A DNA stretch of 64,000 bases from Symbiobacterium thermophilum IAM 14863. Lineage in GTDB: Bacteria > Bacillota > Sulfobacillia > Symbiobacteriales > Symbiobacteriaceae. The DNA is taken from contig NC_006177.1 of the NCBI RefSeq assembly GCF_000009905.1, forward strand, positions 3,482,595 to 3,546,594, written 5' to 3'. Of the stretch, positions 1 to 64,000 are shown in pieces. The position numbers and the translations under genes are program-made. Below the pieces are notes generated by a model that was not told the origin of the DNA, ran no database searches, and saw nothing but the letters and a program-made list of their open reading frames with translations. Numbering within the stretch: position 1 is the first letter of the stretch; every line of letters begins with the position of its first letter.

Positions 1-1307
1 AGCTCGTCACCCACGACCTCGACCTTCACCGGCGACTGCTGCTCCTCGCGGGTCAGCGGCCGCACCACCTCCAGCGGCTGCGTCTCGGTGGCCGCGGTGG
101 TGCCGTGGTAGTCGAAGGGCACTTCCACCCGGCCGGTGCGGGCCATCTCCAGGGCCAGCTCGTAGAACGCCTCGGCGTCCGCCGGGTAGAAGTCCTTGCC
201 GCCCAGGCCGTAGATGCGGGTGGCCACGAGGGTGCGGTTGTCCGGGTCGTCCTTCAGCGCGGACTTGATCTCGTGGGAGAGGTTGCCGCCGCCCGAGCCG
301 TAGGAGTCGGCCCGCTCCCCGATGACCACCGCGGACACGCCACGCAGGACCTGCCGGATCTCCGCCGCCGGGAAGGGCCGCAGCACGTGCAGGGTCACCA
401 CGCCGGCGCGCACGCCCTGCTCCCGCAGCTTGTCGGCCACCTGCTTGCCGGTGTCCGCCGCGGAGCCCAGGAGCACCAGCGCGACGTCGGCGTCCTCCAT
501 GCGGTACGCCTCGACCATCTCCAGCCGGCGCCCGGAGATCCGCTCCCACTCGGCGAAGATCTCGGGGATCACCCGGCGGGCGGCCTCCATGGCCAGGTGC
601 AGCTGGTACTTGTTGTTGATCAGGTCAGGATCGTTCATATACGGGCCGAAGGTCTGCGGGTTGCGGGGATCCAGGGCGTGGGGGAAGCCCTCGGGCTGCG
701 GCCCCACGAACTCCTGCAGCACCTTCGGATCCTCGAAATAGGAGACCCGCCGCTTCTGGTGGCTGGTGAAGAAGCCGTCGAAGCCGACGATCACGGGCAG
801 CCGCACGTCGGGGTGCTCGCCGACCCGGACCGCAATGGGATGCAGGTCGTAGACCTCCTGCGGGTTGTTCGCGTACAGGATGATCCAGCCCGTGTTCAGG
901 GCAAAGTAGAGATCGGAGTGGTCGCCGCGGATGTCCAGCGGCCCGGAGACCGACCGGGTGACCAGATCCATCACCATGGGCATGCGGGTGCCCGACTGTA
1001 CCGGCATCTGCTCCAGGGCGTACAGGTAGCCGTTGGCCGAGGTGGCGTTGAACACCCGGCCGCCGGCCACGGCCGCGCCGTAGCAGATGCCCGCCGCGCC
1101 GTGCTCGCCGTCGCCGGCGATCATCACGATGTTGTTCTCGCCCTCCACCCGCATCTCGTCGATGAACTCGGCGATCTCGGTGGACGGCGTGATGGGATAG
1201 TAGCCCATCAGGTGGAAGTTGATCTGGCTTGCGGCCAGCGCGGCCATCTCATTGCCCGACTTGAACGTGGTCTTCTGAACCCTCAGGTGCTCCTCTTTCA
1301 GTGCCAT
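1..1307 (-). CDS. 2-oxoacid:ferredoxin oxidoreductase, alpha subunit (partial)
   Basis: The gene starts at an ATG at 1307 and runs off the left edge of the window, so its 3' end is missing. The translation begins MALKEEHLRVQ and contains the family motif YPITPS near residue 37, followed by the alpha-subunit pyrimidine-binding and transketolase C-terminal-like regions. This subunit oxidatively decarboxylates a 2-oxoacid to the acyl-CoA and passes electrons to ferredoxin together with the beta, gamma and delta parts. A GGAGGTGAG ribosome binding site overlaps the stop of the upstream gamma-delta gene, so the two are one operon, with beta expected beyond the window. The substrate (pyruvate, branched-chain 2-oxoacid or 2-oxoglutarate) cannot be decided from this sequence. 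Confidence 0.88.
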   Translation of the reverse strand, partial: MALKEEHLRVQKTTFKSGNEMAALAASQINFHLMGYYPITPSTEIAEFIDEMRVEGENNIVMIAGDGEHGAAGICYGAAVAGGRVFNATSANGYLYALEQMPVQSGTRMPMVMDLVTRSVSGPLDIRGDHSDLYFALNTGWIILYANNPQEVYDLHPIAVRVGEHPDVRLPVIVGFDGFFTSHQKRRVSYFEDPKVLQEFVGPQPEGFPHALDPRNPQTFGPYMNDPDLINNKYQLHLAMEAARRVIPEIFAEWERISGRRLEMVEAYRMEDADVALVLLGSAADTGKQVADKLREQGVRAGVVTLHVLRPFPAAEIRQVLRGVSAVVIGERADSYGSGGGNLSHEIKSALKDDPDNRTLVATRIYGLGGKDFYPADAEAFYELALEMARTGRVEVPFDYHGTTAATETQPLEVVRPLTREEQQSPVKVEVVGDE

Positions 1308-1314
1308 CGGCCGC

Positions 1315-2346
1315 TCACCTCCCCACAACCAGCAGATGGTCGTGCCGCACCGTGTGCGCGTCGGCGTACCCGTCCTGCTCCCGCATCTCCCGCAGGGCGT
1401 CCACCGGGCAGGCCTCCACGCACTTCAGGCAGCCCTTGCAGTACTGGTAGTTGATGCCCTTCAGCACCATGGCCGGCCGGCCCCGCTTGTCGACCCCCTG
1501 CTCCCACACGAAGCAGTAGTCGGGGCAGACCATGTCACACTGGGCGCAGTCAATGCACTTCTCCCGGTCGAACTCCGGCAGGAAGCCCTGGCGCGAGGCG
1601 CTCAGGTCCTTCACCGCCATGTTGCCCGGGTTGGGGATGACGCCGCCGATGGGCATGTTCAGATAGCCGTAGGCGGCCGCCGAGCGCCGCGTGCGGGCGC
1701 TCCCCTCCTCGGCCGACGGGCCGAAGGACTGGAACTCGATCTCCGCGTAGCCGCGGTCGAAGCAGCGCAGGTTCCCCGGGACGGTGTGCGGGTACTTCTT
1801 GGAGAACGTGTCGGTGATCAGCGCCTTGATCGCCTCGGGGTCGAGGAACTCCGCCGCGCGGGCGATGGCCCCGAGCACGGCCATGTTGACCCGGGAACCG
1901 GTCTCCACGGCGATGGTCGTGGCGTCGAAGGTGCCGATGGTGACGTCGTCCACGCCCAGCATCTGCCGGATTTCCTCCGGCCGCTTCCGGGTGTTGACGA
2001 TCACCACGCCGCCCGGGCGCAGGCCGTCCACCACCGGCTGGGTGCGGATGAGGGCCTCGTGGAAGATGCAGACGATGTGCGGCTCCTCGATGGGGGAGCT
2101 GACGCGGATCGGCGTGTCCGGCTCCGCAAAGCGGATGAAGGACTTGACCGGCGAGCCCTTCTTCTCGGAGCCATAGGAGGAGAAGTTGGAGCCGTTCAGG
2201 CCCTGGTACAACACACCCGCCTCGGCGAGCATCTTGCCGGCGATGTTGGCGCCGTAGCCGCCGATGGACTCCAGGCGGATGTTGAAGCACCCGTGCTCAT
2301 CCTTGACGGGGAGCCGGATGGTTCCCTGCGTGGGGGTCGCAGCCAT
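1315..2346 (-). CDS. 2-oxoacid:ferredoxin oxidoreductase, fused gamma-delta subunit
   Basis: This 343-residue protein joins two subunits that are often separate. Residues about 20-220 are the gamma domain, with the GGYGAN motif near the start. Residues about 255-330 are a ferredoxin-like delta domain with two CxxCxxCxxxC clusters, CIDCAQCDMVC and CKGCLKCVEACP. The gamma domain belongs to the CoA-dependent catalytic core, and the two [4Fe-4S] clusters pass electrons to external ferredoxin. The ATG at 2346 has a GGGGAGGTAG site upstream. It is the first gene of the operon and lies 7 nt before the alpha subunit. Family assignment is firm; the 2-oxoacid specificity is not. Confidence 0.88.
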   Translation of the reverse strand: MAATPTQGTIRLPVKDEHGCFNIRLESIGGYGANIAGKMLAEAGVLYQGLNGSNFSSYGSEKKGSPVKSFIRFAEPDTPIRVSSPIEEPHIVCIFHEALIRTQPVVDGLRPGGVVIVNTRKRPEEIRQMLGVDDVTIGTFDATTIAVETGSRVNMAVLGAIARAAEFLDPEAIKALITDTFSKKYPHTVPGNLRCFDRGYAEIEFQSFGPSAEEGSARTRRSAAAYGYLNMPIGGVIPNPGNMAVKDLSASRQGFLPEFDREKCIDCAQCDMVCPDYCFVWEQGVDKRGRPAMVLKGINYQYCKGCLKCVEACPVDALREMREQDGYADAHTVRHDHLLVVGR

Positions 2347-2430
2347 AGGAGTCTACCTCCCCTGGACAGTGGTCCTGCCCCGGCACGAAAGGACCATCGT
2401 CTGGTGCCGATGTAGGCAGAAGGTACTCCC

Positions 2431-2460
2431 ACTATAGCACGTCAATACTTCCCCTGCCAA
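2431..2460 (-). promoter_or_regulatory. Sigma-A-type promoter for the oxidoreductase operon
   Basis: On the minus strand TTGGCA (2455-2460) and TATAGT (2431-2436) are separated by 18 nt, about 85 nt upstream of the start codon at 2346. The patch is much more AT-rich than its surroundings. Confidence 0.6.
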
Positions 2461-2544
2461 TAGCCGGTTTTAACCGGCGAAATGCAATTGCGGCCCGGCG
2501 AACTGCGTGCCTGTGGTTCGGCCGGACTCCCCGGGGCGCGCGAA

Positions 2545-2572
2545 GGGCTGTCCCCGCACAAGGGGACAGCCC
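2545..2572 (-). terminator. Hairpin terminator after ypeB
   Basis: GGGCTGTCCCC and GGGGACAGCCC form a perfect 11-bp stem with a 6-nt loop, 28 nt past the ypeB stop. There is no real T tract. The same GGGCTGTCCC stem core recurs in terminators at 21244 and 33675. Confidence 0.6.
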
Positions 2573-2599
2573 TCCCTATGACCGGCCGGACGGCGGGTA

Positions 2600-3970
2600 C
2601 TACCCTTCCTGCATCGGCGGAGCGGGGTCGCCGACGGAACGAATCAGGTCCACCTCCGTGCCGTCCATGGCGTCCACGAAGACCCGGAAATACTGGTCCT
2701 CCACGCGGCCCGGCACCTCCCAGACCAGCCGCTCCTGCCCGCGCCGGTCGGCGATGAGCGCCAGGCGCGGCTCTCCCGTCACCGTCAGCCGGGGCGACGT
2801 GCGGGCGGCCGCCTCCGCCGCCGCGATCTGCGGCGCCGGCAGGTCCCGTTCCACGTGGTTCACCCAGTAGGCCCGGGCGTCGTAGCCCACCAGCTCGCCG
2901 TTGTCCATGGCCAGCATGACCCGGATCATCTCGGTGTGGACGGCGACGCCGCCGGCGACGGGGGCGAAATCCATCACCAGGGTACCGTCGTTCTCGGCGC
3001 TGGAGACCAGGGCCACCTGATCAAAGCCCCATTTGGCCAGCAACTCCTTCGCCTTCGCGATCAGCTCCTCGTGGGACAGCTTTTTCTCGGTGACGGCCCG
3101 GCCGTCGATCATGTAGACCACGTGGCCGCCGTGCACCGAAACCCCGAAGTTCATGGGCAGTCCGTTCTGCTTCCGGGCATCAAAGTAGTAGAGGGAAAGC
3201 CCCTTCTCGGTGTCCTCCGGGTCGTACACCCCCGTCTGCACCGGCTCGCCGGCCAGCGGCATGTCCACAAAGCGCTTGATCGCCTCCGCGGCGGCCGCGG
3301 CGTCCACCCGCGGGCCAGGATCCGTCTGCGGCCGCGGCAGCTGCGCCTTCTCGGGCGCCAGGGCGTTCTCCTCCCCGGGCGGCACGGGCAGGTTCTCCTC
3401 CAGGAGCATCACGGACTTGGTGATGGGCGTCGAGGCCTGGCCGCTCTGGGCCGGGCTGGTCGCCTGCACGGTGGGCTGCCAGCGGATCAGGTTGTTCCCC
3501 ACCAGGCCCAGCAGGTTGGACAGCTCCTGTTCGAAGTAGACCGCCTGGTGGCGCAGCTCCATGAGCTGATTCCAGTCCTCGTCGGTCAGGCCCTGACCCG
3601 TGTTCAGCTTGTGGTGCTTCTCGTCGGACTGCGCCCGCAGGGTGTTCAGGAAGTTGGTGATGCGGGGCGTGTTCATGGTCGTGAACGGCAGCGTCGCCAT
3701 GTGCTCCACGGCCTGCGCGCTGAACACCCGGAGGTCGGCCAGCAGGCTCTCCTGGAGCCTGGGGTCGTTGGTCGCCATCAGCTTGGCCATGCGCTCCTCG
3801 ATGTTCTCGCTGGTCCACTTCAGCTTGTGGAACGCCGCCATGTACTTGTTTTCCGCTTCCCGCAGGTACTGGTTCTTCAGGCGGGTCTGGTACGCGCCGA
3901 ACCCCATCGCGCCCACCAAAGCCACCGCCAGCAGCAGGTACGCCCACACCTGGCCTCGCTGCGACCTCAC
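2600..3970 (-). CDS. ypeB: Germination protein YpeB
   Basis: This 456-residue protein has an N-terminal membrane anchor (residues about 9-26), a long helical region, and PepSY-type repeats in the C-terminal half (from about residue 240). That is the YpeB architecture. In Bacillus, YpeB is needed to place and stabilise the spore cortex lytic enzyme SleB at the inner spore membrane. It lies 12 nt downstream of sleB, the usual sleB-ypeB order. The GTG at 3970 is preceded by a G-rich stretch that can serve as ribosome binding site. An Ala/Pro-rich linker separates the helical part from the PepSY part. The assignment rests on both sequence and the neighbouring sleB. Confidence 0.9.
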   Translation of the reverse strand: MRSQRGQVWAYLLLAVALVGAMGFGAYQTRLKNQYLREAENKYMAAFHKLKWTSENIEERMAKLMATNDPRLQESLLADLRVFSAQAVEHMATLPFTTMNTPRITNFLNTLRAQSDEKHHKLNTGQGLTDEDWNQLMELRHQAVYFEQELSNLLGLVGNNLIRWQPTVQATSPAQSGQASTPITKSVMLLEENLPVPPGEENALAPEKAQLPRPQTDPGPRVDAAAAAEAIKRFVDMPLAGEPVQTGVYDPEDTEKGLSLYYFDARKQNGLPMNFGVSVHGGHVVYMIDGRAVTEKKLSHEELIAKAKELLAKWGFDQVALVSSAENDGTLVMDFAPVAGGVAVHTEMIRVMLAMDNGELVGYDARAYWVNHVERDLPAPQIAAAEAAARTSPRLTVTGEPRLALIADRRGQERLVWEVPGRVEDQYFRVFVDAMDGTEVDLIRSVGDPAPPMQEG

Positions 3971-3982
3971 GGCTCCGACCCC

Positions 3983-4444
3983 CTACTTCGCGAAGATGTG
4001 CTTACCGATGGTCCGCACCTGCTCCCGGGACCAGATGAAGGCGTTGCTGGTCTTGGCCGGGGCGAAGAAGTAGAGCGCCCCGTTGGAGGGATCCCAGCCG
4101 GCCAGTGCCGCCCGCGCCGCCTTGAAGCACTCCTCGGTGGTCTCCTTGTAGATCTCGCCGTTGGAGACCGATTCGAAGGCGTGGGTCTGGTAGACCACCC
4201 CCGCCACCGAGTCGGGGAACCGGTTGTCCAGCGTCCGGTTGAGGATCACCGCCGCCACCGCCACCTTGCCCTCGTACGGCTCGCCGCGGGCCTCGCCGCA
4301 GACCACCTGGGCCAGGAGGTGCAGGTTGTCCTTCGCCGCCCGGCTCTCCGCAAACGTCCGGTGGCCGTCGAACGTCGCCTCCGGCCACAGCAGCAGGGCG
4401 CCGGCGGCCAGGAGGGCCGCCGTCCACTTCAGCCACCTGTGCAC
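3983..4444 (-). CDS. sleB: Spore cortex-lytic enzyme SleB (short form)
   Basis: The product (about 153 residues) has a signal or anchor segment at residues about 6-22 and then a Hydrolase_2 (SleB/CwlJ) catalytic domain containing VCGEARGEPYEGKVAVAAVILNR, quoted here only as the family hallmark E-A-R-GE and AVILNR. The catalytic Glu is within GEARGE. It depolymerises spore cortex peptidoglycan during germination. It lacks the N-terminal peptidoglycan-binding domain of Bacillus SleB and so resembles CwlJ in length, but the following ypeB supports SleB. I chose the GTG at 4444 because AGGGAGG lies 7 nt upstream; the GTG at 4450 is too close to that site. Confidence 0.88.
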   Translation of the reverse strand: MHRWLKWTAALLAAGALLLWPEATFDGHRTFAESRAAKDNLHLLAQVVCGEARGEPYEGKVAVAAVILNRTLDNRFPDSVAGVVYQTHAFESVSNGEIYKETTEECFKAARAALAGWDPSNGALYFFAPAKTSNAFIWSREQVRTIGKHIFAK

Positions 4445-4523
4445 AGCCACTCCTCCCTCGTCTGCCGTCGATCACCCCTAGTCTCCCTGCCAGGCGTGCG
4501 CGACATGCAGCGAGTCCGCAGGC

Positions 4524-5888
4524 TCATTCCGATGCGGTCGTGCTGTAGGCCGCCAGCGAGCCGTCCGCCAGGGTCACGAAGATCCACCCGTCCGCGGGCG
4601 CCATGGCCACCGCGGGGGCCGGCAGGGGAACGGACCAGCGCAGCTCCCTTCGGGCTGCGTCCCAGGCGACCAGAGCCGGCTCGGGCGTGACCCAGAGGTG
4701 GAGATCCCCGGCCAGCAGGTGCGGCGCCCCGGCCGGCGGCGCCTCGCCGTCGGCCTCCGCCACCGTGCGGCCCGTGAACAGGTCGACCCAGCGTCCTGGG
4801 TAGCAGACGGCTTCCCCGCGCACCGCCGGGGTGCCGCCGAGGTCGGTCCGGCGCCAGATGAGCTCCCCGGTCAGCGCGTCAAACGCCTGGCCGCCCAGGG
4901 CTACCACCAGTTCCGCAAAGACGGGTGCGCCTGCGGCCGCCTCCGCCCGCCAGAGCGGCTCGCCGGTGAGCGCGTCCAGCGCCCAGAGCGTCCCCGCCTC
5001 GGTGGCGGCGAACAACCGGCCGTCGCCCAGGGCCACAGGCTGCGCCACCCCGCCGTCCAGCCGGGCGTTCCAGGCCAGGGCGCCGGTCTTCGCCTCCACC
5101 GCCACCACGCCGCCTTCGTGACCGCAGTACACGATGCCGTCCCCGGCCAGGGGGGTGCTCAGGGCGTCTGCCGGCGCCACCTGCCAGATTTCCGCGCCCT
5201 TGCGGGCGTCCACCGCTCGCAGGGGGCCGCCGGGAACGCAGTAGTAGGCGAGTCCGTCGTAGACCACCGGGGCGGGCAACGCGGCGGCGCCGAACCCCTC
5301 CCCGCTCCCACCGCCGGCCCGCGCCGCCGGGGCGCCGGCCCGCCACCGCACCGCGCCCGTCCGCTGGTCCAGCGCGCGGTAGACGCCGTCGCCCAGGCCC
5401 ACGTAGACGAGGCCGTACCGGGTCACCGGCGCGGACGGGCAGAAGCCTCTGGATGCCGCTGCACGGCGGGTCCACCGGTGGCTGGGGGGCGAGGCCGGCG
5501 CCGCCGGGCTGTCCGATGCGCGGCGGGGGTCCCGCCCCAGCATGGGCCAGTCGGTCCCCGGCTCCGGCGGCTCCGGGATCACCAGCCGCTGACCCGGCTC
5601 GACGAACTCCGGGTGAGCCAGCTGGTTGGCCAGCATGATGGCCTTCACCGTGGTCCCGTAGCGGGCCGCCAGGGTCAGGGCCGTCTCGCCCCTGCGCACG
5701 CGGTGCACGACGCCCCCCGGTGGCGGCGACGGCCGCTCTCCGGGGCGGGGGATCAGCAGCGCCTGGCCCGGGCTGATGGCGTTGGGATCCTTCAGCCGGT
5801 TGGCGGTGACCAGGGCGTGAACGGTGGTCCGGTAACGCCTGGCGATGGCGAACAGCGTCTCCCCTGGCTGCACGAAGTAGAAGACCAT
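4524..5888 (-). CDS. LysM-LysM-PQQ beta-propeller protein
   Basis: Two LysM domains (residues about 4-47 and 61-105, starting FVQPGETLFAIA and HRVRRGETALTLA) are followed by a Pro/Ala-rich linker and a PQQ/quinoprotein-like beta-propeller with WRAGA, WQVAP, WNARL and WRAEA blade repeats (about 150-450). LysM binds N-acetylglucosamine polymers such as peptidoglycan or spore cortex. No signal peptide is visible: the protein begins MVFYFVQPGE, so it may act inside the sporulating cell like SafA-type coat proteins (inference). The propeller may be a binding scaffold; no enzyme activity can be assigned. ATG at 5888 follows GGAGGTCGGGGT. It lies upstream of sleB on the same strand. Confidence 0.75.
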   Translation of the reverse strand: MVFYFVQPGETLFAIARRYRTTVHALVTANRLKDPNAISPGQALLIPRPGERPSPPPGGVVHRVRRGETALTLAARYGTTVKAIMLANQLAHPEFVEPGQRLVIPEPPEPGTDWPMLGRDPRRASDSPAAPASPPSHRWTRRAAASRGFCPSAPVTRYGLVYVGLGDGVYRALDQRTGAVRWRAGAPAARAGGGSGEGFGAAALPAPVVYDGLAYYCVPGGPLRAVDARKGAEIWQVAPADALSTPLAGDGIVYCGHEGGVVAVEAKTGALAWNARLDGGVAQPVALGDGRLFAATEAGTLWALDALTGEPLWRAEAAAGAPVFAELVVALGGQAFDALTGELIWRRTDLGGTPAVRGEAVCYPGRWVDLFTGRTVAEADGEAPPAGAPHLLAGDLHLWVTPEPALVAWDAARRELRWSVPLPAPAVAMAPADGWIFVTLADGSLAAYSTTASE

Positions 5889-6226
5889 ACCCCGACCTCC
5901 GTCTTTTTCCCCATGCTACGCAGGTCCGGGCCCGGCGGTCTGCACGTGGAGATTTTTCCTGTTCGTCGCGCGAAAACTGTCCACGGCGTCTCCCCAGGTT
6001 GGCCACAAGTTATCCACAATGCCGGGGGATAACCCGGCGGTCGGCACGAACAAAGCCGCGCCGCGTGTGCGTTTCGGGGAACGAGAGTTCTCCACAGGCC
6101 GCGGAAAACCTGTGTACAACTTTCCCCCTACCGCCCTCCTTGTCGAGCCAGTCAGGACGCGCAAACCGGGGACGACCCGCAGGCCGTCCCCGGCGCTTTA
6201 TGATCATCTGTCGACATGCGTAAGGT
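5889..6226. other. Intergenic region with DnaA-box-like sites
   Basis: This 338-nt stretch has no convincing gene. It holds one perfect DnaA box (TTATCCACA, 6010-6018), two one-mismatch boxes (TTCTCCACA, 6088-6096, and TTGTACACA on the minus strand, 6111-6119) and weaker matches near 5977 and 5999. A DnaA-binding role is inferred from motif density only. Confidence 0.4.
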
Positions 6227-7693
6227 TTAACGGTGAGCGTCCTTCACGACCTTTACCATCCGGATCTCGGGGTCCTCGGTCCCCTGGACCGGCAGCCCCG
6301 CCTGGATGCACTCCTCCAGGTAATCCAGGTTCTCCTCCGCCACGATCTCCCCCGGCAGCAGGATGGGGATCCCGGGGGGATACACCATGATCGACTCGGC
6401 GATCACCCGGCCCTCCGCCTCGCGGATCGGCACCACCTCGGTCTCCGCGTAGAACGCGGTGCGGGGATGCATGGCGAGGATAGGCGTCACAGGCACCTTG
6501 ACCTTCACCACGTTGGCCGGGCGCTGCCGGTAGAAGCGGCGGGAGATCTCCCCGAGCGCGGCCACCAGCGCGTCCACGTCCTCCGCCGTGTCGCCCAGCG
6601 AGATGATGCACAGGATGTTGTAGAGGTCCGAGAGTTCCACTTCAATGTTAAATTCCTCCCGGAGGATCGCCTCGACCTCCACGCCGGTCACGCCCAGCTC
6701 CTTCACGTTGATGCAGAGCTTCGTCGGGTCGAGGTCGAAGCGGGACGACGACTGGCCGACCACGTCGGGCCCGAGGCAGTACAGGCCGGGGATCTCCGCG
6801 ATCTCCCGGCGGGCGCGCTCGGCGAGGCGGACCGCCCGGTCGATCAGCTCCCGCCCCCGGGTGGCCAGTTGCTTGCGGGCGACGTCCAGCGAGGCCAGCA
6901 GCAGGTACGAGGTGGAAGTGGTCGTCAGCATGGACAGAATCGCCTGCACCCGCCCGGGGTTGATGAACCCCTCGCGCACGTTGAGGATGCTGGTCTGCGT
7001 CAGCGAACCGCCCAGCTTGTGCACCGAGGTGGCCGCCATGTCCGCGCCGGCCTGCATGGCCGAGAGCGGCAGCTCGTCGTGAAAGCACAGGTGGACGCCG
7101 TGGGCCTCGTCCACCAGGACCGGCACCCCGCGGGAGTGGGCCAGCTCGACGATCCCCTTCAGGTCCGCCGCCACGCCGTAATAGGTCGGGTTGATCACCA
7201 GCACGCCCTTGGCGTCGGGGTGCTGGTCCAGGGCGTGGCGCACCGCCTCCAGGCTCACCCCATGGGCGATGCCCAGCTCGTAGTCCAGGTCGGGGTTCAT
7301 GAATATGGGCAGGGCCCCCGACAGCACAATGCCGGTGAGGACCGACTTGTGCACGTTGCGGGGGACCAGAATCTTGTCGCCGGGGCCGCAGACGGTCATG
7401 ATCATCGCGATGATCGCTCCGCTGGTGCCCTGGACGCTGAAGAAGGAGTGGTCCGCCCCGAAGGCCTCGGCGGCCAGGGCCTGCGCCTCCCGGATGATGC
7501 CGTGGGGGTTGTGCAGGTCGTCGAGCGGCGCGATGTTGATCAGGTCAATGGCCAGTGCGCGCTCGCCGATGTACGCGCGGAATTCCGGCGCCATCCCTGT
7601 GCCCTTCTTGTGGCCGGGAATGTGAAACTGGATCGGATTGCGCTCGGCGTGCCGCACCAGCCCGGTGAACAGCGGAGTCTCGTGCTGATTCAC
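6227..7693 (-). CDS. Orn/Lys/Arg decarboxylase family protein (likely arginine decarboxylase)
   Basis: This PLP-dependent fold-I decarboxylase has 488 residues. The early sequence FHIPGHKKG is the family signature, and the PLP-lysine motif is TSVHKLGGSLTQTS (near residue 225). The C-terminal domain carries ILLPGE. It decarboxylates a basic amino acid, most likely arginine to agmatine as in the YaaO/SpeA group, feeding polyamine synthesis; substrate choice is not provable here. I chose the GTG at 7693 because a full AGGAGGTGAG site lies 4-5 nt upstream; an upstream in-frame ATG lacks one. The gene is monocistronic and divergent from the DUF421 gene. Confidence 0.85.
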   Translation of the reverse strand: MNQHETPLFTGLVRHAERNPIQFHIPGHKKGTGMAPEFRAYIGERALAIDLINIAPLDDLHNPHGIIREAQALAAEAFGADHSFFSVQGTSGAIIAMIMTVCGPGDKILVPRNVHKSVLTGIVLSGALPIFMNPDLDYELGIAHGVSLEAVRHALDQHPDAKGVLVINPTYYGVAADLKGIVELAHSRGVPVLVDEAHGVHLCFHDELPLSAMQAGADMAATSVHKLGGSLTQTSILNVREGFINPGRVQAILSMLTTTSTSYLLLASLDVARKQLATRGRELIDRAVRLAERARREIAEIPGLYCLGPDVVGQSSSRFDLDPTKLCINVKELGVTGVEVEAILREEFNIEVELSDLYNILCIISLGDTAEDVDALVAALGEISRRFYRQRPANVVKVKVPVTPILAMHPRTAFYAETEVVPIREAEGRVIAESIMVYPPGIPILLPGEIVAEENLDYLEECIQAGLPVQGTEDPEIRMVKVVKDAHR

Positions 7694-7737
7694 GGTCCTC
7701 ACCTCCTGCAGGGGCGCGTTCGATTGCATCTTAACGC

Positions 7738-7765
7738 AGTATAACAGAACTCCGCCGTCTGTAAA
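7738..7765 (-). promoter_or_regulatory. Promoter of the decarboxylase gene
   Basis: Minus-strand TTTACA (7760-7765) and TATACT (7738-7743) are 16 nt apart, about 45 nt upstream of the GTG start. Confidence 0.55.
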
Positions 7766-7806
7766 CAACCGCGCGGTTCCCAGTGTGGCAGGTGGGAGGT
7801 GGCGCG

Positions 7807-8535
7807 TTGGGGGAAGTCAGCGTCGTCCTGGTCCGCTCGGCGATCACGTTCTTCAACCTTCTGATCCTGTGCCGCCTGCTCGGCAAGACCCAGGTAAGCC
7901 AGCTGACCTTCTTCGAGTACGTCAGCGGCATCACCCTGGGGTCCCTGGCCGCCGAGCTGTCCACCAACCTGTCCCTCCGGCCGTGGCCGGTCTTCGTCGG
8001 ACTGTTCGCCTGGGGAGGCTTCACCCTGCTGACCCAGCTGGTGGCCCTGAAGAGCCGCTGGATGGCCAAGATGCTGGACGGCGAGCCCGTCATCCTGGTC
8101 TACCGGGGCCAGATCCTGGAGGAGAACCTGCGCCGGCTGCGGATGCGGGAGAGCGAGCTGGCCGAGCTGCTGCGGAGCCAGTCGGTCTTTCACTTCGACG
8201 AGGTGGAGCTGGCGGTTCTGGAGCCGCGCGGCACTCTCTCCGTGCTCCGCACGGCGGATACCCAACCCGTCACGCCGGCCGACCTGGGGATCCCGGCCTC
8301 GTCCCGGGGGCTGGGCATCGAGCTGGTGGTGGACGGCGAGGTCATGGACCAGAACCTCCGGCGGCTGGGCGTCAACCGGACGTGGCTGATGGCGAAGCTG
8401 AAGGAGCAGGGCATCAGGAGCCCCGCGGAGGCCTTCCTGGCGGTGGTGGACGCCGACGGCAAGCTGTATGTGGACCGTTACACTGACAGGGTTCCCAAGT
8501 CTCACGACCTCAGCGACTACCCCGGTCCCAACTGA
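7807..8535 (+). CDS. DUF421/YetF family membrane protein
   Basis: The product (about 242 residues) has hydrophobic N-terminal segments (residues about 5-85) followed by a soluble C-terminal domain of the DUF421/YetF type, including GEPVILVYRGQILEENLRR-like sequence. In spore formers, members of this family occur in sporulation or germination contexts, but biochemical function is not established. I prefer the TTG at 7807, which has GGGAGGTGG 4 nt upstream; an in-frame GTG at 7783 is the alternative. The DUF4363-like gene follows after 21 nt, a pairing also seen in other Firmicutes, which suggests a membrane complex. Confidence 0.8.
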   Translation: MGEVSVVLVRSAITFFNLLILCRLLGKTQVSQLTFFEYVSGITLGSLAAELSTNLSLRPWPVFVGLFAWGGFTLLTQLVALKSRWMAKMLDGEPVILVYRGQILEENLRRLRMRESELAELLRSQSVFHFDEVELAVLEPRGTLSVLRTADTQPVTPADLGIPASSRGLGIELVVDGEVMDQNLRRLGVNRTWLMAKLKEQGIRSPAEAFLAVVDADGKLYVDRYTDRVPKSHDLSDYPGPN

Positions 8536-8556
8536 GGGGAGACAGGAGGCGATGGT

Positions 8557-8934
8557 GTGAGGAGCCGCCTGCTTCGGCTGATCTACTACGGACTGCCTGC
8601 GCTGGTCGTGGCCGTCTCGGTGTTGGCGCTGAACTCGGGGATCCTCCTGAAGCGCCCGTCGGGGGAGCACGACGACGTCGCCGGGCACCTGCGCCTGCTC
8701 CTCCACCATGCGGATACGCAGCGCTGGGAGGAGGCGCGGGACGCCGCCCGGAAGGCCGGCGAGGCCTGGCTGCGCATGCGGGGACGGATCCACCTCACCT
8801 CGGCGCGGGACGAGGTGGAGACGTTCGACCTGGAGCTGGCGGGCCTCCGGGGGGCGCTGGAGACCGGCGATCCGGTACAGGCACGCATCGCCGTGCACCG
8901 GCTGCTGGCGCTCTGGGAGGACCTCGGCTCCTGA
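8557..8934 (+). CDS. DUF4363-like membrane-anchored protein
   Basis: This 125-residue protein has one N-terminal transmembrane segment (residues about 10-28) and a helical domain rich in Leu, Arg and Glu with the sequence WEEARDAARKAGEAW. Size, topology and position after a DUF421 gene fit the DUF4363 family, whose role is not known. The GTG start at 8557 has GGAGG 7 nt upstream. It is probably cotranscribed with the preceding gene. Confidence 0.65.
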   Translation: MRSRLLRLIYYGLPALVVAVSVLALNSGILLKRPSGEHDDVAGHLRLLLHHADTQRWEEARDAARKAGEAWLRMRGRIHLTSARDEVETFDLELAGLRGALETGDPVQARIAVHRLLALWEDLGS

Positions 8935-8983
8935 GCAGCCCCGGTGGGGCGCACCTGGCAGATGCCGGGTGCGCCCTTTCCTA

Positions 8984-9028
8984 TTGACCCCAGTCCGGGC
9001 GGGCGGTAGAATGAGTGAGTGCTCACTC
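8984..9028 (+). promoter_or_regulatory. Promoter with TetR-type operator for the efflux operon
   Basis: TTGACC (8984-8989) and TAGAAT (9007-9012) are 17 nt apart. Directly after the -10 box is GAGTGAGTGCTCACTC (9013-9028), a perfect 7-bp inverted repeat with a 2-nt centre that matches the common AcrR/TetR-family operator. Bound repressor would cover the transcription start. The TetR gene two places into the operon is the obvious candidate, giving negative autoregulation. Confidence 0.8.
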
Positions 9029-9084
9029 CGAGCGATGCGCATGTCGTCCCGATTGACCCGATGGTGAGAGGGTGATGGCCGGTC

Positions 9085-10257
9085 ATGCAGATTCCACGTT
9101 CGCTGGTACTCAAGCTCGCCGCGCTCGCGCTCCTGGTCGCCGCGGGGACCGCGTCCGTCGCGGCCCCGGCTGCGGCTGCGCCCGCGGAAACCGGCGCGTC
9201 GGCGCCGGGGGCCCCGGCGACCGCGTCCGCCGCCGATCCGGCTTCGACCCGAGTCCTGCCGCTGCGCGAGGCGCTTTCCCTGGCCGAGCGGTACAACCCC
9301 GGGTTGCGGCTCGCGGCGCTCCAGATGGAGGTGGCCCGGACGGCCCGCCAGGCCGCGCCGGCCGGCGCGCCCGCCCTGGCCCCGCTGGCCGCAGCTTACC
9401 TGCAGGCGCAGTACGGGCTGACAATCCCGACCGAGGCGATCACGAGCCAGGCCGTGGGCCAGCAGGCCACCTACGCCTACGAGCAGGCCGTCGCCCAGTA
9501 CCAGACCGCGCGACAGCAAGTCCGGGCCGGGGCGCTGCAGGCCTACGTGGAATGGCAGAAGGCCGTGGCCACGGTGGAGGCACAGCGGGCCGCGCTGGCG
9601 CGCACGCAGACCCAGCTCGCCAACGTGGAGGCCGCCGTGGCGGTGGGCTCCGCGGCGCCCTACGACCTGCTGCAGGTGCAGACCGCCCTGGCGGGGCAGG
9701 AGGCGGCCTTGGCCGGGGCGGAGGCCATGGAGCAGGGGGCCCGCAGCGCGCTGGGCCAGGTGATCGGCGTGCCCCTGGCGCCGGACGTGCAGCCCGAACC
9801 GCTCGCCCTCAGTGCCACCGAGGTGGCGCTGCCCGACGACCTGGATGCGCTGATCGACCGGGCGATCCGCCGGCGGCCCGACCTGCGGGAGGCAGCCGTG
9901 CAGCTGGCCGGCCGCCGGCAGCAATCCGGCCTGGCCACGGACGGCGGCGCAGCCGCCGAGGTGCAGGCCGCGTCCACCTATGGCATGGCGCTCGCCCAGG
10001 CACGGGCCGAGATCACCCGGGCCTGGCTCGCCGCCCGGGGCTCCCTGGAGGAGCTGAAGGCCCGCGAGAAGGCCGTGGAGATGGCCCGGGAAGCCCTGCG
10101 GCTCGCGGAGCTGCGCTACGACGCCGGCATCGCGACCTGGGTCGAGGTGCAGAGCGCCTCGGCAGCCGCCCTTGAGGCGGAAGCCGGGCGTATCCAGGCC
10201 GCCGCGAACCTGCTGGTGCGGATGATGGAGCTCAGCCATGCCGTCGGCGACGGGTAA
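9085..10257 (+). CDS. TolC-like outer-membrane-efflux-family protein (short)
   Basis: The protein has a signal peptide (residues 1-37, ending AAPAAAAPA) and two TolC-family repeats: one begins LREALSLAERYNPGLRLA (about 57) and the second PDDLDALIDRAIRRRPDLREA (about 250), each followed by long Ala/Gln/Glu-rich coiled helices. TolC proteins form the exit duct of tripartite pumps. At 390 residues it is shorter than typical family members, and the segments that would supply outer-membrane beta strands (about 90-120 and 275-300) are short and Ala-rich. In an organism thought to lack an ordinary outer membrane it may be a cell-wall-spanning duct (inference). First gene of the efflux operon. Confidence 0.75.
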   Translation: MQIPRSLVLKLAALALLVAAGTASVAAPAAAAPAETGASAPGAPATASAADPASTRVLPLREALSLAERYNPGLRLAALQMEVARTARQAAPAGAPALAPLAAAYLQAQYGLTIPTEAITSQAVGQQATYAYEQAVAQYQTARQQVRAGALQAYVEWQKAVATVEAQRAALARTQTQLANVEAAVAVGSAAPYDLLQVQTALAGQEAALAGAEAMEQGARSALGQVIGVPLAPDVQPEPLALSATEVALPDDLDALIDRAIRRRPDLREAAVQLAGRRQQSGLATDGGAAAEVQAASTYGMALAQARAEITRAWLAARGSLEELKAREKAVEMAREALRLAELRYDAGIATWVEVQSASAAALEAEAGRIQAAANLLVRMMELSHAVGDG

Positions 10258-10270
10258 GGGGGAAGCAGCC

Positions 10271-10870
10271 ATGGAATCGACCCGTTCCCGCATTCTGGAC
10301 GCCGCACTGGAGTTGATCAGCGAGCGGGGCTACAACGGCGCCACCACCGCCGAGATCGCCCGTCGGGCCGGCGTTGCGGAAGGCACGATCTACCGGTACT
10401 TCAAGGACAAGAAGGAGCTGTTCGTCGCCTGCGTGGAGCCGGTGGTGCACGAGGCCCTGCGCCGGGAGCGGCGCCTCCCCCGCAGCGGCGACCTGCGCGA
10501 GCTCATCCGGATCCGCATCCGGGAGCTGGTGCAGATTATCCGGGAGAACCGGGCGGTCTTCAACGTGCTCTTCACCGAGGGCCGCTTCCACCCGGAGATC
10601 GCCGACATCATGCTCCAGCACGTGGTCTCCGCCTTCACCGCGCAGGACCGGGAGGCCTTCGCCAAGGCGCTGGGTGAGAAGCCGATCAACCCGCAGTTGC
10701 CCATCATCCTGACGGTGGGGCTCGCGGCGGCCATCTGGGCCATCCTCCAGGTCGGCCCCGGCGTCCCCGCCCCCTTCGCCGGCCTGTTGCCGCCCGACTG
10801 GTACGACCGGCTGGATGACGACATCGCCGACTTCTTCACCAACGCCATCTTTGCCTCAGCAACGGTATAA
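10271..10870 (+). CDS. TetR/AcrR family transcriptional regulator
   Basis: The ATG at 10271 gives a 199-residue protein with an N-terminal TetR helix-turn-helix (residues about 3-50): SRILDAALELISERGYNG is followed by TTAEIARRAGVAEGTIYRYFKDK, the hallmark recognition region. The remaining two thirds is the ligand-binding domain. It most likely represses the operon it belongs to through the inverted repeat at 9013-9028. The ligand is presumably a pump substrate but is unknown. The gene lies 13 nt after the TolC-like gene with AAGGGGGA upstream of its start. Confidence 0.88.
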   Translation: MESTRSRILDAALELISERGYNGATTAEIARRAGVAEGTIYRYFKDKKELFVACVEPVVHEALRRERRLPRSGDLRELIRIRIRELVQIIRENRAVFNVLFTEGRFHPEIADIMLQHVVSAFTAQDREAFAKALGEKPINPQLPIILTVGLAAAIWAILQVGPGVPAPFAGLLPPDWYDRLDDDIADFFTNAIFASATV

Positions 10871-10889
10871 CGGTACAGAGGTGTGACCT

Positions 10890-13220
10890 ATGCGTAGGTT
10901 TATGGCTATTGTACTGAGCCTGGCGCTGCTGGGCCTCACCGCCCCAGCGGCGTCTGCGGCCGACGTCTCGTTCCTGGCGCCTGTTTCTGCGCCGCCGCTG
11001 CGGGTGACGGTCATCAGCACGGACGGCACCCCGCTGCCGGAGGCCGAGGTGCAGTTGCTCACCCCCGGCCTGCCCGGCATCGTGTCCACCCGCACGGACG
11101 GACGCGGCCAGGCGACGCTCAACCTGCCCGCCGGCAGCAGCTTCTGGATCCGGGTCTGGGCTGAGGGGCACGCCCTGGTGGAGCGGGCGTACGTGCCGTC
11201 CGCCGACGGCGCCGCCCTCACCCTGACCGCCGAGCCGTACGGCGCCTTCATCACCGGCGTGGTGCGCGACGCACGCGGCCTGCCCGTGGCCAGGGCCACC
11301 GTCGAGCTGTTCCGCTCCGGCTACGGCCTGGAGGCCACCGCCCGCACCAACGACCTGGGCGTGTACGCCCTTTCCTCGGTCCGGGCGGACGGCCAGTACA
11401 CCCTCCAGGTCCGCGCGAATGGGTTCCGGCCCTACTCCCAGGAGATCGGCAGCCTGGACCCCACCCGCCGCAATCAGGTGGATCTGACCCTGCCGTTCGC
11501 CACGGGCCGCGTGACCGGCGAGGTGGTCGCGGGGACCCGGGGCACGCCGGTCTCGGACGCCTCGGTGCAGCTGCTGCTGGACGGCTGGGGCCCGGTGACC
11601 ACCGTGCGCACCGACCGGACGGGATACTTCAGCCTCGCGGCCCCGCCCGTGGAAGGCGGCACCTACCGGCTGCGGATCTCCCGCTACGACCACGAGACCA
11701 TCACCACCGCCCCCTTCACCCTCCAGGAGGGAAGCTGGGTCGACTTCAGCGGCGAGGACCGGCTGGCGCTGAACAGACTGTACGCGGACATCGCCGGCAA
11801 GGTCTTCGACAACAACGCCGAGCCGCTGAAGAACGTCGAGGTCCACCTGCAGCGCGCCGGCGTGGGCACGGTGCAGGTGACCCGCACCGATGAGGAAGGC
11901 CGCTTCACCTTCCGCGAGGTCGTCGGCGGCACCTACCGGGTGCGCGCCTTCCCCGGCGGCACCCTGATGAACAGTGACACCGGCTGGATGACCGTTGCCG
12001 GCGGCGACCGGGTCTCCGCCAACATCGTGGCCCAGGCGCCGAATGCATACAGCTACGGCAGCGCCGTCCTCTCCGGCACCGTGAAGAACCACCTGGACGA
12101 GCCGGTTGCCGGGGCGGAGGTCAAGGTCCGCCGGGGTTCCCAGAGCTGGAGCGCCAGGACCGACGCGGACGGGCGGTATGTCGTCACCCTGCCGGCCAAC
12201 ATCCCCACCCGGCCCGGCGATGAGCCCGGCACGGGCTACCACGTCAGCGTCAAGGTGGACGGCTACCTCTACACGGATCAGCCCTACGTGGAGGACGGAG
12301 CCCCGCCCGCGCTGGTGGATGTACAGCGGGGCAACAACACCGCGGACTTCGTGCTCCAGCCCGAACGGGCCTCCGTGGTCGGCCGGGTGGTCAACGACCT
12401 GGGCGAGCCGCTGGCCCGCGTGAAGGTCGCGCTGCGCGAGGAAGGCCGCACCCGCGTCGCCGAGACCGTGACCGACGAGTCGGGCCGGTACGAGTTCAAA
12501 GACCTGCCGGTGGCCAAGCAGACCCGCTACCTGCCGGTGATCACCGATCCGGCGTACCTGGAGGCTTCCGTCGCACCCGACGGCAGCCAGCGGGAGCCCG
12601 CCGCCCTCGACCCGGCCTCGCCGGCCAACGTCGTGCTGGTGGCCCGGCCCAGCGAGACGCTCTTCCTGGGGCTCGTGCAGGCCGGGGATGACCGGCCCGC
12701 CGCGGGCGCGGCGGTCACGGTCATCCGCACCAGCGACGGGGAGACCTTCTCCGGCGAGGTCGCGGAGGACGGCAGCTACGCGATCCGGGTGCCGGCGGTG
12801 CCGGGCGAGGCCTACCTGGTCCGCGCGGCCGGCGACGGCTCGGCTCTGTCGACCGCCCCAGGGGTGCTGACCCCCGGCACCGACTTCGGCGTCCAGGCCA
12901 ACCTGACCACCCACGTGGCCGCGTCCATCGCCGGACGGGTCGTGAGCGCCGACGGCACGCCGCTCAGCGGCATCCGGGTGGTGCTCTACGCCGAAGGCAG
13001 CCCCGTTGCGGACCTGGTGGCCTTCACCGACAACGACGGCGTCTACCGCTTCAACAACCTGGTGCCCGGTCGGCGGTACCTGCCGGTGGCGGTGGACGGT
13101 GCCGGCAACCGCAGCAGCACCGCGCCGGGCGAGGTCGTCATCACCCCCCTGGTCGGGCTGCCTTCGGGCGAGACCGTGTGGGCCGACATCTGGCTGGATG
13201 CAATTCCGGCCGCACCCTGA
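10890..13220 (+). CDS. Secreted protein with tandem carboxypeptidase-regulatory-like (Ig-fold) repeats
   Basis: The 776-residue product has a signal peptide (residues 1-24, ending PAASAAD) and then at least seven repeats of about 80-110 residues of the CarboxypepD_reg/CNA-B type. Each carries variants of G-x-V-x-D-x-x-G-x-P-[LV]-x-x-A and then T-x-x-x-G-x-Y-x-[FL]. Such domains are beta-sandwich stalks or binding modules. There is no sortase motif or membrane anchor at the C-terminus. It is embedded between the TetR regulator and the membrane-fusion protein of an RND pump operon, so a role in the extracytoplasmic pump assembly or in substrate capture is possible (inference). Confidence 0.75.
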   Translation: MRRFMAIVLSLALLGLTAPAASAADVSFLAPVSAPPLRVTVISTDGTPLPEAEVQLLTPGLPGIVSTRTDGRGQATLNLPAGSSFWIRVWAEGHALVERAYVPSADGAALTLTAEPYGAFITGVVRDARGLPVARATVELFRSGYGLEATARTNDLGVYALSSVRADGQYTLQVRANGFRPYSQEIGSLDPTRRNQVDLTLPFATGRVTGEVVAGTRGTPVSDASVQLLLDGWGPVTTVRTDRTGYFSLAAPPVEGGTYRLRISRYDHETITTAPFTLQEGSWVDFSGEDRLALNRLYADIAGKVFDNNAEPLKNVEVHLQRAGVGTVQVTRTDEEGRFTFREVVGGTYRVRAFPGGTLMNSDTGWMTVAGGDRVSANIVAQAPNAYSYGSAVLSGTVKNHLDEPVAGAEVKVRRGSQSWSARTDADGRYVVTLPANIPTRPGDEPGTGYHVSVKVDGYLYTDQPYVEDGAPPALVDVQRGNNTADFVLQPERASVVGRVVNDLGEPLARVKVALREEGRTRVAETVTDESGRYEFKDLPVAKQTRYLPVITDPAYLEASVAPDGSQREPAALDPASPANVVLVARPSETLFLGLVQAGDDRPAAGAAVTVIRTSDGETFSGEVAEDGSYAIRVPAVPGEAYLVRAAGDGSALSTAPGVLTPGTDFGVQANLTTHVAASIAGRVVSADGTPLSGIRVVLYAEGSPVADLVAFTDNDGVYRFNNLVPGRRYLPVAVDGAGNRSSTAPGEVVITPLVGLPSGETVWADIWLDAIPAAP

Positions 13221-13241
13221 TCCCGTGGAGGTGCGCGTGAG

Positions 13242-14321
13242 ATGAAGCGATTCTTCCCCGCGGCGTGGCTCGCGCTCGGCGCCCTGATCCTGTCGGGCTG
13301 CGGCCTGGCCTCCGGCCGGGGCGGCGAGCCCACCGTGGAGGCCGTGGCGGTCGCAGTCGCGGAGGCCCGTACCGGCACGCTCACCGCCACCAGCCGGGCC
13401 TCCGGCCAGCTCAGCCCCATTCGCAACATCACCATCACCGCCAAGGTCCCCGGCAAGGTGGTGGCGGTACACAAGCAGATGGGCGACACCGTACAGGAGG
13501 GCGACCTGCTGGTGGAACTGGACGACAAGGACCTGGCCAGCCAGCTGGCTGCCGCCCAGGCGCAGTACACCCAGGCGCAGGCCCAGCGGGCCGAGGCGGC
13601 CCGGCAGGCCTCCCGGCTGGAGGCGCTGCTGGAGCAGGGGGCCGTGTCGCAGCAGCAGGCCGAGCAGATCCGCACCCAGCTGACCCTGGCCAACGCCCAG
13701 GTGGAGGCGGCGCGGGCGCAGCTGGAGCTGGCCACCTCCAGCTATGAAGGGGCCCGCATCACCGCCCCGGCCGACGGCGTGCTGGCCGCCCGCTACGTGG
13801 AGCCGGGCGGCATGGTCGGGGCGGGCTCCCCGCTTTTCCAGCTGGTGGACCTGTCGACGGTGGTCGTGGAGGCGGGGGTCGCCGAGGCGGCGATCAATGC
13901 CGTCCGCCCGGGGGTGGCGGTCACCGTCTCCGTCCCGGCCCTGAACCGGACCTTCACCGGCGAGGTGGAGTCCGTCAGCCCGCAGATGGACCTGCAGACC
14001 CGCTCCTACCGGGTGCGGGTGACCCTGCCCAACCCCGACGGGGTGCTGAAGGGCGGCATGTTCGCCGAGGTCATCATCCCGCTCGCGGAGCAGACGGGCG
14101 TGCTGGTGCCGGTCAATGCGCTGGTGGAAACCGGCAGTGAGCCCCACGTCTACGTGGTGAAGGACGGCGTGGCCCACCGGACACCGGTCACCGTCGTGAG
14201 CCGCTCCGACGAGCAGGTGCTGGTGGAGGGCATCGCCGAGGGCGACCAGCTGGTCGTGGCCGGGCAGAACCGGCTGTACGACGGCGCCCCCGTGCGGCTG
14301 GGAGGGGGCTCTGACCAGTGA
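13242..14321 (+). CDS. RND efflux membrane-fusion protein (lipoprotein adaptor)
   Basis: A lipoprotein signal with lipobox LILSGC (Cys at residue 17) is followed by a barrel-sandwich (lipoyl-like) half-motif, an alpha hairpin containing ASQLAAAQAQYTQAQAQRAEA (about 95-165; named for its helical repeat), the second half-motif VEPGGMVGAGSPLF, and a beta-barrel/membrane-proximal domain. This is the HlyD/AcrA adaptor family, bridging the RND pump to the exit duct. The ATG at 13242 follows GGAGGTG. The stop overlaps the start of the pump gene by 4 nt, implying translational coupling. Confidence 0.9.
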   Translation: MKRFFPAAWLALGALILSGCGLASGRGGEPTVEAVAVAVAEARTGTLTATSRASGQLSPIRNITITAKVPGKVVAVHKQMGDTVQEGDLLVELDDKDLASQLAAAQAQYTQAQAQRAEAARQASRLEALLEQGAVSQQQAEQIRTQLTLANAQVEAARAQLELATSSYEGARITAPADGVLAARYVEPGGMVGAGSPLFQLVDLSTVVVEAGVAEAAINAVRPGVAVTVSVPALNRTFTGEVESVSPQMDLQTRSYRVRVTLPNPDGVLKGGMFAEVIIPLAEQTGVLVPVNALVETGSEPHVYVVKDGVAHRTPVTVVSRSDEQVLVEGIAEGDQLVVAGQNRLYDGAPVRLGGGSDQ

Positions 14322-17300
14322 GGCCGCTCATCCGGTTCTCCATCCACCACCCGGTCCCCACGATCGTTCTCTACCTGATCACCGCCGTGATCGGCCTCGT
14401 CTCCCTCTCCCGGCTCCCCCTGGACCTCTACCCCGCCATGGAGTTCCCCCTGGCCGTGGTCGCGACGACCTACGAGGGCGCGGGTCCCGAAGAGGTTGAG
14501 GCGCACGTCTCCCGGCCCATCGAGGAAGTCGTGGGCACTGTGCCCGGCGTCACGAAGGTCCGCTCGTCCAGCTCGGAGGGCACGTCGCTGGTCATCGTGG
14601 AGTTCGACTATGGTACCGACATGGACCAGGCCGGCCTCTCCATCCGGGAGAAGGTCGATCAGGTGAAGGGGTACCTCCCCGCAGGTGTGGGCTCGCCGAT
14701 GGTCTTCAAGATCGACCCCACGGCCCTGCCGGTGGTGACCGTCGGCGTCACCGGGTCGGACGACCTGGCGGAGCTGAAGGCCCTGGCGGAGGACATCATC
14801 AAGCCGCGGCTGGAGCGGCTGGACGGCGTGGCGTCGGTCGACGTCAACGGCGGCCTGGAACGGGAGATTCAGGTGGTCGTCGACCCGGCCCGCCTGCAGG
14901 CCTTCGGCCTCTCCATGTCCAGCGTGGCGCAGGTGCTGGGCTACGAAAACCTGAACCTCCCCGGCGGCCAGGTGGGCGAGGGCAGCGTCAACCTGCTGGT
15001 GCGCACCGTGGGCCAGTACCAGTCCCTGGATGAGATTCGCGATATCCGTCTGGGAACGGTGCGGCTGGGCGACATCGCCGAGGTGCGCGACACCTTTGCC
15101 GATCCGGAGACAAAGGTGTGGCTGGACGGCCGGGCGGCTGTCTCCCTGGACGTGCAGAAACAGAGCGGCGGCAACGCCGTGGCCGTCGCCAACGCCGTCA
15201 AGGCGGAGCTGAAGAAGATCGAGGCTGAGCTGCCCGGCCAGGTGCAGACCCGGATCCTCTCCGACACCTCCCGCATGGTCGTGACCTCGCTGGAGTCCGT
15301 CGCCACCAACGGCCTGCAGGGCGCCGTCCTGGCCATCCTGGTGCTGCTGTTCTTCCTCCGCAATCTGCCCGCGACCTTCGCCATCGCGGTCAGCATCCCC
15401 GTCGCCGTGATCTCGACCTTCGGTCCGGTCTACTTCGCCGGGATCACGCTGAACATCATCTCGCTGGGCGGACTCTCCCTGGGCGTCGGCATGATGGTCG
15501 ACAACTCCATCGTGGTGCTGGAGAACATCTTCCGCCACAAGGAGATGGGGAAGGACATCGTCCAGGCGGCGGAGGACGGCACCGCCGAGGTAAGCCTGGC
15601 CATCACGGCCTCCACCCTGACCTCGGTGGCGGTGTTCCTGCCCGTCGTCTGGGTGACGGGTCTCGCCCAGCTCTTCTTCCGGGAGCTGGCCCTCACGATC
15701 TCCTTCTCGCTGCTGATGTCCCTGCTCACCGCCGTCACCCTGGTGCCGATGATGGCTCCCCGGCTCCTGAAGGACCGGCCGGCGAGGCGGCAGATCCCGT
15801 GGGCGGTGCGACTCTCCGATCGGATCGGGCAGTGGCTCGAGCGACTGGAGGCCACCTACGGCCGGCTGCTGGACTGGGCCCTGGGCCACCGCTGGCACGT
15901 GGTCGGTATCGGCGCCTCCTTCCTGGTCCTGATCGCGCTGGTCCTGGGACAGATGGGGCTGGAGTTCATCCCGAGCAGCGACACCAGCCAGTTCCGCGTC
16001 AGCATCGAGCTGGCGCCGGGCACCCGTCTGGACGAAACCCAGGCTGCCGTTGAGGAAGCCGTGGCGCAAATCCAGGACATCCCCGAGCTGCAGAGCCTTT
16101 ACGTGGCCGTCGGCACCACGGGCGGGGCCTACAGCACGGGCGGGGAGTCGAACCAGGCCTTCATCGTCGGCACCCTGTCCCGGCCGGGCCAGCGGCGCCG
16201 CAGCCTCGACGAGATCATGGAGGACGTGAGAGGCCGGATCGTGCTGCCCGGAGCCAAGGTGACGGTGGCAACCACCGGCACCATCGAGACCGGCGGCAAT
16301 GACATCGAGGTACAGATCAAGGGCGACGACATGGAGGTGCTGGAGGACCTGTCGAAGCAGGTGCTCGCCATCATCGCCCAGGTGCCCGGAGCCCGAGGGC
16401 TGGACACCTCGATCAGCGAGGGGCGGCCCGAAGTCCAGATCCGGGTCGACCGGGCCCGGGCCGCGCGCTACGGCCTCACCGCCAGCCAGGTGGCCGCCGC
16501 CGTGCAGTCGGCGGTGCGCGGCCAGGTGGTCACCCAGTACCGCGTCGGCGGCGAGGAGTACGACATCCGGCTGATGGCCACCGAGGCGGCCCGCTCGGAC
16601 GTCAACGCGCTCCGGCAGCTGCCCATCGCCACCCCGCTGGGGCAGACCGTGCCTCTGGGCGAGCTGGCCGAGCTCACCCGGGGCGTCGGCCCCGCGACCA
16701 TCGACCGCGAGGACCAGATGCGGGTCGTCAAGATCATCGGCCAGATCTACGGGCGCGACCTGGGCAGCGTGATCAACGACATCAAGGCCCGACTGGCCGA
16801 CTTCCCGCTGCCGCCCGGGTACGAAATCGCCTACGGCGGCGACTACGAGCTGATGGAGGAGGCCATGACCGGCCTGGTGCAGACCCTGATCTTTTCGGTC
16901 GCGCTGGTCTACCTGGTGATGGCCGCCCAGTTCGAGTCGTTCCTCCACCCCTTCGTCATCCTGTTCTCCATCCCGCTGGCCCTGGTCGGCGCGGTGCTGG
17001 GGCTGGTGCTCACCGGCCGGAGCATGGACATGTCCGCGATGATCGGGCTCATCCTGCTGGCCGGCGTCGTGGTAAACAATGCGATCGTGCTGGTGGACTA
17101 CATCAACCAGCTGCGCCGGCAGGGCATGGACCGGGACGAGGCCGTACGCCTCACCGGCCCGCGCCGGCTGCGGCCGGTGCTCATGACCACGCTGACCACA
17201 GTGCTGGGCCTCCTGCCCCTGGCCCTGGGGCTCTCCGAGGGCGCCGAACTGGAGGCGCCCCTGGCCACCGTCGTCATCGGCGGCCTGACGCTCTCCACCC

Positions 17301-17404
17301 TGCTGACACTGGTGGTCATCCCCGTGGTCTACACGCTGTTCGACGACCTGGTGGTGCGGGTACAGCGCCGGGCCTCGGCCCGGATACGGGCTGCGGCGAT
17401 GTAG
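14318..17404 (+). CDS. RND family (AcrB/HAE1-like) multidrug efflux pump
   Basis: This full-length RND transporter has 1028 residues: a first transmembrane segment at about 10-30, a large periplasmic-type loop, a transmembrane block from about 330, a second loop from about 550, and a final block from about 850. TM4 carries the proton-relay pair in [20 protein letters not shown], with one Asp rather than the DD of AcrB. The motif [15 protein letters not shown] lies in the second block. It exports hydrophobic compounds using the proton gradient, together with the adaptor and TolC-like protein. Last gene of the operon, followed by a strong terminator. Confidence 0.92.
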
Positions 17405-17437
17405 CCGCCCCGCAGCGCCCGTTGCGCAGACGAGGGC

Positions 17438-17463
17438 CACCCCCCGGACGGAGCCGGGGGGTG
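17438..17463 (+). terminator. Terminator of the efflux operon
   Basis: CACCCCCCGG and CCGGGGGGTG form a perfect 10-bp stem with a 6-nt loop, 34 nt past the pump stop. The rest of the gap to 17594 shows no gene. Confidence 0.7.
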
Positions 17464-17594
17464 TCCCTTGCCGCGCATTGGAGGGCTCTGCCATCCGGGT
17501 TTGACGCGGAACCCGGACGGTCGAAGGGGCGTCTATCATTGTTGCGGGCCATTCATCACCGGTCGACCCCCTGTCTGCACAGCGAGAGGTGCGT

Positions 17595-19358
17595 ATGTCC
17601 TCATCCCACAGTTCCCTCATCCGGTTCCTGGGCCGCTACAAGTGGCGCTACCTGGTTGGCGTGCTGGCGCTGGCCGGCACGGACCTGCTGCAGCAGGTCA
17701 CGCCCCGGCTCATTGGCTTGTTCGTGGACGACCTGGACGCCGGCGTCCTGGACCTTTCCGGCATCTACCGGTACCTGGCGCTCATCGTCGGCACGGCCCT
17801 GGGCGTCGCGTTTCTGCGCTTCGTCTGGCGGATCTACGTCTTCGGCACGGCCCGCCTGGTCGAGCGCGACCTGCGCGCAGACCTGTTCGCGCATCTGGAG
17901 AAGCTCTCCGCCTCCTTCTTCCACCGGCACAAGACCGGCGACATCATGGCCATGGCGACCAACGACCTGCAGGCCGTGCGCGGCATCGCGGGCGAGGGCG
18001 TACTGATGGCCGCGGACGCGGTGGCGATGACCGTGTTCACGCTCATCGCCATGGTCTCGACCATCGGCCTGAAGCTCTCCCTGTGGGCGCTCCTGCCCCT
18101 GCCGTTCCTGGCGCTGGTCATCGGCGTGGTCGGGAAGGCGATCTTCGCACGTTCCCGGGCGGTGCAGGACAGCTTCGCCCGGCTTTCCGATGTGGTGCAG
18201 GAGAACATCTCCGGCGTTCGGGTGGTCAAGGCCTTCGTCCAGGAGGCGGCGGAGGAGGCGAAGTTTGACGAGGCCAACCGGGACTACATCCGCCGCTTCA
18301 TGGCGATGATGCGGGTCGACGGCATCTTCGACCCCATCGTCAACCTCTTCGCCGGGCTCTGCTATGTCGTCGCGCTGCTGGTCCCCGGCCGGGCCGTGCT
18401 CCGGGGCGAGATTTCGGTGGGCGACTTCGCCTCGCTCACGATGTACATCGGGATGCTCATCTGGCCGATGATCGCCGCCGGTTGGGTGGTGCAGATCATC
18501 CAGCGGGGCTTCGCCGGCTTTGCCCGGATCCGCGAGGTGCTGCTCACCGAGCCCGAGGTCCGGGACGCGCCGCAGACGATCGTTCCGGAGGACGGCCGGC
18601 TGCGGGGCGACATTCTCATCCGCGACCTGACCTTTCAGTACAGCCCGGACAGCCCGCCCGTCCTGGACGGCATCAACCTCCACATCCGGCCGGGACAGAC
18701 CCTGGGCGTCCTGGGCCGCACGGGCAGCGGCAAGTCCTCCCTGGCCTCCCTGCTCACCCGCATCTACGACCCGCCCCGCGGCACGGTCTTCATCGACGGC
18801 GTCGACGTCCTGGAGCTGCCGCTGGACCTGCTCCGCCGGTCCATCGCCGCCGTGCCCCAGGAGGCGTTCCTCTTCTCCCGCACGGTGCGCGAGAACATCG
18901 CGTTCGCGCCGGGCGACTGGACCGAAGAGCAGATTCGCCGGGCGGCCCGCACCGCCCACGTGGAGCAGGACATCCTCGAGTTCCTGCCCGACGGCTACGA
19001 CACCCTGGTCGGCGAGCGAGGCGCCACGCTCTCCGGCGGCCAGCGGCAGCGGATCAGCCTCGCCCGGGCCGTCCTGAAGGACGCGCCGATCCTGGTGCTG
19101 GACGACTGCCTGTCCGCGGTCGACACCGCGACCGAACAGCGCATCCTGAACGGCCTGCGGCCCGTCATGCAGGGGCGGACGACGATCATCATCTCCCACC
19201 GGGTGGCGGCGGTGAAGGCCGCGGACCAGATCATCGTACTGGAAAGGGGCCGCATCGTCGAGTCCGGCACCCACGACGAGTTGCTCGCCCTGGGCGGCCG
19301 CTACTTCCGCACCTATCAGCGCCAACAGCTCGAGGAGTCCATCGCCTCCCTCGGGTAG
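17595..19358 (+). CDS. ABC exporter half-transporter with degenerate nucleotide site (YheI/BmrC-like)
   Basis: A six-helix type-IV exporter domain (residues about 15-310) is followed by an ATPase domain with Walker A GRTGSGKSS (about 374), signature LSGGQRQR and Walker B ILVLDDCLSAVD. The catalytic Glu after Walker B is Asp, as in the degenerate-site subunit of heterodimeric exporters such as YheI/BmrC of Bacillus. It pairs with the next gene to export drugs or lipids. I chose the ATG at 17595 because AGAGG lies 5 nt upstream; a GTG at 17589 overlaps that site. Confidence 0.9.
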   Translation: MSSSHSSLIRFLGRYKWRYLVGVLALAGTDLLQQVTPRLIGLFVDDLDAGVLDLSGIYRYLALIVGTALGVAFLRFVWRIYVFGTARLVERDLRADLFAHLEKLSASFFHRHKTGDIMAMATNDLQAVRGIAGEGVLMAADAVAMTVFTLIAMVSTIGLKLSLWALLPLPFLALVIGVVGKAIFARSRAVQDSFARLSDVVQENISGVRVVKAFVQEAAEEAKFDEANRDYIRRFMAMMRVDGIFDPIVNLFAGLCYVVALLVPGRAVLRGEISVGDFASLTMYIGMLIWPMIAAGWVVQIIQRGFAGFARIREVLLTEPEVRDAPQTIVPEDGRLRGDILIRDLTFQYSPDSPPVLDGINLHIRPGQTLGVLGRTGSGKSSLASLLTRIYDPPRGTVFIDGVDVLELPLDLLRRSIAAVPQEAFLFSRTVRENIAFAPGDWTEEQIRRAARTAHVEQDILEFLPDGYDTLVGERGATLSGGQRQRISLARAVLKDAPILVLDDCLSAVDTATEQRILNGLRPVMQGRTTIIISHRVAAVKAADQIIVLERGRIVESGTHDELLALGGRYFRTYQRQQLEESIASLG

Positions 19359-19376
19359 CCCACACAGGAGGATGTT

Positions 19377-21215
19377 ATGGCGGACTTCCGCGAAGAAGAG
19401 GCCCTTGGCAAGGTCTACGACGCCCGACTCATGGCCCGGCTGCTCTCCTACGCCCGTCCGCACTGGAAGGCCCTGCTGGTATGCATTGCGATGCTCGGCG
19501 TGGCCGTGAGCCTGGACTTGCTCGTCCCCAAGCTGGTGCAGGTCGCCATCGACGACTACCTCGTCCTCGGCGACGCCCCTGCCGCGGCGGTCGGCCTCAA
19601 CCGGCTCGCCTTCTGGCTGATCGCGGCGCTGGTCGCCAACTTCTTCGTCTCCTACGGCGAGGTTCTGCTGCTCCAGTTCACCGGGCAGAAGATCATCTAT
19701 GCGATCCGCAAGGATCTCTTCGGCCACCTTCAGCGGCTGCACCTCCAGTTCTTTGACCGCAACCCGGCCGGGCGGCTGGTCACCCGGGTCACCAACGACA
19801 CCGAGACCCTGAGTGAGATGTACACCAGTGTGCTGGTCAACCTGTTCCGGGACGTCTTCACGCTGGTCGGGGTAGCCGTGGTTATGGTGAGGACCCATCC
19901 CAGGCTGGCCGCGGTCAGCCTCGCCCTCATCCCGCTGGTCGCCTACTACACCCGCTTCTTCGCAGCGAAGGCGCGCGACGCCTGGCGTGAGGTGCGGGTG
20001 CGGCTCGCCCGCATCAACGCCTTCGTCTCGGAGCACGTGAGCGGCATGCGGGTGGTGCAGCTCTTCGCCCGGGAGGCGCAGACGTTCGCCGAGTTCAAAC
20101 GGGAGAACGATGAGTACAACCGGGCCTCCTGGCGGCAGTTGATGGTCTGGGCCGTCTTCCGGCCCGTCCTCGACCTCCTGGCCAGCGTCACCATCGCCCT
20201 GGTGCTGTGGTATGGCGGCCTGCAGGCCCTGGGCGGCGGCCTCACGCCCGGCGTCCTGCTCCTGTTCGTCACCCTCTCCCGCCGCTTCTTCGAGCCACTC
20301 ATGCAACTGGCCGAGAAGTTCAACATCCTGCAGAGCGCCATGGCCTCGGCCGAGCGCATCTTCATGCTGATGGACACGCCGCCGGCCATCGTAGACCCGC
20401 CGGACCCCAAACCGCTGGGCCGGGTCACCGGCGCGGTGGAGTTCCGCAACGTCTGGTTCGCGTACAACGAGGGCGACTGGGTCCTGAAGGACGTGTCGTT
20501 CCGGGCCGAGCCGGGCCAGACCATCGCCTTCGTCGGCCACACCGGGGCCGGCAAGTCCTCCATCATCAACCTGCTGTGCCGGTTCTACGACGTGCAGAAG
20601 GGCCAGGTGCTGGTGGACGGCCTCGACGTACGGGAGGTCGCCACCGCCGAGCTGCGGCGGTCCATCGGCCTCATGGCGCAGGACGTCTTCCTCTTCAGCG
20701 GCGACATCCGGTCCAACATCCGCTTGGGCAACACGGAGATCAGCGATGAGCGGGTGCGGGAAGCGGCCCGCATCGTGGGGGCGGACGAGTTCATCCGCGA
20801 GCTGCGCAACGGCTACGACGAGCCCGTGGCCGAGCGGGGCGCCACCCTTTCGGCGGGGCAGCGGCAGCTGCTCTCCTTCGCCCGGGCCCTGGCCTTCGAT
20901 CCCCCGATCCTCGTGCTGGACGAGGCCACCGCCTCCATCGATTCCGAGACCGAGGCGCTGATCCAGAAAGCCCTGAGGGAGCTGACGAAGGGGCGCACCA
21001 CTTTCATCGTGGCGCACCGGCTCTCCACCATCCAGCACGCGGATCAGATCATCGTGCTGCACAAGGGCCGGATCCACGAGCAGGGCACCCACGAGGAGCT
21101 GCTGGCCAGGCAGGGCCTGTACTACAAGCTCTGGCGGCTGCAGTTCGAGGAGCACCTGGAGGAGCGGGATGCGCCGACCGAGACGCTGATGCCGGCGACC
21201 CACCCGTCGGCGTAA
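19377..21215 (+). CDS. ABC exporter half-transporter, catalytic partner (YheH/BmrD-like)
   Basis: This 612-residue protein has a six-helix exporter domain (about 25-330) and an ATPase with Walker A GHTGAGKSS (about 390), signature LSAGQRQ and Walker B ILVLDEATASID. The Walker B Glu is intact, but the signature has Ala for Gly. Together with the preceding gene this gives one consensus and one degenerate ATP site, the usual asymmetric arrangement. It starts 18 nt after that gene with AGGAGGA upstream. N-terminal DFREEEALGKVYDARLM matches the YheH-type extension. Confidence 0.9.
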   Translation: MADFREEEALGKVYDARLMARLLSYARPHWKALLVCIAMLGVAVSLDLLVPKLVQVAIDDYLVLGDAPAAAVGLNRLAFWLIAALVANFFVSYGEVLLLQFTGQKIIYAIRKDLFGHLQRLHLQFFDRNPAGRLVTRVTNDTETLSEMYTSVLVNLFRDVFTLVGVAVVMVRTHPRLAAVSLALIPLVAYYTRFFAAKARDAWREVRVRLARINAFVSEHVSGMRVVQLFAREAQTFAEFKRENDEYNRASWRQLMVWAVFRPVLDLLASVTIALVLWYGGLQALGGGLTPGVLLLFVTLSRRFFEPLMQLAEKFNILQSAMASAERIFMLMDTPPAIVDPPDPKPLGRVTGAVEFRNVWFAYNEGDWVLKDVSFRAEPGQTIAFVGHTGAGKSSIINLLCRFYDVQKGQVLVDGLDVREVATAELRRSIGLMAQDVFLFSGDIRSNIRLGNTEISDERVREAARIVGADEFIRELRNGYDEPVAERGATLSAGQRQLLSFARALAFDPPILVLDEATASIDSETEALIQKALRELTKGRTTFIVAHRLSTIQHADQIIVLHKGRIHEQGTHEELLARQGLYYKLWRLQFEEHLEERDAPTETLMPATHPSA

Positions 21216-21243
21216 CCCGGGTTCATGTTGCGCAAGTGCAGGA

Positions 21244-21287
21244 GGGGCTGTCCCTGAGCCATCCCAGATGGCTCTTGGGACAGCCCC
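21244..21287 (+). terminator. Terminator of the ABC exporter operon
   Basis: GGGGCTGTCCC (21244-21254) pairs with GGGACAGCCCC (21277-21287), and an inner GAGCCAT/ATGGCTC stem extends the hairpin. Confidence 0.7.
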
Positions 21288-21538
21288 TTCGAGTCCCCTG
21301 GGCACCGCATGGGTGATGCTCTCCCCGCCTCTGCGACTCCAGGTGGGCGATGACGCGTTCCTTGCAGCCCGGCCCACGCGCCACCTCTCTACGGTTTCGG
21401 CCAGGAGGCGGAATGGGCACCGAGCGGTGAGGGACGAGTGCATATTCCGCCTCGAACTGGGAGGGCGAGAGGCAACGAGCCCGCCACCCGGACGGAGGCG
21501 GTCGCCGCAGTGCCGGCGGAGCCGCTCGAACAGCAAGA

Positions 21539-21568
21539 AAGGGACCGCCCCGACCGAGGCGATCCCTT
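21539..21568 (-). terminator. Terminator of ptsHI
   Basis: On the minus strand AAGGGATCGCC pairs with GGCGGTCCCTT (one mismatch), followed by TCTTG. It lies 19 nt past the ptsI stop. Confidence 0.65.
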
Positions 21569-21586
21569 GCCATTCTTGACGTTGGA

Positions 21587-23293
21587 CTACCCGACACGCC
21601 GGACCAGCGGCCCAACCAGCGCCAGCACTTCCTCGGGCGTGCCCAACTCCAGGCACTCCCGGGCCACCGCCCGCGCCTCCGCGGCCGGCGTGGACCGCAC
21701 CAGCCGCTTGATGCGAGGCAGCAGGGCAGGGGCCATCGAGAGCTCGTCCACGCCCAGGCCGAGCAGAAGCAGGGCACCCTCCGGCAGCCCACCCATCTCG
21801 CCGCACACGCCGACCCACTTGCCGGCGGCGTGCGCCGCCTGCACGATGCGGTCGATCAGCCGCAGGACGGCCGGATGGTAGGGCTGGTACATCTCCGTCA
21901 GCTCCGGGTTGCCCCGGTCCACCGCCAGGGTGTACTGCACCAGGTCGTTGGTGCCGATGGAGAAGAAGTCCACCTCCCGGGCCAGGTGATCGGCCAGGAG
22001 AGCGGCGGACGGGATCTCCACCATGATGCCGACCTCGTACCGGTCGGCCACCGGATGACCCTCGGCCTCCAGCGAGCGGCGGGCCTCCGCCAGGGCCTCC
22101 TTCGCCCGGCGCAGGTCGCTCAGGCCGCTCACCATGGGGAACATGATGGCCAGCCGGCCATGGACCGACGCCCGAAGCAGCGCCCGCAACTGCGTCTGGA
22201 AGAGCTCGGGGCGGCGGAAGCACAGCCTGAGGGCCCGGACGCCCAGGAAGGGGTTCTCCTCCTTCGCCAGGCCCAGGTACGGCACGTCCTTGTCACCGCC
22301 GATATCCAGGGTGCGGATGATCACCCGCTGCCCGCGGGCGTTCCGCAGAGCCTCGGCGTAGGCCTGATACTGCTCCTCCTCCGTGGGGGCGGTGGAACGC
22401 CCCATGAAGAGGAACTCGGAGCGGAGGAGGCCGATGCCCTCGGCGCCCTTCTCCATCGCGAAGGCCACCTCGCCGGGCGAGCCGGCGTTGCCCGCCAGCT
22501 CCACCCGCACGCCGTCCGGAGTCTCGGCCGGCAGCGACGCCTCGGCCCGGTCGCGTTCCGCCTGCTCGCGGGCGCGCGCCATGGCGGCCTCGTAGCGGCT
22601 GCGCGTCTCCGCTCCCGGATCGAGAACGACCTCGCCCGCGTCGCCGTCCAGCGCGACCGTCATGCCGTCGGACGCGGCCTCGAGCACGCCGGCCGTTGCC
22701 ACCACCGCGGGGATGCCCCAGGAGCGGGCCAGGATCGTGGTGTGCGAGGTGGGCCCGCCCTGCTCCGTCACGATGCCCAGGAGCAGCGAGCGGTCGATGC
22801 CAATGGTGTCCGTGGGGGCCAGGTCCCGCGCTACGACCACCGACGGCCGCTGCAGCACGACCCCCACCGTGCGGCCGGTCAGGGCCGCGACAAGCCGCCG
22901 GCCCACGTCGCGCACGTCGGCCGCGCGCTCCCGCAGATACTCGTCATCCAGGGCCTCCAGCATCGCGGCGAACTGCTCCGTGGCGGTGCGCACGGCCTCC
23001 TCGGCTGGCTGCCCGTCCCGGATGGCTGCCTCCACCAGGTTCTGCAGCTCCGGATCCTGGAGCATCAGCTGGTGCGCGGTCAGGATCTCCCGGCCCTGGT
23101 CGTCGGCCCGCTCGGCCAGGGCGTTGAGCTCATTCTCGGCGCGGCGGCGGGCCTCCTCAAACCGGGCCAGCTCCTCCTCCGGAGCAGCAGCCGCCCGTGC
23201 CGCGGTCTCCGGCTGCCCCTCCCGGTAGACGAACGCGGGACCGATGACGACGCCCGCGGCGGCCGCGACGCCGTTCAGGACCTTTTCACTCAC
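21587..23293 (-). CDS. ptsI: Phosphoenolpyruvate-protein phosphotransferase (enzyme I)
   Basis: Enzyme I takes phosphate from phosphoenolpyruvate on a histidine and passes it to HPr. The protein (568 residues) shows the phospho-histidine region GGPTSHTTILARSWGIP (near residue 190), the PEP-binding barrel with GIGLLRSEFLFM, and the C-terminal motif FSIGTNDLVQYTLA. Length fits the family. The GTG at 23293 overlaps the end of ptsH, so the two are translationally coupled. No sugar-specific EII genes are present in the window, so the route of sugar entry is not visible here. Confidence 0.93.
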   Translation of the reverse strand: MSEKVLNGVAAAAGVVIGPAFVYREGQPETAARAAAAPEEELARFEEARRRAENELNALAERADDQGREILTAHQLMLQDPELQNLVEAAIRDGQPAEEAVRTATEQFAAMLEALDDEYLRERAADVRDVGRRLVAALTGRTVGVVLQRPSVVVARDLAPTDTIGIDRSLLLGIVTEQGGPTSHTTILARSWGIPAVVATAGVLEAASDGMTVALDGDAGEVVLDPGAETRSRYEAAMARAREQAERDRAEASLPAETPDGVRVELAGNAGSPGEVAFAMEKGAEGIGLLRSEFLFMGRSTAPTEEEQYQAYAEALRNARGQRVIIRTLDIGGDKDVPYLGLAKEENPFLGVRALRLCFRRPELFQTQLRALLRASVHGRLAIMFPMVSGLSDLRRAKEALAEARRSLEAEGHPVADRYEVGIMVEIPSAALLADHLAREVDFFSIGTNDLVQYTLAVDRGNPELTEMYQPYHPAVLRLIDRIVQAAHAAGKWVGVCGEMGGLPEGALLLLGLGVDELSMAPALLPRIKRLVRSTPAAEARAVARECLELGTPEEVLALVGPLVRRVG

Positions 23294-23552
23294 CGAGGCC
23301 ACCCTCAATCAGCGCGGCCAGCGCCGCCATGGCCTCCTCTTCCCGGGGCCCCTGGCAGCGGATGACGATGGTCTCCCCCTGGGCGACGCCGAGGCTCAGG
23401 AGGGAGAGCAGGGAACGGGCCGAGACCTCCTTCTCGCCCTTGCGCACGAAGATCTCCGTGTCGGCGAACTTCTGCACTTCCTTGACGAACAGTGCGGCGG
23501 GCCTGGCATGCAGTCCGGTGGGGTTGCTTAGGGTAAAGGTCCTTTCTACCAT
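23286..23552 (-). CDS. ptsH: Phosphocarrier protein HPr
   Basis: The product has 88 residues. The phosphorylated histidine is H15 in NPTGLHARPAAL. A serine at residue 47 in SARSLLSLLSLG aligns with the regulatory Ser46 of Bacillus HPr, which HPr kinase uses for carbon catabolite control, so both PTS transfer and catabolite regulation are possible. The ATG at 23552 is preceded by GAGGAGG about 12 nt upstream, a somewhat long spacing; the in-frame TTG further upstream has no site. A TACTAT-like -10 lies near 23600 on the minus strand but its -35 is poor. Confidence 0.92.
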   Translation of the reverse strand: MVERTFTLSNPTGLHARPAALFVKEVQKFADTEIFVRKGEKEVSARSLLSLLSLGVAQGETIVIRCQGPREEEAMAALAALIEGGLGE

Positions 23553-23658
23553 GCGGCGGACACTCCTCCTCGGTAACTTCCGCAAAGGCGTTTAACAATA
23601 GTATCCGGGATTGCGGCCCGGCTGTCCAGAAGGATTCGGTACATTTTGCGGCGTATCC

Positions 23659-24366
23659 ATGCCGAGTCGCGGTGGAAAGGGGGTGCTTGAGCTGCAGCTG
23701 AAGATCGATCCGGAGCTGGGCCGGCAGCTGCCCTTCCTCACGCTGGGGCTGCTGCAGATCGAAGGGCTCGAGAACGGCCCAGCCACCGCCGCCCTCCAGG
23801 CGCTCGCGGACGCGACCGTGTCGCAGACCCGCGCGGCGCTGCAGCTGGAGGAGATCACCCGGCTTCCGGCGATCTCCGGCTGGCGCAAGGCGCTGAAAGC
23901 CCTGGGGACGGACCCCGCCCGGTACCGGGTCTCCTCGGAGCGGCTGCTGAGGCGCATCGTCAAGGGCGACGGCCTGCCCAGGGTGAACCTGATCGTCGAC
24001 CTGGTCAACGTGTGGTCGGCGGCCTCGGGTCTGCCCATCGGGCTGTATGACGCCGACCGGCTGGAAGGCGACACCCTGGCGTTCGGCGCAGGCCGGGAGG
24101 GAGAGCGGTACCGGACGCTGGCCGGCACCGACATGGAGACCCTGGGCAAACCCGTGCTGCGGGATGCCGCGGGGCCCTGCGGCTCGCCCATCACGGACTC
24201 CGACCGCACCGCCACCCACGAGGGGACTCGCCGCTGCATCGCGGTGGTCTTCGGACCGCCGCTGTACGACCGGGACGAGTTCGAGCGGCATTGCGACCTG
24301 CTGGCCGACTGGGTCCGGCACTTCACCACCGGCAGGGTGACGGCACGGGGGTGCGTCGTCTCATAA
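23659..24366 (+). CDS. B3/B4 domain (PheT editing-domain-like) protein
   Basis: This protein of about 235 residues matches the free-standing B3/B4 domain family, related to the editing domain of the phenylalanyl-tRNA synthetase beta subunit. Characteristic parts are VNLIVDLVNVWSAASGLPIGLYDADRLEG and the C-terminal FGPPLYDRDEFE. Free-standing versions may hydrolyse mischarged tRNA, but their substrate is often unknown. The start is uncertain: the ATG at 23659 lacks a ribosome binding site, while AAAGGGGGTG at about 23676-23685 points to initiation at the GTG at 23683 or a CTG at 23692. The conserved domain begins at about LQLKIDPELG, so any of these works. Confidence 0.75.
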   Translation: MPSRGGKGVLELQLKIDPELGRQLPFLTLGLLQIEGLENGPATAALQALADATVSQTRAALQLEEITRLPAISGWRKALKALGTDPARYRVSSERLLRRIVKGDGLPRVNLIVDLVNVWSAASGLPIGLYDADRLEGDTLAFGAGREGERYRTLAGTDMETLGKPVLRDAAGPCGSPITDSDRTATHEGTRRCIAVVFGPPLYDRDEFERHCDLLADWVRHFTTGRVTARGCVVS

Positions 24367-24387
24367 ACTCCGCCTTCTCGTCCCGGA

Positions 24388-24684
24388 TTATGCGATAAGC
24401 AGGCCACACCCGCCTGCCACCGGCGGAAAGACCGCCAGGTCTGCGCCGGGTGGCACGGGTGTGGCCATTCCTTGCAGATCACGTATGGAGCGTCCGGCGA
24501 TGAACACCTGCACATGCGGGAGCAACGCGGCGCCGTCCGGGGTGAGGATCTGCCCCTCCAGCCCGGGACACTGGGCGACCAGCCGGCGAAGCACATCTCC
24601 CACCGGCTCACCGGGCGTGCCCGGGACCTCGACCCGTGCGGCGCCGGCCAGGGCACGCAGCGTCGCGTAGAGACGAACCTGCAC
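24388..24684 (-). CDS. MoaD/ThiS-like ubiquitin-fold protein of the AOR operon
   Basis: This 98-residue beta-grasp protein has the MoaD features VRLYATLRALAG, VLRRLV and the near-terminal FPPVAGG. In MoaD the C-terminal GG is thiocarboxylated to carry sulfur into molybdopterin. Here the chain does not stop at GG but continues with CGLLIA, so the tail would have to be removed, or the protein is a specialised paralogue. It follows the aldehyde ferredoxin oxidoreductase gene by 3 nt, so it probably serves the tungstopterin cofactor of that enzyme. Confidence 0.82.
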   Translation of the reverse strand: MQVRLYATLRALAGAARVEVPGTPGEPVGDVLRRLVAQCPGLEGQILTPDGAALLPHVQVFIAGRSIRDLQGMATPVPPGADLAVFPPVAGGCGLLIA

Positions 24685-24687
24685 GGC

Positions 24688-26502
24688 TCAGATGATCTCC
24701 AGTTCCCGGAGTTTTTCTACCGGCACCACGCCGTTCTGCCAGCCGCGCGCCGCGTAGTACTCCTGGAGCATCACGTCCAGCTCCGACACCTGGCCGGCGC
24801 TGCCGCCGGTCGCAGGCTCCGTGAGGAAGCGCTTCGGAAGGTAATCGCTGCCCTCCCCCAGCCCGGCCAGGTTGTTGTAATACCGCTCCAGGTTGTAGAT
24901 GCGCTCGCCGGTGCGCATGACGTCCTCCGCCGTAAACGGCACGCCGGTGACCGCGCTGTAGGCCTGCGCGTACTCCTCCGCGCCCATTGCGAAGGCCGAG
25001 AACTTGCACAGGTCGAGGGAGTCGGAGAAAGCGTGCAGGTCCTGGAAGACCTTCAACAGCGCGCCCTTGCCCTCCGTGGCCAGCCGGTCGGTCTGTTCGG
25101 GGATCCCCGCGATCTCCGACGCCACCGTGTAGCCGCGCAGGTGGCAGGCGCCCCGGTTGGAGGTCGCGTACCCCAGCCCGATCCCCTTGATGCCGCGCGG
25201 GTCGTAAGCCGGAATGGCCTGCCCCTTCACCGAGTTGGCCAGATCCGGCCGGCCGAAGGCCTTCGCCGCACCGTACGCGCCCAGACCCAGGGTCTTGCCC
25301 AGATCCCCCTCCGCGCGCGCGATGAGACCCGCCACCTCAATCATCCGTGCGGCGTCGCCCCAGGCGATGCCGTCCTTCACCAGTCCCAGCTCGGTGGCCT
25401 CCATGGTGGTGGAAAGCACATTGCCCAGCTCAATCGTGTCCATGCCGTAGTCGTTGCACAGATCCAGCAGCTTCGCCACCGCCCCGGCGTCGGTCAGGCC
25501 GCAGTTGACGCCCAGCGCCCACGCCGTCTCGTACTCGAAGGACTCGGTGCGGACCCCCGCGTAGGGGCCTTCCTTGATTTCCACCAGCTTCTTGCAGGCC
25601 ACGGGGCAGGCGTGGCAGGTGGGCTCCTCCACCAGGTACTGCGCCCGGATGGTCTCCCCCGAGATGGCCTCGGCATCCGGGTGGAAGGTCTCCTTGCCGT
25701 TGAAGGCCGGCAGGGCCCCGACCTCGTTGATGATGTTCATCAGCACGTTCGTGCCGTAGAGCGACAGGCCGCCCTTGCGCGGCGCGGTCAGCGCCCCCTC
25801 CATGATCGCCTTCAGGCCGGCCTTGCGGGCATCCTCGAAGGTATTCCGGCGGTCATCCGCGGGCTTCCACTGGTCCTTGATGTCGCCGATGGCCACGACC
25901 GCCTTCAGCTTCTTGGCGCCCATCACGGCGCCGGTGCCGCCACGACCGGCCGCGCGGTCGTTCTCGTTCAGGATCGAGGCGTAACGCACCAGATTCTCGC
26001 CGGCCGGGCCAATGGCCATGACTGAGACGTTCCTGCCGCCGTGCCGCTCCTGCAGGATCCGCACCGTCTCCCGGATGCCCTTGCCCCAGAGGTCCGAGGC
26101 ATCCGCCAGCCGTACGGTCCCGTTCTCACAGATCGCGTAGACGGGCGTCGGCGCGGCCCCGCGGAACAGCAGCCCGTCAAACCCTGACCAGCGGAGTCTG
26201 GCCGCGGACCAGCCGCCCATGTGGGAGTCGGTCACCCCGCCGGTGAGCGGCGACTTCGTGCAGACCGCCAGACGGCCGGACATATTGATGGCGCTGCCCG
26301 TGAGCGGACCGTTCATGAAGCAGAGCAGGTTCTCCGGCGACAGGGGATCGACCTCCGGCCCGTTGTCGAACACGTACTTCACACCGAGTCCCCGGCCGCC
26401 GATGTACTTGCGCGCCGCCTCCGGGTCGATCGGTTCGTAGTCGATGCGCCCTGTCGTCAGGTCGATGCGCGCGACGCGGTTCGCGTAGCCCGTGAGCGTC
26501 AT
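24688..26502 (-). CDS. aor: Tungsten-containing aldehyde:ferredoxin oxidoreductase
   Basis: This 604-residue protein shows the AOR N-terminus ARIDLTTG and GGRGLGVKY, the pterin-binding GAVMGAKKLKAV (about 190-203), the cluster cysteines C296, C299 and C303 in CHACPVAC, and a fourth Cys in DLCKFSAF (about 495). The family oxidises aldehydes to carboxylates with ferredoxin, or the reverse, using a tungsten bis-pterin cofactor and one [4Fe-4S] cluster. It forms an operon with the MoaD-like gene. The ribosome binding site GAGAGGGGTGG precedes the ATG. An AT-rich patch with TATTAT at about 26536-26541 is a possible -10. A shortened paralogue lies at 39593-40771. Confidence 0.92.
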   Translation of the reverse strand: MTLTGYANRVARIDLTTGRIDYEPIDPEAARKYIGGRGLGVKYVFDNGPEVDPLSPENLLCFMNGPLTGSAINMSGRLAVCTKSPLTGGVTDSHMGGWSAARLRWSGFDGLLFRGAAPTPVYAICENGTVRLADASDLWGKGIRETVRILQERHGGRNVSVMAIGPAGENLVRYASILNENDRAAGRGGTGAVMGAKKLKAVVAIGDIKDQWKPADDRRNTFEDARKAGLKAIMEGALTAPRKGGLSLYGTNVLMNIINEVGALPAFNGKETFHPDAEAISGETIRAQYLVEEPTCHACPVACKKLVEIKEGPYAGVRTESFEYETAWALGVNCGLTDAGAVAKLLDLCNDYGMDTIELGNVLSTTMEATELGLVKDGIAWGDAARMIEVAGLIARAEGDLGKTLGLGAYGAAKAFGRPDLANSVKGQAIPAYDPRGIKGIGLGYATSNRGACHLRGYTVASEIAGIPEQTDRLATEGKGALLKVFQDLHAFSDSLDLCKFSAFAMGAEEYAQAYSAVTGVPFTAEDVMRTGERIYNLERYYNNLAGLGEGSDYLPKRFLTEPATGGSAGQVSELDVMLQEYYAARGWQNGVVPVEKLRELEII

Positions 26503-26614
26503 GCTGAGCCACCCCTCTCAGTCGCATTTCTGCAATAATATTCGACAAATGCTGCGAATTCCTTCTTTGTGACAGGATGCACGTGAAGGGGGGAGGCTCG
26601 CCGGCTCAAGAGAA

Positions 26615-26643
26615 ACGGCCCCCGGGGGAGATCCGGGGGCCGT
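26615..26643 (-). terminator. Terminator after the bshB2-like gene
   Basis: ACGGCCCCCGG and CCGGGGGCCGT form an 11-bp stem with a 7-nt loop; on the minus strand TTCTCTT follows. It lies 13 nt past the stop. Confidence 0.75.
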
Positions 26644-26655
26644 TGCGTACGAGGT

Positions 26656-27309
26656 CTAGTCCTTGAATTTCCACACGTAGTAGGCTTCCTGTGTCCGGTC
26701 CCGGCGCAGCCGCTCCTGCGCCTCCGGGTCGTCATCCGCAAGCACCAGCGCGCTCTGGGAACGGTGGGCCCGGATAGCCGCCAACTTGGTCTCCCAGACC
26801 GGCCGCACGTCCACAACCAGGTCCGGCTCTCCCAGGACTGCGGACGCCTTGCCGAAAGCGCGGGTGTGCACCGGCGGACGCCGGTCCGGGGGCAGCTGGG
26901 CCACGGCCCGCACCGTCGCCCGGCCCAGGGCCATGTGGTCGGGGTGGACGCTGTAGTCGGGGTGGTAGGTGATAATCAAGGAGGGCCGGATCTCCTCGAT
27001 GATGGCCTTCAGGCGCGCAGCCAGGGCCTCGGGGTCCTCGAACTCCACGGTCTTGTCCCACAGCCCGAGGAAGCGCAGGTCGGTGATGCCCAGGATGCGG
27101 CACGCCTCCCTGAGCTCCTTCTCCCGCAGCCCGGGCAGGCTCTCGCGCGTGGCAAACGGCGGCCGGCCCATGCGCCGGCCCATCTCGCCCCGGGTGCCGC
27201 ACACGTAGGTGACGGGTACCCCCCGCTGGGCGTACAGGGCGATGGTGCCGCCCACCGCAAAGGTCTCGTCGTCGGGATGCGGCATGATGACCAGCACGTG
27301 CTCTTTCAC
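26656..27309 (-). CDS. bshB2: LmbE/PIG-L family deacetylase, BshB2-like
   Basis: The 217-residue protein has the zinc motif PHPDDE near the N-terminus (residues 10-15) and the second metal site HPDHMALG (about 140). BshB2 removes the acetyl group from N-acetylglucosaminyl malate in bacillithiol synthesis. The assignment to BshB2 rests on its partner yojF, which lies 13 nt upstream as in Bacillus (yojF-yojG). No bshA or bshC is seen here, and related enzymes remove acetyl groups from other GlcNAc conjugates. Confidence 0.85.
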   Translation of the reverse strand: MKEHVLVIMPHPDDETFAVGGTIALYAQRGVPVTYVCGTRGEMGRRMGRPPFATRESLPGLREKELREACRILGITDLRFLGLWDKTVEFEDPEALAARLKAIIEEIRPSLIITYHPDYSVHPDHMALGRATVRAVAQLPPDRRPPVHTRAFGKASAVLGEPDLVVDVRPVWETKLAAIRAHRSQSALVLADDDPEAQERLRRDRTQEAYYVWKFKD

Positions 27310-27322
27310 GGCCCGTGACCTC

Positions 27323-27685
27323 CTACTTCATCGGGAACGGCGTATGGCTCAGCTCCAGAGCGATGGCCAGACAGCCGTTGGCGTCGTGGCCGGCCAACAG
27401 CAGCCGGCCCTGCTCGTCCACCTCGTAGTCCGTGAGCCCCTCGGCGTAGGTCCAGCCCTCGCCGGAATGCAGTTGCAGACCCACCCGATACGGGCCCGAG
27501 CCCGTGATCTGGGCACGGCTGAACCGCACCCGGGCGTTGCGGACGAAGGCACAGACCGCCATCCCGTTCCCCCCGGCCGCCTCCCCGGCGTAAGCGCCGT
27601 TGGTCGTCTCCAGGTGCATGTAGACGTCGGTGTTCACGAAGGATTCCAACCGCTGCTGCACAACCTCGCGATCGATCGGCTCCAT
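27323..27685 (-). CDS. yojF: YojF family (DUF1806) protein
   Basis: The product (120 residues) starts MEPIDREVVQQRLESF and ends with the sequence LELSHTPFPMK, matching the YojF/DUF1806 family. Its function is unknown, but it is regularly found next to bshB2. The ATG at 27685 has GGAGG 8 nt upstream, which decides the start over longer readings that extend through the upstream terminator. It is the first gene of the yojF-bshB2 operon. Confidence 0.83.
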   Translation of the reverse strand: MEPIDREVVQQRLESFVNTDVYMHLETTNGAYAGEAAGGNGMAVCAFVRNARVRFSRAQITGSGPYRVGLQLHSGEGWTYAEGLTDYEVDEQGRLLLAGHDANGCLAIALELSHTPFPMK

Positions 27686-27790
27686 AGGACCTGCCTCCAG
27701 CCTGCCAAATGCACGTTGGATCGTAGTTTTAGACGCCCCCACGGGGGGCGCGCGATACGCCGCACCGGGCTTTGCCAGAAGACGAAGACG

Positions 27791-27820
27791 CATCCCCCTG
27801 CCGCCGGAGGCAGGGGGATG
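27791..27820 (-). terminator. Terminator after the bactofilin gene
   Basis: CATCCCCCTGCC and GGCAGGGGGATG form a perfect 12-bp stem with a 6-nt loop. It begins only 3 nt past the alternative-frame stop of the bactofilin gene at 27823. Confidence 0.75.
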
Positions 27821-27835
27821 GGTCACTGGGCCGTA

Positions 27836-28432
27836 TCAGACGCCTCCTGCGCCAACCGGCGCTTCGTGCGCATGTACCCGCGGAAGACGATGGTCTGCTG
27901 CTCCTGGACGGGCTGCACCGTCTGCGGGGCCATGGTCCCGGCAGTGCCCTCCCGGGCGGGCGGCTCGACGGCCGCGGGAGCGGACGCCCAGACCGGTTGG
28001 GGGGGAGGGCACCGCGCCGTTGGACACCGGAACAGCCGACGGCGCCCCCCCGGCCTGGGCGGCGGCCGGTCCGGCCGCCCGGCCCTCCAGCTCCGAGCGG
28101 TTGATCCCCACGAAGCACCCGCCGGGATCGATGATCAGCCGGCGGCAGTCGGCGTCCCCGTACAGCTGCCCCCCGTTGCCGATCCGGAGCGTGCCGGTCA
28201 CCGTGACGTCGCCGTGGATCTCGCCCTGCAGGTACAGGTCGTCGGACCGCACGGGGCCGGAGCAGACGCCCCCCGGGGCGACGACCATCCGCCCCTCGTG
28301 GATGACGGCGCCGCGGACGTGCCCCCGGACCTCGAGAACCCCGCGCGACCGGATCGGACCCTGGACCTCGGTTCCCCGGTCGATCACCGAATACGGCAAT
28401 GCGTCCTGCTTCCAACGCCACCCGAAGAACAT
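27836..28432 (-). CDS. Bactofilin (polymer-forming cytoskeletal protein), apparent frameshift in the tail
   Basis: Residues about 15-125 form a bactofilin beta-helix repeat (GVLEVRGHVRGAV, GEIHGDVTVTGTLRIGNGGQLYG). Bactofilins polymerise without nucleotide into filaments that shape cells or position proteins. After VPSP, at a run of seven G on the plus strand (27999-28005), this frame turns Arg/Pro/Gly-rich. The frame reached by losing one base keeps nearly all G or C third positions, encodes a plausible tail ending RRLAQEASDTAQ and stops at 27823, next to the terminator. So the native tail is probably in the other frame. The gene lies 6 nt after the actin-like gene. Confidence 0.8.
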   Translation of the reverse strand: MFFGWRWKQDALPYSVIDRGTEVQGPIRSRGVLEVRGHVRGAVIHEGRMVVAPGGVCSGPVRSDDLYLQGEIHGDVTVTGTLRIGNGGQLYGDADCRRLIIDPGGCFVGINRSELEGRAAGPAAAQAGGAPSAVPVSNGAVPSPPTGLGVRSRGRRAARPGGHCRDHGPADGAARPGAADHRLPRVHAHEAPVGAGGV

Positions 28433-28438
28433 GGTGTC

Positions 28439-29494
28439 TCACCCCTGGCGGGGCTGCGGATTCACCGGGGTCCGCTCCAGCCAGGGCGCGCCGCCGGTCC
28501 CGTAGATGTAGTGGGCCCAGGCGAGGTACTCGCGGCTGTTGGCCGTCAGCGGGTCGGCGATCAGGCTGGCCTGCGAGAACTGCGGCACCAGGTACCGCTG
28601 CAGGGCCAGGCCGCCGCCCCCGGTGAACCACAGGAAGTCGTAGTCCGCTACCTGCCACGTGGACCGGATCTCCACCAGCACCTTGGTGGCCAGCTGCTCG
28701 AAGGCCTTCTCCCGGAGGCCGGTGATGTCCACCCGCCGCCCGCTGACGCCGATCTCGCCGGAGATGATGGCCTCGTCCAGCGCGTGGTTCTCGCGCTCGA
28801 TGCCGTACTCCCGGAGCAGGGCGTTCGCCACCGCGCCGTAGGCTGCGGAGAGGCCGGTGGGCACGGTGCGGCTCTGCTCGGGCACGTACTCGCCGCCCTC
28901 CACCGTCACCAGGTCCGTGGTGCGGAAGCCGATGTCGACGATGCCCACCCGGGCGTCTGCCGCAGGGTGCTGCTGCGCCAGCTGGCCCCTGGCATCCAGC
29001 ACCTGCGACCAGTACGTGCCCAGCGGCTGCGGAACCACGGTGACCCGGTCGACGCGCAGGTACAGCTCCTCGGGGTTGCCGGTCCGATACCGGACCACCC
29101 GGTGGTCGCCCCGCACGCTGCGGACGAACTGGTCCGCCAGGTGCATGCGGCCCGGGGGCAGCCCGGTGACGACGGAGAACGTGGTGTTGGCCTCGCTCGC
29201 AAAGAGGCTCAGGGCCGTGAGGAAGAGGACCAGCAGATCGTTGCCCTCGTCGCGCATCACCGACAGGAACCCGTAGGCCATGCGGGACTGGCGCACGGCC
29301 AGCGTACCCACGTGGTAAACCCTGTCGCCGATCTGCACGCGCAGGTTGTCCGTGGGGTCGGTCTCCTGGGATGCGAGCCGCAGCGGCAGGTAGGGGCTGC
29401 CGTCTCCCACGACGCTCGGGAACAGGTACCCTTCCCGCCCGTCCGTGGCTTTGACAAATCCGTAGCCAAGATCTACGCCGATAAGCCGTTCCAT
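28439..29494 (-). CDS. ParM/Alp-type actin-like protein
   Basis: This 351-residue protein has the actin-fold phosphate motifs: GVDLGYGFVKA at the N-terminus (phosphate 1), VGIVDIGFRTTDLVTV (phosphate 2, about 190-205) and an adenosine motif in LWFTGGGGLALQ (about 293). It resembles the ParM/Alp/Ta0583 group of prokaryotic actins rather than MreB. Such proteins form ATP-dependent filaments. There is no plasmid partition adaptor nearby; the partner is a bactofilin gene 6 nt downstream, so the pair may build a composite cytoskeletal structure (inference). Confidence 0.82.
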   Translation of the reverse strand: MERLIGVDLGYGFVKATDGREGYLFPSVVGDGSPYLPLRLASQETDPTDNLRVQIGDRVYHVGTLAVRQSRMAYGFLSVMRDEGNDLLVLFLTALSLFASEANTTFSVVTGLPPGRMHLADQFVRSVRGDHRVVRYRTGNPEELYLRVDRVTVVPQPLGTYWSQVLDARGQLAQQHPAADARVGIVDIGFRTTDLVTVEGGEYVPEQSRTVPTGLSAAYGAVANALLREYGIERENHALDEAIISGEIGVSGRRVDITGLREKAFEQLATKVLVEIRSTWQVADYDFLWFTGGGGLALQRYLVPQFSQASLIADPLTANSREYLAWAHYIYGTGGAPWLERTPVNPQPRQG

Positions 29495-29839
29495 TGCTTG
29501 CCCCCCTTAGAGCTGTCTGTCAGGTGCGGGCCCGGTGACGCTTCAGAACCATCCAATTCAAGATTGGAAAATTGCTACCACTAAACATACCTTACCTACC
29601 TCAAAAAGGAAAGCCGCTGTGCTGCTTCCGACCAGATCTGGTGAACCGCGCCTTTTGGGCGGCGAACTGCGCGGTGAGGCAGGTGACCGGGACCCGTGGA
29701 CGGCGGTTTCGCCGTGCGGCGCGGTCCGCGCGCCCAGATCGACATTTCACCGCAAATCGCCCGATTGCGAACCGTGGTCCTGATATGCTGGAATCAGAAA
29801 TGCACAAGCCGTGTGCGGACGCCCGCGGGAGGAGGGACT
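29495..29839. other. Intergenic region, AT-rich in part
   Basis: About 345 nt without a supported gene. The stretch 29545-29610 is unusually AT-rich for this genome and probably holds the promoter of the actin-like gene; I could not pick a convincing -35/-10 pair. Confidence 0.4.
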
Positions 29840-30001
29840 GTGCCGGTGTGGACCTACTCGACCTTTGAGGCCAACTGGGAGGTAGGATTGGTGACGGCTG
29901 AAGCGGTCCACGGAATCGGCTTCGCCATGGAGCCGGCGCTGGGGGCCACCGCCGAGCAGCCCGCAGGGAGCGCGGAAGAGCTGTCGGATGCGGCGGACTG
30001 A
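29840..30001 (+). CDS. Small hypothetical protein
   Basis: A 53-codon ORF starting with GTG (29840) has GGGAGGAGGG just upstream and mostly G or C in third positions. The product begins VPVWTYSTFEANWEVG and ends in an acidic, Ala-rich tail. No family is recognised. It is followed after about 110 nt by the PCYCGC lipoprotein gene on the same strand. Small size limits confidence. Confidence 0.45.
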   Translation: MPVWTYSTFEANWEVGLVTAEAVHGIGFAMEPALGATAEQPAGSAEELSDAAD

Positions 30002-30140
30002 GCACCGCGGGCCGCAACAACCCCATCACCCCACAGGACGGGAGCCGGGTCGGGGAGCACCCCGTACTCGGCTCTTCACACTTTCTTCACACCCGGGAGC
30101 GAAACTGGGGTTGATGGCACGTTGCAAATGGGGGATCGCG

Positions 30141-30650
30141 ATGACGACGAAGCGCTTGCACTCGCCGTGGTCCAGAGCCCTCGCCTGCGTCGCGATGGCC
30201 GTCCTGCTCCTCGCCCTGTCCGGTGTGGTAGCGGGCTGCTCCGGGCAGACGGGCAACCACAGCCGGGACGCCGCGCAGGAGGCGACCCTGCCGGAGGGGT
30301 TCCCCGAGGCGCCCGACTGGTACCACCACGCGCCGAAACCCATCCAGGAGACCTATTTGGCGGCGGCGCACCACCATGACGAGCTGCAGCACATCCCGTG
30401 CTACTGCGGCTGCGGCGCCTTCCACGCCAGCAACTCCGACTGCTACTTCCAGCGGGACGAGACCGGCGCGGTGGTCGCGTTTGACCGGCACGCCGTGGGC
30501 TGCCAGATCTGCCTGGACATCACCCGGCAGACCGTGGCCGGACTGGAGAGCGGAAGATCCCTCACCCGCATCCGACAGGAGATCGACGAGGCGTATCAGG
30601 CCATGGGGCTGACGCCGACCCCCACGCCCCTTCCCCCGCCTGACCAGTGA
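30141..30650 (+). CDS. PCYCGC-motif lipoprotein
   Basis: The protein (about 169 residues) has a basic N-terminus, a hydrophobic segment and the lipobox SGVVAGC, so it should be a lipid-anchored surface protein. The mature part contains IPCYCGCG (about residue 85), then CYF, and further on GCQICLDI, matching the PCYCGC family, whose clustered cysteines suggest metal binding; the function is not established. The C-terminus is Pro/Thr-rich. I prefer the ATG at 30141, which has GGGGG upstream; the ATG at 30114 is an alternative. Confidence 0.78.
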   Translation: MTTKRLHSPWSRALACVAMAVLLLALSGVVAGCSGQTGNHSRDAAQEATLPEGFPEAPDWYHHAPKPIQETYLAAAHHHDELQHIPCYCGCGAFHASNSDCYFQRDETGAVVAFDRHAVGCQICLDITRQTVAGLESGRSLTRIRQEIDEAYQAMGLTPTPTPLPPPDQ

Positions 30651-30682
30651 TCCAGCGCGCGTCCCCGGATCCGCAGACCTGA

Positions 30683-30712
30683 ACGAGCACCCCTGACCGG
30701 GTGCTCGTTTTC
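30683..30712 (+). terminator. Terminator of the PCYCGC lipoprotein gene
   Basis: ACGAGCACCC and GGGTGCTCGT form a 10-bp stem with a 6-nt loop followed by TTTTCC. It lies between convergent genes. Confidence 0.85.
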
Positions 30713-30736
30713 CGTTGGCCGCTCCGCGCCCTGCCC

Positions 30737-32083
30737 TCAGGCCCGCGGCAGCCAGAACCAGAAGGCGGCGCCCCCGCCGGGACGGGACTCCACGCCGACG
30801 TCACCGCCGTGCGCCCGGACGATGGAGCGCACCACCGCCAGACCGAGCCCCCGGCCGCCCTTCCGCCGGCCGCGGAAGCGGTCGAACACGTGGGGAAGCT
30901 GAGCCGGGTCGATGCCCTCCCCCGTGTCCCGCACCCGGACCGCCACGGCGTCCCTCGTGACCGCGGCGGACACCCGCACCACGCCTCCCGGCGGGGTATG
31001 GCGCAGGGCGTTGTCCAGCAGGTTGAAGACCACCTGCTGAATCCGGCCGCCGTCGGCGAGGACGGGGGGCAGCGCGTCCGGGAGGCCCACCACCAGGGCG
31101 ACGCCCTTCTCCTCCGCCTGCGACCGCACGGTCCGGACCGCCTGCTCCACCGGCACGCGCAGATCCAGCGGCACCCGCTCGAAGGCCATCTGCCCCTCTT
31201 CGATCTGCGCCAGGTCCATCAGGTCGTCCACGAGGCGGCTCAGCCGGTCGACCTCGTCCATCACCACCCGTTGGAATCGCCGGACCTCCGCAGGATCGGT
31301 CACGACCCCCTCGGCCAGGGCCTGGGTATACCCGCGGATGTACGACAGCGGCGTGCGCAGCTCGTGGGCCACGTCAGCCAGGAACTCCCGCCGGCGGCGC
31401 TCGTGGCCCTCCAGCTGTTCCGCCATCCGGTTGATCGCCTCGCCGAGGCGGCCCAGCTCGTTAGCGCCCGCCGGGGCCACGCGCGCCGAGAAGTCGCCGC
31501 GCGCGATGGCCCGGGTCGCCCGTTCCATCGCCAGCACGGGGCGGGTGAGGCTCCGGGCCATCACCAGCGCGAGCCCCGTGCCCAGCAGGAGCGCGGCGGC
31601 GCCGGCCAGCCACAGGCCGCGCCGGGCCCTGTCGAACGACTGCCGGAGGGGATCGGCGGGCGCCAGCAGCAGCACTCCTCCTTCGCCCCCCTGGACCGGC
31701 ACGCCGGTGACGATGTAGGTGGCTCCCTCCGGGGTCCGCAGCTGGTCCACATGGGTCCGTCCGACGACCACCGCCCGCCGGATGTCCTCGGGCACCTCGA
31801 CCGCGGAGGCGCCCGGGAAGGACCGCGGCCTTCCTTCCCGGTCCAGCACCACCACCTCGCCCCCCACCATCTCGGCCATGAGCGGTGCGGCGGCCAGCGC
31901 CGCGTCCTCTGCGGCCAGCATGTCCGCGAGTTGCCGGCCGTGGTAGAGGAGGGGCTCCGTGACCTGCGTGGCGTAGAAGCGCTCCAGCAGCTGGTCCAGG
32001 GCGTACTCCATGGGGACGAGCACGACGAGCAGGAGCAGGGAGAGGGAGAGCCAGAACCGGGCGACCAGACTAAGGCTGCGCAT
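30737..32083 (-). CDS. Sensor histidine kinase
   Basis: The 448-residue membrane kinase has transmembrane segments at about 8-27 and 160-180 flanking an extracytoplasmic sensor domain, then HAMP (about 180-232), the phospho-acceptor helix FLADVAHELRTPLSYIRGY, and an ATPase domain with NLLDNALRHT and GRGLGLAVV. It phosphorylates the response regulator encoded just upstream; the two genes overlap by 14 nt. I chose the ATG at 32083, with GGAGGTG upstream. The signal is unknown. Confidence 0.88.
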   Translation of the reverse strand: MRSLSLVARFWLSLSLLLLVVLVPMEYALDQLLERFYATQVTEPLLYHGRQLADMLAAEDAALAAAPLMAEMVGGEVVVLDREGRPRSFPGASAVEVPEDIRRAVVVGRTHVDQLRTPEGATYIVTGVPVQGGEGGVLLLAPADPLRQSFDRARRGLWLAGAAALLLGTGLALVMARSLTRPVLAMERATRAIARGDFSARVAPAGANELGRLGEAINRMAEQLEGHERRRREFLADVAHELRTPLSYIRGYTQALAEGVVTDPAEVRRFQRVVMDEVDRLSRLVDDLMDLAQIEEGQMAFERVPLDLRVPVEQAVRTVRSQAEEKGVALVVGLPDALPPVLADGGRIQQVVFNLLDNALRHTPPGGVVRVSAAVTRDAVAVRVRDTGEGIDPAQLPHVFDRFRGRRKGGRGLGLAVVRSIVRAHGGDVGVESRPGGGAAFWFWLPRA

Positions 32084-32768
32084 CCGGCACCTCCGCGAAC
32101 CGGTACCCCACGCCCCAGACCGTGAGGATGAGCCCCGCGCCCTCGCCCAGCTTGTCCCGCAGGTTCTTGATGTGGGCGTCCACCGTGCGGGCGTCGCCCT
32201 GGAAGTCGGGCCCCCAGATGCGGTCCAGCAGCTTCTCCCGGGAGAAGACCTGACCCGGGTGCGCCGCCAGCAGGGCCAGGAGGTCAAACTCCTTGGGAGT
32301 GAGGGGCAGGGGACGGCCGGCGTACAACGCCGTCCGCTCTGCCGGCCGGATCGTCAGGCTGCCCCGGCGGATGGGGACGTTCGCCTCCACCTGTCCGGCC
32401 GAGCGGCGGAGCACGGCCTGGACCCGGGCGGCCAGCTCCCGGCCGTCGAAGGGCTTGGCGATGTAGTCGTCGGCGCCCATCCGGAGCCCCTGTACCCGAT
32501 CCGCCACACCGCCCCGGGCGGTGAGCATGATGACGGGCACGGCAGACTCCTCGCGGATGCGTTGCAGCGTCTGCCACCCGTCCAACCGGGGCATCATCAC
32601 GTCCAGCAGCACGAGGTCAGGCCCCGCGTCACGCACCGCCCGCAGGGCGGTGAGGCCGTCCCCGGCCTCGAGCACGGTGCACTCCGCCGCGAGGTACAGC
32701 CGGATCAGCTCGCGCATGCGGGGCTCGTCGTCCACCACCAGCACCACAGGCCGCTTCCCCGGGGCCAT
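32070..32768 (-). CDS. OmpR/PhoB family response regulator
   Basis: The 232-residue protein has a receiver domain (LVVDDEPRMREL, phospho-Asp in DLVLLDVMMPRLDG, and KPF) and a C-terminal winged-helix domain ending with VWGVGYRFAE. It should bind DNA as a dimer when phosphorylated by the downstream kinase. The ATG at 32768 has GGAGGTGG upstream; the longer reading to 32840 lacks a site. No target genes can be named from this window. Confidence 0.88.
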   Translation of the reverse strand: MAPGKRPVVLVVDDEPRMRELIRLYLAAECTVLEAGDGLTALRAVRDAGPDLVLLDVMMPRLDGWQTLQRIREESAVPVIMLTARGGVADRVQGLRMGADDYIAKPFDGRELAARVQAVLRRSAGQVEANVPIRRGSLTIRPAERTALYAGRPLPLTPKEFDLLALLAAHPGQVFSREKLLDRIWGPDFQGDARTVDAHIKNLRDKLGEGAGLILTVWGVGYRFAEVPDAQP

Positions 32769-32848
32769 CGGCCACCACCTCCGATTCCTCTCCCTGATCC
32801 GGTCGGACTGGCCCGTCCCCGCGCTTGTCCGTTTCCGCACTTGTCACC

Positions 32849-32857
32849 AGTATAGCA
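32849..32857 (-). promoter_or_regulatory. Extended -10 promoter of the two-component operon
   Basis: On the minus strand TGCTATACT (an extended -10, TGnTATACT) lies about 80 nt upstream of the regulator start. There is no good -35 box, which extended -10 promoters tolerate. Confidence 0.45.
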
Positions 32858-32967
32858 AACCCCGGCAGGCTGCGTTGCGTGGTTCAGCGCGGCGCTCTGG
32901 GTGGCCGGGAGGGGATGGCCGAGCTCGTGCGAAAGCATACAGCAACATCCTGAAAGCAGGTGCAGCC

Positions 32968-33657
32968 ATGAAGAGAGTCACGCTCGAGGTCATCGCCGTC
33001 ACCGTCGCAGATGCCGTCGCCGCCGAGGCCGGCGGCGCGGACCGGATCGAGCTGGTCGCGAGCATGGCCGAAGGGGGCGTCACCCCCAGCGCCGGGGTGA
33101 TCGCCGCCGTCCGGCGCGCCACCCGCCTGCCCGTCTACGTGATGATCCGGCCCCGCGGGGGCTCCTTCCTCTTCTCGCCGGAGGAGGTCGAGGCCATGGT
33201 CACCGACGCCCGCATCGCCCGGGATCTGGGAGCCGACGGACTGGTGGTCGGGGCGCTCACGCCGGAGGGCGACGTGGACCGAACGGCCCTGGAGCGCATC
33301 CTGACCGAGGCGGGACTCCCCGCCACCTTCCACCGCGCCTTTGAGGAGATCATCCACAGGGAGGGCGCGCTGGCGCAGGTCGCGTCCCTGCCCCACGTCG
33401 AGCGCATCCTCACCGGCGGGGGTGCGGCGAGGCCCGAGGAAGCCCTCGACACCCTCAGGGAGCTGGTTCAGCGGTCTCCGCTGGAGATCCAGATCGGCGG
33501 GGGCGTCACCCCGGCCAACGCCGCGCGGCTGGTGCGGGAGACGGGGGCGTCTGCCTTGCACGTCGGATCGGCCGTGCGCGATTCCGCGGGCGGCGTGTCG
33601 GCGGCGCGGGTGGCCGAGCTGCGGCGCATCATCGACGGCGCCACCGCCCCTGCCTGA
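32968..33657 (+). CDS. cutC: CutC family protein
   Basis: The 229-residue TIM-barrel protein has the CutC signatures GADRIELVASMAEGG and MIRPRGGSFLFS and the C-terminal ALHVGSAVR. CutC was linked to copper homeostasis in E. coli, though that role is debated and the biochemical activity is unknown. No other copper gene is nearby. The ATG at 32968 lies 7 nt after GCAGG. It is a single gene divergent from the two-component operon and ends at a shared terminator. Confidence 0.85.
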   Translation: MKRVTLEVIAVTVADAVAAEAGGADRIELVASMAEGGVTPSAGVIAAVRRATRLPVYVMIRPRGGSFLFSPEEVEAMVTDARIARDLGADGLVVGALTPEGDVDRTALERILTEAGLPATFHRAFEEIIHREGALAQVASLPHVERILTGGGAARPEEALDTLRELVQRSPLEIQIGGGVTPANAARLVRETGASALHVGSAVRDSAGGVSAARVAELRRIIDGATAPA

Positions 33658-33674
33658 CCGCAGGGTGCGGGAAA

Positions 33675-33720
33675 GGGGGCTGTCCCGAGGTCATCTCGGA
33701 TGACTCTCGGGACAGCCCCC
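33675..33720. terminator. Bidirectional terminator between cutC and the hydrogenase operon
   Basis: GGGGGCTGTCCCGAG pairs with CTCGGGACAGCCCCC across an inner TCATC/GATGA stem. It lies between convergent genes and shares its core with 2545 and 21244. Confidence 0.75.
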
Positions 33721-33764
33721 AAACGCGGTGCGGCATGTACAGTCATGCTCCCGTCCGCGTGGGC

Positions 33765-34364
33765 TTACGATCGCGCCGCGGCCCTCGGCGACATCGACCG
33801 GGCGATGCCCGACGCGGTCGCAACGCGCCGCGACCGCACCCGCTGGTCGATGGCGGTGCGCCTGACCAGCGTCAGGGCCCGGGCCAGGCAGACCTCGACG
33901 CACGCCGGGCCGCCCGGCCGGCCGATGCAGAGATCGCACTTGTGCGCCACGTACCGCTCCTTGGGGACCTTGCCGTCGGGCGTGTCCATCTTCAGCCCCG
34001 GCTGTTCCACCCGCGCGCCGTTCTCCAGCGCCGGCACCATGTCCATGGCGCCGAAGGGGCAGGCCAGCACGCAGGTCTTGCAGCCGATGCACCTCTCCTG
34101 CTTCACCAGCACCACGCCGTCCTGCCGCACGATGGCCCCGACCGGGCAGGCGTTGGCGCACGGAGCGTCCTCGCAGTGGCGGCACTGGATCGGCATGGTC
34201 ACCCGGGAGGTGCGCACCACCCGCAGCCGGGGTTGGAAGGGAATCTTCATCTCGCCGGCCGTGGTGACCGATGTGCCCAGATGGGCGACGGCGCAGGCGA
34301 TCTCGCAGGACTGGCACCCGATGCACTTGGTCGGGTCGGCCAGCACGAACGCGCTCTTCGTCAT
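33765..34364 (-). CDS. HycB-like polyferredoxin subunit
   Basis: The 199-residue protein has four cysteine clusters for [4Fe-4S] centres: CIGCQSCEIAC (about 14), CRHCEDAPCANACP (about 61), CIGCKTCVLACP (about 92) and CDLC with ACVEVC (about 142). It is of the HycB/FdhB/HydN type and should wire electrons between formate dehydrogenase and hydrogenase. It is the last gene of the operon and overlaps the hydrogenase gene by 4 nt. The C-terminal 25 residues after LTLVRR are Arg/Ala-rich and without clusters. Confidence 0.9.
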   Translation of the reverse strand: MTKSAFVLADPTKCIGCQSCEIACAVAHLGTSVTTAGEMKIPFQPRLRVVRTSRVTMPIQCRHCEDAPCANACPVGAIVRQDGVVLVKQERCIGCKTCVLACPFGAMDMVPALENGARVEQPGLKMDTPDGKVPKERYVAHKCDLCIGRPGGPACVEVCLARALTLVRRTAIDQRVRSRRVATASGIARSMSPRAAARS

Positions 34365-35731
34365 GCCTTGCGCCTCCTCGGCGTGTAGCTGGTGTGCAGC
34401 AGGTGATGCGATTTCTCGCCCAACGGCTTGCCCAGGAACTCCTTGTAGATCTTCTTGATGTCCGGGTTCTCGTTGGACTTCCTGTGGGGCAACTGGGCGT
34501 CATGCCGGTACGTGGACTCCGTGCGGGCCATGCGGGCGCACAGCCGGTCCGAGGGCAGGAGCGCCTTGGGCTGGCCGCCGCCGGAGACGCAGCCCACCGG
34601 GCAGGTCATGACCTCCATGAAGTGGAAGTCGGCCTTCCCCGCCTTCACCTGCTCCAGCACCGGGGCGACGTTCTTCAGGCCGGAGACCACGCAGACCTTC
34701 AGCTCCAGGTCCTCGATCTTCACGGTGGCGTACCGCACGCCCTCGCCGCCGCGCACGAACTTCAGGTCCAGCTCGGGGATTGGCTTCTTGGCGATCACCT
34801 CATACGCCGTCCGGAGGGCCGCTTCCATCACTCCGCCGGTCGCGCCGAAGATGGTGCCGGCACCCGTGTAGAGCCCCAGCGGCCGGTCGTACTCCTCCTC
34901 CGGCAGCGCGTTGAAGTCGATGCCGGCGTCCTTGATCAGGTGCGCCAGCTCCCGGGTGGTGATGACCACGTCCACGTCCCGGTAGCCGCTGGCCTTCATC
35001 TCCGGCCGGCCGGACTCGAAGTCCTTGCAGGTACAGGGCATGACGGAGACGCTGTAGACCTTCGCCGGGTCGACATTGTCCACCTTGGCCCCATAGGTCT
35101 TGAACAGGGCGCCGGCCATCTGCTGCGGCGACTTGCAGGTGGACAGGTGCGGCAGCAGCTCGGGATAGGTCTGCTCCAGGTACTTCACCCAGGCCGGGCA
35201 GCAGCTGGTGAACATCGGCAGGGTGCCGCCCTTGGTCACCCGCTCGATCAGCTCGTTGCCCTCCTCCATGATGGTCAGGTCGGCAGTGAAGTCGGTGGAG
35301 TAGACCCGGTCGAAGCCCAGCCGGCGCAGCGCCGCGGCCATCTTGCCCGGCGCCAGGCTGCCCAGCGGCATGCCGAACTCCTCGGCGATGGCCACGCGGA
35401 CCGCCGGGGCCACCTGCACCATGACGTACCTGTCCGGGTCCGCCAGGGCCTCCTTTACCAGCTTCGCCCGGCCCTCGTTCCAGGCGGCGAACAGCGGCTC
35501 CTTCACGGAGGGCAGCAGCCCACGCTCGGCCAGCTTCTGTTCGCGGGGGGTGAGGCCGTCGTCCCAGATCGAGCCGTAGGAGCTGCAGACCTGGACGCAC
35601 TGGCCGCACATCACGCAGATCTCCTGGTCAACCGACTGCGGCTTCCCCGGCTCGCCGACGATGGCGTCCACCGGGCAGACTTCGGCACAGCGACGGCAAC
35701 CGGTGCAGAGTTCCTGATCGATGAAAATCAC
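34361..35731 (-). CDS. [FeFe]-hydrogenase catalytic subunit
   Basis: The 456-residue protein begins with two [4Fe-4S] motifs (CTGCRRCAEVCP at 9-20, CVMCGQCVQVC at 39-49). H-cluster motifs follow: L1 TSCCPAW (175-181), L2 MPCTCKDFE (231-239) and L3 MEVMTCPVGCVSGGGQP (372-388). L3 has Thr where most members have Ala before the Cys. The enzyme makes or oxidises H2. The absence of NADH-binding partners and the presence of formate dehydrogenase and two polyferredoxins suggest HydA2 of a hydrogen-dependent CO2 reductase (inference). The GTG at 35731 follows AGGAGGG. Maturases HydE/F/G are not in the window. Confidence 0.92.
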   Translation of the reverse strand: MIFIDQELCTGCRRCAEVCPVDAIVGEPGKPQSVDQEICVMCGQCVQVCSSYGSIWDDGLTPREQKLAERGLLPSVKEPLFAAWNEGRAKLVKEALADPDRYVMVQVAPAVRVAIAEEFGMPLGSLAPGKMAAALRRLGFDRVYSTDFTADLTIMEEGNELIERVTKGGTLPMFTSCCPAWVKYLEQTYPELLPHLSTCKSPQQMAGALFKTYGAKVDNVDPAKVYSVSVMPCTCKDFESGRPEMKASGYRDVDVVITTRELAHLIKDAGIDFNALPEEEYDRPLGLYTGAGTIFGATGGVMEAALRTAYEVIAKKPIPELDLKFVRGGEGVRYATVKIEDLELKVCVVSGLKNVAPVLEQVKAGKADFHFMEVMTCPVGCVSGGGQPKALLPSDRLCARMARTESTYRHDAQLPHRKSNENPDIKKIYKEFLGKPLGEKSHHLLHTSYTPRRRKA

Positions 35732-35742
35732 GGCGGTCCCTC

Positions 35743-36327
35743 CTACCCGACGACGTTCTTCACGGACTCGAGCACGGCCAGGGCGGCCTCCAGGTTCCGG
35801 GTCCGGCGCAGCTCATCGGGTCGGACGACCTGCAGCGCCTCCCGCGGGCAGTTGGCGACGCAGGCCGGGCCGCCCTCGACCCCGATGCACCGGTCGCACT
35901 TGCTGGCCACGAACACATCCTGCAGCACCGGCCCCTCGCCGGTCTCCTCGGTCAGCCGCAGCTGCTTCACCTGCTCGCCGTTCTTGTAGTAGGGCACCAT
36001 CTCCATGGCCCCGAACGGACAGGCCAGGACGCAGGTCTTGCAGCCGATGCAGGTCTCCTGGTCGACGTCGATGATGCCGTCCTTCTGCGTGATCGCGCCC
36101 ACCGGGCAGGCGTTGGCGCAGGGAGCGTCCTCGCAGTGCCGGCACTGCACCGGCATGGTGACCTCGGCAGTGTGCACCAGGTACAGCCGGGGGATGATGG
36201 GCGTGGTCACCTGGCCGACCGTCTTCACGGGCACGTCGGAGTGGACCACGAAGCAGGAAACCTCACAGACCTTGCAGCCGATACACTTATGGGGATCCGC
36301 CACGACAAAGGCGTTGAGCGCGCACAT
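35743..36327 (-). CDS. HycB-like polyferredoxin subunit
   Basis: The 194-residue protein has four [4Fe-4S] motifs: CIGCKVCEVSC (about 15), CRHCEDAPCANACP (about 62), CIGCKTCVLACP (about 93) and CDRC with ACVANCP (about 143). It is clearly paralogous to the protein at 33765. The two probably form an electron wire of eight clusters between formate dehydrogenase and hydrogenase, like HycB3/HycB4 in hydrogen-dependent CO2 reductase (family knowledge). The ATG at 36327 has GAGGAGG upstream. It sits between the formate dehydrogenase and hydrogenase genes. Confidence 0.9.
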   Translation of the reverse strand: MCALNAFVVADPHKCIGCKVCEVSCFVVHSDVPVKTVGQVTTPIIPRLYLVHTAEVTMPVQCRHCEDAPCANACPVGAITQKDGIIDVDQETCIGCKTCVLACPFGAMEMVPYYKNGEQVKQLRLTEETGEGPVLQDVFVASKCDRCIGVEGGPACVANCPREALQVVRPDELRRTRNLEAALAVLESVKNVVG

Positions 36328-36352
36328 CGTCGCAGGCCTCCTCTCGAGAAGT

Positions 36353-38401
36353 TTAGGCGCTGACCTTTTCTACCCGTACGGCACAGACCTTGTACTCCGG
36401 GGTCTTCGAGACCGGGTCCAGGGCGCTGTTGGTCAGCAGGTTGCCGGCGGCCTCGGTATAGTGGAACGTGATGAAGGTGACGCCCTTCGGTACTCGGGCC
36501 GTCACCTCGGCCCGGACCACCACCGAGCCCCGGCGTGTGGTCACCCGGACGTAGTCGCCGTGGGCGACGCCCAGAGATGCCGCGTCCGCGGGGTTGATCT
36601 CCACCCACTCCTCGGGCGCCACGCCGTCCAGGCCCCAGCAGTTGCGGGTCATCGTGCCGGTGTGGTAGTGCGCCGTCCGTCGGCCCGTCGTCAGGACCAG
36701 CGGGTACTCCTCGTCGGGCAGCTCCGCCGGCGGGCGCCACTCGATGGCGGAGAACTTGCCGAGGCCCCGGCTGAACTTGCCCACGTGGAGGATCGGGGTG
36801 CCCGGGTGCTCCTCATTGGGGCAGGGCCAGTGGAGGCCGCCCAGCTTCTCCAGCCGCTCGTAGGTGACGCCGGCGTAGGAGGGCGCGAGGGTGCGCAGTT
36901 CGTTGAAGATGTCTTTCGGAGAGTTGTAATCGGCAGGGTAATCCATGGCCCGCATGATGTCCCGCAGGATCATCCAGTCGGGCCGGGCGTTGCCCTGGGG
37001 CTCCATCGCCTTGCGGACCCGCTGCACCCGGCGCTCGGTATTGGTAAAGGTCCCGTCCTTCTCCGCCCAGGTGGCGCCGGGCAGCACCACGTCGGCCAGG
37101 GCCGCGGATTCGGTGAGGAAGATGTCCTGCACCACCAGGAAGTCCACGTGCTCCAGGCAGTGGCGGACGTGGTTGACGTCGGGGTCCGAGCGCATGGGGT
37201 TCTCGCCCATGACGTAAAGGAACCGGACCTTGCCCTCCTCGATGCCCCGGAGCACGTCGGAGATGGCCATGCCCATCCTGTCGCTGAGCGGTCGGCCCCA
37301 GGCCTTCTCGAACTTCTCCCGGTTCTTGGGATCGGTGACCGGCTGGTAGGCCGGGTAGACGTTGGGCAGGGCCCCCATGTCGCAGGCCCCCTGCACGTTG
37401 TTCTGGCCCCGCAGCGGGTTGACGCCCGCCTTGGGTTTGCCCAGGTTGCCCGTCATCAGGGCCAGGTTGGCGATGGAGAGCACGTTGTCCACGCCTGAGG
37501 TGTGCTGGGTGATGCCCATGGTGTAGTAGGTGGCCGCGTTTTCGGCCGTGGCGAACAGCCGGGCGGCCTGCCGTACCTTCTCGGCCGGCACGCCGGTGAT
37601 GCCCTCCACCTTCTCGGGGGCGTACTTCAGCACCGTTTCCCGGCAGGCCTCGAAGTTCTCCGTGCGGCTCCGGATGAACGCCTCGTCCGCCAGCCCCTCG
37701 GTGACGATGACGTACATCATGGCGTTCAGCAGCGCCACGTCGGAGCCGGGGTTGTGCCGCATGTACACGTCGGCGTGCTTCGCCAGCTCCGTCTCCCGCG
37801 GGTCGGCCACGATCAGCCGGGCGCCGCGGCGGTGGGCCTCCAGCATGCGGATGCCGATGATCGGGTGACACTCGGTGGTGTTGGTGCCGATCGCGAAGAT
37901 GGCATCGCCGGGCCCCATGTCCTGCAGTTCGTTGATGGTGTTGGTCATCGCTCCGGAACCAAACGCTGTGCCCAGACCGGACACCGTCGGAGCGTGTCAG
38001 AGACGGGCGCAGTGGTCGACGTTGTTGGTGCCCACCACCGCGCGCATGAGCTTCTGCATCAGGTAGTTCTCTTCGTTGGTGCAGCGGGCCGAGCTGAAGG
38101 CCGCCAGGGCGTCAGGCCCGTAGTCCCGGATCGTCTCCTTCATCTTGGAGGCGACCAGGTGGATGGCCTCATCCCACGACGCCTCCACCAGCTCCCCGTT
38201 CTTTCGGATGAGCGGCGTGGTGAGCCGCTTCTGCCGGTCGATGAAGTCGTAACCGAAGTGGCCCTTCAGGCAGAGGATGCCCTGGTTGACGGACCGGGGG
38301 TCGTCGTTGGGCGTCACGCCCACGACCTGGTCCCCTTCCACGTTCAGGTAGAACGTGCAGCCCGTTCCGCAGTAGGGACAGGTGGTCAGGACTTGCTTCA
38401 C
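36353..38401 (-). CDS. fdhF: Selenocysteine-containing formate dehydrogenase (FdhF type)
   Basis: This is one 682-residue reading frame with an in-frame TGA at codon 135 (37997-37999). Both halves share the frame and both are conserved. The N-terminal [4Fe-4S] motif has C8, C11, C15 and C44. The TGA lies in the active-site sequence NNVDHCARL-U-HAPTVSGLGT, aligning with U140 of E. coli FdhF. A SECIS-like hairpin follows directly. The C-terminal half is the molybdopterin domain, ending EYKVCAVRVEKV. It interconverts formate and CO2 with a Mo- or W-pterin. GTG start with GGGAGGAG. It is not a pseudogene. Confidence 0.93.
37949..37999 (-). promoter_or_regulatory. UGA codon and bacterial SECIS element
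   Basis: On the minus strand TGA (37999-37997) is followed by an outer stem CGCTCCG (37988-37994) / CGGAGCG (37949-37955) and an apical stem GTGTCC / GGGCAC closing the loop GGTCT (37974-37978). The GGTCT loop begins 18 nt after the TGA, the same loop sequence and, from memory, the same spacing as in E. coli fdhF. It should recruit SelB. Confidence 0.85.
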
Positions 38402-38432
38402 GTGTTCTCCTCCCTTGATTCACAATCCACGC

Positions 38433-39296
38433 CTAGTCCGCGGCCGACGCCGCCATCGACTGGTCGGGGGTCGCCGGGGCCTGGCGCACGTACACGAACC
38501 AGTAAGCCGTTGCGACGAAGAGCGCGCCGCCCACGAAGTTGCCCAGCGCGGACGGGATCCAGTTCCTGGTGATGATGTTGGACCACGTCAGCGTGTCCAG
38601 CTTGGCGCCCAGGTTGGCCGCCTCGACCACGGCCGGGATGTGCTTGGCAAACCAGCCCGCGGGCAGGTAGTAGAAGTTGGCCACCGAGTTCTCGAAGGCG
38701 CTCATCACGAAGACCATGACCCCGATGTAGAGGGAGGCGATCTTCGAGATGACCTCCTTCGAGGCGAAGGCCATCCAGACGCCCAGGCAGATGAGCCAGT
38801 TGCAGAGGACGCCCCGGACGAAGACCTGCCACCAGGTGAGGTTGACCTTGGTGACCGCCGTGCGCACGGCCTCCGCGCCCAGTTCGGCGTTGTTGAACAG
38901 GAACAGCCCGCTCTGGTAGTACAGCCAGGCGTAGGCCGTGGCGCCGACGACGTTGGCCAGGAGAACGACGCCGAGGACCTTCAGCATCTTCTTCCAGCCG
39001 ACCCGCTCGTCCATGAACGCAAGCCAGAGCAGCGCATCGCCGGTGAAGAGTTCGCCGCCGCAGATCACGGCAAAGATGACGCCGATGGAGAAGAGGGACC
39101 CCTTGGCGAACTGCTGCAGACCTGCGCCGAGGAAGGTAAAGTCGTGGCAGATCATCGTCGCAGCTTCTGCGCCCATGCCGGTGAAGGCGCCGCCCAGGAG
39201 GCCCAGGACAATCAACTTCGGGATGGAGTTGCTCGCCCGGGTCTCGTTGGCCTGGGCCACAGCGAGTGCGGTTTCCTGCGGACTAGCGAAAGCCAT
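38433..39296 (-). CDS. Formate channel of the FocA/FNT family (His to Asn variant)
   Basis: The 287-residue membrane protein has the formate-nitrite transporter repeats: GLLGGAFTGMG and GGELFTGDALL (residues 81-91, with the gating Thr at 85), then LCNWLICLGVWMAF, and SAFENSVANFYYLPAG (199-214). The central His of FocA (H209, usually in FEHSVAN) is Asn at 203. Work on E. coli FocA reported that His-to-Asn exchange favours formate efflux. As first gene of the operon, 31 nt before fdhF, it most likely exports formate made from H2 and CO2 (inference). ATG at 39296 with GGGAGG upstream. Confidence 0.9.
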   Translation of the reverse strand: MAFASPQETALAVAQANETRASNSIPKLIVLGLLGGAFTGMGAEAATMICHDFTFLGAGLQQFAKGSLFSIGVIFAVICGGELFTGDALLWLAFMDERVGWKKMLKVLGVVLLANVVGATAYAWLYYQSGLFLFNNAELGAEAVRTAVTKVNLTWWQVFVRGVLCNWLICLGVWMAFASKEVISKIASLYIGVMVFVMSAFENSVANFYYLPAGWFAKHIPAVVEAANLGAKLDTLTWSNIITRNWIPSALGNFVGGALFVATAYWFVYVRQAPATPDQSMAASAAD

Positions 39297-39349
39297 GATT
39301 CCAATCCTCCCGTGACAGTGATCTGGAGCGTGCTCCGGGCGCAGTGGAT

Positions 39350-39366
39350 AAGCAAGGCGCGTGCCA
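39350..39366 (-). promoter_or_regulatory. Sigma-54 (-24/-12) promoter of the formate/hydrogenase operon
   Basis: On the minus strand TGGCACGCGCCTTGCTT fits TGGCACG-N4-TTGCT exactly, with GG and GC dinucleotides 10 nt apart. It lies 54 nt upstream of the channel gene start. No sigma-70 promoter is evident here. The sigma-54 activator at 40950-42464 is the likely partner. Confidence 0.88.
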
Positions 39367-39369
39367 CGC

Positions 39370-39387
39370 TTGATACCACTGTCACAA
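39370..39387 (-). promoter_or_regulatory. Possible Rex-like or other redox operator
   Basis: TTGTGACAGTGGTATCAA on the minus strand resembles the Rex palindrome TTGTGA-N6-TCACAA, with one good half and one half matching 4 of 6. It abuts the sigma-54 -24 element. Weak evidence. Confidence 0.25.
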
Positions 39388-39517
39388 TCTCCGCCGCAAA
39401 TCCCCCCAAGAGTCACGGTGAGGATATCCAAAGGTCTACCACCACCCCCCTTGTGGTGTCCGTGGGTACCATGCCGGCAACGGGGCTCTGATGTGTCTTT
39501 TCGTCGGTTCGCAGGGA

Positions 39518-39571
39518 CAGTCTGTATGCAAATATTGCAGACTGTGCACTTTCTGCAGACGGGCACTTCCT
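39518..39571. promoter_or_regulatory. Candidate upstream activator sites
   Basis: CAGTCTG (39518-39524) and CAGACTG (39538-39544) form an inverted repeat. They overlap two imperfect direct repeats, TGCAGACTGTGCACTTTC (39536-39553) and TGCAGACGGGCACTTCC (39554-39570). The cluster lies about 150-220 nt upstream of the -24 box, the normal distance for enhancer sites of a sigma-54 activator. Confidence 0.55.
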
Positions 39572-39592
39572 GCACGGTAGCCCCGGGGACGG

Positions 39593-40771
39593 TCAGACGG
39601 CGCTGATCCGGGCGGCGGCCGCATCCCGGTTGAACGCCGCGATGGCCTCCTCGGTGCGGTCCTCTTCCCGCGCCAGGTCGGCCGTCGTCACCGGAACGCC
39701 GACGGCCGATCCCAACCCGGCCAGCACCTGATCCACCGGCAGCGGCCCGGAGGGGCCGACGATCCACCGGCAGATGCCCAGGATCTTCGCCGCGCGCGCC
39801 GCATCCGCTGTCCAGTCCGCGGGCGAGCCCTCCCGCTGCCTCCGGACGTCGGCCGAGCGCACCGCCTCCGGCGGGCAGGGCAGCTCTCCCCGGGCCAGGA
39901 ACTGGATCAGCCGGAACACCTCTTCCCGGCGTTCCCGCCTCCTGCGCCTGACCGCTCCCCGCAGGGCTGCTGCAGTGGCCAGGGTGTCCAGGCCGTACGC
40001 GTTGCAGAGCCAGTTGGCCTCCCGCAGGTCCGCCTCATCCACCAGCCCCAGCTCCGCGAAGGCCTGCCGGGTCTTGTGGCCGAGCACTGCCGAACGGCAG
40101 GGCCGCGGGCAGCCCGCGCACCCGGCCGCGACCGGCGCCCCATCGACCTTGCCGCCGCGCACCACCAGGGCCTTCAGTCCCTTGGCGCCCATGGCGGCCC
40201 CGAGTCCGGCGCGCCCCGCCGCACTGGCGGCTCCGTGCAGGATGCAGGCAAAGGGAACCTTCCGTTCGCCCGCAGGTCCGATCACCACCGCCTGCGCCGC
40301 CGGGTCGGCCAGCCCCGCGCGAAGCGCCGCCTGGGTCTCCACGGTCGTCAGTCCCCAGAGCCGGGACGCGTCCCGGAGTCTGGCGCCGCCTTCGAACACC
40401 TCCAGGTACACGGGTCGTTCAGCACGCCCCTCCACCACGAGGGCGGCAAAGCCCGCCCGCTGGAGAGCGGCCGCCCACGCGCCGCCGGCCTCGGCCTCCG
40501 CGTAGAGCCCCGTCACCGGCGAGAGCCCGGCCACCACCAGCCGGGATGCGCCCGGCAACGGCAGCGCCGCGCAGGCCCCGGCGGTGAAGGCGAGTCTGTT
40601 GCCGGGGCCCAGGGGGTCGGAGGCGGGATCCAGCCCGGCAAGCAGGCAGGCCGCTGCCCGCCCGCGCGGGCCTATGCACTTCCGGCCCCGAAGGGGGGGA
40701 AGCGGTTCCACCGTCACCTCGCGGCTCGACAGGTCCACCCGCAGCATTCGTTCGGCGGCACGGTCCACCAC
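39593..40771 (-). CDS. Short aldehyde ferredoxin oxidoreductase-like protein
   Basis: The product has 392 residues against about 600 for a full AOR. It keeps the N-terminal MLRVDLSSREV, the pterin-site-like AAMGAKGLKALVV, the cluster motif CAGCPRPC and a late Cys in GICRWIV. About 90 residues are missing between pterin site and cluster and about 100 more towards the C-terminus. GGRGLG at the N-terminus has become GPRGRA. It may be a reduced, perhaps non-catalytic AOR paralogue. GTG at 40771 has AGGGAG 7 nt upstream. It lies between the sigma-54 activator and the formate operon, on the same strand as both. Confidence 0.78.
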   Translation of the reverse strand: MVDRAAERMLRVDLSSREVTVEPLPPLRGRKCIGPRGRAAACLLAGLDPASDPLGPGNRLAFTAGACAALPLPGASRLVVAGLSPVTGLYAEAEAGGAWAAALQRAGFAALVVEGRAERPVYLEVFEGGARLRDASRLWGLTTVETQAALRAGLADPAAQAVVIGPAGERKVPFACILHGAASAAGRAGLGAAMGAKGLKALVVRGGKVDGAPVAAGCAGCPRPCRSAVLGHKTRQAFAELGLVDEADLREANWLCNAYGLDTLATAAALRGAVRRRRRERREEVFRLIQFLARGELPCPPEAVRSADVRRQREGSPADWTADAARAAKILGICRWIVGPSGPLPVDQVLAGLGSAVGVPVTTADLAREEDRTEEAIAAFNRDAAAARISAV

Positions 40772-40900
40772 GCATCGGCTCCCTTCGTCCACGTTTGGTG
40801 CGCCGTATGCGGCGGCCGTTTCCCCAACCCGCTCACCGCTTCCGGCGGTGGATGGCCTGAAGCAACGATCGTGCCAGCCTGCGCGGGGCCGATACACGAC

Positions 40901-40933
40901 GGCGGATGCTCCCCACCCGGCAGAGCATCCGCC
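40901..40933 (-). terminator. Hairpin after the sigma-54 activator gene
   Basis: GGCGGATGCTC and GAGCATCCGCC form an 11-bp stem with an 11-nt loop, 17 nt past the activator stop and before the short AOR gene. No T tract. Confidence 0.6.
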
Positions 40934-40949
40934 ATAGACCGAAATCGCT

Positions 40950-42464
40950 CTAACGATGGCCCATCCGTTCCAACCTGTTGTAAAGGGTGCGCACGGAGAT
41001 GCCCAGGGCCCTGGCCGCCAGGGTCTTGTTGCCCCCGTACTCCTGCAGCGCGGCCTGAATCAGGGCCTCGGTGTGGTGCTCCAGGTTGTAGTCGCGTCGG
41101 GAACCCCGCGGAAAGGGCACCACCGTTGCCGCGGGCAGGTCGCCCGAGTCCGGCGCAGCCGCCCCATGCGGCGCTCCTCCGCCGAACGGCTCCGTCCCCG
41201 CGGCGACCTGAGCCCGTGCGGCCGCGTCCGTAATGCGCCGCAGGTGCTCGGGCCGGAGCACCTCGTCGTCGTACATGAAGGACACCCATTCCATCAGATT
41301 CCGGAGCTCCCGGCAATTTCCCGGCCAGTGGTAGGAGAGCAGCACCTCAGCCGCCTCGTCGCTGATGCCGGTGAAGCGGCGGCCTCGGGACCGCGAGAAG
41401 TCGATGAGGTACATGAGGGCCATCGGAAGGATATCCTCCTTCCGCTCCCGCAAGGGCGGGATCACGATGCGGCAGACGTTCAGCCGGTAGTACAAGTCCA
41501 CGCGGAACAGCCCCTGCCGGATGCGCTCCTCGATGTCCAGGTTGGTCGCCGCGATGATCCGCACGTCGGCGTCGATCTTCTTCAGACCGCCCACCCGGTA
41601 GAAGCTCTTCTCCTCCAACACCCGGAGCAGTTTGGCCTGCAGCTCCACGGGGATCTCCGCCAGTTCGTCGAGAAAGAGCGTGCCCCCCTGTGCCGCGTCC
41701 AGCTTGCCCTTCTGCCCCCTGGCCGAGCCGCCGGTGAAGGCGCCGGGTTCATAGCCGAACAGCTCGCTCTCGAACAGCGTCGGCGTGATGGCCGAGCAGT
41801 TGATGGCGACGAAGGGGCCTGCCTCCTCCAGGTCGCCATAGTGGATGAGATGGGCGATGACCTCCTTGCCCACGCCCGTCTCCCCCTGGATCAGCACCGG
41901 AAGCGAGCGGTCCGTGTGATACCGCCGCGCCTGCTCCACCACCTGGCGCATGGCCGGGGAGCGGGCGCAGAACTTCTTCTGACCGGCCCGCTCGGCGCCC
42001 AGGTCCTTCAGGTAGGCCATCTGCAGCCGCACGTCGGCGGGCACGTCATCCCCCGTCCCCTGGTAACCGGGTGGGGGCGTGCGCTGCTCCTCCAGGGAGC
42101 GCTGGTGCTCCTCGACCCGCTGCAGCACCGCCTGCAGTTCCGCCATGTTGATGGGCTTGGTCAGGTAGTCAAAGGCCCCGGCCCGCAAGGCTGCGATGGC
42201 CAGGGAGATGTCCAGGTGGCCCGTATACAGCACCACATCAGCCTGCGGCGCGCCTCCCTGGCTTCGGATCGCCGACACCAGGTTGATCCCGGACATCCGG
42301 CCCATGCGGATGTCGGAGAGCACCATCTCAAACGCTCCTGGCCGGTAGACCTCGAGGGCCTCCTCCGCGGAGCCGCACTCGGTGACGGCGTGGCCATCCA
42401 GCGTCAGGAATCGGGCGAGGTAGGACCTGCCCTCCCTGTCGTCATCCACCAGCAGAATGCGCAA
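40950..42464 (-). CDS. Sigma-54-dependent response regulator (NtrC family)
   Basis: The 504-residue protein has a receiver domain with phospho-Asp D51 in MVLSDIRMGR, an AAA+ domain with Walker A GETGVGKE (194-201) and the sigma-54 contact loop, and a Fis-type helix-turn-helix at the C-terminus (NKTLAARALGISVRTLYNRLERMG). The contact loop reads GAFTGG (241-246) rather than the usual GAFTGA. It opens sigma-54 promoters by ATP hydrolysis, most likely the one at 39350-39366. The TTG at 42464 is preceded by GGAAGGAGG 8 nt upstream. It follows its kinase gene by 17 nt. Confidence 0.92.
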   Translation of the reverse strand: MRILLVDDDREGRSYLARFLTLDGHAVTECGSAEEALEVYRPGAFEMVLSDIRMGRMSGINLVSAIRSQGGAPQADVVLYTGHLDISLAIAALRAGAFDYLTKPINMAELQAVLQRVEEHQRSLEEQRTPPPGYQGTGDDVPADVRLQMAYLKDLGAERAGQKKFCARSPAMRQVVEQARRYHTDRSLPVLIQGETGVGKEVIAHLIHYGDLEEAGPFVAINCSAITPTLFESELFGYEPGAFTGGSARGQKGKLDAAQGGTLFLDELAEIPVELQAKLLRVLEEKSFYRVGGLKKIDADVRIIAATNLDIEERIRQGLFRVDLYYRLNVCRIVIPPLRERKEDILPMALMYLIDFSRSRGRRFTGISDEAAEVLLSYHWPGNCRELRNLMEWVSFMYDDEVLRPEHLRRITDAAARAQVAAGTEPFGGGAPHGAAAPDSGDLPAATVVPFPRGSRRDYNLEHHTEALIQAALQEYGGNKTLAARALGISVRTLYNRLERMGHR

Positions 42465-42481
42465 GGTCCGTGCCTCCTTCC

Positions 42482-43957
42482 TCACGGCGGTGTGGCGATG
42501 GGCAGCGATACCCGGACGACGGCCCCGCCCCCGTGCGCGTCGGCCAGCTCGAGGCGGCCGTCCGCGTTCTCCACGATGGCCTTTACGATGGGCAACCCCA
42601 TCCCCAGCGACGAGCCGGACTTGGTGGTGAAGAACGGCTCCAGGACGCGTTCGCGGATCGCCGGGTCGAAGCCGGGGCCGTTGTCTGCCACCTCGAGGTA
42701 AACCCGGTCGTCTGCCCACGTGCGCACGGCGATCTCCTTGTGGGGCCAATCCACCTCGTCGAGGGCCTGCATCGCGTTGTTGAGAAGGTTGAGCACCACC
42801 TCTTCCAGATTGACGCTGTAACCGAAGACCTTGGGAAGCTGGTCTGCCTTCTCCAGCCGCAGGCGGATGCCATGCGCCTGGATCCGGTTGTCCATGAGCA
42901 GCAGCGCCCGCTCCACCACCTCGTTCAGGTCGCAGTACTCGTACCGCTGATTGCGGCTGTTCTTCAGAACATCCCGCAGGTGGTTGACGATGCTGTCGAT
43001 GCGGTCCACCTGGCGGGAGATGCGGGACAGGATGGCCACGATCTCGTCGGCCTGCGGAGGATCGGCCTGCACCAACAGGCAGAGCCCCGTCTCCGCCAGA
43101 ACCCGGATCGCGTTGAGGGGCTGGTTGATCTCGTGGACGATTCCTCCGCCGATAATAGCCAGGGTCGTCACCCTCGCCGCCCGGTTGACCGCCTCCCGGG
43201 CCTCGGCGATGCGGGCCTCGGCCTCCTTCTGCGCGGTGATGTCCCGGCCCACCGACTGGCACTCCACGAGCCGGCCCTCGGCGTCGAAGATCCCCCGGTT
43301 GACGAACTGCACCCAGCCGACCCCGCCGTCGGGCCGCGGGATCCGCGCCTCGGTGACGGTGGTGGGGTTCTCCGGCGAGAGCACGGCCAGCTGCCGGTGC
43401 ACCACCTCCCGGTCTTCGGGGTGGATGAGCCGGATGAAGTCGCTTCCGAGCAGCTCCTCCTCGGATCGGCCGAAGTACCGGCAGAAGGCCGGGTTCACGA
43501 AGGTCAGCCTGCCGTCGGGGGTAAACCGCCGGATCAGGTCCGTCTGATCCTCCACCACGGCCCGATATCGGGGATCGCTCTCCCGCAGCCGCCCTTCGGG
43601 CGCTTCGGCCACCGGCCGCAGGAGCAGCTGGGTCAGCCCCTCCGGGCCGGGGCGCGCCGTGACGGCCACCCGAATGCGCCCACCGTCCCGCCGGACAGCG
43701 TCAGTGTCCGACGGGTCCTCCTGTCGCCGGCCCAAAAGGGCTTCCCCATCGGGTAACACAGCGCCGACCGCCAGCCCGGGCAGCGCTTCAGGGCTGCATC
43801 CGAGCAGGCGTCCGGCGCTGGGATTGCCGTACCGGATCCGGCCGTCTGCCCCGACCAGCAGCACGGGCTCGGACAAGGGGTCCAGCAGTCCTCTTAGCCA
43901 GGACGGCAAAGGGACTCTCTCACCCGCTTGCGCAGCGATGGTCGTTCCCTCCTTCAC
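42482..43957 (-). CDS. Soluble PAS-PAS sensor histidine kinase
   Basis: The 491-residue protein has no transmembrane segment. Two PAS domains (about 25-110 and 130-250, the second with FVNPAFCRYFGRSEEELLG) precede the phospho-acceptor GGGIVHEINQPLNAIR (about 275) and an ATPase domain with NLLNNAMQAL and GMGLPIVKAIVE. The H-box type is that of NtrB/DctB kinases, which pair with sigma-54 activators. PAS domains could sense redox, gas or metabolite signals. The GTG at 43957 has no ribosome binding site; AAGGAGGG inside the ORF lies 7 nt before an ATC codon at 43939, so the true start is uncertain. Confidence 0.88.
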   Translation of the reverse strand: MKEGTTIAAQAGERVPLPSWLRGLLDPLSEPVLLVGADGRIRYGNPSAGRLLGCSPEALPGLAVGAVLPDGEALLGRRQEDPSDTDAVRRDGGRIRVAVTARPGPEGLTQLLLRPVAEAPEGRLRESDPRYRAVVEDQTDLIRRFTPDGRLTFVNPAFCRYFGRSEEELLGSDFIRLIHPEDREVVHRQLAVLSPENPTTVTEARIPRPDGGVGWVQFVNRGIFDAEGRLVECQSVGRDITAQKEAEARIAEAREAVNRAARVTTLAIIGGGIVHEINQPLNAIRVLAETGLCLLVQADPPQADEIVAILSRISRQVDRIDSIVNHLRDVLKNSRNQRYEYCDLNEVVERALLLMDNRIQAHGIRLRLEKADQLPKVFGYSVNLEEVVLNLLNNAMQALDEVDWPHKEIAVRTWADDRVYLEVADNGPGFDPAIRERVLEPFFTTKSGSSLGMGLPIVKAIVENADGRLELADAHGGGAVVRVSLPIATPP

Positions 43958-43974
43958 GAGGTGGGGTCGGCTCG

Positions 43975-44004
43975 ATTATATCCCTCGGCTGCGACGCGGC
44001 CCAA
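43975..44004 (-). promoter_or_regulatory. Sigma-A promoter of the kinase-regulator operon
   Basis: On the minus strand TTGGGC (43999-44004) and a perfect TATAAT (43975-43980) are 18 nt apart. Transcription would start about 10 nt before the GTG at 43957, giving an almost leaderless mRNA. Confidence 0.65.
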
Positions 44005-44590
44005 TAGATCGTCAGGTTAAACTCTTTCTAACCCAAAGGTCTTAGGAGCGGCCTGTCCGAGGGAGGCCATTGGTCCGACCAATAGGGTCACAGCAATTGT
44101 CTGCGATTTCATCCTGCGCGGGTCAGGACGCCTCGGGTCCTGGTCCCCCATGGAGGGCCCGGAAGGGCTCGGCCGGTCGTGCTATGCGGCGTCCAGGCGC
44201 AGCGCCGGAGTTGCCGGCTCCTCCGGCCCCGCTCGTGTGCGTCCTGGCCGAGCTGCCCGCACGGCCGCGCAGCCGGGTATGGACAGAAGGACTATAAGGC
44301 GCCGAAGGTTTACAGATCAGGTCTAGCGGCAATAGCAACACGGGAGCCGGTGCGGTTGGTACGGCCGCAGGCACACCGGCGGGCCGCCCGACGCCCCTGG
44401 GCCGCAGGACGGCGGAGACGTCGGAAGAGCAGGACTGCAAGTATAGGTGCGAGTATTCTCCGTATAGCCATCCCCGGAAGGGAGAAGGCGGCGCGAGGGG
44501 TCCCGCTGGCCTTCGCCACGGGCCGTCGGAGGCCGACTTCAGGAACCGGCACGCGGGAGGGGCCGATCCTGGCAGACTGAGCACGCACAT
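44005..44590. other. Long GC-rich intergenic region with a palindrome
   Basis: No gene here has a ribosome binding site and family support. The one clear element is ATTGGTCCGACCAAT (44069-44083), a perfect 7-bp inverted repeat around one base, about 65 nt upstream of the kinase promoter. Short ORFs on both strands are Arg-rich and look non-coding. Confidence 0.4.
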
Positions 44591-44617
44591 GAAAAACCCG
44601 ACCGCCTCCGGTCGGGT
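44591..44617 (-). terminator. Terminator of the phosphatase gene
   Basis: On the minus strand ACCCGACCG and CGGTCGGGT form a 9-bp stem with a 4-nt loop, followed by TTTTC. Confidence 0.85.
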
Positions 44618-44653
44618 GTAGTCCGACGAGGGAACGGGATGACGACTGGGGCG

Positions 44654-45265
44654 TCACGCCGTCCAGACCTGGCCGGTGTCGATGTCCAGCAGAGTCAGGA
44701 CGCCGCCGTACACGGCGCCGGTGTCGATTCCGACCTTGTCCTCGCCGTACCACGGTTCCCACCGTTCCTCCCCGTGCAGCAGGCAGGTGGGGGTGTGGCC
44801 GAAGTAGACCCGCTTGCCGCGATACTGGCTGAGAAACGGCTCCCGGATCCACACCTTGTCCTGATCGGACTGTTCGCTGAGCGGCACGCCGGGGGCCAGG
44901 CCCGCATGCACCATGATGCAGTCCGGCTCCTCGTGATGGGTGGGCAGCCCTTCCAGGAACCGCACCCACCGTTCCGGGATGAAGCCGCCGAACTCCGCCA
45001 GCGTCGTGTACCCGCCGTTGTAGACCCACCGCTGCAGGTTGCTCGGGTCGTAATAGGTGCTGACCAGCATCAGGTCGTGATTGCCGAGCAGGGCGACGGC
45101 CCCGCTGCGGACCAGCCGCTCCACGATCTCCAGCGTCCCTTTGGAGTCCGACCCCCGGTCGATGTAGTCGCCCAGCAGGAAGAGACGGTCAGTCGACGGG
45201 TTGTAGTGGGCCATCTCCAGTACCTTCAACAGCCGTCGGCTCTCGCCGTGAATGTCTGAAACCAC
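44654..45265 (-). CDS. PPP-family metallophosphatase (serine/threonine phosphatase-like)
   Basis: The protein has the PPP signatures SDIHGE, GDYIDRGSDS and LLGNHDLM plus a late VHAGLAPG and FGHTPT, i.e. the two-metal active site of phosphoprotein phosphatases, close in size to bacterial PrpE/ApaH-like enzymes. It may dephosphorylate proteins or dinucleotides. The start is unusual: the GTG at 45265 lacks a ribosome binding site, but a perfect AAAGGAGG lies 8 nt before an in-frame CTG at 45283, which would add LARRRL. Other genes here use TTG and GTG freely, so CTG is plausible. Confidence 0.85.
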   Translation of the reverse strand: MVSDIHGESRRLLKVLEMAHYNPSTDRLFLLGDYIDRGSDSKGTLEIVERLVRSGAVALLGNHDLMLVSTYYDPSNLQRWVYNGGYTTLAEFGGFIPERWVRFLEGLPTHHEEPDCIMVHAGLAPGVPLSEQSDQDKVWIREPFLSQYRGKRVYFGHTPTCLLHGEERWEPWYGEDKVGIDTGAVYGGVLTLLDIDTGQVWTA

Positions 45266-45414
45266 CAGCCTGCGCCGTGCCAGACTGACCGCCTCCTTTC
45301 GGCCGAGTGCGATGAGCTTCCGCCCTACTGTATGATTCAGTGAAACATGGCTTACGTTCGCTCAGCGCCGCCCCTCCGCAGTGCCGCATGTCCATCACGA
45401 GGAGGCGAGGTTTC

Positions 45415-46038
45415 GTGAAGATCGCCGTGATCGGCGCCACGCGCGGCATCGGCCTTGAAGTGGTGAAGCAGGCCCTGGAGGACGACCATGACGTCACGGC
45501 ACTCGTCCGCGACCCGGACCGGATGCCGGTCCGCCACCCGCGCCTTCACCTCGTCCAGGGGGATGCCCGCGATCCGGAATCCGTCGCGACGGCGGTCCAT
45601 GGGCAGGACGTCGTCTGCGACTGTCTGGGCACCAAGAACGTGTTCGCCAGGACGACGCTGTTTTCCACCTGCGCACAGAACCTCGCCAGAGCGCTCAGAC
45701 CCGAGCAGCTGCTCATCGCCGTCACCGGCATCGGAACCGGCGACAGCCGGGGACACGGAACGTTCCTGTACGACCACGTGGTGCTCCCGCTGGTGTTGGG
45801 CCGGATCTATGCCGACAAGGAGCGCCAGGAGCGCATCATCAGGGACCACATCGAGCGCTGGATCATCGTCCGCCCCGGTATCCTGACCAACGGACCGCGC
45901 ACGGGGCGTTACCGGGCACTGGTCGACCTGCACGGCGTCCGCGGCGGGAGGATCTCCCGGGCCGATGTGGCCGATTTCGTGCTTTCACAGGCCAAGTCGC
46001 CGACGTTCATCGGGAAGACGCCGCTGCTGATTTCCTGA
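45415..46038 (+). CDS. NAD(P)-binding SDR/NmrA-like protein
   Basis: The 207-residue Rossmann-fold protein starts VKIAVIGATRGIGLEVVKQAL, a glycine-rich NAD(P)-binding motif, followed by an acidic-loop region VQGDARDPESV and DVVCDCLGTKN. It belongs to the atypical SDR group (NmrA, flavin or biliverdin reductase-like), whose members are reductases or redox sensors. Substrate unknown. The GTG at 45415 has GGAGGCGAGG just upstream. It stands alone, divergent from the phosphatase gene. Confidence 0.82.
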   Translation: MKIAVIGATRGIGLEVVKQALEDDHDVTALVRDPDRMPVRHPRLHLVQGDARDPESVATAVHGQDVVCDCLGTKNVFARTTLFSTCAQNLARALRPEQLLIAVTGIGTGDSRGHGTFLYDHVVLPLVLGRIYADKERQERIIRDHIERWIIVRPGILTNGPRTGRYRALVDLHGVRGGRISRADVADFVLSQAKSPTFIGKTPLLIS

Positions 46039-46144
46039 TTGGGGTACGCCGCAGCAGAATACAAGATGCGGGTCGACACCCAGGCTGCACCAGATGTCGT
46101 CCCGCGATTCCATCAGTCTTCTCGAGTCGTATGGTTGCGCCACT

Positions 46145-46630
46145 TTACTTGTGGTACTTCTCCCCCCGGTTAATCTTAAACGCCCTGTAGATTTGCTCCA
46201 GCAGAATCAGCGGCACCATCTGATGCAGGAACGTCATCCGCCCCAGCGAGAGCGTCGTGCCCGCGCGGGCCAGCACCGCCGGGTCCAGCCCCAGCGAGCC
46301 GCCGATGACGAAGGCCAGGTTGGCGTCCCCGTGCAGGGCACGCTCCGCCAGGAAAGCCGCCAGCTCCTCGGACGAAAAGTTCTTCCCCCGCCCGTCCAGC
46401 ACCACCACGTGCTCCTGGCCACCCTGGTCGAGGGCGCGGAGAAGCCGCTCCCCCTCCCGCTGCATCACCTGGGCCTCCTGGGCCGGCGAGGCACCGTCCG
46501 GGATCGGCTCGTCCGGCACCGTCACGATCTCCACCCGGGCGTAGGGACGCAGCCGCTTCAGGTACTCCTGCACCCCGTCCTGCAGGTACTTCTCCTTCAC
46601 CTTGCCCACCGTCACCAGCCGGATCCGCAA
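46145..46630 (-). CDS. rlmH: 23S rRNA (pseudouridine1915-N3)-methyltransferase RlmH
   Basis: The 161-residue SPOUT methyltransferase has the family ending YRAFKINRGEKYHK and the SAM knot FVIGGSLGLDPAVLARA. It methylates pseudouridine 1915 in helix 69 of 23S rRNA. The TTG at 46630 is chosen because GGGAGGTGG lies 4 nt upstream. In many Firmicutes rlmH lies near the wal operon and the origin, as here. Confidence 0.92.
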   Translation of the reverse strand: MRIRLVTVGKVKEKYLQDGVQEYLKRLRPYARVEIVTVPDEPIPDGASPAQEAQVMQREGERLLRALDQGGQEHVVVLDGRGKNFSSEELAAFLAERALHGDANLAFVIGGSLGLDPAVLARAGTTLSLGRMTFLHQMVPLILLEQIYRAFKINRGEKYHK

Positions 46631-46654
46631 GCCGCCACCTCCCGTGCACGCATG

Positions 46655-46680
46655 AGGCGGTGCCCTCCCGGGCACCGCCT
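46655..46680 (-). terminator. Hairpin between murA and rlmH
   Basis: AGGCGGTGCCC and GGGCACCGCCT form an 11-bp stem with a 4-nt loop, 11 nt past the murA stop. No T tract follows, so termination may be partial. Confidence 0.55.
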
Positions 46681-46691
46681 CTAGTGTTCCG

Positions 46692-47966
46692 CTAGACCAC
46701 CGCCGCTCCCTGCCGCTCCATCTGCACGTCAGCGCCCAGGGCCAGCAGCTTCTGCTCCAGCTTCTCGTACCCGCGCTGCACGTGCTCCATGCCGTAGATG
46801 GTCGTCTCGCCCTCCGCGGCCAGCCCGGCGATGACCAGGGCGGCGCCGGCCCGGATGTCGGTGGCCTCCACGGGCGCCCCGTACAGCTGCTCCACGCCCT
46901 TCACGATGGCCGTGCGCCCCTCCACCCGGATCTGCGCGCCCATGCGCACCAGCTCCGGCACGAACCGGAACCGGTCCTCGTAGAGCGTCTCGGTGATGTA
47001 GCTCGTCCCCTCGGCCAGGGAGAGCAGGGCCGTCATCTGGCTCTGGGCGTCCGTCGGGAAGCCGGGGTACGGCAGGGTCTTCACGTTGATGGCCTTCGGC
47101 CTCTCGCGGCCGACCACCCGCACCGCGTCGCCCAGCTCGTGGACCTCGACCCCCGCCTCCCGGAGCTTCGCCATGATCGGCGTGATGTGCGTGGGAATCA
47201 CGTTCTGCAGGGTCACGTCGCCCTGCGTCATCGCCGCCGCCATCATCCAGGTGCCCGCCTCGATGTCGTCCGGGATGACCGTCTGGGTCGCGCCGACCAG
47301 CCGGTCGACGCCCCTGACCCGGATCGTGTCGGTCCCCGCGCCGGTCACCTTGCCGCCGCAGGCGTTGATGAAGTTGGCGACCGCCACCACGTGCGGCTCC
47401 CGGGCGCAGTTCTGGATGACGGTGGTGCCCTCCGCGAGCGACGCCGCCAGCATCACCTGAATCGTGGCGCCGACGCTGATGATGTCCAGGTACACGTGCG
47501 CCCCCCGCAGCCGCCGGGCCCGGGCCCGGATGATCCCGCGGTCCATCCAGATCTCCGCGCCCAGGGCCGACAACCCTTTGAAGTGCTGGTCGACCGGGCG
47601 GTGGCCGATGTTGTCGCCGCCGGGCATGGGCACGCTCGCCTCACCGTAGCGGGCGAGCATCACCCCGAGCAGGTAGTAGGACGCGCGGATCGACGACGCC
47701 AGGTGGTAGTCCGGCTCGCCGGGACGGACCCCGCCGGTATGTACCGTGAGGATGCCGTGCACCGGGTCCCAGTCGACCCGGGCGCCCAGTCCGGTGAGCA
47801 GCTTCCGGTACACCATCACGTCGTGAATCTGGGGAACGTTCTCCAGCCGGCTCGTCCCATCCGCGAGCAGTGTGGCGGCGATCAACGGAAGCGTGGCGTT
47901 CTTCCGCCCGCCGACCCGAATCGTCCCCTGCAGCGGGCGGCCGCCGCGAATCCTCAACGTCGTCAA
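46692..47966 (-). CDS. murA: UDP-N-acetylglucosamine 1-carboxyvinyltransferase (Cys to Asp form)
   Basis: The 424-residue MurA performs the first committed step of peptidoglycan synthesis, adding enolpyruvyl from PEP to UDP-GlcNAc. The N-terminal GGRKNATLP carries the catalytic Lys-Asn pair. The active-site loop reads PGGDNIGHRPVDQH, so the usual Cys (C115 in E. coli) is Asp at 118. Asp in this position is known from Mycobacterium and Chlamydia MurA and makes the enzyme insensitive to fosfomycin. The TTG at 47966 has AAGGAGG upstream. It follows yycI on the same strand and probably belongs to the wal operon. Confidence 0.92.
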   Translation of the reverse strand: MTTLRIRGGRPLQGTIRVGGRKNATLPLIAATLLADGTSRLENVPQIHDVMVYRKLLTGLGARVDWDPVHGILTVHTGGVRPGEPDYHLASSIRASYYLLGVMLARYGEASVPMPGGDNIGHRPVDQHFKGLSALGAEIWMDRGIIRARARRLRGAHVYLDIISVGATIQVMLAASLAEGTTVIQNCAREPHVVAVANFINACGGKVTGAGTDTIRVRGVDRLVGATQTVIPDDIEAGTWMMAAAMTQGDVTLQNVIPTHITPIMAKLREAGVEVHELGDAVRVVGRERPKAINVKTLPYPGFPTDAQSQMTALLSLAEGTSYITETLYEDRFRFVPELVRMGAQIRVEGRTAIVKGVEQLYGAPVEATDIRAGAALVIAGLAAEGETTIYGMEHVQRGYEKLEQKLLALGADVQMERQGAAVV

Positions 47967-48013
47967 AGCGTTTCCTCCTTGCCGGTCTGGCCACACTTAC
48001 TGGGGCACCCAAG

Positions 48014-48871
48014 TCATGATTCGAGTTCACCGTTGAAGGCGTTTACATAATAGACCTGACCGTTGTCCAGCGTGATGCGCCATACCGGGACCGTCTCCCA
48101 GGCGCTGATCTCCTCCGCACCGGGCACCGTCACCGAAGGTCCCGAATAGTAGCCCAGCCGGACGTCCACGATGGTGCGGACCTGGCCGTCGCCGGGCTCG
48201 AGGTGGCCGGCCAGGCGCAGCAGGGCCTCGGACGCGGCCCGGACCGCCTTCGGCGCTCCGGGCTTGAATCCCACCGGCTCCACCCAGTGGTGCGCGACCC
48301 GCTCGACCCCCTGCGGCGACAGGTAGACCCGCAGGTATCCCGAGAAGACCGGCAACCCGTCGTAGGTGGGCACGAACTCCACCATCGCTCCGTTTTCCCG
48401 CAGGAAGATCCCCGAGAGCTGCACGTCATGCGGAAAGAGCCCGTTCGCCCTCAGGAAGTCCTCGGCCACCTGGCGCAGCAGGAGCCGGTCCGACAGGTCC
48501 ACCGGGGTGCCGCCTGCCCCGTCGACAGGCTCCAGCACCGTCTCCCGCGCGGCCGCGTCGTACCGGGACCGCAGCCGGGAAGCGGCGGGCGCTCCTTCAG
48601 AGGGTTCGTCCACCGGCGGCGCTTTGGTGGGGTTCGGCCGGAACTCGACCCGCAGGAAGCGCATGGGGTGAGGCGTGGTGGGGAGGGTAACGGCGTTGGG
48701 CAGGATGAGCCCCCGCTCATCCAGCCGGGTGCGCAGCTGGACCAGTTGGGACCGGGCGGTGGGCTCGCCGGGATCCAGTTCGCCCTTCGGCCCCCAGAGC
48801 GAGTACGCCAGGATCAGGTTGACCACGGTGAAGGCCGCGATCAGGATGGCGCGTGCCCGCGTCCAGTCCAA
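48014..48871 (-). CDS. yycI: WalK regulatory protein YycI (WalI)
   Basis: The 285-residue protein has one N-terminal transmembrane segment (about 6-25) and an extracytoplasmic YycI domain, ending with WRITLDNGQVYYVNAFNGE. YycI with YycH binds the transmembrane part of WalK and tunes its kinase activity (Bacillus knowledge). The position after yycH and WalRK supports the assignment, as family members diverge strongly. The start is a TTG at 48871 after GGGGGTGGGGAA. Confidence 0.82.
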   Translation of the reverse strand: MDWTRARAILIAAFTVVNLILAYSLWGPKGELDPGEPTARSQLVQLRTRLDERGLILPNAVTLPTTPHPMRFLRVEFRPNPTKAPPVDEPSEGAPAASRLRSRYDAAARETVLEPVDGAGGTPVDLSDRLLLRQVAEDFLRANGLFPHDVQLSGIFLRENGAMVEFVPTYDGLPVFSGYLRVYLSPQGVERVAHHWVEPVGFKPGAPKAVRAASEALLRLAGHLEPGDGQVRTIVDVRLGYYSGPSVTVPGAEEISAWETVPVWRITLDNGQVYYVNAFNGELES

Positions 48872-48922
48872 TTCCCCACCCCCTAAACGAAACAGACGCA
48901 GAAAAGGTTACGGCCGTTTGCG

Positions 48923-50290
48923 CTAATGCAGGACTTTGGGCGGCAGCGGGAACTCCCGGGCGACCGCGTTGACGTAGACCTCGGTGCTGCCCGCCTGGAT
49001 GACCCAGGTCGGCTCGGCCGTCCACGGCTCGCCGGCCCCGGCGGGAGGCCTGAGGAGGTACGTCAGGTACATGGCCCGCACCGGTTCCGACGAGAGCAGA
49101 GGCGCCGCGGGGAGGGCGTGGGCCAGGGCGTCCTCAGGGGGCACGAGGGGAAGCAGGGCCTCCTCGAACGTCACGTTGGCCACCGTGGGGGTGCGCTCGA
49201 AGTAGACCACCCGCGCCGCGGCGGAGACATGCACCTGCATGGCGCCGGGCAGGGACTGGACCGGGTACCGCCCACCGGTATGAACTTCGAAGGCAAGCCG
49301 GCCGACGCCTGCGTCCCGCTCGTACCGATGCAGTACCACATCCTGGGGCCAGCCGCCCCGGGAGCCGACCCACTGCCCGGCCGCCTCCAGCGCCTGTTCC
49401 AGCTCCGGCGAGGCGGCCGGAGCAGATCCCTCGGCGGTCCGGTACTGCAGCACGCCCGCCCCGGTGATCCGGAGCAGCCTCCGGCCGTCGGTGAGGCTGC
49501 GGGCGTCCTGTTCGTCGATCTGCCGGACCACGCTGAGGTCCGGGAAGTAACGGGCCTCCTCCTCCCACAGGTCCGGCATCAGGACCGTGACCTCCGCCGC
49601 CGGCCAGGCCTTCACGTCAGGCACCATCAGCCCGGGTGCGGCCGTGACCTGCAGCCCGTCCAGGACCAGCTCCCGGTACGGCCCGAACAGCGTCGGGTCC
49701 AGCCGTTCGACGTGGGCGACCAGAGCCGCCCGCTGGTCCTCCGGCAGGTCCGCGAGGTACAGCTCAAAGCCGAGCGGCCCGGAAAGGTAGACCGCGGGCC
49801 GCTCCCCCAGGGTCACGATCACCCGGTCCACCAGCATCGACCCATTGCGCAGGAACGGCGCCTGCCACTGCAGCAGGTCGGCCCACTGGCCGACCTGCAG
49901 CGCCGTGGGCAGGAAGAGCTCCAGCGATGGCGCGCCGGCATCGCCCCGCGGCACCTGATCGATCAGGGTCGCGCCGCCCCGCACGTCCAGGCCGGTGAGC
50001 GCCTTCCGGATCCGCTGCCAGGAGGTGCTGTAGGTGGGAGAGCCGGCGTGCAGTTCCGCCCGTCCGCCGTCCGCCCGCGCGACCACGATACGCTCGGGAC
50101 GGAAGATCTCCGGCATCTCCCGCACGATGGGGACCGGCTGCTGCTGCAGGCTCGGCTCGGTGGTGTCGCTGTCGCCGAAGAGCGGCTCCGGATACCAGAC
50201 GCGGACCGTGAGCACCACGCTGGTCAGCACCAGCGCCGCCAGCAGGAGGTCCAGCAGCACCTCGCGCGCCCGGCCGGAAGGCTTCGTCAT
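48923..50290 (-). CDS. yycH: WalK regulatory protein YycH (WalH)
   Basis: The 455-residue protein has one transmembrane segment (about 10-29) and a large extracytoplasmic YycH domain. It acts with YycI on WalK. The ATG at 50290 overlaps the walK stop (ATGA), implying translational coupling. Sequence similarity in this family is low, so the call rests on topology, size and its place in the walRK-yycHI order. Confidence 0.82.
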   Translation of the reverse strand: MTKPSGRAREVLLDLLLAALVLTSVVLTVRVWYPEPLFGDSDTTEPSLQQQPVPIVREMPEIFRPERIVVARADGGRAELHAGSPTYSTSWQRIRKALTGLDVRGGATLIDQVPRGDAGAPSLELFLPTALQVGQWADLLQWQAPFLRNGSMLVDRVIVTLGERPAVYLSGPLGFELYLADLPEDQRAALVAHVERLDPTLFGPYRELVLDGLQVTAAPGLMVPDVKAWPAAEVTVLMPDLWEEEARYFPDLSVVRQIDEQDARSLTDGRRLLRITGAGVLQYRTAEGSAPAASPELEQALEAAGQWVGSRGGWPQDVVLHRYERDAGVGRLAFEVHTGGRYPVQSLPGAMQVHVSAAARVVYFERTPTVANVTFEEALLPLVPPEDALAHALPAAPLLSSEPVRAMYLTYLLRPPAGAGEPWTAEPTWVIQAGSTEVYVNAVAREFPLPPKVLH

Positions 50291-52077
50291 GACGGTCTCA
50301 CCTCCGCAGTCCGGGCCGCAGGCAGCGTGAAGGTGACCGTGGTCCCCCGGTCCACCTCGGACGCGATGGCGATGGCGCCGCCCGACAGCTCGACGATCTG
50401 CTTGGCGATGGAGAGGCCCAGCCCGGTGCCCCCCATCGAGCGGGAGCGGGCCTTGTCCACCCGGTAGAAGCGCTCGAAGATGCGGGGCAGGTCCTGGGCC
50501 GGGATGCCGATCCCCGTGTCGGCGATGGTGACGCGCACGGCATCCGCGCCCTCCGGCGCCACGCTCACCCGGATCTGGCCGCCGTTGGGCGTGAACTCGA
50601 TGGCGTTGGCCAGCAGGTTGATCACCACCTGCTGGATCTTGTCATAGTCGCAGAGGGCGGGCGGCGTCTCCGGGTCCACCTCGCACAGGACGGTGAGCCG
50701 CTTCCGGTCCGCCTGCACCCTCAGGCGCCCCACCGTTTCCGCCACCAGTTCGCCCACGTCTTGCGGCCTCACGTTCCAGCGGAGCGTCCCCTCGTCCATC
50801 TGGGTCAGCCGCAGGAGATCCCGCACCAGCCGGGCCATTCGCTCCGTCTCCCCGTCCACCACCCGCAGGAAACGGTCACGCACCTCCGGATCGTCGGCGG
50901 CGCCGTCCAGCAGGGTCTCCACGTAGCTCTTGACCGTCGTGAGGGGCGTCTTGAGCTCGTGCGAGACGTTGGCGACGAACTCCCGGCGCATGCTCTCCAG
51001 CCGCTCCAGCTCGGTGATGTCGTGGAAGACGACGACCGTGCCGCCGGAGTGACGGCCCTCGCCGGTCAGCGGGGTGATGTAGGCCTGCAGCACCCGGTCC
51101 TTCAGCCGGATCTGCCGGGTCAGGGCGCTGTTCCGATCCCACGCCTCCTCCAGGGCCTCCTCCAGCCCCGAACCCTCAGCCAGCTCTCCGGGGCGGCGGC
51201 CGAGCGCCTGCAGCTCCTGAATCTGGAACATCCGCTGCGCAGCAGGGTTGAGCCGGATGATGCGCCTGGCGCGGTTGAGCGCCATCAGGCCGTCGGCCAT
51301 GTGGGTCAGGATGGCTTCGGCCTGGCTCTTCTCGTCCTGGATCTCGCTCATCGTCTCCTTCAGCTGCCGGCTCATCCGGTTGAACATCTCGGCCAGCTGG
51401 CCGATCTCATCGCCGGACCGGACGGGGATCTTCTGGTCGAAGTTGCCGCCGGCAATGAGCGCCGCGGTGCGGGTGAGCTCCCGGATCGGCCCCGTGATCG
51501 TGCGGGCCAGAGCCACGCCCAGCACCACCGTCGAGGCCATGGCCACCAGCGTCGCGACCAGCAGGATGTCCCGCAGATCCTGTAGACGGGCGTAGGCCTC
51601 CTCCAGGGAGTCCTTGAGGTAGATCACCCCGACGACGTTGTCGGCCACGGTGATCGGCACCGCCTCGTAGGCCATCCGCTGTGAGCCTTCCTTGCCGATC
51701 CGCCGGTTGGTGTTGCCGAAGAACGCGGGGGAGACGTCGTCATGGCTGAACTTCAGCCCCAGGAGCTCCTCCCGGTTGGAAAGGCGCGCCGTAGCGCCGA
51801 TGACGACGCCGTTGGCGTCGAGCACCAGCACCTCGCCCGGCCAGCGTTCCATATACTGGTCAACCGCCTCGGGGTCGAGGCGGTCGCCCGCGAAGAAGTT
51901 GGTGAGCTGCCCCGCCAGGAGCTGCGCGCTCTGGTGCAGGTCGTCCTGGACCTTGCCGATGTAGCTGCGCTCCAGCTCGCGCATCAGGTAGAGGCTCGCC
52001 AACTCCATGGCCACCACGATCAGGAGGAGGTAGACCACCACCAACTTCCCCTGAATGCTGCGGAACACAACGTCCAC
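50287..52077 (-). CDS. walK: Cell-wall sensor histidine kinase WalK
   Basis: The 596-residue kinase has transmembrane segments at about 12-32 and 170-195 around an extracytoplasmic PAS-like sensor, then HAMP (about 195-250), a cytoplasmic PAS (ILTHMADGLMALNRARRIIRLN), the acceptor FVANVSHELKTPLTTVKSY and an ATPase domain with GGTGLGLSIAKQIVE. This is the full WalK layout. It controls cell-wall autolysin genes through WalR and is essential in most Firmicutes. The start could be the GTG at 52077 or the in-frame GTG nine bases later. Confidence 0.92.
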   Translation of the reverse strand: MDVVFRSIQGKLVVVYLLLIVVAMELASLYLMRELERSYIGKVQDDLHQSAQLLAGQLTNFFAGDRLDPEAVDQYMERWPGEVLVLDANGVVIGATARLSNREELLGLKFSHDDVSPAFFGNTNRRIGKEGSQRMAYEAVPITVADNVVGVIYLKDSLEEAYARLQDLRDILLVATLVAMASTVVLGVALARTITGPIRELTRTAALIAGGNFDQKIPVRSGDEIGQLAEMFNRMSRQLKETMSEIQDEKSQAEAILTHMADGLMALNRARRIIRLNPAAQRMFQIQELQALGRRPGELAEGSGLEEALEEAWDRNSALTRQIRLKDRVLQAYITPLTGEGRHSGGTVVVFHDITELERLESMRREFVANVSHELKTPLTTVKSYVETLLDGAADDPEVRDRFLRVVDGETERMARLVRDLLRLTQMDEGTLRWNVRPQDVGELVAETVGRLRVQADRKRLTVLCEVDPETPPALCDYDKIQQVVINLLANAIEFTPNGGQIRVSVAPEGADAVRVTIADTGIGIPAQDLPRIFERFYRVDKARSRSMGGTGLGLSIAKQIVELSGGAIAIASEVDRGTTVTFTLPAARTAEVRPS

Positions 52078-52085
52078 CCTCTCCG

Positions 52086-52790
52086 TCAGTCGAACCGCTG
52101 GAAGTAGTAGCCGACCCCCCGCCGCGTCTTGATGTACTCCGGCCTGGCAGAGTTCTCCTCCAGCTTCTCCCTGAGCCGCCGCACGGTCACGTCCACCGTG
52201 CGCACGTCGCCGTAGTAGTCATAGCCCCAGACCTCCTCCAGCAGGGCCTCGCGCGAGAAGACCTGGCCGGCGTGGGCCATCAGGAAGCGGAGCAGCTCAA
52301 ATTCCCGGGGGGTCAGCTCCAGCAGCTTGTCGCCCTTGCGCACCTCGTAGCTGGTCAGGTTGATGGTGATGTCGCCCTCGCGCAGGATCTCATCGGCAGC
52401 CGTGCGCGACCGGCTGCTCTCCGCCACCCGTGTGCGCCTGAGGATCGCCCGCACGCGCGCGATCAGCTCCCGGGGGCTGAAGGGCTTGGTCACGTAGTCG
52501 TCCGCTCCCAGCTCCAGCCCCAGGACCTTGTCCACCTCGTCCTCTTTGGCCGTCAGCATCAGGATCGGCACGGTGGAGAAGCGGCGGATCTCGCGGCAGA
52601 CCGTGAAGCCGTCCAGCTTGGGCAACATGATGTCAAGGATGACGAGATCGAAGTCAGACGCACGGGCCTTGGCCACGGCCTCCTCGCCGTCGAAGGCCAT
52701 CTCCACCTCAAAACCCTCGCGTTCGAAGCTGAACTTCAGGATTTCGGCAATAGGGCGTTCATCGTCCACGACCAGGATGCGATCGGCCAT
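52086..52790 (-). CDS. walR: Cell-wall response regulator WalR
   Basis: The 234-residue OmpR-family regulator starts MADRILVVDDERPIAEILKF, has the phospho-Asp in DLVILDIMLPKLDG and a winged helix with WGYDYYGDVRTVDVTVRRLREK and TRRGVGYYF, which is highly conserved in WalR. It regulates peptidoglycan hydrolases and cell-wall metabolism. It starts 12 nt after the metallopeptidase stop, so that gene is probably cotranscribed. Confidence 0.94.
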   Translation of the reverse strand: MADRILVVDDERPIAEILKFSFEREGFEVEMAFDGEEAVAKARASDFDLVILDIMLPKLDGFTVCREIRRFSTVPILMLTAKEDEVDKVLGLELGADDYVTKPFSPRELIARVRAILRRTRVAESSRSRTAADEILREGDITINLTSYEVRKGDKLLELTPREFELLRFLMAHAGQVFSREALLEEVWGYDYYGDVRTVDVTVRRLREKLEENSARPEYIKTRRGVGYYFQRFD

Positions 52791-52802
52791 AACGTCCTCT
52801 CC

Positions 52803-53720
52803 TTATCTCTCTTCCAGCAGGCCTTTTCGCTCCGAAAGGCGTACGTTCCTTCCCTGTGCGGAACGCCCTTCGGCCTGATCCAGCCAGTCGGCATAGATCG
52901 ATGCCATGCTGCGCCCCAGGGCGGTCTCCACCGCCCGGTCAAAGGGCACGCCCTCGGCCAGGAGGGCAATGAGCCCGGTGAGCCCCGGCCGCCCGTGCGC
53001 CTCCGCGATGTGAGCCACCAGCAGATGGCTCTGGCGGTAGGCCAGAGGCCGGTCGGGCAGGTCGTCGAACCGCCGGGTGAGCTCAGACAGGGTGTACAGC
53101 GGCGGGTCCAGCGGAGCCGCGGCGGCCTCCGGCCACACGTAGCCCGTCGCCAGCTCTTCCACGTACTGGGCGAGCCCCTCGGTGAACCAGCGGGGATAGT
53201 TGCCCTCGGTCAGCTCATCTAGCAGGTAATGGGTCAGCTCATGGGCGACCGGGCTCAACCGGCGGAACTCGCTCGCCAGTTCGGCCGGGTCGCCGGCCGC
53301 GATCCACACCCGCGGCGACAGTAACCCTACGGTGCCGCGCCAGTAGACCCCCACGGCGCTCTGCTCCGAGCCCCAGCCGTAGGCCGCGCGCAGCGCCGTC
53401 CGGTCAGGGTAGAGGATCAGGGGCACCCGCTCCGCAGGCGGGTATCCCACCTCCGCCACCACCCGTTCGTACACCGCCTCGGCCTGTTCCAGGATCAGCG
53501 CCGCGAGGTCGCCGTCCTCCGGCAGATAATACAGGACGAACCGGCCCGATTCGGCGGTACGGTATCCGGCCAGCCCGCCCAGGGTCCGCACCCTCCCCTG
53601 GTGGCGGTAATAACGGTAGACGGCTGCCCGTGCCCTGGGCCATCCCGCCAGCCCGCAGAGCAGGAGGGCGCCGGCCACCACGGCGGAGAGCAGCCGCCAC
53701 ACGACGCGTTGGCCTTTCAT
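52803..53720 (-). CDS. Membrane-anchored gluzincin-type metallopeptidase (peptidase MA-like)
   Basis: The product (305 residues) has an N-terminal signal anchor (about 8-28) and a zinc peptidase domain with VAHELTHYLL (HExxH) followed by WFTEGLAQYVE, whose Glu should be the third zinc ligand. This is the peptidase-MA/gluzincin pattern. It should face the outside of the cell. The gene heads the wal operon, so a role in cell-envelope homeostasis is possible (inference). The ATG at 53720 follows AGGGG. Confidence 0.78.
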   Translation of the reverse strand: MKGQRVVWRLLSAVVAGALLLCGLAGWPRARAAVYRYYRHQGRVRTLGGLAGYRTAESGRFVLYYLPEDGDLAALILEQAEAVYERVVAEVGYPPAERVPLILYPDRTALRAAYGWGSEQSAVGVYWRGTVGLLSPRVWIAAGDPAELASEFRRLSPVAHELTHYLLDELTEGNYPRWFTEGLAQYVEELATGYVWPEAAAAPLDPPLYTLSELTRRFDDLPDRPLAYRQSHLLVAHIAEAHGRPGLTGLIALLAEGVPFDRAVETALGRSMASIYADWLDQAEGRSAQGRNVRLSERKGLLEER

Positions 53721-53821
53721 ACCATAAACCCCTAAGCAGATAAGATTGCGTGTTAGCATAGTCTAGTATAGATGAAGCGTTGCGCAGCAACCATCCGCAG
53801 ACTTTGGCAGGCAAAGCAAAG

Positions 53822-53847
53822 GGGCCCGTCCGCATTCGGACGGGCCC
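53822..53847 (-). terminator. Terminator of the UPF0302 gene
   Basis: GGGCCCGTCCG and CGGACGGGCCC form an 11-bp stem with a 4-nt loop; on the minus strand CTTTGCTTT follows. Confidence 0.8.
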
Positions 53848-53865
53848 GCGGTGCGTCTCGCGGGT

Positions 53866-54369
53866 TCAGCCGATCCGTCGCAGTTCGGCCGAGAGTTGCT
53901 CGAACAGCTCCCGGTCGCGCCGGTCCAGCGCGCCGTCGATCTGCCGCAGGAGCTCCTGCCGGCGGGTCATGCGCTCCAGGTCTTCATGGAAGACCTCGTC
54001 GTGCCAGCGGGCCAGCATCCGGAGGAACTCCTCCCGCTCCTCGCTCCAGGGCGGCGGGGCGGTGGACAGGCAGAGCCCGATGCGCTCCGGCAGCGACTTC
54101 ATCAGTTCCACCACGGCCTGGGAGGTCTTGGTGTACACCTTCTCCCCGCGCCGGAACAGGAACGGCCACGTGCCCGAACCCTTGGCCGACACCAAGATCG
54201 CGCAGTCGTAACCGGTAAGGTCGGACACCAGGTCGGTGCGACGGAGGATCTCCTCCTTGGAAAGCATGAACTGCAGAAATCCGCGCGCCTCCGAGAGCTT
54301 CGGCTGGTACTGTTCAAGGAAAGCCTTGATCTGGTCAGCCTTGCTCTTCGTCCCCCTGGGCCGCTCCAT
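53866..54369 (-). CDS. UPF0302 (YpiB/ReoY-like) protein with IDEAL domain
   Basis: The 167-residue protein has an N-terminal UPF0302 region (KADQIKAFLEQYQPKLSEARGFLQFML) and a C-terminal IDEAL domain (RQELLRQIDGALDRRDRELFEQLSAELRR), the two parts of Bacillus YpiB, known as ReoY. ReoY helps ClpCP degrade MurAA in Bacillus. The assignment is by recognised motif pattern. In this window murA lies only 6 kb away, which fits but does not prove that link. The ATG at 54369 follows GGGAGGG. Confidence 0.72.
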   Translation of the reverse strand: MERPRGTKSKADQIKAFLEQYQPKLSEARGFLQFMLSKEEILRRTDLVSDLTGYDCAILVSAKGSGTWPFLFRRGEKVYTKTSQAVVELMKSLPERIGLCLSTAPPPWSEEREEFLRMLARWHDEVFHEDLERMTRRQELLRQIDGALDRRDRELFEQLSAELRRIG

Positions 54370-54555
54370 TTCGCACCCTCCCTGGAGATGGACTCGACAC
54401 AGGACAGATGGGGCAGAAACTTTCCTGAATGATTCGACCACTCCCGCCCCGTCTCCTTCTGCCGGGATGCGCCTGGCTGCGCGAGATTTCCCTCTCCTGT
54501 ACTATCGTCCCCATGGAGCCTGAAGCACATGCAGCCGGGACCCGCACAAACCAAG

Positions 54556-54583
54556 GGGCCGCCGGCGGACGTGCCGGCGGCCC
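54556..54583 (-). terminator. Terminator of the M23 peptidase gene
   Basis: GGGCCGCCGGC and GCCGGCGGCCC form a perfect 11-bp stem with a 6-nt loop, 18 nt past the stop. Confidence 0.7.
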
Positions 54584-54601
54584 GAAACGGGCCTGTCCCT
54601 G

Positions 54602-55909
54602 TTACGGATAGTAGTTCAGCGGGTTCACCGGATCCCCGTCGATGCGGATCTCGAAGTGCAGGTGGGGACCGGTGGAGTACCCGGTGCTGCCGACGTAGCC
54701 GATGATGTCGCCCTTGTTCACCTGCTGGCCCACCGACACGTTGAAGCCCGACAGGTGGGCGTACCAGGTGACCATCTTCCCGCCGCCGTGATCGATCTCG
54801 ATCATGTTGCCGTAGTTGCCGTTCCAGCCCCGGTAGACGACCATGCCGCTGTCGGCCGCCCGCACCGGCGTGCCGTGGGGTACGGCGATGTCGATGCCGT
54901 TGTGCCACGTGCCCCAGCGCGGCCCGTAGTACGAGCTGATCTCCCCGACCACGGGCAGGATCAGCGACCCGCTGCCCAGATCCGGCACCTGCTTGACGCC
55001 GACCCGGCGCACCTGCGTCACCGGCTCCGCCGTGACGCGGCTCGACAGGACCTCGGTGCTGACGATCTGGCCGTCCTGCCGGCGCTCGCGGATAACCTTC
55101 TCCCGTGTCCCCGAGCGGCCGGGCGTGACCACCACCGACTCCCACGGCCACAAGGTGTCATCTTCGATCCGCTGCTCCGCGAATGGAATGCTCTCGTACA
55201 CCACCCGCTGTGACACCGACTGGGGGTGCACGTAGGGCTCTTTGTAGGTGATGGTCAGCTGCTGACCGATCTGCAACAGCTCAATGTCGACGCCGGGATT
55301 GGCCTTGGCCAGCTGGTCGGTGGTGAGGCCGTACTCCAGGGCGATGTCCCAGGCCGTGTCGCCGGACGCCACCGTGTAGGTGGCCACCTTGTCCGTACCC
55401 AGGAGCAGGACGTTGATGGCCTCCTCCACCGTCTTGATGCTGTCCGCCGCCACCTCACCCTCCTCCCAGGTGACGGCTTCGGCGAAGGAGAGCTCTTCAA
55501 CGACGGTCGCGTCGCTCAGGTACGACTCCCGGTACGAATTGAGGATGGTGTCCACGACCTCCCGGGCCGCCGCCTCGTCTGCGACGGCAACCACGGGCTC
55601 GCCGTTCACGGTGATGACGGCGGCCTTCTTCATCTCGACCACCTGGGCCGCCGCGGGCTCGCCCAGCGGATCGCGCGCGGTCCTGGGCCCCTGCGCCTGG
55701 CGCGAGGCGATGTCCAGCCGTTCCCGGTCAGTGGTGTCCGCACTGGCCAGCTGATCGGGCTCCGCGCCGGCCGTGCCGGTTCCCGTCTCCTGCCCATCCG
55801 CCGCTGCTGCCGGCTGTGAGCGTTGCAGATTCCGTACGCCAAGGTCGGCTGCGAGACCTAGACTGATGATCGCTGCGAGCACCACCAGCAACAGGGGACG
55901 GCGTGGCAA
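54602..55909 (-). CDS. LysM-G5-M23 peptidoglycan endopeptidase
   Basis: The 435-residue protein has a signal anchor (about 5-22), a LysM domain (TYTVASGDTAWDIALEYG, about 180-222), a G5-type domain (about 225-305) and an M23 peptidase with HNGIDIAVPHGTPV and HLHFEIR zinc motifs (about 330-430). M23 enzymes cut peptidoglycan crosslinks. The layout matches Firmicutes wall hydrolases used in growth or sporulation. The TTG at 55909 follows GAGGAGGTGG. Upstream lies an AT-rich promoter-like stretch (55930-56035). Confidence 0.9.
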   Translation of the reverse strand: MPRRPLLLVVLAAIISLGLAADLGVRNLQRSQPAAAADGQETGTGTAGAEPDQLASADTTDRERLDIASRQAQGPRTARDPLGEPAAAQVVEMKKAAVITVNGEPVVAVADEAAAREVVDTILNSYRESYLSDATVVEELSFAEAVTWEEGEVAADSIKTVEEAINVLLLGTDKVATYTVASGDTAWDIALEYGLTTDQLAKANPGVDIELLQIGQQLTITYKEPYVHPQSVSQRVVYESIPFAEQRIEDDTLWPWESVVVTPGRSGTREKVIRERRQDGQIVSTEVLSSRVTAEPVTQVRRVGVKQVPDLGSGSLILPVVGEISSYYGPRWGTWHNGIDIAVPHGTPVRAADSGMVVYRGWNGNYGNMIEIDHGGGKMVTWYAHLSGFNVSVGQQVNKGDIIGYVGSTGYSTGPHLHFEIRIDGDPVNPLNYYP

Positions 55910-56042
55910 GGCGGGTCCACCTCCTCAATGCATGACGAGGTATATAGTTTCGCTTTGTATGGTGTATTTCCTGCCAGGTTTCCGGAGAACGCGGAACCAC
56001 TGCCTGACACTTTTTCTATGGTCTGTATGGATGTCCCATTCG

Positions 56043-56756
56043 TTAATGGGCCGCGTAGACGCGCATCACCCGGCCGACGTAGGGATGATCCGCCCCCAGG
56101 TGGGCCTGCCTCGGGCCACCGTTGTACGCGGCCAGGGCCTTGTCCCAGGAACCGTACTCCCGGTAAAGCGCCTGCAGGTACCAGATGCCCATGTGCAAGT
56201 TGGTCCACGGGTCGAAGAGGTCGTACTCCGTCCAGCCCAGGCGGCTGGCAATCCACTGCGCGGTACCGGGCAGGATCTGCATCAGTCCTGTATCGTTATG
56301 CGTCCCGACCGTTCGCGGGTTCCACCGGCTCTCCACGTGACCCACCGCGGCGACCAGGCGCGGGTCGACCCCGTACTGGGCGGAAAGATCGAGCACCATC
56401 TGGCGGAACTCGGGGGGCACCAGGTCGGCGATGCGCTCCAGATCCCGACGCCGCTCGGCATCCGCCTGTCGCGCCAGCTGCCGCTGGGCTGCCGTCAAAT
56501 CAGCCGCCGCCTCCTCCGCTTCCCGGGCGACCAGGGATGCGCTTCGCCGCGCCGCCTCCGCCCGCCGCTGGGCGAGCATCAGGTCGTGCTCGGGGATCGT
56601 GGGCTCCACCGGGCCCAGGGCCTGCGGTACGCCGGCGGCCTCCAGCCGGCCCTGCATGCCGTTCAGCGCAAAGATGAACAGGAACACCACCAGCGCCATG
56701 AGGTCACGGCGCAGGCGGCGCGCCCGGAACCTCCTGCGGGCACGGTCGCTTCTCAT
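56043..56756 (-). CDS. Membrane-anchored lytic transglycosylase (SLT domain)
   Basis: The 237-residue protein has a basic N-terminus, a transmembrane segment (about 18-36), an Ala/Arg/Glu-rich coiled coil (about 55-105) and a C-terminal SLT domain with the catalytic Glu in VGHVESRWNP, the motif GLMQILPGTA and AYNGGP. It cleaves glycan strands to 1,6-anhydro ends. The ATG at 56756 follows GAGGTGGG. The intron insertion lies just upstream of it. Confidence 0.88.
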   Translation of the reverse strand: MRSDRARRRFRARRLRRDLMALVVFLFIFALNGMQGRLEAAGVPQALGPVEPTIPEHDLMLAQRRAEAARRSASLVAREAEEAAADLTAAQRQLARQADAERRRDLERIADLVPPEFRQMVLDLSAQYGVDPRLVAAVGHVESRWNPRTVGTHNDTGLMQILPGTAQWIASRLGWTEYDLFDPWTNLHMGIWYLQALYREYGSWDKALAAYNGGPRQAHLGADHPYVGRVMRVYAAH

Positions 56757-56824
56757 GAATTCCCACCTCAGGAAGACTTTACCATGCGCCGGGCGCGAAA
56801 TTTGTCGAAGCCTGTCGCGAAGCA

Positions 56825-58704
56825 ATCGAGTAGGAGGGGGCGGCTAGCCCCCGTCCTCTCACACCACCGGACATGCGGGTCCGCATCCGGCGGTTCGCCA
56901 GGATTGACGAGTCGCTTCATAGCATTCGGTCAGGCTTATCAGCCCCTGGGCACGCCAGTAGGCGTCGCCCAGGGCGCTGTTTAGTGGGCCACCTGCCATC
57001 CGCCACGGGCCTTTGCGGCTGTTGGCGAGTTGGTGGACTACCCATTCGGGCAAACCGAGGGCGCGCAACTCCCGAAAGCGCGTGCGTACACGCTTCCACT
57101 GCTTCCATACGCATGCTCGCAGCCGACGCTTCAGCCATCCTTCGAGTCTTTCAAAGGCTGACCTGGCATCGGAGAGCGCATAGTACCCAACCCAGCCCCG
57201 CAAGTAAGCATTCAGGCGCCGGATTCGGTCCTCCATGCTCTGGCTGCGGTTGCGGTCCGTCAGCGTGCGGAGCTTGTCCTTCACGCGCTTCAGGCTCTTC
57301 GGGGCCAGCCGGATGCGCACTCCCCGGTGCTTGTAGAAACTAAACCCGAGGAACTGCCGCTTCCACGGCCGGTCCACTGCGCTCTTCTCCTCGTTGACCT
57401 TCAGCCGTAACCGCTCCTGCAGGAAGTGGCGCACGCTCCTGTAGACCCGTTCTCCCGCCCGCTTGCTGCGGACGTAGATGTTGCAGTCATCGGCGTACCG
57501 GACGAAGTGGTGCCCGCGGCGCTCCAGCTCCTTGTCGAGGTCATCCAGCAGGATGTTCGCCAGCAGCGGGCTCAGCGGACCGCCCTGCGGCGTCCCTTCC
57601 TCCGTCGCCACGACTACCCCGTTCAGCATGACCCCAGCCTGTAAGTACCGCCGGATCAGCCGCAGCACACGCTTATCCGTTACCCGCCGCGCCACGCGGG
57701 CCATCAGCACGTCGTGGTTGACCCGGTCGAAGAACTTCTCCAGGTCCATGTCCACGACCCAGTCGTACCCTTCCTCCACGTACTGACGTGCCTTCCTGAC
57801 CGCATCATGACCCCGCCGCCCCGGCCGAAAGCCGTAGCTGGATTCGGAGAATGTCGGGTCAAAGATCGGCGTCAGTACTTGCAGGAGTGCCTGTTGGATC
57901 AGGCGGTCCATCACGGTGGGAATCCCCAGCATCCGCTTGCCGCCGCCCGGTTTCGGGATTTCGACCCGGCGGACTGGCTGCGGTCTGTAGGTCCCCTGGA
58001 GCAGTCCCTCACGGATGCGGCTCCACTCCACGCGAATCTGGTCCCGCAGCCGTTCGGTGGGGACACCGTCCACGCCGGGAGCGCCTCCGTTCCGCTCCAC
58101 CCGTTTCAGGGCGGCCAGCATGTTCTCCCTGGCCACCACCTGCTCCATCAGGTTGCTGTGCTCCCCGCGGGGTAACGTTCCGTCTTGTGCCGGCTGCCCA
58201 CTCCGCCCTCTCGCCGTCCCTTGCGGCTTCACCGCTACCTCCGGCGAGCAGGTCCCGTTCGGGGTCTTCTGCGTTTGTCGCGGGCTGCTCGAACGCAACG
58301 GGTTCACCCCTTTCCTGACGTTCGGCCCTTCCCGGTTGGGGCGTCCCCCTGCCGGTACTATGGCCTTTGCTGACTTCTGCCGGTTCAGCTGCGTCTCCCG
58401 ACGCAGGTTACCAGCGTTGCTGGCGTTCCCGGCAGATCTCCCCGGGTAAGAACGCTGACCTTCACCCCGCACCCGCCCCATCTACCGCACCGCCCTTTGG
58501 CAGCTTCGGGTTTTGCTGTGTTCGGCCAGCTCACCCGAGCGGCACAGCCTCCTATGGGGTTCGTGTTCCTCGGGTCGTGGCTTTGCCTCGGGCTTCCTTC
58601 AGATTCCGCCTCACGACGGACACCCTTGCCTTTGGCTAACGGGCTGGTGCTGCCTCGCCCGTAGCGGACTTTCACCGCCAAGTCAGCGCCCATGCCGGGC
58701 ACAC
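56825..58704 (-). mobile_element. Group II intron (group IIC type)
   Basis: The 5' end reads GTGTGCCCGGCATGGG (from 58704), fitting the GUGYG consensus. Domain V lies at 56863-56896 (ACCGCCGGA pairing with TCCGGTGGT) and domain VI with the branch-point region at 56826-56860, ending CTACTCGAT. About 1.9 kb, the usual size. It is inserted a few bases after the T tract of the tRNA terminator at 58712-58740, the target preference of group IIC introns. The 5' ribozyme domains occupy 58149-58704. Confidence 0.88.
56859..58148 (-). CDS. ltrA: Group II intron reverse transcriptase/maturase
   Basis: The 429-residue protein starts MEQVVARENMLAALKRV and has the RT blocks VDMDLEKFFDRVNHDVLM, GTPQGGPLSPLLANI and the catalytic YADD, then a maturase domain with FLGFSF and a GIIM region (YLRGWVGYYALSD). 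There is no HNH endonuclease domain, as in class C introns. It helps splicing and copies the intron into DNA. The reading frame runs through all of domain V and ends at 56859, so its last 13 residues are coded by ribozyme sequence. It appears intact. Confidence 0.92.
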   Translation of the reverse strand: MEQVVARENMLAALKRVERNGGAPGVDGVPTERLRDQIRVEWSRIREGLLQGTYRPQPVRRVEIPKPGGGKRMLGIPTVMDRLIQQALLQVLTPIFDPTFSESSYGFRPGRRGHDAVRKARQYVEEGYDWVVDMDLEKFFDRVNHDVLMARVARRVTDKRVLRLIRRYLQAGVMLNGVVVATEEGTPQGGPLSPLLANILLDDLDKELERRGHHFVRYADDCNIYVRSKRAGERVYRSVRHFLQERLRLKVNEEKSAVDRPWKRQFLGFSFYKHRGVRIRLAPKSLKRVKDKLRTLTDRNRSQSMEDRIRRLNAYLRGWVGYYALSDARSAFERLEGWLKRRLRACVWKQWKRVRTRFRELRALGLPEWVVHQLANSRKGPWRMAGGPLNSALGDAYWRAQGLISLTECYEATRQSWRTAGCGPACPVV

Positions 58705-58711
58705 CGAAAAG

Positions 58712-58740
58712 GCCCCCGAGGTCTCTGGGACCTCGGGGGC
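58712..58740 (-). terminator. Terminator of the tRNA unit and intron target
   Basis: GCCCCCGAGGTC and GACCTCGGGGGC form a 12-bp stem with a 5-nt loop, followed on the minus strand by CTTTTCG and then the intron. Confidence 0.88.
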
Positions 58741-58743
58741 ATC

Positions 58744-58819
58744 TGGAGCCGATGAGGGGGCTCGAACCCCTGACCTGCCGATTACGAATCGGCTGCTCTA
58801 CCGGCTGAGCTACATCGGC
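58744..58819 (-). tRNA. tRNA-Thr (anticodon CGT)
   Basis: 76 nt including an encoded CCA. Acceptor GCCGATG/CATCGGC, anticodon stem GCCGA/TCGGC with loop TTCGTAA, T arm with GGTTCGAGCCC. It reads codon ACG. Confidence 0.95.
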
Positions 58820-58854
58820 AGCGAAAACGGAGACGGGTGCCGTCTCCGCGTACC

Positions 58855-58928
58855 TGGAGCGGGTGATGGGAATCGAACCCACGTTCTCAGCTTGGGAAGC
58901 TGATGTTCTACCATTGAACTACACCCGC
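58855..58928 (-). tRNA. tRNA-Gly (anticodon CCC)
   Basis: 74 nt including an encoded CCA. Acceptor GCGGGTG/CACCCGC, anticodon stem TCAGC/GCTGA with loop TTCCCAA, T arm with GGTTCGATTCC. It reads codon GGG. A CGGAGACGG/CCGTCTCCG hairpin (58829-58847) separates it from tRNA-Thr and may guide processing. Confidence 0.95.
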
Positions 58929-58995
58929 GGCTCCTCGACGAGGACTATTATACTGGCGCCCGTTGCCGAATGCAAGGCGGTTTCGGCTTGAAAAT

Positions 58996-59022
58996 CGCGG
59001 GACGGCTGCCAGCCGTCCCGCG
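58996..59022 (-). terminator. Terminator of purA
   Basis: CGCGGGACGGCT and AGCCGTCCCGCG form a 12-bp stem with a 3-nt loop, followed by ATTTTC on the minus strand. Confidence 0.85.
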
Positions 59023-59047
59023 CGCGCATTCCAGAGTCACGTCCGCA

Positions 59048-60346
59048 TCAAAAGATGGCGGAGCGGTAGATCGCCTGCGTCCGTTCGCTGCCCACCCCCA
59101 GGATGGAGACGCGGACGCCGGTGACGTCCTCGATCAGCCGGACGTACCGCCGGGCGCCTTCCGGCAGCTCGTCGTACTGCCTGGCGGTGCTCATCTCCGC
59201 CGACCACTCCCAGTTGGGCAGTTCCTCGTACACGGGTTCGACCTGGCTGAGCGCCTTCAGGCCGACGGGGAACTCCCGGGTCACCGTGCCGTCGGGCATC
59301 CGGTAGCCGACGCAGACCTTCAGCGTGGGCAGGCCCGTCTTGGCCAGCGTGTCCAGGTGCGGCACGGCCAGGTCAGTGATGCCGCTGACCCGGCAGGCGT
59401 AGCGCACCATCACCAGGTCGAGCCAGCCGATGCGGCGCGGTCGGCCGGTGGTCGTGCCGTACTCGTGGCCCTCCTCGCGGATGCGGTGCGCCTCCTCGCC
59501 GTGCAGTTCGGTCGGGAAGGGCCCCTCGCCGACGCGGGAGGTGTACGCCTTGACCACGCCGACCACCCGGGAGACCTTCGTCGGCCCGACGCCGGCGCCG
59601 ATGATGGCTCCGGCGGCGATCGGGTGCGACGCAGTCACGTACGGGTACGTGCCGAAGTCGATGTCCAGCAGGTGGCCCTGCGCGCCCTCGAACAGCACGT
59701 TCTTGCCTGCGTCGATCGCATCGTTGACCAGCTCCACCGTGTTCGCGACGTACGGCCGCAGCCGCTCCGCGTACTCCAGGTACGGCTCCGCGATCTCCTC
59801 CACGGTGAAGCCCGGCAGGCCGTACACCTTCTCCAGGATGCGGTTCTTCTCCTCGACCAGGGCCGTCAGCTTGGGCAGGAACTCGTCGCGGTCGAGCATG
59901 TCGACGAGGCGGATGCCGACCCGGGCGAACTTGTCCATATAGGCCGGCCCGATGCCGCGCCGTGTGGTGCCGATCTTCCGGTCGCCCTTCCTGTCCTCCT
60001 CCGCCTCGTCCAGCCGGATGTGGAAGGGGAAGACGATATGCGCGCCGCCGCTGATCCGCAGGCTGGAAAGATCGACGCCCTGGCTCGCCAGCCGGTCCAT
60101 CTCCTCCAGCAGCTTGGGCGGATCCAGCACCACGCCGTGGCCGATCACGCACAGCGTGCCGGGATACAGGATGCCCGAAGGCACCTGATGCAGCTTGTAC
60201 TGCCTACCGCCGGCCCACACAGTGTGTCCGGCGTTGGACCCGCCGGTCGAGCGAACGACCACCTGCGCCCTCTCCGCCAGCAGGTCGACGAACTTGCCCT
60301 TGCCCTCGTCGCCCCACTGCGCGCCCATCACCACTACGACTGGCAT
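59048..60346 (-). CDS. purA: Adenylosuccinate synthetase
   Basis: The 432-residue enzyme joins IMP and aspartate with GTP hydrolysis, the first step from IMP to AMP. It shows VVMGAQWGDEGKGK (N-terminal GTP loop), GGSNAGHTV, the motif GTTRRGIGPAY and near the C-terminus QYDELPEGARRYV. Length is normal. The ATG at 60346 has GGGAGGTG upstream. It lies in the rplI-lonC-dnaB-purA order common in clostridia and has its own promoter at 60423-60452. Confidence 0.96.
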   Translation of the reverse strand: MPVVVVMGAQWGDEGKGKFVDLLAERAQVVVRSTGGSNAGHTVWAGGRQYKLHQVPSGILYPGTLCVIGHGVVLDPPKLLEEMDRLASQGVDLSSLRISGGAHIVFPFHIRLDEAEEDRKGDRKIGTTRRGIGPAYMDKFARVGIRLVDMLDRDEFLPKLTALVEEKNRILEKVYGLPGFTVEEIAEPYLEYAERLRPYVANTVELVNDAIDAGKNVLFEGAQGHLLDIDFGTYPYVTASHPIAAGAIIGAGVGPTKVSRVVGVVKAYTSRVGEGPFPTELHGEEAHRIREEGHEYGTTTGRPRRIGWLDLVMVRYACRVSGITDLAVPHLDTLAKTGLPTLKVCVGYRMPDGTVTREFPVGLKALSQVEPVYEELPNWEWSAEMSTARQYDELPEGARRYVRLIEDVTGVRVSILGVGSERTQAIYRSAIF

Positions 60347-60373
60347 GTCGGCACCTCCCGTACGAAACGCGCC

Positions 60374-60394
60374 GGGCCCCCGTGGCGGGGGCCC
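60374..60394 (-). other. Hairpin in the purA 5' leader
   Basis: GGGCCCCC and GGGGGCCC form a stem with a 5-nt loop between the purA promoter and its ribosome binding site. It could be an attenuator-like element or a read-through dnaB terminator; the T content after it is low. Confidence 0.4.
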
Positions 60395-60422
60395 CGGTCC
60401 GCGCTGGCCGATTCCCTGGCAA

Positions 60423-60452
60423 AGTGTATCATCCGCCGACTCGCGGTGTCAA
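60423..60452 (-). promoter_or_regulatory. Promoter of purA
   Basis: On the minus strand a perfect TTGACA (60447-60452) and TACACT (60423-60428) are 18 nt apart, about 75 nt upstream of the purA start. Confidence 0.65.
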
Positions 60453-60467
60453 TGCAGCGGCCGAACG

Positions 60468-60486
60468 TTGTCCACAGTTGTGGATA
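60468..60486. promoter_or_regulatory. Pair of inverted DnaA-box-like sites
   Basis: TTGTCCACA (plus strand) and GTATCCACA (minus strand), each one mismatch from TTATCCACA, face each other 2 nt apart just upstream of the purA -35 box and downstream of dnaB. Confidence 0.4.
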
Positions 60487-60541
60487 CTAATGTTCGTAAC
60501 TCGCGACGTCAAAGATTCGCGCGTCGTCGCGGGAATCTTGG

Positions 60542-61882
60542 CTACTGCCGCCGCTGCTCGCGTCCGTACATCCGCTGGATCTCCTTGGCAAAGTACAGCT
60601 CCACCGTGCCGATGGGACCGTTGCGGTGCTTGGCCAGGATGACCTCCACGATGTCCTTCTTGTCGGTGTTCTGGTCATAGTAGTCTTCCCGGTAGAGGAA
60701 CGCGACCACGTCGGCGTCCTGCTCCAGCGCGCCGGATTCACGCAGGTCCGAGAGCATCGGCCGCTTGTCCTGCCGCTGCTCCACCGAGCGGGAGAGCTGC
60801 GACAGGGCGATGATCGGCACCTTCAGCTCGCGGGCGAGCGCCTTCAGCGACCGGGAGATCTCCGAAATCTCCTGCTGCCGGTTGGCCTGCTGCCCCGGCC
60901 GCTGGGGCAGCGACATCAGCTGCAGGTAGTCGACGATGATCAGATCGAGACCGTGCTCCTGCGCCAGCCGGCGCGCCTTCGCCCGCATCTCCTGCAGGGG
61001 GATGTTGGGCGTATCGTCGATGTAGATGTCGCTCTCGCCCAGCACCGAGAGCGCCGTGCCCAGCTTGTGCCAGTCCTGGTCCTGCAGTTGCCCGGTGCGC
61101 AGCTTGTGGCCATCCACCGTGGCCTCCGATGCCAGGAGGCGCAGGGCCAGCTGCTCCGCGGACATCTCCAGGGAGAAAAAGATCACCTTCGCTTTGGCCT
61201 GCACCGCGGCGTTGCGCGCGATGTTGAGGGTGAAGGCGGTCTTGCCCACCGACGGGCGTGCGGCGACGATGATCAGGTCCGAGGGCTGAAAGCCCGACGT
61301 CATCGCGTCCAGGTCCCGGTAGCCGGAAGGTACGCCGGTGGTCCGGCCCTTGGTGGAGTAGAGATGCTCCAGGTGGCCGTAGGCGGTGACCAGGGCGTCG
61401 CGGATGTGCAGGTACCCCCGGGCGGACCGGCGCTGGGTCACGGCGAAGATCGACTTCTCCGCCTCCTGCAGCGTCTGGTCCACATCCTCCGCGATGTAGC
61501 ACTCGTCCACGATGCGCCGCGCCGCCGTCTGCAGCCGGCGGAGAATCGCCTTCGACTCCACGATCTCCGCATACTGCAGGACGTTGGCGGTGGTGGGCAC
61601 CAGGTTGATCAGGCTCGTCAGGTAGGTGAGCCCGCCCACCTCCTCCAGCTGGCCGGTGCGGATGAGCTCGTCCTGCACCGTGATCGGATCCACCGGCTCC
61701 CCGCGGTTGTACAGCGCGAGCATGGCGGCGAACAGGTGCTGGTGCCGGTCGGCGTAAAAGTCCTCGGGCACCAGCTTGTGGGCGACGGCGACCACCGCCT
61801 CCCGGTCGATCAGCATTGCGCCCAGGACAGACTGCTCCGCCTCGAGGTTCTGGGGTGGAACCCGCTCACTGAAGGCGTTCAC
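60542..61882 (-). CDS. dnaB: Replicative DNA helicase DnaB/DnaC
   Basis: The 446-residue helicase starts with the N-terminal domain VPPQNLEAEQSVLGAML and has the RecA-like ATPase with ARPSVGKTAFTLNIA (Walker A, about 215) and LIIVDYLQLM (Walker B), then SRSLKALARELKVPIIALSQLSR-type sequence and an arginine finger region. It unwinds DNA at the replication fork. The GTG at 61882 lies 2 nt after the lonC stop. No intein is present; the chain is of normal length. Confidence 0.96.
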   Translation of the reverse strand: MNAFSERVPPQNLEAEQSVLGAMLIDREAVVAVAHKLVPEDFYADRHQHLFAAMLALYNRGEPVDPITVQDELIRTGQLEEVGGLTYLTSLINLVPTTANVLQYAEIVESKAILRRLQTAARRIVDECYIAEDVDQTLQEAEKSIFAVTQRRSARGYLHIRDALVTAYGHLEHLYSTKGRTTGVPSGYRDLDAMTSGFQPSDLIIVAARPSVGKTAFTLNIARNAAVQAKAKVIFFSLEMSAEQLALRLLASEATVDGHKLRTGQLQDQDWHKLGTALSVLGESDIYIDDTPNIPLQEMRAKARRLAQEHGLDLIIVDYLQLMSLPQRPGQQANRQQEISEISRSLKALARELKVPIIALSQLSRSVEQRQDKRPMLSDLRESGALEQDADVVAFLYREDYYDQNTDKKDIVEVILAKHRNGPIGTVELYFAKEIQRMYGREQRRQ

Positions 61883-61884
61883 GG

Positions 61885-63846
61885 CTAGCTCGCCCCCTCA
61901 CCGCCGGGCGCGGCCATAACCAGGCGCATCGCCTCCTCGATGGTGGAGGCGAAGCAGACCTCGATGCCCGGCACCTGCTGCGGTACGTCCTTGCGGTTCT
62001 CCTCGGGCAGCACCACCCGGGCCATGCCCGCCTGTTTGGCGCCGTAGATCTTCTCATAGATACCGCCCACGGCCCGGATGCCGCCGCGGATCGAGACCTC
62101 ACCGGTGATGGCGACGTCCTGCCGGATCGGGCGCCCCTGCATCGCCGAGATCATCGCCAGGTAGATGGCCGTGCCGGCGCTGGGGCCGTCGATCCGGCCG
62201 CCGCCGATGACGTTCACGTGCACATCCCAGTTGGACAGGTCCTCGCCGGTGACCCTGCGGACCACCGCAGCCGCGTTGAACAGCGAGTCCTTGGTCATGG
62301 AGCCCGCGGTGTCGTTGATGCGCAGCACGCCCTTGCCCGGCTCCCGCGCCGGGAAGGCGACCGCCTCGATCTCCAGCACCGAGCCGACAAAGCCCAGCAC
62401 GCCCAGCCCGAAGATGCGCCCCACCTCCGCCGTGGGCGACGCCTTGCGGGTGACGTAGGGCGACAGCCGGCTGGACTGGATGACCTCGTAGACCAGCTCC
62501 TGGGTGATGGTGATGGGCTCGTTCTCCTTCCCGGCCTCCGCCGCCCGGTACAGGGCGAGGCCGTAGGCGTCAGCCAGGATGCCCACCGCCTTGCGTCCCT
62601 CGATGGTGTAGTCGGCGATGATGGCCTCCACCCCGGCGGCGAGGTGCGCGCCGATCCTCTCCGCGGCCTGGCGGACGATGAGCGCAATGTCCTCGGGGGT
62701 GAGCGGCTCGAAGAAGACTTCTGCGCAGCGGGAACGCAGGGCCGGGTTGATGTCTTCGGGATCCCGGGTGGTCGCGCCGATCAGCACGAAGTCGGCCGGC
62801 GCCCCCTCCTCGAACAGCTTCTTGATGTACTTGGGCACGTTGGGGTCGTTCTCGTCGTAATAGCTGGATTCGAAGGTAACCCGCTTATCCTCCAGCACCT
62901 TCAGCAGCTTCGTCTGGAGCAGCGGATCCATCTCGCCGATCTCGTCGATGAAGAGCACCCCGCCGTGCGCGTCGGTCACCAGCCCGGTGCGCGGCTCGGG
63001 AACACCGCTCTCCGCCAGGTCACGCCGGGCGCCCTGGTAGATGGGATCGTGCACGGAGCCCAACAGCGGGTTCGTCACCTCCCGGGGGTCCCACCGCAGG
63101 GTCGTGCCGTCCACCTCCACGAAGGGCGCGTCCTCCGCAAACGGAGTGTGCGGCATCGTCTTGGCCTTCTCCAGCACCAGCCGGGCCACAGTCGTCTTGC
63201 CGACCCCGGGCGGGCCGTAGAGGATGACGTGCTGCGGGAACGGAGAGGCGACCTTGGCCAGCAGGGCCTGGATCGCCCGGTCCTGGCCCACGACCTCCTC
63301 CAGCGCGCGCGGGCGGAGCAGCTCCGCCGCGCTGCGGTGCAGCGACTTCTTCTCCAGCGACTCGAGCCACTCCAGCCGCTTCATCGTCGAGCTGGTCTCG
63401 GGCCCGGCCTCCTCCTTCAGCACCTGCTGCTTGATCTCCCGGTAGTAGTCATCCTGCCGCTCCTGCATGCGGGTCTGGATCTTCCGCTCGATCCGGTCCT
63501 CCACCGTGCGCCGGGCCGCCAGGTCAGCCACAGCGTCCTCCAGCTGGTCCAGGATCTCCGGCAGTTCCCGGGGGTCCGGGACGGTGTCGAGCGTCGGGTC
63601 CTCATAGACGAGGCGCTGCAGGGCCAGCACCTGCTCCTCCACCTTCTCGGACTTCATCAGCCCGAGGGCGTCCAGCTTGCCGGCCTTGACCACCAGACGC
63701 TCCGGCCCCCAGACGCCCATGAGCACGTTGAAGAGCGCGCCGACCTGCCGGGCCTGCCGCTCTTCGGCCGAGAGCCTCTGGTTCAGGGCTTCCGCGTCCT
63801 CCGGCTGGGCGCCGCGCATGAGCTTGTCCAGGAATTCCTTCATCAT
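61885..63846 (-). CDS. lonC: LonC-type ATP-dependent protease
   Basis: The product (about 653 residues) has an N-terminal helical region (about 1-190), an AAA+ domain with Walker A GPPGVGKTT and Walker B VLFIDEIGEM, and a C-terminal Lon protease domain with the catalytic Ser in RIDGPSAGTA and Lys in the GGIYEKIYGAKQAGM region. No transmembrane segment is visible, unlike sporulation LonB. Position between rplI and dnaB and the size match clostridial LonC. The ATG at 63846 or the GTG at 63864 may be the start: AAGGAGG overlaps the GTG and is 15 nt from the ATG. Confidence 0.88.
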   Translation of the reverse strand: MMKEFLDKLMRGAQPEDAEALNQRLSAEERQARQVGALFNVLMGVWGPERLVVKAGKLDALGLMKSEKVEEQVLALQRLVYEDPTLDTVPDPRELPEILDQLEDAVADLAARRTVEDRIERKIQTRMQERQDDYYREIKQQVLKEEAGPETSSTMKRLEWLESLEKKSLHRSAAELLRPRALEEVVGQDRAIQALLAKVASPFPQHVILYGPPGVGKTTVARLVLEKAKTMPHTPFAEDAPFVEVDGTTLRWDPREVTNPLLGSVHDPIYQGARRDLAESGVPEPRTGLVTDAHGGVLFIDEIGEMDPLLQTKLLKVLEDKRVTFESSYYDENDPNVPKYIKKLFEEGAPADFVLIGATTRDPEDINPALRSRCAEVFFEPLTPEDIALIVRQAAERIGAHLAAGVEAIIADYTIEGRKAVGILADAYGLALYRAAEAGKENEPITITQELVYEVIQSSRLSPYVTRKASPTAEVGRIFGLGVLGFVGSVLEIEAVAFPAREPGKGVLRINDTAGSMTKDSLFNAAAVVRRVTGEDLSNWDVHVNVIGGGRIDGPSAGTAIYLAMISAMQGRPIRQDVAITGEVSIRGGIRAVGGIYEKIYGAKQAGMARVVLPEENRKDVPQQVPGIEVCFASTIEEAMRLVMAAPGGEGAS

Positions 63847-63931
63847 AGCGGCCGAAGCCCACACCTCCTTCCACGCGAGGACCGCAATCAGCGAAGGCCC
63901 AGGCTGGCACAGCCGGCCGGGCCGATGGCTG

Positions 63932-64000
63932 TCACTCGGGCAAGACCTCCACGTTGACCTTGCCGGTGATGTTGTGGCCGAACCGCAGCGTCACCAGGTG
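63932..64000 (-). CDS. rplI: Ribosomal protein L9 (C-terminal fragment)
   Basis: Only the last 22 codons are in the window, reading LVTLRFGHNITGKVNVEVL before the stop. The pattern fits the C-terminal strand of L9, and rplI normally precedes lonC-dnaB in clostridia. The short length limits certainty. Confidence 0.65.
   Translation of the reverse strand, partial: HLVTLRFGHNITGKVNVEVLPE

Follow-up and report, generated by a model that had tools for sequence, protein, structure and literature searches.

The HDCR operon of Symbiobacterium thermophilum IAM 14863 is preceded by a perfect sigma-54 promoter sequence, P1, and we consider it highly probable from the sequence that P1 serves this operon and is switched by the adjacent kinase-activator pair via an upstream array of activator sites. 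Few known biocatalysts convert CO2 to formate as fast as HDCR, and its switching-on in cells is little described. Here, a single 10-kb block holds the predicted sensor, activator, and binding array and two predicted promoters, which opens a direct way to test what signal calls for HDCR. S. thermophilum is a CO2-requiring partner of Geobacillus, which makes this signal relevant to its dependence. The window analyzed, a stretch of 64,000 nucleotides, covers positions 3482595-3546594 of the single 3,566,135-base contig and has a GC content of 68.8%.

The sigma-54 promoter upstream of focA

39351..39366, minus strand: P1, sigma-54 promoter TGGCACG-N4-TTGCT upstream of focA; predicted +1 at about 39340

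P1 (TGGCACGCGCCTTGCT) reads TGGCACG CGCC TTGCT, with the -24 GG and -12 GC core of a sigma-54 promoter at exact GG-to-GC spacing, and its 3' end lies 54 nt from the focA ATG (39296). The preliminary description had placed a minus-strand TGGCACG-N4-TTGCT element of exact spacing 54 nt before the channel gene, and the sequence confirms it; the coordinates given there, 39350-39366, designate the right element, with an exact span of 39351-39366. The perfect pattern TGGCACGN4TTGCW occurs twice in the window against 0.01 expected, and 0 of 100 dinucleotide shuffles reached two. The sigma-54 pattern with three mismatches is not enriched across the whole window (44 observed versus 57.5 expected), so the information lies in the perfect match alone; the loose pattern is uninformative in GC-rich DNA.

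A search for rpoN, proposed earlier because a genome lacking it would exclude such a promoter, found one copy. The genome further encodes eight clear sigma-54 activators and one LevR-like activator. Perfect sites number seven genome-wide: an activator gene or rpoN lies within 2.5 kb of six (binomial p about 1e-10) and within 7 kb of all seven (p about 2e-10), p values that assume a uniform null in tests that are pattern searches. This clustering indicates that, in this genome, promoters are well predicted by a perfect match. One of the sites is located 57 nt before the rpoN open reading frame (G000:C1:265873, L027), suggesting possible autoregulation of rpoN, and the remaining sites are 0.5 to 6.4 kb from an activator gene. 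From reading the sequences, we take their targets to be lysine fermentation, proline catabolism, a molybdopterin oxidoreductase operon, and a full-length tungsten aldehyde oxidoreductase (AOR). The site before the full-length AOR gene (G000:C1:3110691, L033) stands beside a short activator (328 aa) that begins close to its own AAA+ domain.

The locus is also found in a congener, a same-genus MAG (G003, contig L065, apparently the same record as L076), so that conservation here refers to two genomes. All 12 specified core positions of P1 are identical in the congener (TGGCACGACTCTTGCT), compared to 114 of 247 positions (46%) elsewhere in the aligned intergenic region, where no other window of P1-core shape is fully identical. 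It is extremely improbable that P1 is a chance match and that an ordinary promoter reads the operon. The unenriched loose pattern speaks for a chance match, and the finding of no site at focA by a sigma-70-type consensus scan means little against it, because such scans are weak in GC-rich genomes; but the perfect matches greatly exceed expectation and cluster with activators, and the P1 core is conserved inside a diverged intergenic region. Judged by its sequence, P1 is a real sigma-54 promoter with a predicted start site, and rpoN, conservation in the congener, the upstream array, and the adjacent activator support the earlier proposal that it serves the formate/hydrogenase operon.

The HDCR-type operon

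38433..39296, minus strand: focA, formate/nitrite channel family (PF01226)
36353..38401, minus strand: fdhF, formate dehydrogenase (TIGR01591, above cut-off), with an in-frame UGA at 37997-37999 read as selenocysteine
37944..38002, minus strand: SECIS element at the fdhF UGA (RF01989, SECIS_3; E 1.8e-8, below gathering score)
35743..36327, minus strand: hycB-like polyferredoxin gene, best PDB match 7qv7_B (HDCR HycB4)
34361..35731, minus strand: hydA, [FeFe] hydrogenase of the HDCR HydA2 type (7qv7_D, E 5.7e-228; PF02906)
33765..34364, minus strand: second hycB-like polyferredoxin gene, last of the operon, best match HycB4
33672..33720, minus strand: strong stem-loop followed by TTTC, probable terminator

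Judged by sequence, the products of the focA-fdhF-hycB-hydA-hycB operon are a formate channel and an HDCR-type complex. All of the operon's proteins but FocA have the HDCR structure 7qv7 as their best PDB match, including FdhF (best solved match 7qv7 FdhF, E 2.3e-249), and both HycB-like proteins match HycB4 better than HycB3. FdhF, HydA2, and two HycB subunits, each closest to the HDCR structure, are therefore all present. The operon lacks the group 4 [NiFe] hydrogenase and the membrane subunits of an E. coli-type formate hydrogenlyase, FocA being its only membrane protein. The formate/hydrogenase operon of the preliminary description accordingly retains its formate enzyme and hydrogenase genes, which are of the HDCR type ([FeFe] hydrogenase, selenocysteine formate dehydrogenase) and not formate hydrogenlyase-like. 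A complete HDCR cluster has already been reported in S. thermophilum (PMC6119302).

FdhF combines an in-frame UGA with a SECIS_3 match that scores below Rfam's gathering score, as in a selenoprotein. Folding the RNA of the SECIS region by itself gave no better result than shuffles, so the SECIS assignment relies on the Rfam match. S. thermophilum has been listed with three selenocysteine FdhA proteins (PMC1794560). The stem-loop 3' of the last gene was read from the sequence and was not among the results of a consensus scan.

The kinase-activator pair, the upstream array, and a predicted second promoter

42482..43957, minus strand: PAS-domain histidine kinase (PAS, HisKA, HATPase_c), no apparent membrane segment
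40950..42464, minus strand: NtrC-type activator (receiver, AAA+ with GAFTGG loop, Fis-type HTH)
39527..39574, no strand assigned: upstream array of TGCA-N5-TGCA units at 39527-39539 and 39545-39557, with an imperfect third at 39562-39574

The adjacent kinase and sigma-54 activator mentioned in the preliminary description are indeed there, as a PAS histidine kinase and a protein with the receiver, AAA+, and Fis HTH domains of an NtrC-type response regulator; the link between the two is a prediction. The activator scores 211.9 bits against the FhlA profile NF011958 (cut-off, 830), and so is not assigned to FhlA, and 349.6 bits against the curated NtrC profile, also below its cut-off (558.6). It shares 72% identity with the activator of the congener, with nearly identical HTH regions, and its loop reads GAFTGG compared to GAFTGA in the congener.

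It is possible, if doubtful, that the HDCR-type complex acts mainly as a formate hydrogenlyase disposing of formate, with formate as the inducer, as with FhlA. That proposal concerns the enzyme rather than the promoter and is compatible with sigma-54 control by the adjacent pair. In its favor, one operon combines FocA, FdhF, and a hydrogenase and is accompanied by a sigma-54 activator; against it, the subunits match HDCR (7qv7) best, the hydrogenase is [FeFe], and the activator carries a receiver domain and falls far short of the FhlA cut-off. HDCR is reversible, so the direction is not readable from sequence, and formate disposal and CO2 reduction are both possible.

The array comprises TGCAAATATTGCA and TGCACTTTCTGCA plus the imperfect third unit. 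Their centers are about 193, 211, and 228 bp upstream of the predicted +1 of P1, within the distance of roughly 80 to 250 bp at which upstream activator sites are placed. The double TGCA-N5-TGCA unit is found once in the genome at 0 or 1 mismatch. In the congener, one unit is kept as TGCAGAATTTGCA at 7143 of L065, inside a longer palindrome. The adjacent NtrC-type activator likely binds this array; its assignment to P1 draws on adjacency and the unique array.

Gene order in the congener is the same: PAS kinase, activator, shortened AOR, focA, fdhF with UGA, hycB, hydA, and hycB. A second focA-like gene follows the congener's operon (L065:195-1070, minus strand), and the congener kinase (L065:9995-11953, minus strand) has several near-identical tandem PAS modules and may extend past the contig end. 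In another genome of the genus (G004, 99% complete), close relatives of both the activator and the operon's HydA are missing (best matches, 47% over part and 55%, respectively), as would be expected if the block were gained or lost as a whole.

40861..40876, minus strand: P2, perfect sigma-54 site (the second in the window) TGGCACG-N4-TTGCT, before the AOR-like gene
40901..40933, minus strand: hairpin 3' of the activator gene, probable terminator (folding z -4.1)
39593..40771, minus strand: shortened AOR-like gene, about 393 aa

P2 (TGGCACGATCGTTGCT) sits between the stop codon of the activator gene and the AOR-like gene and is retained at the equivalent place in the congener as TGGTATGCTTCTTGCT. 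The strong hairpin at 40901-40933 is probably a terminator parting the activator gene from P2. Neither this second site nor the array was part of the preliminary description. No TGCA-N5-TGCA-like units were found near P2.

Do other activators serve P1 and P2, while the neighboring pair controls something else? This is very unlikely. Eight clear activators are encoded in the genome, no array is recognizable near P2, and activators can act from a distance; against this, the array has no second copy in the genome and sits between P1 and the AOR-like gene that adjoins the activator, and pair and operon occur together in the congener, with close relatives of both missing from G004. The number of activators also counts against control by the adjacent pair as we propose it, as does the replacement of GAFTGA by GAFTGG.

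For control by the adjacent pair, we infer the following course. The cytoplasmic PAS histidine kinase would answer an internal cue and phosphorylate the adjacent NtrC-type activator, which would bind the TGCA-N5-TGCA array about 200 bp upstream of P1. The bound activator would then loop to the sigma-54 polymerase at P1, leading to promoter opening, and P1 would drive the focA-fdhF-hycB-hydA-hycB operon. P2 would put the AOR-like gene under sigma-54 control also, probably via the same activator.

The AOR-like protein has a complete AFOR_N domain and a fragment of AFOR_C (positions 69-139 of 385), compared to the complete AFOR_N and AFOR_C of AOR, and retains the CxxCxxxC motif and a C-terminal LGIC-type motif. 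Among the AOR frames listed in 299 genomes of the phylum, most have about 560 to 730 aa, and a few are shorter (238 to 543 aa, contig ends unchecked). With a dN/dS of 0.45 relative to the congener, the gene seems to be under moderate constraint. An AlphaFold model, built from three sequences with a mean pLDDT of 52, was too poor for use. It is unlikely that the shortened protein is a working part of the HDCR system, namely, a tungsten-cofactor carrier, an electron carrier, or a signal input. Such a part would be a pterin/iron-sulfur protein in which the middle of the enzyme has been lost, an idea that draws on the gene's own sigma-54 promoter, its position next to the HDCR operon, and its conservation in the congener.

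Comparison with other hydA loci and known systems

We compared 80 HydA2-type loci of close HydA relatives, using simple open reading frame calling. An activator gene is present in the fetched flanks of eight (the congener, six Clostridium loci, and one Acetobacterium locus), and none of the 62 loci with a callable operon has a credible sigma-54 site upstream of it; the lone weak candidate among the 62 is a site with three mismatches in Acetobacterium tundrae. Apparent sigma-54 sites at 9195 in two Clostridium loci were rejected as lying inside coding sequence. The six Clostridium loci (L077-L082) have a sigma-54 activator beside the HydA operon and no sigma-54 site before it. The activators of three of them (L077, L078, and L082) lack a receiver domain and resemble one-component PAS-type proteins.

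Taken singly, the parts of the S. thermophilum locus are ordinary, and the HDCR operon itself is known; for sigma-54 control of HDCR, we found no earlier report in the literature searched. The search, mostly outside subscription journals, returned no paper joining HDCR (spelled out) with sigma54 and a single one pairing HDCR with RpoN, whose passages on the subject hold no statement of RpoN control of the HDCR operon. In Sporomusa, according to the accessible part of one study, HDCR expression varies with substrate, and 24 SigL promoters are described, exemplified mainly by a betaine gene cluster (PMC12456013). Clostridial sigma-54 regulons, as far as their description in the main text of PMC6615313 goes, share the promoter class and activators with nearby target operons; about 10% of the activators there have receiver domains, and a term search of that main text found neither Symbiobacterium nor a target operon for a hydrogenase or formate dehydrogenase.

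The HDCR of Thermoanaerobacter kivui and Acetobacterium woodii likewise combines FdhF, two HycB-type subunits, and a HydA2-type [FeFe] hydrogenase in one operon. In contrast to these, the S. thermophilum operon has focA first and no fdhD, and the locus appears to have dedicated sigma-54 two-component control. FdhF of T. kivui is without selenocysteine (PMC6119302), unlike that of S. thermophilum. NtrB/NtrC-type units likewise consist of a PAS kinase without apparent membrane segment and a receiver-AAA+-Fis activator, but the S. thermophilum activator falls below the NtrC cut-off and its predicted target is a CO2/formate/H2 operon.

In E. coli, FhlA-controlled formate hydrogenlyase involves a sigma-54 promoter, upstream activator sites, a formate enzyme with a hydrogenase, and FocA, all of which have counterparts in the S. 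thermophilum locus. The TGCA-N5-TGCA array is presumably unlike FhlA sites, the hydrogenase is [FeFe] and not [NiFe], and a kinase and receiver-domain activator take the place of the formate-sensing FhlA. The FhlA-like logic with a two-component input proposed in the preliminary description therefore holds for the kinase and the receiver-domain activator, and its likeness to FhlA itself stops at an activator far below the FhlA cut-off. Together, the HDCR-type subunits and the two-component activator point to HDCR under two-component sigma-54 control, rather than an E. coli-type formate hydrogenlyase under FhlA.
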